From assembly GCA_903865745.1 (NCBI GenBank), contig CAIPKV010000067.1, forward strand, positions 1-38,829: a stretch of DNA of 38,829 nucleotides, in the 5' to 3' direction. The notes under the pieces were generated by a model that searched no databases, had not been told where the DNA came from, and saw nothing but the letters and a program-made list of their open reading frames with translations. Position 1 is the first letter of the stretch, and the number at the start of each line of letters is the position of its first letter. This DNA is from an uncultured Verrucomicrobia subdivision 3 bacterium (GTDB lineage Bacteria > Verrucomicrobiota > Verrucomicrobiia > Limisphaerales > UBA11358). Made by a program: the position numbers and the translations under genes. Shown here one piece after another: positions 1-38,829 of this stretch.

Positions 1-133
1 TAAAACCCAGCCACCTCGACCGAGTTAGTGCCCCGCACAAAGCGAGTAGCAAGGTCAACTTCCAAAAAAGGATTACCATTGGTCGGCCCATTGAAGGCCA
101 CATCAAATATCCCCCATTGCTCAACCACCGGCG
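1..133 (-). CDS. DUF5060-domain protein, N-terminal fragment (partial)
   Basis: Read on the minus strand from about 133 down to 1, the frame gives a segment containing EQWGIFDVAFNGP, then GNPFLEVDLATRFV and VEVAGF. This is the pattern of the DUF5060 domain found at the N-terminus of secreted glycoside-hydrolase-like proteins in Planctomycetes and Verrucomicrobia. The gene continues beyond the left edge. Its upstream end is abnormal: instead of a signal peptide and start codon, the frame runs antisense into the metallo-beta-lactamase remnant that begins near 134. The N-terminus therefore seems to have been lost at a junction around 123-134. The family call rests on about 40 residues, and the catalytic part is not visible. 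Confidence 0.55.
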
Positions 134-391
134 CATCGGCGTTTAGATGAAACTGTGGCGGAATTTGACGGCATTGTGAAAAACGCCTTGGACACAGGCG
201 GAAAAATTCTCGTGCCGACCTTTGCGGTTGGTCGCGCGCAATTGCTGATGTTGCTTTTAAGTAGGATGTTTCGTAGCAACATGGTGCGGCCGTTTCCAAT
301 TTTTCTCGACAGTCCGATGGCCATTTCCGCTACGGAAATTTACCGGCATCACCACGAATTATTCGATTTAAGTATTAAAAAGGTGTATTAA
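134..391 (+). pseudogene. Remnant of a beta-CASP metallo-beta-lactamase-fold RNA hydrolase
   Basis: The frame reads HRRLDETVAEFDGIVK, then GGKILVPTFAVGRAQLL, then FLDSPMAISATEIYRHH. These are hallmarks of the beta-CASP part of MBL-fold RNA-processing exonucleases (KH-less RNase J/YsiI-like family). Only about 85 residues remain of a protein that is usually about 450 long. The metal-binding HxHxDH part is absent upstream, and the C-terminal third is replaced by a short unrelated tail (SIKKVY) and a stop at 389-391. Homology begins at HRRL (134), before the first possible GTG start at 155, so a short intact gene starting there is unlikely. It is best read as a gene remnant, or as one side of an assembly junction. 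Confidence 0.6.
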
Positions 392-428
392 GTTAACCAA
401 ACTGACATCTAATATTTCAATAGTTATG

Positions 429-458
429 AAAAATGCCGGACGAATTTAATCGCCCGGC
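429..458 (-). terminator. Rho-independent terminator of ilvB
   Basis: An inverted repeat pairs GCCGG with CCGGC and CGA with TCG around an ATTTAA loop at 435-458. On the minus strand it is followed by ATTTTTC, giving the U-tract. It lies about 30 bp past the ilvB stop codon. Confidence 0.75.
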
Positions 459-489
459 CTTCTGCATTTAAAATGCAATGCAAATGCTG

Positions 490-2382
490 TTACGGCTTCC
501 AAATCATATCCGCCACAGTCTTACCGGCGGGGATGAACGGGATGACGTGCGTGCTATAGGGCACCACTACGTCCAGCACATAAGGCTCGTCAGCATCCAG
601 CATCCGCTGCATCGCTGCACGCAAATCCTTTTTATACATCACGCGCTCGCATTTCACACCAAAAGAATTGCAGACGCGAACATAGTCCGGATAGATGTCG
701 GGACGATGGTCAGGGTCACCGAGGTATGTATGGCCGCGGTTGCCACCATAGAAGTTGTCTTCCCATTGTACAACCATGCCGAGGTGCTGGTTGTTTAGGA
801 TGATGGCCTTGGCGGCAATCTTCTCAATGTGCGCAGTGGCCAGCTCCTGAATGTTCATAAGGAAGGAGCCGTCACCATCAATATCCACAACTTGCTTGTC
901 GGGATGCGCCACTTTCACCCCTAGTGCGGCGGGATAGCCGTAACCCATGGATCCGAGGCCGCCGCTGGTCACGAACTGACGGGGGAATTTGTATTTATAC
1001 CATTGGCCAGCCCACATCTGATGCTGGCCGACACCGGTGGTAATATAGGCCTCGCCTTTGGTCAGATTGTAAAGCTCTTCAATGACCATCTGTTGGAGAA
1101 TAACTTCACTCTCCTTGCCCCCCATGTGGTCAATCATGTGGTCGCTATTGGCGATCTCCGGCGTGATGCGATAGGCAAAGGGCGCCTTTTTCTGCCATTC
1201 GGCAATCTGCGCGAGCCAGGCCGTATGCTTCTTCTGAATAGGGCGCTGGGTCACGAGCTTGTTCAGGCGCGTCAACGCATCCTTGATATCACCAACCACC
1301 GGCAGATTTGCTTTGCGATTCTTGTTGAGCTCAGAGGCGTCAATATCGATATGAACAATCGTGCCGTGCTTACAGAACTCTTCGAACTTACCCGTCACAC
1401 GGTCGTCGAAGCGCACGCCGAACGCGAGCAGCAGGTCGGCCCCATCCTTGAGCTTGACCATCGGGTCGTTGAAGGACTTGCGATATTCGTATTCGCCGTT
1501 CACCGCCCAGTTCGCCGAGGCGGACCCGTGCATGCCCAGCCAGCGCAAAGAGAGCGGATGCGTCTCCGGGAAACCGCCGATGCCCATGAGCGTGGTGGTC
1601 ACCGGAATGTTCGTGGCTTCGGCAAACTTCTTAAGTTCTGCCGCCGCACCACTTGTAATGATGCCGCCACCACAATAAAGTACCGGACGCTCAGCCTTCT
1701 CGATCAGGCCAATGATTTCGTTGAGCGCGATATCGTCGGCCTTCAAATCCGGCTGGGTATAGCCACGTAAACCTTTCTTGACCTGCTCGAGTGTAGGCCA
1801 GACCGGCTGGGTCTTTACCTGCTGAATGTTCTTCGGGAAATCAATAACGACCGGCCCCGGCCGGCCACTCTGCGCAATATAAAACGCCTCCTTCACGATG
1901 CGTGGAATATCGTTGATGTCCGTGATGAGATAACTGTGCTTAACGATTGGCAGCGTCACGCCGATGATATCAGTTTCCTGAAACGCACCACGGCCAATCA
2001 TTGCCTGCGTCACCTGGCCGGTGATGGCGATCAGCGGACATGAATCCATGTAAGCGTCCGCTATGGCAGTGACGAGATTCGTTGCGCCCGGGCCGCTCGT
2101 GCCCATGCACACGCCAGCCTTGCCGGTAACGCGCGCATACCCTTCCGCCGCGAAACTGCCGCCCTGCTCGTGGCGCGGAAGAATGGTGCGAATCTTCGAC
2201 TTCGTAAGCGACTGGTGGATTTCCATGCTCGCGCCGCCGGGATAAGCGAAGATGACCTCGACGCCCTCGCGTTCCAGCGCCTCGACAAAGATGTCGCGGC
2301 CGAACATAGCCGGGCCTACCTCGGCACGCGGTTTAGCGGAAGGTTTCGTTTTTGCTTTGGCGGATGCTGTTGCTTTGCTCAT
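490..2382 (-). CDS. ilvB: Acetolactate synthase, large (catalytic) subunit
   Basis: This TPP-dependent cytosolic enzyme condenses pyruvate with pyruvate or 2-oxobutyrate in the first common step of valine, leucine and isoleucine synthesis. The 630-residue protein shows the N-terminal PYR domain with FAYPGGASMEIHQSL and the catalytic glutamate (E72 in RHEQGG), a central FAD-binding-like domain, and a C-terminal TPP domain with GDGSFLMNIQELATA followed by NNQHLGMV. The first 25 residues are a Lys/Ala/Ser-rich tail before the conserved core, giving a length somewhat above the usual 560-600. No regulatory subunit gene (ilvN/ilvH) is adjacent. Expression is very likely controlled by the attenuator at 2415-2540 just upstream. 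Confidence 0.96.
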   Translation of the reverse strand: MSKATASAKAKTKPSAKPRAEVGPAMFGRDIFVEALEREGVEVIFAYPGGASMEIHQSLTKSKIRTILPRHEQGGSFAAEGYARVTGKAGVCMGTSGPGATNLVTAIADAYMDSCPLIAITGQVTQAMIGRGAFQETDIIGVTLPIVKHSYLITDINDIPRIVKEAFYIAQSGRPGPVVIDFPKNIQQVKTQPVWPTLEQVKKGLRGYTQPDLKADDIALNEIIGLIEKAERPVLYCGGGIITSGAAAELKKFAEATNIPVTTTLMGIGGFPETHPLSLRWLGMHGSASANWAVNGEYEYRKSFNDPMVKLKDGADLLLAFGVRFDDRVTGKFEEFCKHGTIVHIDIDASELNKNRKANLPVVGDIKDALTRLNKLVTQRPIQKKHTAWLAQIAEWQKKAPFAYRITPEIANSDHMIDHMGGKESEVILQQMVIEELYNLTKGEAYITTGVGQHQMWAGQWYKYKFPRQFVTSGGLGSMGYGYPAALGVKVAHPDKQVVDIDGDGSFLMNIQELATAHIEKIAAKAIILNNQHLGMVVQWEDNFYGGNRGHTYLGDPDHRPDIYPDYVRVCNSFGVKCERVMYKKDLRAAMQRMLDADEPYVLDVVVPYSTHVIPFIPAGKTVADMIWKP

Positions 2383-2414
2383 TTTTTTCTTTGGTTGTGG
2401 CGGCTGGCCGAAGA

Positions 2415-2457
2415 TAACAAAAAACCCACGGCCATGACCAGCCGTGGGTTTTTGTTA
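2415..2457 (-). terminator. Attenuator terminator in the ilvB leader
   Basis: On the minus strand CCCACGGC and GCCGTGGG form a perfect 8-bp GC-rich stem around TGGTCATG. The stem is extended by AACAAAAA pairing with TTTTTGTT and followed by a T6 run. It lies between the leader-peptide stop (2469) and the ilvB start (2382), where it can end transcription before ilvB. The GCCGTCGG segment inside leader codons 19-21 can pair with the 5' arm CCCACGGC at 7 of 8 positions and so act as antiterminator. This is the classical layout of amino-acid attenuation. Confidence 0.88.
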
Positions 2458-2468
2458 AATTCTTACGT

Positions 2469-2540
2469 TCAACAAGCACCGACGGCGTCGCCAACTACGA
2501 CGACTACCAGACTAACGGCTTGTGTAACGTTTTTCAACAT
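2469..2540 (-). CDS. ilvB leader peptide (valine-rich, 23 aa)
   Basis: A short frame from ATG (2540) to TGA (2469-2471) encodes 23 residues, with VSLVVVVVG at positions 9-17. It has eight valines in all, five of them consecutive (codons GTA GTC GTC GTA GTT), plus two leucines. Slow translation of these codons when charged tRNA-Val is scarce would stall the ribosome and favour antitermination. E. coli ilvB has a comparable valine-rich leader. CGTCG and CGACG around the Val codons can form a small protector hairpin. No Shine-Dalgarno sequence precedes the ATG; see the promoter entry for a possible leaderless mRNA. Confidence 0.87.
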   Translation of the reverse strand: MLKNVTQAVSLVVVVVGDAVGAC

Positions 2541-2547
2541 TGGAGAG

Positions 2548-2576
2548 AGGGTAAAACGCCCGTGGCGTGGCGTCAA
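2548..2576 (-). promoter_or_regulatory. Predicted sigma-70-type promoter of the ilvB leader
   Basis: On the minus strand TTGACG (2576-2571) is separated by 17 bp from TACCCT (2553-2548). Transcription would then begin near 2541-2540, on or next to the leader-peptide ATG. That would make the leader mRNA leaderless and explain the lack of a ribosome-binding site. The -10 box is weak, so this is an inference from spacing and position. Confidence 0.45.
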
Positions 2577-2692
2577 GCGCGCTTTTGTCAAGTTGTGCAT
2601 CAGAATAGCGAGTCATCACCTCCCGAAACCAGCAAGTTACCCACAACTGGCATTTGACTATTTGCCGTTGTGCCCGAATAATCAGCGAAACC

Positions 2693-5461
2693 ATGCGCGA
2701 GGAAGGCAAAAAGAAACTCCTCTACCTAGCGATCTTCGTTATCGCGGGCGCAGAATTCCTTTTGGACATCATCACCCCGCTGGGAATCTCGGATTGGGTC
2801 TGGTATTTCATCCCGCTACTTTTGTCCATTCACGTAGGCAGCCGCCTGTTACCTTACCTGCTGGCCGGACTATTCTCATCGTTAATCTTATTGGGATTTG
2901 AACTATCGCCGCCCGGCATCGACCGTGAGATTGCGCTGCTTGGCCGGATTGTTGGTATCACCGCACTCTGGTTGATGGCCATGTTGATTTCACGCCGCAA
3001 AGAAGTAGATGATAACCTCCGGTTCACAGAACGTGCGCTTAAAACCATCAGCCAGTGTAATCAGGAGCTGGTGCGCGCCACCACCGAGTCCGCGCTGTTG
3101 CACGACCTTTGCAAGGTGATTGTCGAAAAGGGCGGCTATCGTATGGCGTGGGTGGGCTTCGCGGAATACGATACCCACAAATCCGTACGGGCAGTCGCTT
3201 GCGCTGGCTTTGACGAAGGTTATCTCGAGAAATCTAATATCACTTGGTCCGATGCGGCTGAACGTGGGCGAGGTCCTGTCGGCACCGCCGTCCGCACCGG
3301 CCGGATCACCATCTGCCACGACTTCCAATCTGATCCGGCGGTCACACCGTGGCGCGAGGAAGCGACGCGACGCGGCTTCGCCTCACTGATTGCGCTGCCA
3401 CTGCGCAATGCCGGGAAAGTTTTCGGGGTGTTGGCACTCTATGCCGCCGAAACCAACGCTTTCAATGCCACGGAGGTGGAACTGCTCACGGAATTGGCGG
3501 ATGATCTGGCCTACGGCATCCAAACGCTACGTACCCGCGCCGAGCACCAGCAGGCGGAGGCGGCGCTGGAACGTGAGCGCAATATGTTGCGCACACTGAT
3601 TGACAATATTCCAGACTCCGTCTACGTGCGGGATACGAATCTGCGTTGTTTGGTCGCCAACCAAACCCTCGCCCGGCGGCTGGGCGTTGCTTCGCCTGCC
3701 GATTTGATAGGCAAGGGCGACGCGGATTTCTTTAGCGCGGAACAGGCCGCGTTTTTTGCCGCCGCCGACCGCGAGGTTTTCGCTGGCCGCGCCTTGATCA
3801 ACTTCGAGCAGACCACCGTTTTCCCCACCGGTGAACATCGTATTATCCTGGTTAACAAAGTACCGCTCCTCGATGCCCAGGGAGTTGTTATCGGACTGGT
3901 TGGCATCGGACGCGACATCACCGAGCGCAAGCTGGATGAGGATAAAATCCGTGAGCAGGCCGAAATGCTCGACCTCGCTCATGACGCCATCAACATCCGC
4001 GACCTAGACAACCGCATTCTTTACTGGAATCGCGGGGCCGAGCGCATCTATGGCTGGAGCCGCACCGAAGCCATTGGTCGGACGACGACAGAATTGCTCA
4101 AGCTCAATCCTATAAAAGTTGCCGATGCCCGCAGCCAGTTACTCGAAAGAGGGTTTTGGAATGGTGAACTTACCGCCCACGCCAAGGACGGCCGGGAGTT
4201 AATCATCGAATCCACCTGGACCCTCGTGCGCGACGAATCCGGCCAGCCTAAATCCATTTTCACCCACAGCGTGGACTTTACCGAAACCCGCAAGTTGGAA
4301 CAACAGGCCGCGCGCAGCCAGCGCATCGAAAGTCTTGGCACCCTGGCCAGCGGCGTGGCGCATGACCTGAACAACATCCTCACGCCCATCATGGTTTCCA
4401 TCAGCCTGCTCAAGGAGCAAACCAAGGACCCGATGTTGCTGCGCCTGCTCGGCAGTCTGGACGCCAGCACCCAGCGCGGCGCGCAGCTCGTGAAGCAAAT
4501 CCTCACCTTCGGTCGCGGCGTCATGGGCGAACGTATTCCACTGGATCTGCGGCAAATCGTCCGCGAAATCCGGCAGCTCATTCAGGAGACGTTTCCCGTA
4601 GCCATCCAACTGGAGATTAATACGCCGGAACATCTCTGGCTCGTCAGCGGCGACCACACGCAGCTCCACCAGGTTTTGCTCAACCTCGCCATCAACGCCC
4701 GCGACGCCATGCCCGGCGGCGGCCAGCTCACCATTGCTTTTCAGAACCATGCCGTCGAGCCGATGTATGCCGGCCTCAATCCCGACGCCCGCCCCGGCCC
4801 GCACATCCTCATCCAAGTCACCGACACCGGCACGGGCATCCCCCCAGAAATCATCGGCCGAATCTTCGACCCCTTTTTCTCCACCAAGCCGCCCGGTCAG
4901 GGCACCGGCCTCGGGCTCGCGACCACCTTCGGCATCGTCAAGAGCCATGGCGGTTTCATTAATGTCTATAGCGAACCCGGCAAAGGCAGCACCTTCAAAA
5001 TCTATCTACCCGCCCAGATCAGCACCGGCCAAACCGAGTACCGCTCCGTCAGCCAAGGCGACCTGCCGCGCGGCCATAATGAACTCGTCCTGCTCGTGGA
5101 TGACGAAGAGGCCATCTGCAGCACCGTCAAAAAAATTCTCGAACGCCACGGTTACCGTGTCATCACCGCCGCCCACGGCGCGGAAGCCATTTCCTTATAC
5201 GCCGCTCAAGGTTCCGAAATCGCCGTCGTCATCACCGACATGCACATGCCCATCATGGACGGGCCCGCCACCATCGTCGCCCTTCTGTCCATGAATCCGC
5301 GCGTCAGAATCATCGGCTCCAGTGGTCTCGCTGCCAATGGCGGCGTCGCCAAGGCCGCCAGCTCCGGTGTCCGGCATTTCGTTCCCAAGCCCTACACCGC
5401 CGAGAAAATGCTGCGCACCCTCCGCGAAGTTCTCGACCACAGTTCCGAACCACAGATTTAG
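2693..5461 (+). CDS. Hybrid sensor histidine kinase (TM-GAF-PAS-PAS-HisKA-HATPase-REC)
   Basis: A membrane-bound kinase of 922 residues from the ATG at 2693; the frame is open further upstream but lacks convincing start signals. Domains in order: about four hydrophobic segments (residues 5-95), a GAF domain (about 110-275), two PAS domains (about 285-405 and 410-535), a HisKA dimerisation helix with H557 in GVAHDLNNILTP, a HATPase domain (DTGTGIPPEIIGRIFDPFF and GTGLGLAT), and a C-terminal receiver with D849 in ITDMHMP and the conserved lysine in PKPY. Autophosphorylation followed by transfer to its own receiver is expected; no separate output regulator is adjacent. The ligand is unknown. It is divergent from ilvB across a shared 150-bp region. 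Confidence 0.9.
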   Translation: MREEGKKKLLYLAIFVIAGAEFLLDIITPLGISDWVWYFIPLLLSIHVGSRLLPYLLAGLFSSLILLGFELSPPGIDREIALLGRIVGITALWLMAMLISRRKEVDDNLRFTERALKTISQCNQELVRATTESALLHDLCKVIVEKGGYRMAWVGFAEYDTHKSVRAVACAGFDEGYLEKSNITWSDAAERGRGPVGTAVRTGRITICHDFQSDPAVTPWREEATRRGFASLIALPLRNAGKVFGVLALYAAETNAFNATEVELLTELADDLAYGIQTLRTRAEHQQAEAALERERNMLRTLIDNIPDSVYVRDTNLRCLVANQTLARRLGVASPADLIGKGDADFFSAEQAAFFAAADREVFAGRALINFEQTTVFPTGEHRIILVNKVPLLDAQGVVIGLVGIGRDITERKLDEDKIREQAEMLDLAHDAINIRDLDNRILYWNRGAERIYGWSRTEAIGRTTTELLKLNPIKVADARSQLLERGFWNGELTAHAKDGRELIIESTWTLVRDESGQPKSIFTHSVDFTETRKLEQQAARSQRIESLGTLASGVAHDLNNILTPIMVSISLLKEQTKDPMLLRLLGSLDASTQRGAQLVKQILTFGRGVMGERIPLDLRQIVREIRQLIQETFPVAIQLEINTPEHLWLVSGDHTQLHQVLLNLAINARDAMPGGGQLTIAFQNHAVEPMYAGLNPDARPGPHILIQVTDTGTGIPPEIIGRIFDPFFSTKPPGQGTGLGLATTFGIVKSHGGFINVYSEPGKGSTFKIYLPAQISTGQTEYRSVSQGDLPRGHNELVLLVDDEEAICSTVKKILERHGYRVITAAHGAEAISLYAAQGSEIAVVITDMHMPIMDGPATIVALLSMNPRVRIIGSSGLAANGGVAKAASSGVRHFVPKPYTAEKMLRTLREVLDHSSEPQI

Positions 5462-5492
5462 CGCGGACAACGGATCAATTCCCAACGAAATA

Positions 5493-5528
5493 AAATCGCC
5501 GCCCCGGTTCGAACCCGGGCGGCGATTT
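5493..5528. terminator. Bidirectional terminator between convergent genes
   Basis: AAATCGCCGCCC and GGGCGGCGATTT form a perfect stem with a CCGG-rich inner part and TTCGAA at the tip. A/T runs on both sides allow termination of the kinase (plus) and of the secreted-protein gene (minus), which converge here. Confidence 0.85.
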
Positions 5529-5551
5529 GCTTTTAATCTATTAACGCCTGA

Positions 5552-7450
5552 TTAGTTCAATTGCGGCGGGCGCGGCGCGTAAACTTTCAACGTCAAGCCG
5601 TCGGCATCGGCGGTACCGCCGAAGACCGAGAGATAAAAGTATTTGGATACGGCGTCAAAATCGGGCAGCAGCGAGAAGTCCGCCCAATCGCGGAACGCCG
5701 GCGGAAACATCTTCGTCGCCGCATTGTCCGTGGCCGACAACTTCATGAATTTGAACGCCGCGCGCATCGTTTCGCGCTGGTTCTCATAGCTGAACAGTCC
5801 GCCGTGGGTGCCGCCCACATGGCCCGCAGCGTCGGCAATGCCGGGCGTTTCGTTCAACGGCTTCAGCTTGCCGTCCGCGCTGCGAAGATATTCCTCGAGG
5901 ATGGTGGTGGTCTTGCTGATGGCCACATACCCCCCCGCAGACGCAAGATAAAGATAGCTCGGCGCGGCGGTGCTGCCGTCGGGGTGAACTTGCCCGCGCT
6001 GGGCGATACTATAAATCTTGTGGCCGACAAAGTCGCGCGGCGCGGGCGCGGTATCTTGCGGCGCCGCGAGCGACGCCAGATTCTTAACCGCATTAATGAC
6101 CTGCTCGGGATTCGATACCGCCACGAGATAGATTGCCGGCGGATTACCAAAGTCCGTCAACGAATCGCCTACCGGCGCCTTGCCGTAGACCACGATATCA
6201 TCGCCAAGGTTGCCGAAGAGGTTCGCGCGCAGATCGAAGCCCGGGTCTTTCACTTGCGCCAGCGTATTGGCCATATCAATCACCGAGTTCAGGCCCGCGA
6301 GTCCTTGCGGCGAAATCACCGCCACCATCTTTTGCAGTTCCGCCCAGGTCTGTTTGCCGTCGAGACGAACGCGCGTAAACTTCGTAGCGTCCGCCGGCAC
6401 AAACGCCGGGATACCCGCGTCTTTCGCCGGCAACGCCAAGATCTTGAGCAGACCGGTGCGCGTCGCTTCCGGGGCCGTGAGATGCAGCGCAATCGTCGAG
6501 CCTTCCGGTTTCTCGCGCACGGCGAAGCTGGCCGATTTCAATCCACCCAGCCCCGTCGCACCCAGAATTTTTGCACCGGCAAACTGCGGCATGGCCGACG
6601 GCGTCGCGTCATCACCACTGGGCGAACTGGAAGCCGTGATCAGGTCAAAGGTTTTCGTGGCGTTGAACCAACCATAATATACTGGCGCATCGCGGAACTG
6701 CGACAGCTTGTCGCCCGCGAACGTCGCATCATCCGCCACCGCCGGCAGACTGCTGCCCGTGAGATGGGCCGCCAGCACTTCGGCCGCCTTGACCGAACTC
6801 GCCGCCACGAGCAGCGACTGATATTGCGTGAAATAAACCTCCACCGTCGGGTCCGGCTTCGCGTCCTTGCCGATCTCCGAGACCGGCGCCTTCTTCGGCA
6901 GGATACCGGCAAAGTCATTACTGTTCAGCGGCACCACCGTGAAGCTCAGGCCATGCAACGTTTCCGTGCGCAGCTTGCGCCCCGCGTCCTTCCACTTCTT
7001 CGTCAGCGCAGTGAGATTGGTTTTCAACAAATCGCTCTGAGCCTTCGCGTCGAGCAGCAGAATCAATCCCGGCGCGACGGCGTCATGTCCGTTCGAACCA
7101 TTCACCGTGATGGCGAGCGTGAACTGCCCCTGCGGCAGCGCGAGGAAATCTGCCACCTTGAGACCCAGATCCTTCTCAATGGGCGCGACAAACTTCTCAT
7201 TGAACTTAGTCATGAGCTTGTCGTGAAACGGCTGCATTGCCGGATCATTCCAGCACATGATTTGCGGCGAGGTTTTGCACGCCGCGCGGAAGGCGTTGGC
7301 ATCCGGCACCGTGAAAAACGCCAGCGTGTCCGCCGGCAACAGGCTCTCGGCCGGGGCGATGGCGGCGCGCGCCGTTGAGGCGGGCGCCAGTAACAGGCTG
7401 GTGGCGATGGCGGCGCAGGCCACTGTGAACCGGCGGATGGTAATAATCAT
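5552..7450 (-). CDS. Secreted protein of unknown function (DUF3352-like)
   Basis: A protein of 632 residues from the ATG at 7450. That start puts a clean signal peptide (MIITIRRF, then a hydrophobic stretch ending in APASTARA) at the N-terminus; the frame is open for 26 more codons upstream. The early segment AESLLPADTLAFFTVPDANAF resembles the opening of DUF3352-type exported proteins, where a phrase like 'LPADT-avv-vpd' is typical. The rest alternates beta-rich and helical stretches without catalytic motifs or membrane segments. It is probably periplasmic or surface-located. The bidirectional hairpin at 5493-5528 ends its transcript. Function is not recognised; the family assignment is tentative. 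Confidence 0.75.
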   Translation of the reverse strand: MIITIRRFTVACAAIATSLLLAPASTARAAIAPAESLLPADTLAFFTVPDANAFRAACKTSPQIMCWNDPAMQPFHDKLMTKFNEKFVAPIEKDLGLKVADFLALPQGQFTLAITVNGSNGHDAVAPGLILLLDAKAQSDLLKTNLTALTKKWKDAGRKLRTETLHGLSFTVVPLNSNDFAGILPKKAPVSEIGKDAKPDPTVEVYFTQYQSLLVAASSVKAAEVLAAHLTGSSLPAVADDATFAGDKLSQFRDAPVYYGWFNATKTFDLITASSSPSGDDATPSAMPQFAGAKILGATGLGGLKSASFAVREKPEGSTIALHLTAPEATRTGLLKILALPAKDAGIPAFVPADATKFTRVRLDGKQTWAELQKMVAVISPQGLAGLNSVIDMANTLAQVKDPGFDLRANLFGNLGDDIVVYGKAPVGDSLTDFGNPPAIYLVAVSNPEQVINAVKNLASLAAPQDTAPAPRDFVGHKIYSIAQRGQVHPDGSTAAPSYLYLASAGGYVAISKTTTILEEYLRSADGKLKPLNETPGIADAAGHVGGTHGGLFSYENQRETMRAAFKFMKLSATDNAATKMFPPAFRDWADFSLLPDFDAVSKYFYLSVFGGTADADGLTLKVYAPRPPQLN

Positions 7451-7618
7451 AATTTTAATCTTTAAAGCTTTAATGGCAACGGACCCACAGCATGACGCAA
7501 CCGCCGCCGTTGCCAATCCAAAAAACAAACTGGACGCCCCCGCACGCTAAGGATAGGGTATGGACATGAAACTAGCGGCGCGCGGGTACAACCGGGTTGC
7601 CACGGTTCTTAAAATACC

Positions 7619-8104
7619 ATGAACAGCACCAACACCTTCATCTTCTATCCGCATATTGCCAACTGGATCGCGTGCATCACCTTCTTCGCGGCCTTTCTGC
7701 TGACCCTGTCGCCCACCGAGAAAAGGGCGAGGGTCGCGGCGGTATTGTTCAGTTTCGGTCTGCTGGCGCGGCTCATCAATCTCGCAGTCCTCAATTTCAG
7801 CGTCGTCACTTCCGGCAGCGATGGTCAGCCGACCAATGTGCATCCCACGATGTCGCTGATCTCCTCCTTCTGGATCATGATCTATGCGATTGCCGCCATC
7901 TGGCTGTTGTTACCGTACCTGCCGCAGACGCGCGCCCTCTTTCTGGGCAAGGTGTTGCATCTCGTGATCCTGCCGCCGCTGGTGCTCTGGCTGTCAGTCG
8001 GCCTGGTGAATCACACCATCACCGTGCTCCCCTACGATCTGACCTGGCTGGTTTACACGCTGCTGTGGTTCCGGATTCGGGAAGCCTACGCGCCCAAAGC
8101 GTAA
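7619..8104 (+). CDS. Small integral membrane protein, hypothetical
   Basis: A 161-residue protein with about five hydrophobic segments (roughly residues 10-30, 40-60, 82-105, 112-132 and 138-152) and short polar loops. It starts at ATG 7619, divergent from the secreted-protein gene. No catalytic or transport motif is recognised. Good hydrophobic patterning and a GC-rich third codon position support it being coding. Family unknown. Confidence 0.65.
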   Translation: MNSTNTFIFYPHIANWIACITFFAAFLLTLSPTEKRARVAAVLFSFGLLARLINLAVLNFSVVTSGSDGQPTNVHPTMSLISSFWIMIYAIAAIWLLLPYLPQTRALFLGKVLHLVILPPLVLWLSVGLVNHTITVLPYDLTWLVYTLLWFRIREAYAPKA

Positions 8105-8286
8105 ATCCCTGACCTCGCCAAATCCCCTTCCTGCCTGCCTGCTTTCCTGATTGGAAACCTGCTGGCGGGGTCTTGAAAAACCTTCGGGACGGCTGCGCGC
8201 GGCAGTCACACTGTCCACTTTTGAGCATTTCCCATCGCAGAAGGGTTAAACCGGCTTGATTTTAGGGTTTTTAGCGGTTTCACAGC

Positions 8287-8517
8287 CATTTCCACCGATG
8301 CGGTTGCGATTTCCCCCCATGCGGATGTCATTTCCCCCGTTGCGGAAATCATTTCCCCCGTTGCGGAAATCATTTCTACCGATGCGGAAATGATTTCTGC
8401 CGATGCGGAAACCGCTTCCACCGATGCGATTGTCATTTTTCGCGATGCGGTTGACGTTTCTACCGATGCGGAAATGGTTTTTGCCACTGCGGTTGCAGCA
8501 TTTCCATCGCGCAATAT
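8287..8517. repeat. 21-bp tandem repeat array A (about 11 units)
   Basis: Ten to eleven contiguous units of exactly 21 bp, typified by CATTTCCCCCGTTGCGG plus AAAT. Units 3 and 4 (8329-8349 and 8350-8370) are identical; the others vary mainly at unit ends while the core GATGCGG/GTTGCGG is kept. There is no indel, so phase is held for 210 bp, and units after 8497 are degenerate. Both strands stay open in one frame as seven-residue repeats, but with no convincing start signal. It lies in the 620-bp gap between the membrane-protein gene and dxr. Confidence 0.85.
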
Positions 8518-8570
8518 GGCAATGTCATCGGTATTTATGGCGGGTTTAATGACCAATGACGGAATTCAAC

Positions 8571-8651
8571 GCGAAGTCGCCAAGAAGCCAAGACGCAAAG
8601 GAAGTTCCGTGGTTGAGTCCACTCTGCGCCTTAATGCCTTTGCGCCTTGGC
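8571..8651. repeat. Inverted repeat with octamer-repeat arms
   Basis: The left arm (8571-8602) holds four octamers: GCGAAGTC, GCCAAGAA, GCCAAGAC and GCAAAGGA. The right arm (8620-8651), read on the minus strand, holds GCCAAGGC, GCAAAGGC, ATTAAGGC and GCAGAGTG. Within the arms GCCAAGACGCAAAGG and CCTTTGCGCCTTGGC pair at 14 of 15 positions. It is a small non-coding element downstream of array A. Confidence 0.7.
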
Positions 8652-8678
8652 GTTAAACGTCTTCCCACGGGACCAAAG

Positions 8679-8705
8679 CAAAACGCCCGCAGTCGCCTGC
8701 GGGCG
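8679..8705 (-). terminator. Rho-independent terminator of dxr
   Basis: CGCCCGCAG and CTGCGGGCG form a 9-bp stem around a four-base loop. On the minus strand it is followed by TTTTGCTTT. It lies about 20 bp past the dxr stop. Confidence 0.87.
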
Positions 8706-8724
8706 TGGCATGGCTAAATGGATT

Positions 8725-9870
8725 TTACAGCGCCGCCGCGCGCCGCGCCCAGGCGTCAGCGGCCAAAATCTGTTCCAACGTCGGATGCTCCACGACTTCA
8801 TGCGCGTCCATCGTGCGGCGAACGGTCTCGGTGATTTGCGGGAAGTTGATTTGGCGGTTCACAAAGGCGGCCACGGCCACCTCATTCGCCGCATTGAAAA
8901 CCGCCGGCAACGTTCCGCACGTCTCCCCTGCCCTGCGCGCCAGCAGAATGGACGGGAAGCGTTCGGTATCGGGCTCTTCAAAGGTGAGCGTGCCGAGCTT
9001 GGGAAAACTCGTCTGCACACGGTCGCTCGCCGCGCGCCCGGGATAGGTGAGCGCGTACTGTATGGGCAAACACATGTCCGGCGTGGAAAGTTGTGCGATG
9101 ATGGAGCCGTCCACAAACTCCACCATCGAATGCACAATGCTCTGCGGATGCACGACGACGCCGACGCGCGCCATCTCAATATCAAACAGCCAGCGCGCTT
9201 CGATCATTTCGAGGCCCTTGTTGAACAACGTCGCGGAATCAAGCGTGACCTTCTGGCCCATGACCCACGACGGATGTTTGAGCGCGCGTTCGACGGTGAT
9301 TTCAGCGAATTTTTCCTTGGGCCAAAGTGCTTTATCGCGGAATGGTCCACCGCTCGCGGTGAGGATGAGTTTGCGCACGGATTCCGTCGGCTTCCCATCG
9401 AGACATTGAAAGATGGCGGAGTGTTCGCTATCGACGGCGAGCACTTTGACGCCGTGCTTGCGCGCCTCGGTCATGACGATTTCGCCGGCCATGACGAGAA
9501 TTTCCTTGGACGCGACGGCAATATCCTTGCCCGCACGAATGGCCGCGAGCGCCGGTTGCAGCCCGGCGGTGCCAACGATGGCAATCAGCACGATGTCAGC
9601 GGCGGGCAGTGTGGCGAGCTTGAGCAAACCGTCGTTGCCGCCGTAAACCTGCGTGGACGCGCCGAGGGTGTTCTGGAGTTCCTTGGCCTTCGCCGGGTCG
9701 TTGATGGAGATGACGGCGGGGTGATGTTTGCGCGTTTGTTCGAGCAATAGATCGGCGTTGCCGCCCGCCGCCAGCCCGATGAGGCGAATCTGGTCCGGCA
9801 AATCTTCCGCGACCTTAACGGTGCTGGTGCCGATGGAACCGGTGGAACCAAGGAGAACGACGTTCTTCAT
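8725..9870 (-). CDS. dxr: 1-deoxy-D-xylulose 5-phosphate reductoisomerase
   Basis: The second enzyme of the MEP isoprenoid pathway: NADPH- and Mg/Mn-dependent conversion of DXP to 2-C-methyl-D-erythritol 4-phosphate in the cytosol. The 381 residues are a normal family length. Visible are the Rossmann nucleotide site GSTGSIG (about residues 8-14), ASKEILVMAG, the metal ligands in AVDSEHSA, the flexible-loop region around PSWVMGQKVTLDSATLFNKGLE, and HPQSIVHSMVEF. The ATG at 9870 is preceded by an inverted-repeat arm rather than a Shine-Dalgarno sequence. cdsA lies upstream on the same strand, separated by the four-helix-bundle cassette. Confidence 0.97.
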   Translation of the reverse strand: MKNVVLLGSTGSIGTSTVKVAEDLPDQIRLIGLAAGGNADLLLEQTRKHHPAVISINDPAKAKELQNTLGASTQVYGGNDGLLKLATLPAADIVLIAIVGTAGLQPALAAIRAGKDIAVASKEILVMAGEIVMTEARKHGVKVLAVDSEHSAIFQCLDGKPTESVRKLILTASGGPFRDKALWPKEKFAEITVERALKHPSWVMGQKVTLDSATLFNKGLEMIEARWLFDIEMARVGVVVHPQSIVHSMVEFVDGSIIAQLSTPDMCLPIQYALTYPGRAASDRVQTSFPKLGTLTFEEPDTERFPSILLARRAGETCGTLPAVFNAANEVAVAAFVNRQINFPQITETVRRTMDAHEVVEHPTLEQILAADAWARRAAAL

Positions 9871-9875
9871 TTTTG

Positions 9876-9910
9876 ATTTACGATATACGATTTACGATAT
9901 ACGATTTACG
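9876..9910. repeat. Left inverted arm: heptamer repeat, five units
   Basis: Five contiguous heptamers alternate ATTTACG and ATATACG. The TAA stop of the four-helix-bundle gene (9906-9908, minus) lies in the last unit, and the dxr start follows five bases beyond the first unit. Confidence 0.9.
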
Positions 9911-10265
9911 CGCTGCGAGACGAGCGTGCAGTTTTTGATGAGGCGACGATGATGGCCAGCAGCTCATCCGCTTCCTGCATCAATTTTTTAAGTCGAATTG
10001 GTTTGAACAAACCGTTCTCCACCAGTAATTCCATCCAGAACAAAGATTCGTCACATTCTTCCTCGACGATGCGGAGCTTGTTGATGAAGTCAGCATTGGA
10101 TTTGGCCCGACAGACCGCACGATAGTTGGCACCCACCGAAGTTCCGCTGCGAAGGAGTTGTTTGCCCAGCGTCTGCGCCACCCAATTGCCCGGGAGTGCC
10201 GAACACAGCGTCACGATGCGATTAGCAAAAGCCTTCGTGCGGAGTTTCATTTCATCGCGAGTCAT
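9906..10265 (-). CDS. Four-helix-bundle protein (23S rRNA intervening-sequence family)
   Basis: A protein of 119 residues, the normal size for this family, which was first found inside intervening sequences of 23S rRNA genes and also occurs free-standing; Avd of diversity-generating retroelements has a similar fold. Diagnostic features are LGKQLLRSGTSVGANYRA (around residues 33-50), SNADFINKLRIVEEECDESLFWMELL, and a final helix ending in LLAIIVASSK. The pattern predicts four helices and a basic surface. Its molecular role is unknown; binding to structured nucleic acid is suspected for the family. It is enclosed by inverted heptamer arms and its stop codon lies in one of them, so gene and repeats look like one unit. 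Confidence 0.9.
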   Translation of the reverse strand: MTRDEMKLRTKAFANRIVTLCSALPGNWVAQTLGKQLLRSGTSVGANYRAVCRAKSNADFINKLRIVEEECDESLFWMELLVENGLFKPIRLKKLMQEADELLAIIVASSKTARSSRSA

Positions 10266-10293
10266 AGGTAAGGGCTGGAAAATGGTTGAGGCG

Positions 10294-10321
10294 CGTAAAT
10301 CGTATATCGTAAATCGTAAAT
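10294..10321. repeat. Right inverted arm: heptamer repeat, four units
   Basis: Four heptamers CGTAAAT, CGTATAT, CGTAAAT, CGTAAAT, the reverse complement of the left-arm units. The arm ends one base before the cdsA stop triplet. Confidence 0.9.
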
Positions 10322-10322
10322 T

Positions 10323-11252
10323 TCAGGGATGGGTCAGGATGTGCCGCAGATACAAATACATGATGGGCGCATTGAACAACAAGCTGTCCAACAAATCGAG
10401 AATGCCGCCAATGCCGGGGAAGAGCGCGCCGGAATCTTTTACGCCAGCTTCACGTTTGAACAGCGATTCGATGAGATCGCCAATGACGGCGGTGATGCTC
10501 AAGATGACGCCGAGAATAGTGGCGTGCAGATAATTCATGCCCACCATCTTGGCCTCAAAGAAATGTACGAACGCGAGACTCGCGCCCGTGGAGACGAGAA
10601 TTGCGCCCGCAAAGCCTTCCCACGTCTTGCCGGGGCTGATGCGCGGAATCAGCTTGTGCCGCCCAATCAACGAGCCGACCGCATAAGCACCCATGTCGCT
10701 GAACTTGGTGATGAGAATGAAGTAGAGCAGGAAAAACTTGCCGGCATCGGCCGGACTGCCGGGCGCAAACGGAAAGAAATTGATCTTCTGGATGAAGTTC
10801 AGCAACCACGGCACATACATCAGACCGAACAGGGTCGTGGCCATGGCGGTCAGTCCGACGGCGGCGTTGGCTTTGGTAATGAGTTGCCGGATGCAGAGGC
10901 CGAGGACGAATAGAATCAGGAAGCCGGTTTCGAAATCATTCACGCGCGCCGGCGAACCAGTCGTGCCGAGATGGCCGGTGACGTTCAGGAACGTTCCCAC
11001 CAGCAATAGCACGCCGCCGATGAAGCCGGAATACTTGAAGCAAACCAGCCCGCGCTTCTCCACTAGACCGTAAAACTCCACCAGTCCCGCCAGCGCCAGG
11101 AAAGCGACCAGCAACAGAAATGCACCCTCGGAGACCAACTGGTTGCCGGAAAACATCGCCACGAGAATCACGGTCCACAGCAGCAGCGTGGACAGCAGCC
11201 GGCGCAGAAAGACCTGGGCCTTGGATACGGGGGCGCTGGTGGGTGCGGACAT
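10323..11252 (-). CDS. cdsA: Phosphatidate cytidylyltransferase (CDP-diglyceride synthase)
   Basis: An inner-membrane enzyme making CDP-diacylglycerol from phosphatidic acid and CTP, the precursor of bacterial phospholipids. Start chosen at ATG 11252 (309 aa), which gives MSAPTSAPVSKAQ then a basic segment and the first membrane span; an in-frame ATG at 11300 is possible. About eight hydrophobic spans are visible. The C-terminal CDS signature is present as SLFKREAGVKDSGALFPGIGG followed by LDLLDSLLF, close to the usual S-x(2)-KR-x(4)-KD-x(5)-PGHGG-x(2)-DRxDS; here the H is I and the R is L. KTWEGF lies upstream of it. cdsA and dxr are neighbours in many bacteria, which supports both calls. 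Confidence 0.93.
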   Translation of the reverse strand: MSAPTSAPVSKAQVFLRRLLSTLLLWTVILVAMFSGNQLVSEGAFLLLVAFLALAGLVEFYGLVEKRGLVCFKYSGFIGGVLLLVGTFLNVTGHLGTTGSPARVNDFETGFLILFVLGLCIRQLITKANAAVGLTAMATTLFGLMYVPWLLNFIQKINFFPFAPGSPADAGKFFLLYFILITKFSDMGAYAVGSLIGRHKLIPRISPGKTWEGFAGAILVSTGASLAFVHFFEAKMVGMNYLHATILGVILSITAVIGDLIESLFKREAGVKDSGALFPGIGGILDLLDSLLFNAPIMYLYLRHILTHP

Positions 11253-11333
11253 GAGCGCGGAAATTAACAGGGGTGAAACGAAAAGCCAACGCGATTTCAT
11301 TTTGAACAGGGCGACGATCCTTGGGCAAAAGAA

Positions 11334-11361
11334 AAGAGGCCGGACACTACTCCGGCCTCTT
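11334..11361 (-). terminator. Rho-independent terminator after the NarL-type regulator
   Basis: AAGAGGCCGGA and TCCGGCCTCTT form a perfect 11-bp stem around a six-base loop. On the minus strand it is followed by TTCTTTTGCC. It separates the kinase/regulator transcript from cdsA. Confidence 0.85.
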
Positions 11362-11480
11362 GAGAACTGATGCTCCTAAAACACTGTGACGTTTGCACGT
11401 CCAACAACGATTTAAGAATAACACACGGCGGCGGTTTGGCTTGTCACCAGTTGTGGGTACAGTGCGGAAAACGCGCTGGG

Positions 11481-12119
11481 TCAGCGCTGGAGGAACTTTG
11501 CCACGGCTTCCGTGCGCGTGCGGACTTGAAGCTTCTCGTAGATGCGACGGATATAGGTGTGGACCGTCTCGTAGCCGATGTTGAGCTTCTCGGCAATCTC
11601 CTTGTAAATCAATCCCTGAGCAAGCAAGTCGAGCACCTGCTGTTCGCGCTCGGACAATACGGAAATGTCATCGCCGGTCGTCGGCGCGGGCGTAACGGGC
11701 TTTTGAAACGACTGCACCACGAGTCGCGCGATATGGGTGGTCATCGGCGAACCGCCGCGCTGCATCTCGCGGATAGCCGCGACCAACTCCTTGGTCGGGG
11801 TGCGCTTGAGCATGTAACCATTCGCACCGGCGGCGAGCGCGTTGAAAATGTTTTCCGTATCTTCGTAAACCGTCAGCATCATCACCTGCGTCGCGGGCAG
11901 GAGCGCCTTCAGCTTGCGCACACATTCCACGCCATTGATGCCGGGAAGATTGATGTCCATGAGCACGACGTCCGGTTTGACCTTCGGCAGATCAGCGAGG
12001 GCGTCCTCGGCATTGGCGTAATCGGTGGCGAAGCGGAAGCCGTCCGTGCGGCCAATCACCTTGGCGAGCGTGCCGCGCAACTGGTCGTTATCCTCAACGA
12101 TGGAAATGGAAATAGGCAT
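11481..12119 (-). CDS. NarL/FixJ-type response regulator
   Basis: A 212-residue DNA-binding regulator, started at ATG 12119 because MPISISIVEDND is the canonical receiver opening; an extension upstream would translate the heptamer-repeat spacer. The receiver has acidic residues in VEDND, phospho-acceptor D55 in VVLMDINLP, and the lysine in YMLKRTP. The C-terminal LuxR-type HTH reads LSEREQQVLDLLAQG then YKEIAEKLNI and VHTYIRRIYEKL. It lies directly downstream of the propeller sensor kinase on the same strand and is its likely partner. Targets are unknown. Confidence 0.95.
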   Translation of the reverse strand: MPISISIVEDNDQLRGTLAKVIGRTDGFRFATDYANAEDALADLPKVKPDVVLMDINLPGINGVECVRKLKALLPATQVMMLTVYEDTENIFNALAAGANGYMLKRTPTKELVAAIREMQRGGSPMTTHIARLVVQSFQKPVTPAPTTGDDISVLSEREQQVLDLLAQGLIYKEIAEKLNIGYETVHTYIRRIYEKLQVRTRTEAVAKFLQR

Positions 12120-12133
12120 TACTAAAGAAGGAA

Positions 12134-12206
12134 GAATGCTGAATGCTGAATGCTGAAACAAGCCCTGAACGCATCCGGACAAAATGTTTCATCCTTCATG
12201 ATTCTT
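12134..12206. repeat. Inverted heptamer-repeat element between kinase and regulator genes
   Basis: The left arm has three exact GAATGCT units (12134-12154) followed by GAAACA. The right arm (12185-12204), read on the minus strand, gives GAATCAT GAAGGAT GAAACA. The two 20-bp arms agree at 16 of 20 positions. The element fills most of the 93-bp gap between the kinase stop and the regulator start and carries no gene. Confidence 0.6.
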
Positions 12207-12212
12207 AACTCA

Positions 12213-15041
12213 TCATTCCGGGCTGAGTGGCACGGTAAGAGTCACGACCGTTCCGCCGCCGGCACCGGGTTTGATTTCAAATTCACCATGAACATCGGCC
12301 AGTCGCTTCCGCATGTTTTTCATACCATTCCGCAATTGCTTGGTTGAAAGATCGCCAAGGCCACGCCCATTGTCAGAGACGGTCAGAATAAATTGAGCCG
12401 GCGCCAACTCCAACTTCACGTGCGCCTCGGTCGCCTGCGCGTGCTTGACGACATTGTTCACGGCCTCCTTAAACGCGAGGAAAACATTGTGGCGCACTTC
12501 CGGCAGAATCGGGGTCGGCGGCAGTTGCGTGGGCAGCTCGGCGCGATAGCGGATGCCCGCGAGCGCAAAGTAATCCTGCGCGTACTTACAGGCATAGTTC
12601 ACCAGACTTTCGAGCGTGTCATTGGAAGAATTCAGCGCCCAGACAATCTCATCGAGCGAGCGCGTGGTATCCCGCGCCGTGAGCGAAATCTGCTGCGCAT
12701 GCACCTCGACCTCTTCCGGCAAATGCTTGTCCGCCTCCGCGAGCTCGCCGAGCAACGCGACCTGCGTGAGGTTCGCACCGAGCTGGTCATGCAAGTCGCG
12801 CGCAATGCGAGAGCGCTCTTTTTCGAGCAACTCCTTTTGCCGGTGCGCGCGCAACTGGCGCTTCAGCTTGGCCGTGGAGATCAAATAAATGGTACCGACC
12901 AAGGCTCCCAACACCACCAGCGTGGCCAGAATCAAAAATGACGGACGACGCCAGAACGGCGGTTCCACGGTCACGACCAGCGCCGCGCCGGTGTTGTTCC
13001 AAACGCCATCTTCATTACACGCAACGACGCGGAACAAGAACTTCCCGGGTGGCAGTTTTTGAAAGTGCGCTTCGCGTTCGACGCCAATGTCCGTCCAATT
13101 CTTATCATGTCCTTCGAGCCGGTATTTGAAGCGCGCACCAGCGGCGGTGTTCTTCGGCGCGGAGAAGTTCAGGCTGGCGAACTGGATTTCCAACTGTTCG
13201 TTATCCGGCGTCAGCGTGATGGCATTGCTCCAAGCCGCATTCAACGAGTTGGTTTTCTGCTCCACCCCGTCCACCAGCACGGACTCAATTGCAACCGGCG
13301 GCGGATTGGTATCCGGGCGCAGGTCCTCCTGATTCAAACCGACAACTCCGGTAATCGTCGGGAAAAACATCCTACCATCAGTCGCGCGCACTGCGGCCGG
13401 CTGTGCACCGGCGGAACATTCGCGCGTCAGAAACGTGCGACACGCCACCGTCTTGGCCGTGCCGGCGGCAAAGTCGGCGAACGACTTCTTGGCCACCCGC
13501 ATCAGGCCTTCATAAGAGCCGAGCCACAGATTGCCCGCATCGTCATCCACAAAATAACCAATACTGTCGCTCGCCAGTCCGCCATTGATGGTAGAACACA
13601 CTTTCCAACTGCCATTCTGGAACCGCGCCAGACCGTGGCCAGACGTGCCGACCCACAGCCCGCCATCCGCATCAGCAAGGAGACAGGAGATGTCATTCAC
13701 CGGCGCGGGCATGGGGGTAATTTTACCAGCGTTCAACTGAAACAAACCATCGCGCTCAGTGCCAATCCAGAGATTCCCCTGCGCGTCATCGGCCAGGGCG
13801 CGAACGGAGCTAGCCGGAAGTCCATCGTTGGCAGTGAGGAAGTTCCAGTTCGTACCGTCAAACTTGCCAAGACCATTTTCGCCACCCGCCCAGAGGGTCC
13901 CGGCGCGATCCTCGTAGAGGACAAAGATTTCACGGCCGACCTTCTGCGCCGTGAACACCGGCTGAAAATAGCCAGCCGCAAACTTGAACAGACCTTCACC
14001 GCGCGTCCCAGCCCAGACCTGTTGGCGATGATCCACCAGCACCGTCCAAGCGTTGGAACTGGTGCCGATGCCGTAGCTTGTCGTGGCATTGGTCAGCCAA
14101 TAGGACATACCGTGGCTGTTGAAAGCCACCCACAAACCGCCCGCCGCATCCGCAGCGATGGATTGCGCGACGGCATCCGGAAGTCCGGCGGGTGAGGAAA
14201 ATACTTTGCGACGGATGCGATCCAGCCCACCGCCGTCAGTGCCCGCCCAGAGATTGCCTTCGCGGTCGAGCGAAAGGGACAGCACGAAGTCATGCGAAAG
14301 ACCGTCGGCCTTGGTGATATGAAAACAGCCGCCGTCGGGCTGAAACCAGAACAGCCCCGCGCCCTGCGTACCGACGACCAGATTGCCAGCGGCGTCTTCC
14401 ACCGCCGCCGAGACATGGGTATTGCCCCACGGCGCATCGCCAAAATCTTTCTCCAACCGTTCACCGCGCCATTTCTCCACCCGCCCGTTCTGAAGATGCC
14501 AGCTCACGTCGTTTTTCCCCGGAATGAACACATGGGCGGCGCGGTAAAACAATTGGGAGGGAAACACCGTCGGCTCCAGATTCATCTTGCCGTCCTGCCA
14601 CAGGAAGAACTTTCCACTCTGGGCGCTGAACCAGACATTGCTACCGCCATCCTCATAGGCGCAGGCGATGGCCCCCGCCGCCCCGGTGCCGGGGAAATTC
14701 TGAACCACGCCATTCCTCACGGCGCAAAGACCGGCGGTATCGGTGCCAACCCACATAACACGCTGGCTGTCCTCGAAGAGAAAAACGATGCGGTTGCCCG
14801 GCAACCCCGGCGTATTATTGACATTGAAGCGGGTGAAGGATTTGCCATCGAACCGCACCAACCCGTTGAGCGTACCAAGCCAGAGATAACCATCGTGGGT
14901 TTGCGTCAGCGCGATGACCGAGCTTTGCGGCAGGCCATCTTCGGTGTCCCAGACGTCTACGATGAACGGCGAACCAGCCAGGCTGCGCTGTCCAAGCAAC
15001 AGGGCCGCCGCCAGGCAAAGGAGATGGATTCGCCGCTTCAA
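12213..15041 (-). CDS. Propeller-type sensor histidine kinase (Reg_prop/Y_Y_Y, NarX-like kinase)
   Basis: A 942-residue membrane kinase with a large periplasmic sensor. The signal peptide (MKRRIHLLCLAAALLLG...LAG) is followed by repeated blades of the form 'dxxGnLWxGTxxGL' up to about residue 600, as in two-component regulator propellers. A Y_Y_Y-like domain (about 615-695, FKYRLEGHDKNWTDIG) and one membrane span (701-721) follow. The cytoplasmic part has HisKA_3 with H751 in RIARDLHDQLGANL, then HATPase with an N-box around FKEAVNNVVKHA and DNGRGLGD. Such propeller sensors often monitor oligosaccharide or other environmental signals; the ligand here is unknown. It should signal to the NarL-type regulator downstream. 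Confidence 0.93.
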   Translation of the reverse strand: MKRRIHLLCLAAALLLGQRSLAGSPFIVDVWDTEDGLPQSSVIALTQTHDGYLWLGTLNGLVRFDGKSFTRFNVNNTPGLPGNRIVFLFEDSQRVMWVGTDTAGLCAVRNGVVQNFPGTGAAGAIACAYEDGGSNVWFSAQSGKFFLWQDGKMNLEPTVFPSQLFYRAAHVFIPGKNDVSWHLQNGRVEKWRGERLEKDFGDAPWGNTHVSAAVEDAAGNLVVGTQGAGLFWFQPDGGCFHITKADGLSHDFVLSLSLDREGNLWAGTDGGGLDRIRRKVFSSPAGLPDAVAQSIAADAAGGLWVAFNSHGMSYWLTNATTSYGIGTSSNAWTVLVDHRQQVWAGTRGEGLFKFAAGYFQPVFTAQKVGREIFVLYEDRAGTLWAGGENGLGKFDGTNWNFLTANDGLPASSVRALADDAQGNLWIGTERDGLFQLNAGKITPMPAPVNDISCLLADADGGLWVGTSGHGLARFQNGSWKVCSTINGGLASDSIGYFVDDDAGNLWLGSYEGLMRVAKKSFADFAAGTAKTVACRTFLTRECSAGAQPAAVRATDGRMFFPTITGVVGLNQEDLRPDTNPPPVAIESVLVDGVEQKTNSLNAAWSNAITLTPDNEQLEIQFASLNFSAPKNTAAGARFKYRLEGHDKNWTDIGVEREAHFQKLPPGKFLFRVVACNEDGVWNNTGAALVVTVEPPFWRRPSFLILATLVVLGALVGTIYLISTAKLKRQLRAHRQKELLEKERSRIARDLHDQLGANLTQVALLGELAEADKHLPEEVEVHAQQISLTARDTTRSLDEIVWALNSSNDTLESLVNYACKYAQDYFALAGIRYRAELPTQLPPTPILPEVRHNVFLAFKEAVNNVVKHAQATEAHVKLELAPAQFILTVSDNGRGLGDLSTKQLRNGMKNMRKRLADVHGEFEIKPGAGGGTVVTLTVPLSPE

Positions 15042-15302
15042 TCTTTGCCCGAAGGATACGCACTTGCCGCCGGATAAAAAGATTATTCAAAAACCGCTTG
15101 CAGGCTTTCATGTATGGATTAGCTTTGAATCACCCTTGAGAACGGGTGCTCCGTTTTTCCTGTTGAAAGACGAGCTTCGGCGAATCCGGAAATTGTTATC
15201 GTGTGCCGGGTTCGCCGATTTTCTATTTCCACCCGGCCACCGGCTTTCAGCCCCCGCCAAATCCTGCTCGACGCCCTAGGTCTTCGCGGCTAATTTCACG
15301 CC

Positions 15303-16538
15303 ATGTCAAAGGATTCACCGGTGCCGCAGAACAAGATTAATCTCCGCCGCCCGGATATCATGGAGGCCGTGCAGGCCCAGGTACTATCGCATTACCGCAG
15401 CGAAATCGTCGAGAGCATCCGCGCCAATGGCGGCATCCTCTCCGCCGATGGCCTGACGGTGAAGCTCGCGAAGGAGTTCGGCTTCTGCTACGGCGTCGAG
15501 CGCGCCATCGATCTCGCCTACGCCGCCAAGAAGTATTTCACCGATGTCTCGCCGCAGACGCCCATCTATCTGCTCGGCGAAATCATCCATAACCCGGAGG
15601 TCAACGACCAGATCCGCAACATGGGCATTCAGATCATTTCGCCCAAGCCGACCGACGAGGAACTGTCGCAACTCCAGTCCGGCGATGCCGTCATCATTCC
15701 CGCTTTCGGCACCGAGGTCAGCACGCGCAAGAAACTTGAAGCCAAAGGCTGCGCGCTCGTGGACACCACCTGCGGCGACGTGATGAGCGTCTGGAAACGC
15801 GTCCGCCAATACTCGAAGGAACACGTCACCAGCATCATCCACGGCAAAGCCAAGCACGAAGAGACCAAGGCCACCACCTCGCAGGCGCGCGCCTATGGCA
15901 GCGGCCATTATCTCGTGGTGTTCAACTTGGCCGAGACCGATTACGTCTGTAATTACATCCTGCAAGGTGGCGACAAGCACGAGTTCCTCGCGAAGTTTGA
16001 AGGCGCGTACTCCGCCGGCTTCGATCCCGATCTGCATTTGCAGGCGGTCGGCGTCGCGAACCAGACCACCATGCTGCGAGGTGAGACGGAAGAAGTGCAG
16101 CGCCGGTTCAAAGCCGTCATGGAGAAGAAATACGGCGTGGACAGCATCGGCAGCCACTTCCGCTTCTTCGATACCATTTGCGGCGCCACGCAGGACCGGC
16201 AGGATGCGCTGGAGAAAATGCTCCTCACGCCGCCCAACCTGCTCATCGTCATCGGCGGCTACAACTCCTCCAACACCTCGCATCTCGCGGAAATGGGCGA
16301 GGCCAAGCTGCCGACCTACTTCATCAAGAATGCCGCCATGATGCAGTCCACCACGGTCATCCGGCATTACGACCAGCATAAGAAGGAGGAAGTCGTGTCG
16401 CAAAACTGGCTGCCCTCCGGCACCCTCACCGTTGGCATTACCGCCGGCGCGAGCTGTCCGAACAATCTCATCGAAGACACCATCCGCCGCCTGTTCGAAC
16501 TGCGCGGCATCTCCGTGGCCGAGCTGTTGAAGAAGTAA
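15303..16538 (+). CDS. ispH: 4-hydroxy-3-methylbut-2-enyl diphosphate reductase (long form)
   Basis: The last enzyme of the MEP pathway: a [4Fe-4S] protein reducing HMBPP to IPP and DMAPP. The 411 residues make this the long form seen in cyanobacteria and plants rather than the ~310-residue E. coli type; it has an N-terminal extension of about 50 residues and an internal insertion. Cluster cysteines are C62 (GFCYGVERA), C157 (DTTCGDV) and C293 (FFDTICGATQDRQ). Other family motifs are IHNPEVN, GYNSSNTSHLAE and the C-terminal GASCPNN, where most homologues have GAST. It starts at ATG 15303, divergent from the sensor kinase. dxr of the same pathway lies 5.4 kb away on the other strand. Confidence 0.95.
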   Translation: MSKDSPVPQNKINLRRPDIMEAVQAQVLSHYRSEIVESIRANGGILSADGLTVKLAKEFGFCYGVERAIDLAYAAKKYFTDVSPQTPIYLLGEIIHNPEVNDQIRNMGIQIISPKPTDEELSQLQSGDAVIIPAFGTEVSTRKKLEAKGCALVDTTCGDVMSVWKRVRQYSKEHVTSIIHGKAKHEETKATTSQARAYGSGHYLVVFNLAETDYVCNYILQGGDKHEFLAKFEGAYSAGFDPDLHLQAVGVANQTTMLRGETEEVQRRFKAVMEKKYGVDSIGSHFRFFDTICGATQDRQDALEKMLLTPPNLLIVIGGYNSSNTSHLAEMGEAKLPTYFIKNAAMMQSTTVIRHYDQHKKEEVVSQNWLPSGTLTVGITAGASCPNNLIEDTIRRLFELRGISVAELLKK

Positions 16539-16551
16539 TGCGACCGTTGGC

Positions 16552-16637
16552 CTGTGACGCGTGACCTGAAAGATTTATTCGCTGTCGGCATGGGCTTCGT
16601 GTCTTGCTGGTCACTCGCCACTCGTCACTTGTCACTC
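16552..16637. repeat. Inverted heptamer-repeat element between ispH and dgt
   Basis: The left arm has two heptamers of the form nnGTGAC (CTGTGAC, GCGTGAC, 16552-16565). The right arm has four inverted units GTCACTC, GCCACTC, GTCACTT, GTCACTC (16610-16637). The arms are separated by 44 bp. It fills the space between the ispH stop and the dgt ATG at 16647 and leaves only nine bases before the start codon. Confidence 0.65.
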
Positions 16638-16646
16638 ATCTGAATC

Positions 16647-17804
16647 ATGCCGCGTACCCGTCAGGAACTTGAACGGTTCGAACGCCAGTTCCTCGCGCCT
16701 TACGCCCAGTTCAGCGGCGACTCACGCGGTCGCAAACACGACGAACCGCCCCCGGTCTGGCGCACGCAATATCAGCGCGACCGCGACCGCGTCATCCACT
16801 CGCGCGCCTTCCGCCGGCTCGAATACAAGACGCAGGTTTTCCTCAATGGCACCAGCGACCACCTGCGCACCCGGCTCACGCACACCATCGAAGTCGCCGC
16901 CGTCGCGCGCAACATCTCCAGTGCGCTTAAGTTAAACGCCGACCTCGCCGAAACCATTGCGCTCGCGCACGACCTCGGCCACTCGCCGTTTGGGCATAAG
17001 GGCGAAACCGTGCTGGCGCGCCTCATGAAGGGGCATGGCGGGTTTGAGCATAATCTCCACAGCCTCCGCATCGTCGAGGAACTGGAGGAAAAGTATCCCG
17101 GCTTCACTGGCCTCAACCTTTCCTGGGAAGTGCGCGAAGGCCTCGCCAAACATCAGACCGCCTACGACCAGCCCGACCGGCGCAAAGGGTTTACTGCGAA
17201 GAACTCCTCGCTCGAAGCCCAGATTGCCAACCTCTCCGACGAGATCGCCTATTACAGTCACGACCTCGACGACGGCCTGGATTCCGGCCTGCTAGCGGAA
17301 GCGCATCTGGCCAAGCACGTCCGCGTCTGGGCGCAGGCCGCGCGCGCGGTCAAGCAAGCCCACGGCAAGCTGCCCGACGAATGCCGCCGCTACTTCACCA
17401 TCCGCACCATCATAGATTTGCAGATCCGCGATGTGGTGGAGACCAGCGAGCGCCTCATCCAATCGGCCAACGTCCAGTCCGCCGATGACGTGCGCCGTTT
17501 CCCCAAGGCGCTCATTCAATACAGTCCCGCCCGGCGCCAGCTCAACCGCGAGCTGCGCCAGTACCTCTACAAGAATCTGTATTACAATCGCGTCGTGCAT
17601 CACCCTAACCTGCGCGCCGTAAAGATGCTCGAGCAACTGTTCAAGTATCTCCTCGCCCATCCGAAGGAGATCGGCGATAGCGCCAAGCGCCGCCTCAAGC
17701 AGATCGGCCTGCACCGCGCCGTGTGCGATTATCTGGCCGGCATGACCGACCGCTACGTCCTGCTTGAACACGAGCGGGTCTTCGGTAAAAGTTTAGACAC
17801 CTAA
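16647..17804 (+). CDS. dGTPase-like deoxynucleoside triphosphate triphosphohydrolase
   Basis: A cytosolic HD-domain enzyme of 385 residues, the size of the type-2 dGTPase-like group, which splits dNTPs into deoxynucleoside and triphosphate. Visible are RVIHSRAFRRLEYKTQVF, H79 in RLTHTIEV, the H108-D109 pair in ALAHDLGHSPFGHKGE, and a metal-binding aspartate D198 in NLSDEIAYYSHDLDDG. The C-terminal antiviral-associated dGTPase region appears complete. It follows ispH across the inverted repeat and precedes the M3 peptidase by nine bases, so the latter two are probably cotranscribed. The substrate range is not predictable from sequence. Confidence 0.92.
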   Translation: MPRTRQELERFERQFLAPYAQFSGDSRGRKHDEPPPVWRTQYQRDRDRVIHSRAFRRLEYKTQVFLNGTSDHLRTRLTHTIEVAAVARNISSALKLNADLAETIALAHDLGHSPFGHKGETVLARLMKGHGGFEHNLHSLRIVEELEEKYPGFTGLNLSWEVREGLAKHQTAYDQPDRRKGFTAKNSSLEAQIANLSDEIAYYSHDLDDGLDSGLLAEAHLAKHVRVWAQAARAVKQAHGKLPDECRRYFTIRTIIDLQIRDVVETSERLIQSANVQSADDVRRFPKALIQYSPARRQLNRELRQYLYKNLYYNRVVHHPNLRAVKMLEQLFKYLLAHPKEIGDSAKRRLKQIGLHRAVCDYLAGMTDRYVLLEHERVFGKSLDT

Positions 17805-17813
17805 TATTACTCT

Positions 17814-19919
17814 ATGCGTTGCCTCCACCTCAGTCTCTATCTCATGACATTCATGACGTCCCTGACCTTAACCGCCGTCGCCGATGGCCAGCCCGCCTCC
17901 CTCGCGGACTTTCAGCAAGCCGCCGCCAAGTTCAACTCCGTCGTCACCGTCCCCACGTTTGAGAAGACCACGAATGACGTCGCCGCCACCGTTGCCCAGA
18001 CCATCGCCGAAGGCAATGCCGCGCTCGACACCATCGGCAAGCTCACCCCCGCGCAGGTCAATTTCACCAACACCTTCATCGCGCTCGATGATGTGAACTT
18101 CCACATCGGCCTCGCCTCCGAACGCCTTAGTCTCATCGAGCAGACCAGCACCAACGCCGCGGTGCGCGACGCCGCGACCGACGCCATCAAGTCGCTGTCC
18201 GAATGGGCCGTCGGCATTGACTATCGCGATGACGTGTATCAGGCGCTCAAAGCCTTTGCCGCCACGCAGCCCAAGCTGGTGGGCGAAGACCAGAAGCTCC
18301 TCGCCGATACCCTGCGCGATTATCGCCGCGCCGGCTTGGACCTGCCCAAAGCCCAGCGCGACGCCGTGGAGAAGTTGCGCAAGGAGTTGACCGACCTGGA
18401 AACCGACTTCGAGAACAACGTCACCAAGGCACATGCGGAATTGAAGTTCACCCGAGCCGAACTCGCCGGTGTCCCCGACGACTTCCTCGCGCAGCAGGGC
18501 ATCAAGACCGGTCCCGACGAATACACGCTCAAGGCCAACATCACGTTCCATTACCTCATGGTCGAGGATAACGCCAAGCTCGAAGCCACGCGCCGCGCCA
18601 TGATGACCGCCCAATGCAATCTCGCCCGCGCCGCCAACATTCCCCTGCTTCAGAAGATTCTCGTCCTGCGCGATGACCTCGCCCATCAGCTCGGTTATGC
18701 CAGCTACGCCGATTACGCCACCGAGACGCGCATGGTCAAGAATGCCAGGACCGCCATCGACTTCCTGCAGAACCTCAAGACCGGGTTGCAACCCAAGTAC
18801 GACCTTGAACTCAAAGAGTTCCGCGACCTCAAGGTGGCCGAGACCGGCGATACCAATGCCGTCGTCAACGCCTGGGACTGGCGCTACTACGCCAACCAGC
18901 TCAAGAAGACCAAGTACAATGTGGATGCCGAGCAGTTGCGCGTCTATTTTCCCTATCAGAACGTGCTCGAAGGCATGTTCAAGATCTATCAGCGTATCTT
19001 CGGCCTGAAGTTCGAGCGCGTCGAAGCCCCGTACAAATGGATCGGCGACCTCCAGCTCTACACCGTCACCGATGCCCAGACCGGCGAGCCCATGGGCTTG
19101 TTCTATCTCGACATGTTCCCGCGCGAGGGCAAATACAATCACTTCGCCCAGTTCGGCATCATCGAAGGCAAACGCCTGCCCGATGGCAAATATCAGCGCC
19201 CCGTCTGCTGCCTCGTCTGCAACTTCCCGCCGCCCCAGCCCGACAAGCCCGCCCTGCTCTCGCACGACGAAGTCGAGACCGTCTTCCACGAGTTCGGCCA
19301 TGCCATGCACACCATCCTGACCCGCGCCAAATACTCACGCTTCGCCGGCACCAGCGTCCCGCAGGACTTCGTCGAAGCCCCGTCGCAGATGTTGGAGAAC
19401 TGGCCGTGGGACAAGACCGTCCTCGACAGCTTCGCTGCCGACTATCGCGACCCTAAGAAGAAGATTCCCGCCGACATCCTCGCGCAATTGAAGACCGCGC
19501 GGTTCGCCACCTACGCCACCTACTATCGCCGGCAACTCTCGTTCGGCCTGATGGATTTGACGTTGCACACCCAAATCCACGCCACCAATGCCGACGACCT
19601 CGTGCCCCTCGCCAACAAAGTCTTGAGCGACGTCTCCTTCCCCGTGCCGCCGGACTCAGCCTTCGTCGCGTACTTCGGCCACATCATCGGGTATGGCGCG
19701 GGCTATTACGGCTATGCGTGGGCGGATGCCATTGCGGCCGACATGGCCACCGTGTTTGAGCAATCCCCCGACGGCTACTTTGATAAGACTGCTGGTTTGC
19801 GGATGCGCAACCAGATCTATGCCGTGGGCGACTCGCGCGACATCAACGTCTCCATCGAGAAGTTCCTCGAACGTCCGCGCTCGCTAAAACCCTTCCTCAA
19901 GCGCATCGGCGTGGAATAA
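17814..19919 (+). CDS. M3-family metallopeptidase (thimet-type oligopeptidase), exported
   Basis: A 701-residue zinc peptidase that degrades short peptides. The zinc site is H492-E493-F-G-H496 in VFHEFGHAMH, with the third ligand E521 in DFVEAPSQMLENW, the right spacing for family M3. The N-terminus (MRCLHLSLYLMTFMTSLTLTAVADG) looks like a signal peptide, so it probably acts in the periplasm, unlike the cytosolic E. coli homologues. The N-terminal half is helical as expected for the family. It lies nine bases behind the dGTPase-like gene. Confidence 0.94.
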   Translation: MRCLHLSLYLMTFMTSLTLTAVADGQPASLADFQQAAAKFNSVVTVPTFEKTTNDVAATVAQTIAEGNAALDTIGKLTPAQVNFTNTFIALDDVNFHIGLASERLSLIEQTSTNAAVRDAATDAIKSLSEWAVGIDYRDDVYQALKAFAATQPKLVGEDQKLLADTLRDYRRAGLDLPKAQRDAVEKLRKELTDLETDFENNVTKAHAELKFTRAELAGVPDDFLAQQGIKTGPDEYTLKANITFHYLMVEDNAKLEATRRAMMTAQCNLARAANIPLLQKILVLRDDLAHQLGYASYADYATETRMVKNARTAIDFLQNLKTGLQPKYDLELKEFRDLKVAETGDTNAVVNAWDWRYYANQLKKTKYNVDAEQLRVYFPYQNVLEGMFKIYQRIFGLKFERVEAPYKWIGDLQLYTVTDAQTGEPMGLFYLDMFPREGKYNHFAQFGIIEGKRLPDGKYQRPVCCLVCNFPPPQPDKPALLSHDEVETVFHEFGHAMHTILTRAKYSRFAGTSVPQDFVEAPSQMLENWPWDKTVLDSFAADYRDPKKKIPADILAQLKTARFATYATYYRRQLSFGLMDLTLHTQIHATNADDLVPLANKVLSDVSFPVPPDSAFVAYFGHIIGYGAGYYGYAWADAIAADMATVFEQSPDGYFDKTAGLRMRNQIYAVGDSRDINVSIEKFLERPRSLKPFLKRIGVE

Positions 19920-19958
19920 TGCCAACGGATCAAGGCGCATGGAAAGGAGCCTGGCAAC

Positions 19959-21056
19959 TTGAAACACCCAGCCATCGTAATACTCGCGCTGTGTCTGCTG
20001 ATGAATGCGCGCGCGCTGGACAAGCCAGAGCCGGCGGCGCAAATCAGCAATGTCGAGCCGCGCCGGGACATCCATGGGGAAATCATCGACGCCCATGACG
20101 GCTGCCTGGAATTCTTTGCCGGGAGCTATTACCTCTACGGCACGCGCTACGGCCACACCGATGGGTTTGGTAAGTCCAATCGCTATGTCTGTTACAGCTC
20201 ACCCGATCTGGTGACGTGGACGCCGCACGGAGAGATTCTGCCGGCTGCCCCGCCCCGCGTCTATTACCGGCCCTATGTGAAGTTCAACCAGCTTACCCAT
20301 AAATACGTGCTTTGGGGCAATGCAGACAATCACTACCTGGTGGCGTCCGCCGACTCGCCGGCGGGTCCCTTCACGATTCAGAATCAGCTTGTGCCCGTGA
20401 AGCACGGGGATACCCAAGGCGACTTCGGCCTGTTTGTAGATGCGGACGGAACCGGTTACATCACCTATAGCTTTAGTCCGCCCCACATTGACTGGTCAGC
20501 CAAAACTGAACCCATCCAGCACCACCAGATTTGCGTGGAGAAACTGACGCCGGATTACCTCGGCTCAACCATGGAAACGACCGAACCCATCGCGGGCAAT
20601 GTCGAATCTCCGGCCCTGTTCAAACGGAACGACGTCTATTATCTCTTGTTCGACAATACGTGCTGCTTCGGTGTCACTGGGTCGGGTGCCAGAGTTTATA
20701 CCGCGTCCCAGCCGCTGGGACCGTTCACCTATCGTGGTAACATCAATATCCAGGCCGCCAGTGCGCGGGCTTTGCCGTCACCATTTACCGCCCCGGGGAC
20801 CGGCCGGCCCGATTGCATCATCCCGGCACAGCAGACCGATGTGGCGACCCTGCCGACCGCTCATGGTCCCGTTTATATTTGGATGGGCGACCGCTGGGGT
20901 TCCCGTCCCGACGGGATTAAAGGGCACGACTTCCAGTATTGGAGCCGGCCCCTGGAGTTTGATGCCGATGGCATGATCAAGCAACTCGTGCGCGATGACA
21001 CCATAACCATCCCGCTGCCGAGTCCCGCTATCAGCACCAACCGCCCCGCTCCATGA
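19959..21056 (+). CDS. Glycoside hydrolase family 43-like protein, secreted
   Basis: A 365-residue exported protein with a five-bladed-propeller GH43 pattern. The signal peptide is MKHPAIVILALCLLMNARA. Blade motifs include IIDAHDGCLEFFAGSYYLYGTRYG, YSSPDLVTW, D155 in GDFGLFVDADGTGY and the probable acid E216 in NVESPALFKRNDVYYLLF. Enzymes of this clan act on arabinans, xylans or galactans; the substrate here is not predictable. The start is TTG at 19959, preceded by AAGGAG with nine bases spacing; an ATG at 19939 is closed by a stop after seven codons. It overlaps the next gene by four bases (ATGA). Confidence 0.85.
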   Translation: MKHPAIVILALCLLMNARALDKPEPAAQISNVEPRRDIHGEIIDAHDGCLEFFAGSYYLYGTRYGHTDGFGKSNRYVCYSSPDLVTWTPHGEILPAAPPRVYYRPYVKFNQLTHKYVLWGNADNHYLVASADSPAGPFTIQNQLVPVKHGDTQGDFGLFVDADGTGYITYSFSPPHIDWSAKTEPIQHHQICVEKLTPDYLGSTMETTEPIAGNVESPALFKRNDVYYLLFDNTCCFGVTGSGARVYTASQPLGPFTYRGNINIQAASARALPSPFTAPGTGRPDCIIPAQQTDVATLPTAHGPVYIWMGDRWGSRPDGIKGHDFQYWSRPLEFDADGMIKQLVRDDTITIPLPSPAISTNRPAP

Positions 21057-21553
21057 ACAATCCCTTGCCTGAACCCACCTACGTCACTTCCCTGGATGAA
21101 CTCTTCTGGGGCACCCTGCTAGTGACCATCACCCTCACCCTGCACGGATTCGGCATGCTGGCCGTGCTGCGGACGAACCTTTATGTGAAGCGCCGGCTCG
21201 GCCAGCGCACCCACATCGTCGCGAACCTGTTCCCCGTCATCCTGGCCAGTTGGATGATTCTGCTCGTGCATCTCATCGAAGTCGCCATCTGGGCCGGCTT
21301 CTTCGTCTGGAAACACGCCTTCGTGAACCGCAGCGTCTCGTACTACTTCACCCTGAACGAATACACCACCGTCGGCAGCAATTTTAACCTGCCGCTACAC
21401 TGGCGGCTGCTTGAGGGCATGCTCGCCACGGCCGGCCTGCTGGCCTTTGCCTGGTCCACCGGCATGCTCATGACCCTCGCGCAGGAATTCCAGGACCGGC
21501 ACCTTCAACTCTCCCAGGCACGCTCCCAGCCCCATTCCCAAGCACCGCGCTAG
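21053..21553 (+). CDS. Two-TM ion-channel-like membrane protein with altered filter
   Basis: A 166-residue protein with hydrophobic segments around residues 18-40, 58-85 and 120-142. The segment SVSYYFTLNEYTTVGS followed by the helix LLEGMLATAGLLAFAWSTGMLMTL has the layout of Ion_trans_2 channel proteins (pore loop then inner helix, with a WST motif common in a bacterial 'ion channel' family). The potassium filter TVGYG is not intact: the position reads TTVGSNFN. It overlaps the GH43 stop by ATGA, suggesting translational coupling. Channel activity is uncertain. Confidence 0.7.
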   Translation: MNNPLPEPTYVTSLDELFWGTLLVTITLTLHGFGMLAVLRTNLYVKRRLGQRTHIVANLFPVILASWMILLVHLIEVAIWAGFFVWKHAFVNRSVSYYFTLNEYTTVGSNFNLPLHWRLLEGMLATAGLLAFAWSTGMLMTLAQEFQDRHLQLSQARSQPHSQAPR

Positions 21554-21569
21554 CAGGGGGAAGGATTAC

Positions 21570-21605
21570 CGCGAAAGACGCTAAATACGCGAACACCGAA
21601 GGCGG
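21570..21605. repeat. Short 9-bp direct repeat, four units
   Basis: Units CGCGAAAGA, CGCTAAATA, CGCGAACAC and CGAAGGCGG follow each other in register just after the ion-channel-like gene. The wording resembles the octamer units at 8571-8602. No inverted partner arm was found. Confidence 0.5.
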
Positions 21606-21674
21606 CGTGAAACGCACCCAAAGTCATTCCCCGAGCTTTGCAGCCTATCAGTCTGTTATGTCAACCAATCAATC

Positions 21675-21965
21675 TCATCGTAAAAACCACACAATCACAA
21701 ATAACAAAACTGGCACGACAACGAAAATGAATGAGCTGAAAGCATATTCCCAACCGCTGACAACCAACTGAATGAGTGAACCAATCAGAAGCGCAACCAA
21801 ACAAAACGCAAAGTAGACAACTATATCATAAAATGTGGCTGCCCTCCCGTACGAACAAAAAGTCCGAAATATAAAGTAGAATGGAATGGCAAGAACCACA
21901 TACGCCTTGAAAGGAAACAATGCCAAATTGAGCCACTGGTCTCTTGATGATGGGATAATCTTCAT
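21675..21965 (-). CDS. Small membrane protein, hypothetical, low GC
   Basis: A 96-residue frame with three hydrophobic spans (about residues 20-35, 45-68 and 73-94) ending in VIVWFLR. No family is recognised. The coding stretch is much more AT-rich than its neighbours and uses A/T-ending codons freely, unlike the GC-rich third positions elsewhere, which suggests recent acquisition. Coding status rests on the hydrophobic pattern and the natural ATG; it could be a non-coding AT-rich island. Confidence 0.45.
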   Translation of the reverse strand: MKIIPSSRDQWLNLALFPFKAYVVLAIPFYFIFRTFCSYGRAATFYDIVVYFAFCLVALLIGSLIQLVVSGWEYAFSSFIFVVVPVLLFVIVWFLR

Positions 21966-22098
21966 TGCATGGCTTCCCGGCCTTATAGGTATTAGGTAGC
22001 AGTATTTGTGACCTATCCTGTTTTATAAATTCGAGGGTCGCAGGTCACCCATCGTTGTCAAGGTCATTTGGTCGCGCCCGCCGTCCACTTCCAGCCCA

Positions 22099-22276
22099 AC
22101 GCCGTAGGCGTGGCATATTTTTAGCACCCCAAACCATAATATTTGACAGCCCCATCGGGGCGGTATCTTCCCCGCTCCTACCCGATGATGTCGCTCCTAC
22201 GGAGCTGGCTCTCTTTAGCTGATTGGATTCTACCGAGATGCCAGTCCTACGGACTTTGGCACCCGCCTCCGGGCGG
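22099..22276. repeat. Run of short palindromes with 3-4 base loops
   Basis: Five tight hairpins: ACGCC-GTA-GGCGT (22099-22111), GCCCC-ATC-GGGGC (22149-22161), GCTCC-TAC-GGAGC (22193-22205), AGTCC-TAC-GGACT (22243-22255) and CCGCC-TCCG-GGCGG (22263-22276). Each has a five-base stem but the stems differ in sequence. Spacing is irregular (32-37 bp of other sequence between the first four). It is reminiscent of REP-type elements. Confidence 0.65.
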
Positions 22277-22317
22277 TTTATCGCCCTTTTCCCGTCATTT
22301 TACCCTAAAAACCGGCA

Positions 22318-22581
22318 TTTCCTGCCCACAGGGGATGGACACCCTGCCTAGAGGGTGTTGACCTCCTGCCTAGGCTGTGTGGACACCCTGCCCATAGGTG
22401 GTGCACACCCTGCCTAGGGTGTGTCGACCTCCTGCCTAGGGGGTATGGGCACCCTGCCCACAGGTGATGCATACCCTGCCTAGGGGGTGTCGACCTCCTG
22501 CCCACAGGGTACGGGCACCCTCTAGGCGGAGTATGGGCACACTACCCCCAGTGGGTGGATACCCTATGGGCAGGGTGTCCA
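22318..22581. repeat. 22-bp tandem repeat array B (12 units) with 66-bp higher order
   Basis: Twelve contiguous 22-bp units in strict register, typified by CACCCTGCCTAGGGGGTG plus TCGA. Unit types cycle in threes (CACCCTGCCTA, CCTCCTGCCTA, CACCCTGCCCA) at units 2-4 and 5-7 and partly 8-10, giving a 66-bp higher-order period. Most units hold an internal CACCC...GGGTG dyad. Units 10-12 are degenerate. There are no spacers, so it is not a CRISPR. Confidence 0.88.
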
Positions 22582-22800
22582 CACTTGGCCCATACAAAAT
22601 TCAAAGATTTATCTCGTTCTCCGGGAACAATGAGCAGATACCATTGTTGATTCGCCCCTGCATCCACAGTCAGACCTTCCATCGCTGACACGCCTGCTCA
22701 GCCATTGGGCAAGGTGGTTTCCTTCCGTATGTGCGGCATCGGCGCGAACGGAGAGGGTTTATATACCAACTCCATCAGCCACATGATCGTGTAAACGTCG

Positions 22801-22840
22801 GCTCCCTCGTCACGTTCGGCAGCCGAAGGGGCGAGGGAGC
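22801..22840. other. Long two-part stem-loop
   Basis: GCTCCCTCG (22801-22809) pairs perfectly with CGAGGGAGC (22832-22840), and inside it TTCGG pairs with CCGAA around a CAG loop. It lies 85 bp upstream of the POT transporter start. No U-tract follows on either strand, so a simple terminator is unlikely; it may be a leader structure of the transporter mRNA or another palindromic repeat. Confidence 0.55.
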
Positions 22841-22925
22841 AGTCCGTCGGTTTCCTGCCTGCGGGGTTTCCTTATTAACGAGTCGCAACATCCCGCTTTT
22901 CACGGCGGGTGGTCTGGCCTAGGCT

Positions 22926-24365
22926 GTGGCGAAGAACTTTGCCTTGAATAACGAACCGCAAGTGAGCCGCTGGCCGCGCCAGATCAAATACATCATCGGC
23001 AACGAGGCGTGCGAACGCTTCAGCTACTACGGCATGACCGGCATTCTCGCCGGCTACATCAGCGGCCAGCTCCTCGCGGGCGGCCTCGGCAAAAGCGAGG
23101 ATTACGCCACGGAAGTCATCTCGCTGTTCAAATCGTTCAACTACTTCACCCCGCTGCTCGGTGCCTGGCTCTCGGACAAGCTCATCGGCCGCTACAAGAC
23201 CATCTTCTGGGTGTCGCTGTTTTATTGCGCCGGTCACGGGACGCTCGCGTGCAGTGATTTCTTCAGCGGTCAAGGCAAGTTGAACTGCCTCTTCATCGGC
23301 CTCACGCTCATCGCCTTCGGTTCGGGCGGCATCAAGCCGTGTGTCTCGGCGTTCATGGGCGAACAGTTCGCGCCGGACCAGGCGCACCTGATGCAGAAGG
23401 CTTATGGCGCGTTTTATTGGGCGATCAACTTCGGCTCGTTCTTCTCGTTCCTCGTGGTGCCGTGGGTGAAGGATCATCACGGGTACAGTCCGGCCTTCGC
23501 AGTGCCGGGCATCCTGATGGCCATCGCCACTTACATCTTCTGGCGCGGCAAGAAGTATTACGTCTTCGTGCCGACCAACCGGGAGAAGAAACATAATGGC
23601 TTCTTCAAAGTAATCTTTACCACGCTGACCGCCAAACGCGCAGCTGGTAAAACCTTCTGGGAAACTGCGCGCGCCCGGTTCAGCGAGAATGAGGTGGCAG
23701 CGGCGCGCTCGGTGCTGCCCATCCTGTTCGTCTTCGCGATGATCCCGATGTTTTGGGCGCTCTATGACCAAGGTAATTCGACCTGGGTCTTGCAGGGGTT
23801 GAAGATGTCGAACGTGAACCTGCTCGGCCTCGATGTCGGCGCGGAACAGATGCAATCGTTGAACCCGCTGCTCATCATGTTGTTCGTGCCCATCTTCACG
23901 CTGTGGCTGTATCCGGCCATGGGCCGCTTCGCCGCGCCGCTCAAGCGCATGAGCTACGGCTTGTTCCTCGCGTCGGCCTCCTTTGTCATCGTGGCGTTGT
24001 TGCAGAAGCGGATCGAGGCGGGCGCGCACTTGAGCATCCTGTGGCAGACGTGGCCGTACATCGCCATCACGGCGGCGGAGGTGCTGGTCTCGACGACGGG
24101 GCTGGAGTTCGCCTTCCGCGAGGCGGCACCGGAGATGAAAAGCATGATCATGAGTTTCTGGCTGCTGACGGTTGCCGTCGGCAATCTCTTCGTTGCACTA
24201 CTCACCGCGCTGTTGCCGCACGCCAGCGGCAACGCGGAGGATGCCTCGGTCAGTACCGGGCGCTTTATGTTGTACGCGGCGCTGATGTTTGGGGTTGCGA
24301 TTGTGTTCAGTCTGATTGCGGCAACGTATCATTACCGGGACAAGTCGGCGGCGGAAGGGAGATGA
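22926..24365 (+). CDS. POT-family proton-dependent oligopeptide transporter
   Basis: An inner-membrane MFS transporter of 479 residues with about twelve to fourteen spans. The POT signature ExxERFxYYG is present as E27-A-C-E30-R31-F-S-Y-Y-G, with the second conserved stretch GSGGIKPCVSAFMGEQF and a PTR2-like FYWAINFGSFFS. Members import di- and tripeptides, sometimes other substrates, with protons. The start is taken as GTG 22926, since AKNFALNNEPQVSRWPRQIKYI leads directly into the first span; no good ribosome-binding site is seen. The stop codon lies inside the stem of the following inverted repeat. Confidence 0.93.
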   Translation: MAKNFALNNEPQVSRWPRQIKYIIGNEACERFSYYGMTGILAGYISGQLLAGGLGKSEDYATEVISLFKSFNYFTPLLGAWLSDKLIGRYKTIFWVSLFYCAGHGTLACSDFFSGQGKLNCLFIGLTLIAFGSGGIKPCVSAFMGEQFAPDQAHLMQKAYGAFYWAINFGSFFSFLVVPWVKDHHGYSPAFAVPGILMAIATYIFWRGKKYYVFVPTNREKKHNGFFKVIFTTLTAKRAAGKTFWETARARFSENEVAAARSVLPILFVFAMIPMFWALYDQGNSTWVLQGLKMSNVNLLGLDVGAEQMQSLNPLLIMLFVPIFTLWLYPAMGRFAAPLKRMSYGLFLASASFVIVALLQKRIEAGAHLSILWQTWPYIAITAAEVLVSTTGLEFAFREAAPEMKSMIMSFWLLTVAVGNLFVALLTALLPHASGNAEDASVSTGRFMLYAALMFGVAIVFSLIAATYHYRDKSAAEGR

Positions 24366-24413
24366 AATGGTTGAATGGTGAAAGGGATGCCTTGGGTTTG
24401 ATTCAACATTTCA
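24363..24413. repeat. Inverted repeat between POT gene and dapF-like gene
   Basis: TGAAATGGTTGAAT (24363-24376) pairs with ATTCAACATTTCA (24401-24413) with a single bulged G, giving a 13-bp stem and a 24-base loop. The left arm begins with the POT stop codon and continues as heptamer-like words (TGAAATG, GTTGAAT, GGTGAAA). No U-tract follows, so it is not a standard terminator. Confidence 0.6.
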
Positions 24414-24471
24414 CCCGGTAACACTTCAACGAATCTTTACCCTTCGCGACCGGCCCGTTATCCTGCGCGGG

Positions 24472-25323
24472 ATGAACATTGCTTTCACTAAGTACCACGC
24501 GCTCGGCAACGACTACATTGTCATTCACCCGAAAGATTTGCCCGCCCCCCTCACCACGGAACAGGTCCGGACGATTTGTCATCGCAACTTCGGCGTCGGC
24601 TCGGACGGCATCCTCCTCGGGCCTCTGCCCTCGACGACGGCCAAGTGCGCCCTGAAGATTTATAACCCCGACGGCAGCCTTGCCGAGAAGAGCGGCAACG
24701 GCGTGCGCATCTTCTCGCGCTATCTCTGGGATACCAAGTTTGTGGGCAATGAGGAGTTCGCACTTCAAACGGACGGCGGTATCGTGCGCTCGACGGTGTT
24801 TGACGGCGGCAAGATGGTGCGCGTGGAGATGGGCAAGGTCAGCTTCGACAGCGAGAAGATTCCGGTGGTTGGGGCGAAGCGCGAGGTTATCAATGAGCAG
24901 ATTACCGTGGGTGGCCGGGAGTTCACCTTCTGTGCCGCGACCATCGGCAACCCGCATTGCGTGCTGCCGCTAGGGGAGATCAGCGCGGCGCTCGCGCACC
25001 AATACGGTCCGCTGCTGGAGGTGCATGCGAACTTCCCGCGCAAGACGAATGTGCAGTTCCTCAAGGTGCTGGATCGCGCGAACATCCAGATTGAGATTTG
25101 GGAGCGCGGGGCGGGTTACACGCTGGCCAGCGGCAGCAGCAGCAGCGCCAGTGCGGCCGTGGCGCACAAGCTCGGCCTCGTGGATAAACACGTGACGGTG
25201 CATTGTCCGGGCGGCGATATCCAGATCGAGATCCGCGACGGCTTTGACATCCTGATGACCGGTGGCGTGACGCGGGTGGCCGAGGGTGTGACCAGCCCGG
25301 AGATGTTTTCAACCAAGGTATAA
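24472..25323 (+). CDS. Diaminopimelate epimerase-like protein lacking both catalytic cysteines
   Basis: A 283-residue protein, a normal DapF length, with the two-lobed epimerase pattern: KYHALGNDYIVI at the start, FGVGSDGIL, YNPDGSLAEKSGNG, IGNPHCVLPL and ERGAGYTLASGSS. DapF epimerises LL- to meso-diaminopimelate for peptidoglycan and lysine using a cysteine pair. Both cysteines are missing: GNGxRC reads GNGVRI (I80) and ACG reads ASG (S220). Substrate-shell residues around them are kept. It may be a divergent isomerase or racemase with another mechanism, or act on another substrate. It follows the POT gene on the same strand. Confidence 0.85.
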   Translation: MNIAFTKYHALGNDYIVIHPKDLPAPLTTEQVRTICHRNFGVGSDGILLGPLPSTTAKCALKIYNPDGSLAEKSGNGVRIFSRYLWDTKFVGNEEFALQTDGGIVRSTVFDGGKMVRVEMGKVSFDSEKIPVVGAKREVINEQITVGGREFTFCAATIGNPHCVLPLGEISAALAHQYGPLLEVHANFPRKTNVQFLKVLDRANIQIEIWERGAGYTLASGSSSSASAAVAHKLGLVDKHVTVHCPGGDIQIEIRDGFDILMTGGVTRVAEGVTSPEMFSTKV

Positions 25324-25365
25324 GATGGCCGGCAGTTAGCACTAGGCTGGCTATGGCTTCAGGTG

Positions 25366-26127
25366 TCACCAGTTCCAGCCAAAGGCAAAATACCACAGCA
25401 GGTGTTCGTCCCCGACAAAGCTGTGGCCCGCGCTGGCGAGCAGGCTGTAATGTTCGTTGAACCGGTAGATGCCGCCGAAATTAAGGGCCACATAACCGTC
25501 GTCGTTCGCCAAGTCCGGGCCTTGCGCATACACTTCGCCGCCGAGCGAGAGGTGTTCGCTTAAATCACGTTGCACGAGCCAGCCGCCGTAGGCGTAGTCA
25601 CGCGTGCCGGGCGCGGAATTAAGGGCGGCACCACCGCCGGCATCCACCGTCCAAGCCCCGAAACTCTTTTGGAGCCACAACGGCAGTTGATACCAGGCGC
25701 GGCCATTGCCGAGCCCGCGATTGGCATCGCCGGTGGGGAAGTTGACGGCGGGAAAGAAAGCGAGCTGCGGCCAGCCGTTGGTCTCGTGGAGGAAACGGTA
25801 TTTGACGCTCAATTGGATGTCGCCCAGACCGGTCGCCGCCGAGGTGCCACCGCCGCCAACCGAGACCAGCGGTATGCTAGCGGAGAACTGGGTGTCCGGT
25901 AGCGGGCCATAATTGATGCCCGCCGCCGGGCCACTGATATTGTAAGCACCACCGCCGGATACGCCCGAGGTGTAGAGATAATTTTCCCAGTGCTGATAAT
26001 CCGTCGGCTCCGGATCGTCGGTCAAATACGGCGGACCGGCAATAGCGGATAAAGTCAGCATCAAGCCCACGGTCAGCAGTATGACCGTGGGCAGGTAACG
26101 ATCTACCGGATTGAATCGCCGATTCAT
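25366..26127 (-). CDS. Outer-membrane beta-barrel protein (MetA-pathway-of-phenol-degradation-like)
   Basis: A 253-residue exported protein. The N-terminus has a signal peptide (LPTVILLTVGLMLTLSAIAG), followed by GPPYLTDDPEPTDYQHWE, an opening typical of the 'putative MetA-pathway of phenol degradation' or transporter barrel family. The rest is a run of amphipathic beta strands rich in Gly, Tyr and Trp, ending in the aromatic C-terminus WYFAFGWNW expected for outer-membrane insertion. The transported substrate is unknown. It is convergent with the dapF-like gene and divergent from the sulfatase-maturase gene. Confidence 0.8.
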   Translation of the reverse strand: MNRRFNPVDRYLPTVILLTVGLMLTLSAIAGPPYLTDDPEPTDYQHWENYLYTSGVSGGGAYNISGPAAGINYGPLPDTQFSASIPLVSVGGGGTSAATGLGDIQLSVKYRFLHETNGWPQLAFFPAVNFPTGDANRGLGNGRAWYQLPLWLQKSFGAWTVDAGGGAALNSAPGTRDYAYGGWLVQRDLSEHLSLGGEVYAQGPDLANDDGYVALNFGGIYRFNEHYSLLASAGHSFVGDEHLLWYFAFGWNW

Positions 26128-26188
26128 GCCGATGAAAATAGCGGAACGCCCGACAGCTCGCCACCGCTGGCTTGCGATTTATTGGCGG

Positions 26189-26231
26189 TAGCTTGTGGTG
26201 TGGTAGCAATTCCACAGGCTAATTGCGTCAA
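26189..26231. promoter_or_regulatory. Dyad and possible promoter between divergent genes
   Basis: TAGCTTGTGG (26189-26198) and CCACAGGCTA (26212-26221) form an inverted repeat with one mismatch in the 149-bp divergent region. A TTGACG on the minus strand (26231-26226) with a loose TGCTAC 17 bp away would put the dyad over the promoter of the barrel gene. This looks like an operator, but no regulator gene is adjacent. Confidence 0.3.
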
Positions 26232-26276
26232 AAAGCTGCTTGCCGCGCGTGCCAGAGCAGAGAAAACTAGGAGCAC

Positions 26277-27569
26277 ATGAATGCTGGCCTGCAAATTCCC
26301 GCGGACAAGTATGACGCGCCGTCGATGATTGGTAATCACGGACGGAAGCGGTTTCACGTCATGGCTAAACCCAGCGGCTCCACCTGCAACCTCGATTGCA
26401 GCTACTGCTTCTATTTGAGTAAAGAAACTTTGCCAGGCGGCCCCGGCCCCGGCCGAATGTCAGATGAGGTGCTGGAGAAGTTCATCCAGCAATACATCGC
26501 CGGGGTGACGGGACCGGAAGTGGTGTTCTCGTGGCAGGGCGGCGAGCCGACACTGATGGGCTTGGAGTTTTTCCACAAGGTCATCGCGCTCCAGAAGAAG
26601 TATGCGAAGCCATTCCAGAAGATTGAAAATGATTTGCAGACCAACGGCACGCTCATCAATGAGGAATGGTGCGAGTTTCTGAAGGAACATCGCTTCCTGG
26701 TCGGCCTGAGCATTGACGGCCCGCAGGAAATCCACGACAAGTATCGCGTCACGAAGGGCGGCAAACCGACGTTTGATAAGGTCTTTCACACCGCGAAGCT
26801 CCTCAAGAAATACGGCGTACCATTCAATACCCTGACGTGTGTCAACCGCTACAACGCCCGCAAGCCGCTGGATGTTTACCGCTTCCTCCGGCGCGAACTG
26901 GACTCGACGTATATGCAGTTCATCCCGATTGTGGAATACAAGGGCTTCGAGAAGACCGCGCCACATAAGTGGAACAATGACGCACTACCGAAGGACGGCG
27001 ACCCCGAGATGCGCCCCGGCCATCCCAATTCCATCGTCACCGACTGGACGGTGGACCCGGACGACTGGGGTTATTTCCTGTGCAAGATTTTCGACGAATG
27101 GAGCCGAAACGATCTTGGCAAGGTCATGGTCAATCATTTCGAGACGCTCGTGTCGCAGCATCTGGGGCTGGGTTCGCAGATTTGCATCTACAGCGAATTC
27201 TGCGGCAAGGGCCTGGCCATCGAACACGACGGCAGCGTCTATTCTTGCGATCATTATGTGTATCCCGAGTATCGCGTTGGTAATATCAAAGACAAGGCGC
27301 TCGACACGCAGGTGTTTTCGCGGACGCAGGTAAAGTTCGGCTACGCCAAGAATGAAACCCTGCCACAGTATTGCCGCCAATGCGAGTTCCTCACGGACTG
27401 CTGGGGCGAATGCCCAAAGAACCGCATCATCCGCACGCCCACCGGTGAGCCGGGCCTCAACTACCTCTGTCGCGGCTTCAAGCAATACTTTGCGCACGCC
27501 ATCCCGGAGGTAAACCGCATCGTCGCGAATCTGAAGCAGCTCCCGGTCGAACCCAAGAAGCGGATGTAA
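26277..27569 (+). CDS. Anaerobic sulfatase-maturating enzyme (radical SAM/SPASM)
   Basis: A 430-residue cytosolic radical-SAM enzyme that oxidises an active-site Cys or Ser of sulfatases to formylglycine. The 4Fe-4S/SAM motif is C37-x3-C41-x2-C44 in STCNLDCSYCFY, followed by FSWQGGEPTLMG and LSIDGPQEIHD. The C-terminal SPASM cysteines are visible around CIYSEFCGKG, YSCDHYVYP and YCRQCEFLTDCWGECP. The start ATG is preceded by AGGAGC. Sulfatases abound in PVC bacteria that degrade sulfated polysaccharides, but none lies in this window. An alternative peptide-maturase role cannot be excluded. Confidence 0.92.
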   Translation: MNAGLQIPADKYDAPSMIGNHGRKRFHVMAKPSGSTCNLDCSYCFYLSKETLPGGPGPGRMSDEVLEKFIQQYIAGVTGPEVVFSWQGGEPTLMGLEFFHKVIALQKKYAKPFQKIENDLQTNGTLINEEWCEFLKEHRFLVGLSIDGPQEIHDKYRVTKGGKPTFDKVFHTAKLLKKYGVPFNTLTCVNRYNARKPLDVYRFLRRELDSTYMQFIPIVEYKGFEKTAPHKWNNDALPKDGDPEMRPGHPNSIVTDWTVDPDDWGYFLCKIFDEWSRNDLGKVMVNHFETLVSQHLGLGSQICIYSEFCGKGLAIEHDGSVYSCDHYVYPEYRVGNIKDKALDTQVFSRTQVKFGYAKNETLPQYCRQCEFLTDCWGECPKNRIIRTPTGEPGLNYLCRGFKQYFAHAIPEVNRIVANLKQLPVEPKKRM

Positions 27570-27626
27570 GCTTTAGTTGGCTTTTCTATTTCAACGGCTA
27601 TAGACACCGTTTGTTCGGCGCAACCA

Positions 27627-28949
27627 TCAAACCACCGGCAGCGGCGTGAACTGTTTACCCAAGATAGGCGCGCTCTTGGTCTTTAACCAGTGTTCCAGCA
27701 CCCCGGCATAGACGCTGCGGAAGTCCACATTGTATTTAACATCACCTTGATAGAGATCCGCCGGTGCGAGTCTTGGATACTGGCCGAGCAACCCCGCCTT
27801 CACCTTGTCGCCAATCACAAACATGGGTGCCGCCGCGCCGTGGTCGGTTCCACCATTGGCATTCTCAGAAACACGCCGGCCAAATTCGCTGAAAGTCATT
27901 ACCAGCACGCGCCCGAGATTGCCCTGGGCCTTGAGATCGGTGGTGAATGCCTTCACGGAATCAGCGAGATCACCCAGCAGACGTTGCTGCGAGGCAAGCT
28001 GATTTGTGTGCGTGTCGTACCCGCCCTGCGAGACGTAATAGATACGCGTGGGCAGTCCGCCGCCGATGAGCTTGGCCACCATTTTGAGCGAATTGGCAAA
28101 CTGTGAGGGCGGATACTCAGCCTGATTCGGCACCTTGGCCGCAATGGCGCGCACCTCATCACTGCTGTGCTGGGCGTCGAGCGCCGTGCGGGAGATAAAA
28201 TCCACCGCGCGACCACCGGTCATGGGCATGCCCGCCGGCAACATGGCAATGCTGCCGCCAGAGTTGTCGTCCGGCAAGGGACTGGACATCTCCAGCTCGT
28301 TTAATTTCTTATAAGACTCTTCAGCGGCGGGTCCGTTGGCCATGAAGCGGTAGTTCTGTGGATTGTTGAAAACAATTCCTTTCAGTGTGGCCGCGAAAAA
28401 GGATTCCGGCAACTGATTGCCGATGACCACGCCGACGGTGGGGTCGGCTCCCGGACAGGCGGCGTCGAAGTAACGGCCGATCCAACCATGCTTCTCTACA
28501 CGGTCAGCGTCGCTGGCGGTTTGCCAGATTTCAGTGGAGCGGAAGTGCGAACGGTTGGGATTCGGATAACCAACGCCTTGAATGATTGATAACTGGCCGG
28601 CGTCGTAAAGCGACTTGAACCCGGTCATCGCACCGTGTAGGCCGATCTGGTCATTTAGTTTGAGAATCTTGTCTTCCTTGAGGCCAATGATGGGACGCGC
28701 CTTGTGGTAATAATCATTCGCGTAGGGCACGACGGTGTTGATGCCGTCATTGCCGCCGGCCATCTGGAGCACGACGAGAATGGTCGCGTCCTTGCCCGTG
28801 GGCGTCTGGAGGGCCGAACCTTCGGCCTCAGACTGCAGCGCGGAAAAGGTGTTGGCTAGGAATGCCGGCACGGTCCACGCGAGCGAACTGCCGAGGACAG
28901 TGCGGCGGAGAAACTCGCGGCGCGTCTGCAATGTAATTTCATTTTTCAT
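27627..28949 (-). CDS. DUF1501 protein, Tat-exported
   Basis: A 440-residue protein with a Tat signal (R10-R11-E-F-L then a hydrophobic stretch ending near ANTFSA). The body shows the DUF1501 pattern: VVLQMAGGNDGINTVVPY, YPNPNRSHFRSTEIWQTA, YDTHTNQ, and VMTFSEFGRRVSENANGGTDHGAA, resembling alkaline-phosphatase/sulfatase-fold proteins. Planctomycetes and Verrucomicrobia carry many copies, usually beside DUF1800 or DUF1553 genes. The biochemical role is unknown. It is three bases downstream of the DUF1800 gene and clearly shares its transcript. Confidence 0.93.
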   Translation of the reverse strand: MKNEITLQTRREFLRRTVLGSSLAWTVPAFLANTFSALQSEAEGSALQTPTGKDATILVVLQMAGGNDGINTVVPYANDYYHKARPIIGLKEDKILKLNDQIGLHGAMTGFKSLYDAGQLSIIQGVGYPNPNRSHFRSTEIWQTASDADRVEKHGWIGRYFDAACPGADPTVGVVIGNQLPESFFAATLKGIVFNNPQNYRFMANGPAAEESYKKLNELEMSSPLPDDNSGGSIAMLPAGMPMTGGRAVDFISRTALDAQHSSDEVRAIAAKVPNQAEYPPSQFANSLKMVAKLIGGGLPTRIYYVSQGGYDTHTNQLASQQRLLGDLADSVKAFTTDLKAQGNLGRVLVMTFSEFGRRVSENANGGTDHGAAAPMFVIGDKVKAGLLGQYPRLAPADLYQGDVKYNVDFRSVYAGVLEHWLKTKSAPILGKQFTPLPVV

Positions 28950-28952
28950 ACG

Positions 28953-30440
28953 TCAGGTAACTTGGTATTCCGGCGTGGACATCATCAGGCGGATGGCGGT
29001 TACGATGTCTGCGTTCGTCATTTTGGTTTTGGAATCAAGAAACTCACGCAGCGTCTGCTCCTGATCGCTTTTGAGCGTGGTCTGAAACAATCGATGTTCC
29101 AAGGCGGCTACAATGGTGGCCTTGCCCGCGCGCTGCTCGGGCGTGAGAATTTTTTCCACATCCACCCCGCCCATGCGGACGCGTTGCAAAGCCTTCATCG
29201 CTTTCTGTCCACCCGCCCCGCCCTCTTTACGAGCGAAATCACTCGCCGTCAGCGGCGGCAAATGGCCCTCGACCAGTGCTTGCGCGTCGTTGTAACGCAT
29301 CAGCAGCGTATTGGTCGTAATCCAGGTGATGCCGCCATCCCAACCCTTGACGTTCGGCGGTGCAAACAAATCCTGCCCGAGCTGGCGTAACGCACCGAAG
29401 CAGACGAGCGGCGGCGGCAATTCGCATTCGAGCACGCGCACACTACCAACCAGCCATTGCACCGGGCTTTTTACTTGATTGCGAATGATGTCCGGGGAAT
29501 AAAACTCTTCGCTACGAAACAGCACATGCAAGAATGGCTTGATGTTGTTGCCGTTGGCACGGAAGTTGGCGGCCAATGCATTCGCCAGTTCCGGTGACGG
29601 CTCCGACCCGGCAAAGTAATTCCAGATCTTCGCCGTGATAAACCTCGCCGCCTGTGGCTGCTCCACAATCAAGGCGATGACATCATCGCCATCATAATTT
29701 CCCGTGTGCCCGAAAATCGTCTTCTCCCCCCGGTCATGAATAAACGGACGATACATGAACTGCTCCGTATCCAAATCCAGCGACCAACCGGTCAGCGCGC
29801 GCGCCGCCTCGGTGATGTCATGCTCCGTGTAATGGCCCTCGCCCAGCGCAAAGAGCTCCATGACTTCGCGGGCAAAATTCTCATTCGGGTGCAGCTTGCG
29901 GCTCTGCGCCTGATCCAGCCAGACGAGCATGGCGGGGTCCTTACCAGCAGCGGTGAGCAGCTCTTGCCAGTTGCCAACGGCGTTTTGCCGGAACAATTCA
30001 TTCTGCCGCCACATGAAATAGGGGTTGCGCACCTTCTCGACACTCGTGGCAAAATGCCCGTGCCAGAACAACGTCATCTTCTCCTGAAATGGTCGCGGTC
30101 CATAAGTCATACGACGTAGCCACCAACCGCGCAAATCTAGTATACGCCGCTGGATGACCTGCTCCCGCTCCTGCTGCAGCTTCTTCTTTTCGTCCGGCGT
30201 CGCCGCGTTCTTGATGGCCTCGCGCAGCTTGCGGATCTCGTCGTAATTCGAATTCGCCCAATCGGGATCGGTCGCGGGATCGTGAGTGTATTCGTAGTCT
30301 AGCAGTTGTGCCACTGCCCCGTCCAAGCCGAGATCGCACAGCTTTTGGATTTCAGCGGGGGTCCCGCCAAAGCCGGCGCGGTTCAAGAGATGCGCCGCCG
30401 TGGCATAGTTCCATCGGTCGGATGAAAGCGGCTTGAGCAT
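28953..30440 (-). CDS. DUF1800 protein
   Basis: A 495-residue protein from ATG 30440 (MLKPLSSDRWNYATAAHLLNRAGFGGTP), which is the usual opening of the family; an in-frame ATG lies 16 codons upstream. Family motifs include FWHGHFATS, LHPNENFAREVMELFALGEGHYTEHDI, EAARALTGW and PNVKGWDGG. A charged helical insert (about residues 55-95) contains KLREAIKNA and EKKKLQQERE. No classical signal peptide is visible. DUF1800 and DUF1501 genes occur as pairs across PVC and other phyla; a joint export-related role is suspected but unproven. Confidence 0.92.
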   Translation of the reverse strand: MLKPLSSDRWNYATAAHLLNRAGFGGTPAEIQKLCDLGLDGAVAQLLDYEYTHDPATDPDWANSNYDEIRKLREAIKNAATPDEKKKLQQEREQVIQRRILDLRGWWLRRMTYGPRPFQEKMTLFWHGHFATSVEKVRNPYFMWRQNELFRQNAVGNWQELLTAAGKDPAMLVWLDQAQSRKLHPNENFAREVMELFALGEGHYTEHDITEAARALTGWSLDLDTEQFMYRPFIHDRGEKTIFGHTGNYDGDDVIALIVEQPQAARFITAKIWNYFAGSEPSPELANALAANFRANGNNIKPFLHVLFRSEEFYSPDIIRNQVKSPVQWLVGSVRVLECELPPPLVCFGALRQLGQDLFAPPNVKGWDGGITWITTNTLLMRYNDAQALVEGHLPPLTASDFARKEGGAGGQKAMKALQRVRMGGVDVEKILTPEQRAGKATIVAALEHRLFQTTLKSDQEQTLREFLDSKTKMTNADIVTAIRLMMSTPEYQVT

Positions 30441-30497
30441 ATACCGAGTGAGACGAATCCTGCCGCTGACAGGTTTCAAGAGAACCAACCACCGCCC

Positions 30498-33400
30498 TCA
30501 AACCCGATCGAGGCAGTTGCGGACCGTCTGCGCCAGACGGTTCATCTCAAATGGCTTGGCCAGAAAGTCTACGCCTTCGGCCAGACCATCACTCGGTATT
30601 TCCGAACGGTAGCCGCTGACATAAATCACCTTCAATTTGGGTTCCTGCTCCCGCAGCTGCTGAGCCAGCTCTTTGCCTGATATCCCTCCAGGCATCACCA
30701 GATCCGTCAGCAATAGCCGGACTTCAGCGTGATGCGTTTTCCACACCGCGACAGCCTCCGCGCCGTTGGCGGCGGACAGCAGGTGGTAGCCCAGTCGCGC
30801 GATGGCACCCGAAATAGATTCGCGCAATGCGTCATCATCTTCTACCAGCAAAATTGTTTCGTGGCCGGTGCGGATGGTTTCAAACGTGGACCAGTCTTCC
30901 GCCTTGCCGGTGGGCACGCTCAGCAGTGGTAGATAAAAGCGGAAGGTCGTACCCCGCCCCACTTCGCTGGTGACCTCAAGCCAGCCTTGATGCTGCTGGA
31001 CAATGCCAAAGACCGTAGCCAGCCCGAGGCCGGTCCCCTTGCCCGGGGCCTTGGTCGTATAGAACGGTTCAAAAATACGCGGTAACACTTCCGGCGCGAT
31101 ACCGCAGCCGGAATCGCTAATTCGCACGCAAGCGAAGGTTCCCGGACGGGCATTCGGGTTTTGCGCCACGGCGGCTTCATCCAATTCCACCACGGAAGTT
31201 TCCAGTTCCAGCGGGCCGCCCTTGGGCATGGCATCGCGCGCATTTACCGTCAGATTTAATAGCACCTGATCGATCATGCCCGCGTCCCCCTGCACCGGTA
31301 GCGGTGTCGGCGAAAGCCGAACCTGCATCAGGATGTGCTCGCCAATCACGCGCTGCAGCATCTTGGTAATGCTGGTGATGATTTCGTTCAAGTCATGGTC
31401 GCGTCGTTGCAGCATCTGTTTCCGGCTGAATAGCAGCAGCTGGTTCGTAAGGTTGGCGGCGCGCTGGCAGGACTTTTCAATTTCGGTGGCATAATCAATC
31501 CGCATCGTCGCCCCGTTTCCGTCCGTCGCCTCCAACCGCAGCATCCCCGCCTGCATCTGGATGACCGCGAGAATGTTATTGAAATCATGCGCAACCCCGC
31601 CGGCCAGCTGGCCGATGGCCTCCATCTTCTGCGATTGCCGGAGTTGGGCTTGCAATTCCACCTCCCGCGTCACATCCCGCTTGACGGCCACAAAGTTGAT
31701 GACTTTTCCAGCAGCGTCACGAATGGGTGAGATCGTGGCATCTTCCTCATAAATCGAGCCGTCCTTGCGCCGGTTGGAGAAATGACCGTGCCACGCTTCG
31801 CCGCGCCGCAAGCTTGCCCACATCTGCCGGTAAAATACTGCATCCTGCCGGCCGCTCTTAAGTATGCGCGGGTTCTGCCCCAGCACTTCTGCCGCCGTGT
31901 ATCCGGTGTTCCGCTCGAAGGCCGGGTTGACATATTGAATATTACCAGCCGTGTCTGTGATGACGATACTCTCGGCCGCCTGCTCCACGGCGGTCGCCAG
32001 CCGGGCGTGGGACTCTTCCGCGCGTTTACGGTCGGTGATATCCTCGACGGTGGCGATGGTGCGAAAGGGCTGGCCGGCCGCATTTCGAATGAGGGCCATG
32101 TTAACATTCACCCAGACTTCCGAGCCATTCTTGCGGAGATAGCGTTTCTCCCGCCGGTAATTCGGCAGCTCACCACGGATGACGGCTTGGAAGATATCCC
32201 AATCCTGCTGACGGTCCTCCGGGTGGGTGACGTCCAATACCCGCAATTGCAACATCTCTTCCGCCGAATAGCCCGTGGTGTCGCACATCTTCTGGTTCAC
32301 GCGCAAAAACTGCCCGGTCTGCGGGTCGGTCTGCGACATCCCGACGGCCGCCAGCTCAAACATGGCGCGGAAATGTTCCTCGCTCGTTCGCAGCGCCGTC
32401 TCCATCCGCTTGCGCTCCGAGATATCCTCGATGGCACCTAAAGTGCGGGTAGGCTGCCCAGCCGCATCCCGAAGGACAGTTACATTGATGTTCACCCAGA
32501 CTTCCGAGCCATTCTTGCGGAGATAGCGTTTCTCCCGGCGATAACTGGGTAACCCGCCAAGAATACTGGCTTGGTTGGTATCCCAATCCTTCTGGCGATC
32601 TTCCGGAGGAGTAATATCCAAGGTCCGCAGTTCCAACAATTCATGCTCTGAGTAACCCGTGATGTCGCACATCTTCTGGTTTACGCGCAGGAATCGTCCG
32701 GTCAGAGCATCGGTTTGAACCATCCCAATACAGGCCAGCTCAAATATGGCGCGGAACTGTTCCATGCTCGCCAGCAGAGCGGCTTCCACTTTTTTGCGCG
32801 TCGTGATGTCACGGGCAATCCCTTGAACGGCAAATGGCACACCCTGGCGGTAGACCAGCGAAGACATGGTTTCTACCGATACCTCCCGCCCGTCCTTGGC
32901 TTGCAGGCGGAACTCCAGCGGCACCTGTTGGAAGCCGGTCGCATGAATCTCCGCCACGGACTGCATGGCCTTAGGCATTTGATCCGCCGACAGCAAGGAT
33001 TCGAACTTCAACGACTTTATCTCCGCGCGCTCATAGCCCAGCAAATTCAGCGCCGCCGGGTTCGCGTCCAGAAACTGGCCGGTGAAATCACAAAGGAACA
33101 CGCAGTCCAGCGAGCGATCAAACAAGCCGCGGTACGCCTCCTCGCTCGACCGCAGGGCCGCCTCCTGCTCTTTGCGCTTATTGATTGCTTCAAACACCAT
33201 CACGAAATGCTCCGGCTCTGGACAGAAGAGTGAGATGTCCAGCCACAGCTTCAGCGAATCCAGATAGCGCTCAAACTTTTCCGGCTGGCCCATCCGCGCT
33301 ACCCGGCCAAATATCTCAAATAGTTCCGGGTCGCTGGTGCGCAGTTCGGGAATTACCTCGGAGACCCGCTTACCCATCACTGCTTTCAAACCTGTCTGGA

Positions 33401-33764
33401 GAATGAACTGACTATTGATCGTCTCAAAGATAAAGTCCACCGGTTCCCCGTCCTGATAAATCATCCGGCAATAAGCCACCCCTTCATTCATGTTTTCAAA
33501 CAGATACCGGTAGCGCGCTTCAGCCGCCTGCCGCGTGGACTCCGCTTGCTCGGAGCGGACCAGGACCCGGTAGATAAACTGATAGAGGAGCACCCCCGTC
33601 ACCAACACGAAGCCCCAGCCTTTCAAGCAGGAAAGCACCGCTCTTACCTTGGGATCATGGAAGAAAAACCAGACCGGCAATTCCGTGCCGAGTACCCAAA
33701 AACCCGCTATGATGACATAAAACAATGCCACCTTCAGTGCCAGCCGACCCGCCCGATTATTCAT
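30498..33764 (-). CDS. Hybrid sensor histidine kinase with five PAS domains
   Basis: A 1088-residue kinase with two membrane spans (about 12-31 and 48-66), then five PAS domains (about 85-200, 207-330, 333-460, 461-588 and 590-715). The HisKA helix has H726 in GGVAHDFNNILAV, HATPase has DSGCGIAPEVLPRIFEPFYTT and GTGLGLAT, and the C-terminal receiver has D1021 in LLLTDLVMP with the lysine in AKPFE. PAS3 and PAS4 are near-copies of each other. It is 57 bp upstream of the DUF1800 gene on the same strand, so cotranscription is possible, with no terminator seen between. The signal is unknown. Confidence 0.93.
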   Translation of the reverse strand: MNNRAGRLALKVALFYVIIAGFWVLGTELPVWFFFHDPKVRAVLSCLKGWGFVLVTGVLLYQFIYRVLVRSEQAESTRQAAEARYRYLFENMNEGVAYCRMIYQDGEPVDFIFETINSQFILQTGLKAVMGKRVSEVIPELRTSDPELFEIFGRVARMGQPEKFERYLDSLKLWLDISLFCPEPEHFVMVFEAINKRKEQEAALRSSEEAYRGLFDRSLDCVFLCDFTGQFLDANPAALNLLGYERAEIKSLKFESLLSADQMPKAMQSVAEIHATGFQQVPLEFRLQAKDGREVSVETMSSLVYRQGVPFAVQGIARDITTRKKVEAALLASMEQFRAIFELACIGMVQTDALTGRFLRVNQKMCDITGYSEHELLELRTLDITPPEDRQKDWDTNQASILGGLPSYRREKRYLRKNGSEVWVNINVTVLRDAAGQPTRTLGAIEDISERKRMETALRTSEEHFRAMFELAAVGMSQTDPQTGQFLRVNQKMCDTTGYSAEEMLQLRVLDVTHPEDRQQDWDIFQAVIRGELPNYRREKRYLRKNGSEVWVNVNMALIRNAAGQPFRTIATVEDITDRKRAEESHARLATAVEQAAESIVITDTAGNIQYVNPAFERNTGYTAAEVLGQNPRILKSGRQDAVFYRQMWASLRRGEAWHGHFSNRRKDGSIYEEDATISPIRDAAGKVINFVAVKRDVTREVELQAQLRQSQKMEAIGQLAGGVAHDFNNILAVIQMQAGMLRLEATDGNGATMRIDYATEIEKSCQRAANLTNQLLLFSRKQMLQRRDHDLNEIITSITKMLQRVIGEHILMQVRLSPTPLPVQGDAGMIDQVLLNLTVNARDAMPKGGPLELETSVVELDEAAVAQNPNARPGTFACVRISDSGCGIAPEVLPRIFEPFYTTKAPGKGTGLGLATVFGIVQQHQGWLEVTSEVGRGTTFRFYLPLLSVPTGKAEDWSTFETIRTGHETILLVEDDDALRESISGAIARLGYHLLSAANGAEAVAVWKTHHAEVRLLLTDLVMPGGISGKELAQQLREQEPKLKVIYVSGYRSEIPSDGLAEGVDFLAKPFEMNRLAQTVRNCLDRV

Positions 33765-33956
33765 AAGCTGAATTTTTTACCCCGAGGACTTTGCTGCTGA
33801 TGCCATCTTTGTCTAAACGCCTTATTTGTCAAATACAATTTTGTCCGGTTTTCTGACCTACCTGCCGGAAGCAGCTTAAATGAATTCTGACTCCTCCATT
33901 TGTAACCCGCGAAACGCCCGCCGCCCGTTATCTGGAAACATTAAGCACCGAATATC

Positions 33957-35813
33957 TTATCGGTCTCTTACTGGTTCCGTCATTGCGCTTAGGATTTTGG
34001 TGCCTAAGTCCACGCCGTTCAGTTCCAGCACAGCCCGTGTAGGTGTCGGCATCAACGATTCCGGAACCAGCCACGGCGCACTGGCAACCAACGCCACCGG
34101 CCCATCCCTACCCACAACTTTCAGTTCCACGCGCTCCGGTCCGGCTTCGACTTCCGCCTTTGCGCTGGCAAAATCCTCGCGCCAGCGGGAAAATTCCGCC
34201 TCCGTCTTCAGTCCGCTCCCAACGCGCAACCAGAACGCCGCCCCCGCATTGGTGCCATTGAATACCGGTCGCTCACCCGGCCCCACCTGCTCCACCGCGA
34301 GACGCACTGCGCCGAAAGCATTGCCATCATATATGATATACGCCAGCGCCGGGCTTCCGTCCACGCCACGCGCCCACGGCAAACGCAGCCCGAGCGCCGC
34401 CGTGCCTTTGCGAATAATCACTGCCGCCCCCGCCGGCACCGGTAGCCGGCGGGTGGTATTAGTCGAAATATCCACGCGCTGGTCGCCTATCCAAAAGCCG
34501 TCCGCCGCCAGCGGCAGCACATAATTAGATACCAGCGTCGTGATGTTCGTCTGAATATCCTTCGCGCGATAAATCACCAACCCCAAGGCGTCGCCGTTCC
34601 GTTGCGCCGCCGTCCAGAAGGGGTCCAGATGAAACGCCTTCTCATGCGCGCCAGCGGAAACCTTGATTTGGCCATAGGGATCGTTGCGACCATCGGCAAT
34701 GAAATAGCCGCGCACAGAATGGCGGTCGCCCGGCCAATCCACCGTCAGCGGCATATCCATCCAGCCGCCGTAGCTCGCCGCCGTGCTGCCCAGCGTGATA
34801 TCGGGCAGCAGATAATGCGTGCGCGACTGGCACTCGTTAGTGCCCCAGCTTTGGCGAATGAGCCGGGGAAACTGGCCGGACAGTGCGCTCATGGTTTGCG
34901 GCGGATGCCAGCGGGTCTCGGTGGGATAAAGCACGGTCGGCAATTGCCCGCCCAGCCAGCCGTTTTGCGCCAGCTCCTGATCCAGTTCGCCGAGGCCGTG
35001 GAGATAGTCGTAGGTGCGGCTCTGCGGACCGGCGAGCTTTTGCGCCGGCGGAAACCAGTTGAGCGCAATGTCCGTCCAGAACAATTCCAGCAACGCCCGC
35101 GCCTGCGCCCGACCGGTGGCGCGCTGACCGTAAGCCTCAAGCATCCCCAATCCGTCCAAATCCACACCGGTATAGGTGGGACTATCAAATTCATGGATGC
35201 CCGCCGCCTGCGTGTAGCGGAAGAATTTATCCAGCCGCGCGTAACCCTCGTCAGCCACGTAAGGTTTGCCCAGCGCCTCGCCCAGCAGGATGAGGTCGCC
35301 GGCGTTCATGATGGCGATATTGGAATAACTGCTTTGAACCTTGTGGCGCAAACAGCCTTGGACCGCCAGCTCCAACAAATCTTTCAGCGCGGCCTGCGCG
35401 TCGGCGGGAATGAAGTCGCGATGTTTTAACCACAGCAGCGCGCCGCCGCGCATCGCGAAATCCACGGCGTTGGCATCCATGACCTTCCCATCGCGCAACG
35501 TCCACCAGAAATTGCCATAGCTGCGGCTCTTGGGATTGCGATCCTGCATCTGGCTGGCGAGCACGAAGATCCGCTCCAACCGTTCCGGATGCTGCCGCGC
35601 CTCGCACAGCGCCAGCGCATAATCAAACAGCCCGCGCGAGGTCAACCCCGGCGACGGCTGGACGCACGCACGCCAGAAACCTTCCCCATGCTGGACCAGA
35701 TTGCTGGCAATCTCCGACGAACTGGGCGGAACCGCCAGCGGCGCCGCCGTAATCGACAGACAAGCCCAGAAGCCGAGACAAACTAAGACCCTGACTGGTA
35801 GTGGATGTTTCAT
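33957..35813 (-). CDS. Large secreted protein, probably alpha/alpha-toroid, function unknown
   Basis: A 618-residue exported protein with signal peptide (MKHPLPVRVLVCLGFWACLSITAAPLA). The N-terminal 300 residues are helical with repeated aromatic motifs (GNFWWTLRDG, YSNIAIMNAGDLILLGEALG, HEFDSPTYTGVDLDGLGML), the style of an alpha/alpha toroid. The C-terminal half is beta-rich. This two-part plan recalls polysaccharide lyase or heparinase-like proteins, but no catalytic residues can be assigned. It stands alone between the five-PAS kinase and the glycine-rich gene. Confidence 0.75.
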   Translation of the reverse strand: MKHPLPVRVLVCLGFWACLSITAAPLAVPPSSSEIASNLVQHGEGFWRACVQPSPGLTSRGLFDYALALCEARQHPERLERIFVLASQMQDRNPKSRSYGNFWWTLRDGKVMDANAVDFAMRGGALLWLKHRDFIPADAQAALKDLLELAVQGCLRHKVQSSYSNIAIMNAGDLILLGEALGKPYVADEGYARLDKFFRYTQAAGIHEFDSPTYTGVDLDGLGMLEAYGQRATGRAQARALLELFWTDIALNWFPPAQKLAGPQSRTYDYLHGLGELDQELAQNGWLGGQLPTVLYPTETRWHPPQTMSALSGQFPRLIRQSWGTNECQSRTHYLLPDITLGSTAASYGGWMDMPLTVDWPGDRHSVRGYFIADGRNDPYGQIKVSAGAHEKAFHLDPFWTAAQRNGDALGLVIYRAKDIQTNITTLVSNYVLPLAADGFWIGDQRVDISTNTTRRLPVPAGAAVIIRKGTAALGLRLPWARGVDGSPALAYIIYDGNAFGAVRLAVEQVGPGERPVFNGTNAGAAFWLRVGSGLKTEAEFSRWREDFASAKAEVEAGPERVELKVVGRDGPVALVASAPWLVPESLMPTPTRAVLELNGVDLGTKILSAMTEPVRDR

Positions 35814-35990
35814 CTTTTAATGGTGGACGCCGCCAACCCGCCCTGCGTCACAGTTTTCTGCGCGAACCTGACCGACCCGCGGCGGGAACGCGGACAGCTT
35901 TTTAGTTGTCTTTAACGTATGAGCGGCGTAATAAATCAATAACGGTCAAGAGCCGCCATCAACTTACACCCGAAAGTATCTAGGACCCTT

Positions 35991-37340
35991 ATGAAAACCT
36001 CGTTCCATCAGATCATCGTCATCGTGCTGGCGTTGCTCGCCGGTCGTCTCGCCGCGAGCGCGCAGGGCACCACGGCCTTCACCTATCAGGGCCAGTTGCA
36101 CGACACCGGCACCAACGCCAACGGCACCTACACCATGGTGTTCAAGCTTTACGACGCCCTCAGCGGCGGCAATCTCACGGGCGGTCCGCTCACCAATAGC
36201 GCCACCCTCGTCAACGGCCTCTTCTCCGTGAACCTGGATTTTGGCAACGCCTTCGCCGGCGCCGCCCGCTGGCTGGACATCACCGTCACGAATGGCGGCA
36301 CGACCGAGACCCTTTCGCCGCGCGTGCAACTCCTCCCCTCGCCCTATGCGCTTTCAGCTGCCAACGCCAGCAGCGTCGGCAATGGCGAATGGAGCATGAG
36401 CGTGGGCAACTATCAGGTGCCCAATGGCGGACCATTACTGACCAGCAATCTAATCTTCTCCCAACAAGGCGTGGTGCAGGCGCTCCTGCCGACGAGTTCG
36501 GCCGGCGTGGGTATGTTTGTGAACGGCGTCATGATTTGTGCAACCAACCGCGCTGACAGCCTTGAAATCAACGGTAGCGCGACCATCAGCGGCAACGGCA
36601 ATTCCAGCGGCCTGGTCATCAATCCCGCCGGCCCGTTGCTGGTCACCAGCAGCAATGTCAACATCAGTGCGGCGGGCGATATCAGCACCACCGGCGGCCT
36701 CAGCACCACCGGCGATGTCCAGGTGGGCGGCAATCTGATCAACGGCATCCCCCGGATGCAGATTTTCACCAGCAGCACCAACTTTGTCGTTCCCGCCGGC
36801 ACCACCCGGATCATGGTTGAAATGTGGGGTGGCGGTGGGGGCGGCGGCGGCAATGGCCCCACATCAGTCCTGGGCGTCCAATATTATACTCCCGGCGGCG
36901 GGGGCGGTGCGGGCGGATATTCCATCGGTGTCCTGCCAGTCAATCCCGGCACCAGTTATACTGTAACGATTGGTGCCGGCGGCTCCGTGGGTAGCGGCTC
37001 GGGCAGTTCCGGCGGGACAACCAGTTTTGGCGGTCTGTTGCTGGCCGGCGGTGGCGGCGGGGGCATGGGCGGCACGGCGGGAACTAATAACGGAAGTATA
37101 AGCTATTACTTTGGCGGTGGCGGCAATGCCGGTTATGGGACCTTCGCGGGCGGCGCTGGCCAGCTCGGCGGCAGCAACGGCGGCGGTGCCGGCGGTTCGT
37201 CCGTGCGTGGGGGAACCGGCGGCTGGTCCGGAGCCATTCCCGCTGGAACCTCGCCCGGGGGTGGCGGCGGCGGCGCCAGTGGCTTCATCGGAAGCGGCGC
37301 CGGCACCGGAGCAGCCGGAGCCATGTTTATTTTTTATTAA
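35991..37340 (+). CDS. Secreted glycine-rich protein with tail-fibre-like C-terminal domain
   Basis: A 449-residue exported protein. After the signal peptide (MKTSFHQIIVIVLALLAGRLAASA) comes TTAFTYQGQLHDTGTNANG, a domain common in surface proteins of PVC bacteria. The middle part is rich in N/S/T repeats. From residue 260 a glycine-rich domain begins with FVVPAGTTRIMVEMWGGGGG and continues with PGTSYTVTIGAGG and GGTTSFGGLL, as in glycine-rich domains of phage tail fibres and bacterial adhesins. It probably acts at the cell surface. The next gene follows after 27 bp. Confidence 0.82.
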   Translation: MKTSFHQIIVIVLALLAGRLAASAQGTTAFTYQGQLHDTGTNANGTYTMVFKLYDALSGGNLTGGPLTNSATLVNGLFSVNLDFGNAFAGAARWLDITVTNGGTTETLSPRVQLLPSPYALSAANASSVGNGEWSMSVGNYQVPNGGPLLTSNLIFSQQGVVQALLPTSSAGVGMFVNGVMICATNRADSLEINGSATISGNGNSSGLVINPAGPLLVTSSNVNISAAGDISTTGGLSTTGDVQVGGNLINGIPRMQIFTSSTNFVVPAGTTRIMVEMWGGGGGGGGNGPTSVLGVQYYTPGGGGGAGGYSIGVLPVNPGTSYTVTIGAGGSVGSGSGSSGGTTSFGGLLLAGGGGGGMGGTAGTNNGSISYYFGGGGNAGYGTFAGGAGQLGGSNGGGAGGSSVRGGTGGWSGAIPAGTSPGGGGGGASGFIGSGAGTGAAGAMFIFY

Positions 37341-37367
37341 ACAACCTCACGCCAACCCGGCATCGGC

Positions 37368-37802
37368 ATGAAACCCACTTTAACCATCCTTTGGCTGTTC
37401 GTATTTGTTGCCACCGCACCGGCCCAAAGCAGCAGCCACTTCACCGTCACCCGCAGTGTGATTGCCGGAGGCGGCGCCCCGCTCAACGGCCCCAGCCGGT
37501 TTCAACTGACCGGCACCGTCGCCCAGCCGCTCGCGGCCACGCCCAGCGGCACCCGCTTTTCCATTCAAGGCGGATTTTGGATTCGGCCCGCGCCCATCTT
37601 CTTCGCGCCCACCAAGGCCGGGACCAACTTCCTGATGTCCATCCAGTCCGAGTCCGGCAAGAACTACACCGTGCAAGCCCGCAGTACGCTCGGCGGCAGC
37701 TGGCAGAATCTCGTCACCGTACCCGGCAACGGCAACATCATCACCGTGAGCAATTCCCTGCCCGGCGCCACCCAGCAATTCTACCGCCTGCTGGAACAGT
37801 AG
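37368..37802 (+). CDS. Small secreted protein, verrucomicrobial C-terminal pattern
   Basis: A 144-residue protein with a signal peptide (MKPTLTILWLFVFVATAPAQS) and a beta-rich body. The last 75 residues (FLMSIQSESGKNYTVQARSTL ... QQFYRLLEQ, abridged) follow a pattern I associate with C-terminal modules of verrucomicrobial extracellular proteins, where 'FYRL' ends the chain. It is 27 bp behind the glycine-rich gene and probably in its operon. Function unknown. Confidence 0.75.
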   Translation: MKPTLTILWLFVFVATAPAQSSSHFTVTRSVIAGGGAPLNGPSRFQLTGTVAQPLAATPSGTRFSIQGGFWIRPAPIFFAPTKAGTNFLMSIQSESGKNYTVQARSTLGGSWQNLVTVPGNGNIITVSNSLPGATQQFYRLLEQ

Positions 37803-37813
37803 CCGTCCGGATT

Positions 37814-37966
37814 TCACTGGCACGCGTTCAAGCCAGACTTCATCACCACCGCCCGGATCAATTCTTTAATCCGCTTGCGCTTCGTCGCCGGCTGCGGCCG
37901 TTGCGATCGCATCGCCTGCAACGCTGCTGCCAACTGATCCAGTGGTTCGCGCTCGAGGTTTTTCAT
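37814..37966 (-). CDS. Small basic hypothetical protein
   Basis: A 50-residue frame from ATG 37966: a helical segment LDQLAAALQAMRSQ then basic TKRKRIKELIRAVVM. It is open for 30 further codons upstream. It overlaps nothing and lies antisense just past the small secreted-protein gene. No family is recognised, and coding is uncertain. Confidence 0.35.
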   Translation of the reverse strand: MKNLEREPLDQLAAALQAMRSQRPQPATKRKRIKELIRAVVMKSGLNACQ

Positions 37967-38068
37967 AAGCTTGGGTCGGGCCAGCCAGGGCCAGCTCGGA
38001 TTCAACGCGTTGCTCGTTTCATTTCCAATTCCGTTTTCCGCTCCGCCGCGCCCCATTCCACGCCGGCT

Positions 38069-38257
38069 TTATTCCATGGAGTCAGGACGGATCATCGCCT
38101 GACCAATGCCTTGTTTGACGCTGAACGGCGGGCCGTGCAACTGGTAGCCGGCCCTTAGCTTCTGGTTCACCTTCTCAGCAAAATGATAAAAACCGTCGGG
38201 GCCGTCGCCCTCATTGCTGAGAACGACGATGTAATCAATGACCTTATTGGCAGTCAT
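38069..38257 (-). CDS. DUF1737-like small protein
   Basis: A 62-residue protein from ATG 38257; an upstream ATG at 38302 is less likely. The sequence VIDYIVVLSN, then FAEKVNQKLRAGYQLHGPPF and IGQAMIR, matches the DUF1737 pattern, in which 'a-yevv', 'V-e-L-eGWqp-Gg' and 'ylQAmv' blocks recur. The cellular role of the family is unknown. It is a compact, probably soluble protein. Confidence 0.7.
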   Translation of the reverse strand: MTANKVIDYIVVLSNEGDGPDGFYHFAEKVNQKLRAGYQLHGPPFSVKQGIGQAMIRPDSME

Positions 38258-38326
38258 AGGTTCGGGCGCGTAGCTGAAGGAATGGGGGGATTGAAGCAAC
38301 ATGGTGGTGGCTGATTTGCCGGCGGC

Positions 38327-38437
38327 TTAATGGACCCAGGCGGCTTTTGATAGAGTTTGGGTGGGGCGGCTCATGAACCTGATGAACTGGCCTGTCAAGG
38401 TGAGCTCGGCCAACGGGTCAATGGCGTTGTTATTCAT
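38327..38437 (-). CDS. Very short frame, possible small protein
   Basis: A 36-codon frame from ATG to TAA with the segment DPLAELTLTGQFIRFM. It sits upstream of the DUF1737-like gene on the same strand. No family and no strong ribosome-binding site; listed because it is the only frame in 38258-38615 with natural-looking composition. Confidence 0.25.
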   Translation of the reverse strand: MNNNAIDPLAELTLTGQFIRFMSRPTQTLSKAAWVH

Positions 38438-38615
38438 GGATGAACTCTAACACCCGACCATGAAGCCACCGTTAAACTAGCATTAATAAAAATTCATATA
38501 TCAGGGGCGCGATGCGGTCGTCACCGGGTGCTAATTCGCTTTCACCGCCCAGTCGCCCAAGACGCTCAAGCCGTAATCGGCCCCGGAAAAGCCGTTTTGA
38601 CCGATGGGTATGTCC

Positions 38616-38829
38616 CGTTGCGTGATGGAAACGCCTCGTTCCCTCCACGCAACATGACATTCCCTCCACGCTTTGCCTCGTTTCCTGCACGCTATGTGAC
38701 ATTCCCTCCAGGCAACGCCTCATTCCCTCCACGCTATGTGACATTCCCTCCAGGCAACGCCTCATTCCCTCCACGCTTCGTCACAAACGCTGGACGCTTC
38801 GTCACAAACGCTGGACGCTTCGTCACAAA
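38616..38829. repeat. 21-bp tandem repeat array C (10 or more units, runs off the end)
   Basis: Ten contiguous 21-bp units in strict register, typified by CATTCCCTCCACGCTATG plus TGA. Two unit types alternate (ending CTATGTGA and CAACGCCT) at 38700-38762, giving a 42-bp higher-order period. The last two units change to CAAACGCTGGACGCTTCG plus TCA. The array continues beyond the window. Its sequence is unrelated to arrays A and B. Confidence 0.87.

What the first reader, a model, noticed from the sequence alone, without database searches (positions are those of the whole stretch)
38616..38829. 21-bp array C, third unrelated array with near-identical period
Arrays A, B and C have different sequences but periods of 21, 22 and 21 bp, all intergenic and all in strict register within 31 kb. 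A shared process that counts about two helical turns would explain this better than chance. The array is cut by the window edge, so its full length is unknown.
Basis: partly seen in the sequence, partly recalled or inferred. Interest (0 to 1): 0.65.

Follow-up and report, generated by a model that had tools for sequence, protein, structure and literature searches.

The report
Genome-wide 21-bp arrays beside one gene family
This uncultured bacterium carries roughly 180 short stretches of DNA between its genes, each made of about ten copies of a 21-letter unit whose letters differ from place to place while the 21-letter step stays fixed, and in many related species the same kind of array sits just in front of one uncharacterised gene family, which points to an unknown DNA element whose shape matters more than its sequence.

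Summary
Array C is real (38630-38829; it runs off the contig end, and the window is the whole contig). Arrays A (21 bp) and B (22 bp) are real too. TRF finds about 59 arrays with periods 21, 22, 41 or 42, typically ~200 bp, nearly all intergenic.

The arrays are not a pure counting artefact. Homologous copies with conserved flanks occur elsewhere in the genome. Units often have dyad symmetry (29/58, p<=0.05). Indels are about 20 times rarer than in flanking DNA. Period-3 and RNA-wobble signatures are absent.

An array also lies directly upstream of an unannotated ~220-235-aa protein family: all 8 sampled copies here, and 27 of 39 copies in other species of the order (downstream 0/39, control lags 1/39). 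Random DNA from gene-free sister species has none (0/200 kb, against 3/200 kb in gene-rich ones). Paralogous modules keep gene and flanks at 86-92% while the array between them is replaced by another 21-bp array.

Most likely it is a dispersed DNA-level cis-element: dyad sites every two helical turns, recognised mainly by geometry. The binding protein is unknown. I found no description of it in the papers searched.

The parts
38630..38829 (.). Array C: 9.5 units of 21 bp, no indels; two sub-blocks (TTCCCTCCACGC type 38630-38776; ACGCTTCGTCACAAACGCTGG type 38773-38829), cut by the contig end
   Evidence: TRF; register print and simulation
38583..38636 (.). Conserved flank of the array C family, 94-98% identical beside two copies on contig C37 (L026, L027)
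   Evidence: BLAST of flanks
8287..8495 (.). Array A: 10 units of 21 bp (CATTTCCACCGATGCGGAAAT), between convergent genes (window 7619-8104 + and dxr 8725-9870 -)
   Evidence: TRF; genes; register
22321..22521 (.). Array B: 9 units of 22 bp with a 66-bp higher-order unit; relative at L046:11939-12172 (84%)
   Evidence: TRF; BLAST; register

Best explanation
SHOWN: the three arrays belong to a genome-wide class of intergenic arrays. Each has about 6-16 units with a fixed 21-bp step (rarely 22 or 41), often an internal dyad, almost no indels, and unit sequences that turn over much faster than the flanks. In this and many related species an array sits upstream of a gene for an unannotated 220-235-aa protein. 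INFERRED: the array is a duplex-DNA cis-element, a row of dyad sites placed every two helical turns on one face of the helix, bound cooperatively by a dimeric protein that reads spacing, dyad and a loose AA..TTCC-like motif rather than a fixed sequence. It travels with the 220-235-aa gene as a module and also persists or spreads as gene-less copies. Units are homogenised by exchange or duplication in 21-bp steps (hence 42-, 63- and 84-bp higher-order repeats), so a new unit sequence can take over as long as the geometry is kept. Array C is a gene-less copy. The binding protein and the biological output (control of the linked gene, partition/replication-like handling, or transposition) are not identified.
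For: Lag spectrum with peaks only at multiples of 21. About 59 arrays in 1.10 Mb, nearly all between genes. Dyads in 29/58 arrays at p<=0.05 and 20/32 gene-linked ones; DNA folding energy below column-permuted versions, mean z -2.3. Covarying double changes 82 against 51 +/- 4 in shuffles. G.T and A.C mismatches equal, 107:107, on the gene's sense strand, so no RNA wobble signature. Indels 13 bases per 4039 mismatches in arrays against 75 gap openings per 1084 mismatches in flanks. Conservation power at 10.5 bp z 3.8, at 3 bp z -1.7. Weak common motif, information 4.28 against 3.2-3.4 bits in the null. Upstream of the gene family: 27/39 in other species, control lags 1/39, downstream 0/39; 8/8 sampled family copies here, plus the three members of the L050-type subfamily and one gene fragment. 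Random DNA: gene-rich sister genomes 3 arrays/200 kb, gene-free 0/200 kb. Array replacement between conserved flanks: L068/L072 and L207/L228.
Against: No binding protein has been shown. A single sequence-specific protein is hard to reconcile with dozens of different unit sequences in one genome. About half of the arrays, including C, have no significant dyad. The 10.5-bp power may partly reflect smooth conservation. The linked protein has no Pfam, NCBIfam, PHROG, PADLOC or PDB-sequence match. Most arrays here are not next to the gene and occur in convergent as well as divergent gaps, so a simple promoter/operator role cannot cover them all.
Confidence: 0.45

Rival explanations
1. A mutational process alone: slippage or staggered repair in this lineage duplicates DNA in ~21-bp steps (two helical turns) wherever it is tolerated, and the arrays have no function.
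For: Different unit sequences with the same step and 42/63/84-bp higher-order units; arrays sit beside unrelated housekeeping genes.
Against: Array position upstream but never downstream of one gene family across the order, dyad symmetry, a shared weak motif, about 20-fold fewer indels than flanks, and absence in sampled DNA of gene-free sister species.
Confidence: 0.17
2. Tandem operators for the XRE-type helix-turn-helix regulator encoded upstream of some arrays; each array co-evolves with its own regulator and controls the linked gene.
For: HTH_3/HTH_31 genes lie upstream of the array in L028, L207, L211, L228, L213 and L068; dyad sites spaced by two turns fit dimeric HTH proteins.
Against: Found in only 7 of 36 family loci examined, one of them a remnant in L072, and not near most gene-less arrays. 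In genome G014 two modules have near-identical HTH segments (L207, L228) but different array units.
Confidence: 0.12
3. The arrays act as RNA: a chain of small hairpins in the 5' leader of the linked gene or in a non-coding transcript.
For: Dyads and compensatory changes between copies; arrays lie upstream of the gene start.
Against: No excess of G.T over A.C at paired positions on the sense strand (107:107); no Rfam match in the window; RNA hairpins do not need an exact 21-base step, and gene-less arrays lie in all orientations.
Confidence: 0.1
4. Coding repeats: 21 bases encode a seven-residue repeat peptide.
For: 21 is a multiple of 3; slightly more open frames than column-permuted arrays (2.7 against 2.1).
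Against: No period-3 conservation (z -1.7); 22-bp and 41-bp arrays exist; TAG and CTA are depleted on both strands alike; L257 has stops in every frame.
Confidence: 0.02
5. Members of the REP/RAYT (repetitive extragenic palindrome) system.
For: Short palindromic intergenic units in many copies; REPs are reported in another verrucomicrobium, Opitutus terrae (PMC3733652).
Against: REP families have one sequence per genome (own knowledge); here the sequences differ. Y1 transposases do not track the arrays: 2 hits in this array-rich genome, 5-9 in most array-free relatives.
Confidence: 0.03

Closest known systems
Iterons of plasmid replication origins
   Same: Tandem ~17-22-bp direct repeats spaced by two helical turns, often with partial dyads, upstream of a protein gene; array sequence diverges between related elements (own knowledge).
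   Different: Chromosomal, about one per 20 kb; linked gene is no recognisable Rep protein; dozens of different unit sequences in one genome.
REP / BIME sequences with RAYT transposases
   Same: Short intergenic palindromic units in high copy number.
   Different: Not one family consensus; strictly tandem at 21 bp; no correlation with Y1 transposases.
Bacterial minisatellites / VNTRs and heptanucleotide repeats
   Same: Tandem repeats with higher-order units; clean 7-, 8- and 14-bp repeats occur in the same genomes.
   Different: A single fixed period for many unrelated sequences, indel depletion, dyads, linkage to one gene family.
MITEs and other non-autonomous elements with an internal minisatellite
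   Same: Dispersed copies with conserved flanks around a tandem-repeat core.
   Different: No terminal inverted repeats or target-site duplications established; the core is replaced while the flanks stay.

Membership tests
Iteron-type replication origin | Direct repeats of ~17-22 bp spaced by about two helical turns | tested here: met
Iteron-type replication origin | Adjacent replication initiator (Rep) gene | tested here: not met
   Linked family has no Pfam, NCBIfam or PHROG match and no match in the plasmid collection
REP/RAYT | One palindromic consensus repeated across the genome | tested here: not met
   Unit consensuses differ between arrays
REP/RAYT | Associated Y1 transposase copy number tracks the repeats | tested here: not met
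CRISPR array | Identical repeats separated by unique spacers | tested here: not met
   Units are head-to-tail with no spacers
Coding tandem repeat | Period-3 pattern of conservation, open frame | tested here: not met
Structured RNA repeat | Compensatory changes with G.U wobble bias on one strand | tested here: not met
   Compensatory changes present, wobble bias absent
Tandem XRE operators | XRE gene beside the array | tested here: inconclusive
   Present in 7 of 36 loci, one of them a remnant
Tandem XRE operators | Regulator binds the array | not testable with these tools
   Needs a binding assay
MITE | Terminal inverted repeats and target-site duplications | tested here: inconclusive
   Homology between L068 and L072 ends about 5 bp after the stop codon of the gene and about 770 bp upstream of its start; no inverted ends recognised by eye

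The most novel reading that the evidence does not exclude
A dispersed genetic element of the order (Limisphaerales/Pedosphaerales) whose conserved information is mainly geometry: dyads every 21 bp with freely changing sequence, recognised by an as yet unidentified protein, possibly the linked 220-235-aa family itself, in a sequence-relaxed iteron-like system for replication, partition or mobility.
Probability: 0.3. Interest if true: 0.9.

Novelty: categorically new. Interest (0 to 1): 0.78.

Why it matters
Regulatory and mobile DNA is normally recognised by conserved sequence. Here the period, the dyad and the position are kept over many species while the sequence is exchanged, so sequence searches would miss the class and only a periodicity scan sees it. 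It ties a large number of unexplained intergenic arrays to one unannotated protein family, which makes the question of what reads them directly testable.

Tried and rejected
Coding heptad repeats; RNA hairpin chain; REP/RAYT; defence-system proteins (PADLOC); phage or plasmid origin of the linked gene (L044-type protein against plasmids; L050-type against phages and plasmids; PHROGs; the viral-contig scan gave only a 19-residue match); XRE operators as the general answer. Dispersed 80-150-bp repeats in the flanks (e.g. window 8561-8706) were set aside because they also occur away from arrays. Literature searches for 21-bp tandem repeats in Verrucomicrobia, Planctomycetes and Pedosphaera found no description; that library is incomplete. 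Structure prediction was not run: the tool admits only proteins of the window or of loci from the search for related loci/search_dna, and no family member lies in those.

Full report
CHECK OF THE OBSERVATION. TRF finds array C at 38630-38776 (period 21, stronger as 42) and 38773-38829 (21 bp, 100%), array A at 8287-8475 and on to 8495, and array B at 22321-22521 (22 bp, 66-bp higher-order unit). In register, C is nine full units and a partial one with no indel, B is nine units of 22, and A is ten units of 21. Lag scores of 46.5, 41.0 and 26.5 compare with at most 7.0 in 20 Markov-simulated windows. The window is the entire contig C67 of a 3.63-Mb, 87-contig genome, so the cut is an assembly end. 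Contigs C22, C24 and C35 begin inside copies of the same array family.

I took 60 stretches plus the window, 1.10 Mb. The first 20 were partly chosen for matches to the array C motif; the other 40 were not, and those hold about one array per 20 kb, i.e. roughly 180 in the genome (estimate). Counting 63-bp windows with at least 70% identity at a given lag gives 2456 at lag 21, 3481 at 42, 2174 at 63, 2297 at 84, 1359 at 105 and 1098 at 126. Nearly all other lags are zero or a few tens, the exceptions being 14 (110), 41 (329), 66 (221), 82 (240), 83 (150) and 123 (110). TRF tallies 46 arrays of period 21, 8 of 42, 3 of 22 and 2 of 41 among those of at least 60 bp. With a home-made gene caller nearly all lie between genes, in tandem, convergent and divergent gaps alike; one (L061:2798-2876) lies in a well-supported gene.

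LINEAGE. The dxr gene beside array A matches 80 named relatives, nearly all Verrucomicrobia subdivision 3 / Limisphaerales MAGs (best 93% amino-acid identity). Their 1.16 Mb of flanking DNA holds no 21-bp array. Random stretches of same-genus species do hold some: L183 (G009), L188 (G014), L191 (G017).

FAMILIES AND TURNOVER. All-against-all BLAST shows array families with conserved flanks. Array C shares its array and a ~50-bp flank (94-98%) with copies on C37. Four loci (L039, L060, L050, L040) share flanks while their unit sequences differ. L068 and L072 have a 91% identical block of gene and leader and an 86% identical 412-bp block upstream, while the arrays between them are quite different (TCATGGACCATCCGTGAGACC against CCAGCCAGTCATTGGCTGGCG) with the same step. 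L207 and L228 in genome G014 repeat this pattern.

ANATOMY OF THE UNIT. Dyad symmetry exceeds column-permuted versions in 29 of 58 arrays at p<=0.05 (mean z 2.1) and in 20 of 32 gene-linked arrays over many genera (mean z 2.7). Array C itself is not significant (p 0.41). Double compensatory changes number 82 against 51 +/- 4 in shuffles (copies are not independent and the pairs were chosen for pairing). G.T and A.C mismatches are equal, 107:107, on the gene's sense strand, which argues against RNA. Folding energy with DNA parameters is lower than for column-permuted arrays (mean z -2.3). Indels: 61 of 68 arrays have none, and 13 indel bases stand against 4039 mismatches; flanks show 75 gap openings per 1084 mismatches. 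The two counts are measured differently, so the 20-fold figure is approximate. Conservation along the unit has excess power at 21 and 10.5 bp (z 7.2, 3.8) and none at 3 bp (z -1.7). A shared motif is weak but real (4.28 against 3.2-3.4 bits), with GGAA/TTCC and AA most visible.

LINK TO A GENE FAMILY. Seven paralogous ORFs of ~221-235 aa were direct neighbours of arrays, each with the array upstream; an eighth copy also has one. They have no Pfam, NCBIfam, PHROG, PADLOC or PDB-sequence match. A related subfamily (L050 type; profile match over the full length, E 5e-6) has three members and one gene fragment here, all with upstream arrays. In the genus 21 of 49 genomes carry the family, in the order 45 of 293 sampled, patchily over 23 genera. 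Of 39 copies in other species, 27 have a 21/42/63-lag array within 600 bp upstream, against 1 for control lags and 0 downstream (two of the 27 may instead reflect 8- or 14-bp repeats). Ten random 20-kb stretches from gene-rich sister genomes hold three arrays; ten from gene-free ones hold none. Some modules also carry an XRE helix-turn-helix gene upstream of the array, but only 7 of 36 loci, one of them a remnant, so it is not the general reader of the arrays.

MECHANISM. Shown: fixed step, intergenic site, dyads in about half of the arrays, near absence of indels, exchange of the array between conserved flanks, position upstream of one gene family. Inferred: selection acts on DNA geometry (dyad half-sites one turn apart, sites two turns apart), most simply through a cooperatively bound dimeric protein with loose sequence demands, and new unit sequences spread within an array by exchange in steps of 21 bp. 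Unknown: the protein, and whether the output is regulation, replication/partition or mobility. Most arrays here are gene-less, array C included; L062 keeps only a 45-residue remnant of the gene, so at least some gene-less arrays are decayed modules.

NOVELTY. I rate it categorically new because the tested defining features of iterons, REP/RAYT, CRISPR, coding repeats and structured RNA repeats were not all met, and no description was found in the papers searched. That rating would fall to 'new variant of a known kind' if the linked protein proved to be a replication initiator, a partition protein or a known type of transposase.

LIMITS.

Noticed in passing
window 9875-9910, 10294-10321, 12134-12157, 16610-16637: Short 7- and 14-bp tandem repeats (e.g. 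GATTTACGATATAC); clean 7/8/14-bp repeats also lie about 360-660 bp upstream of the linked gene in L212, L219, L230, L233, L238 and L243.
   Followed up: partly
L209, L212, L215, L230, L244, L245 (leader of the linked gene): A second small conserved ORF of about 50-60 aa with the motif DNPNLRWGSPSYLLEPGDPGYV between array and gene.
   Followed up: no
L028:15212-15757, L207, L211, L228, L213, L068:12093-12365: XRE-type HTH genes with a cysteine-rich tail upstream of the array in some modules; degenerate remnant in L072.
   Followed up: partly
L068:12298-12709 and L072:9724-10135; also L024, L036, L050, L079: A dispersed ~135-bp GC-rich quasi-palindrome (GGTAGGG...CCCTACC) beside several arrays.
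   Followed up: no
genomes G123, G131, G010, G115 and others: Many fragments of the linked gene keep only its C-terminal end, more often than only its N-terminal end; could be 5'-truncated copies or just better detectability.
   Followed up: no
window 8561-8706: Dispersed repeat (GCCAAGACGCAAAGG type) downstream of array A, also found near and away from other arrays.
   Followed up: no
L145:948-1043 and 16285-16445: Period-11 tandem arrays in another relative of the order, and a 22-bp array upstream of the linked gene in L249 (G147).
   Followed up: no
G000:C16:16134-16472: One of the two Y1 transposase hits of this genome lies right downstream of the L050-type linked gene.
   Followed up: no
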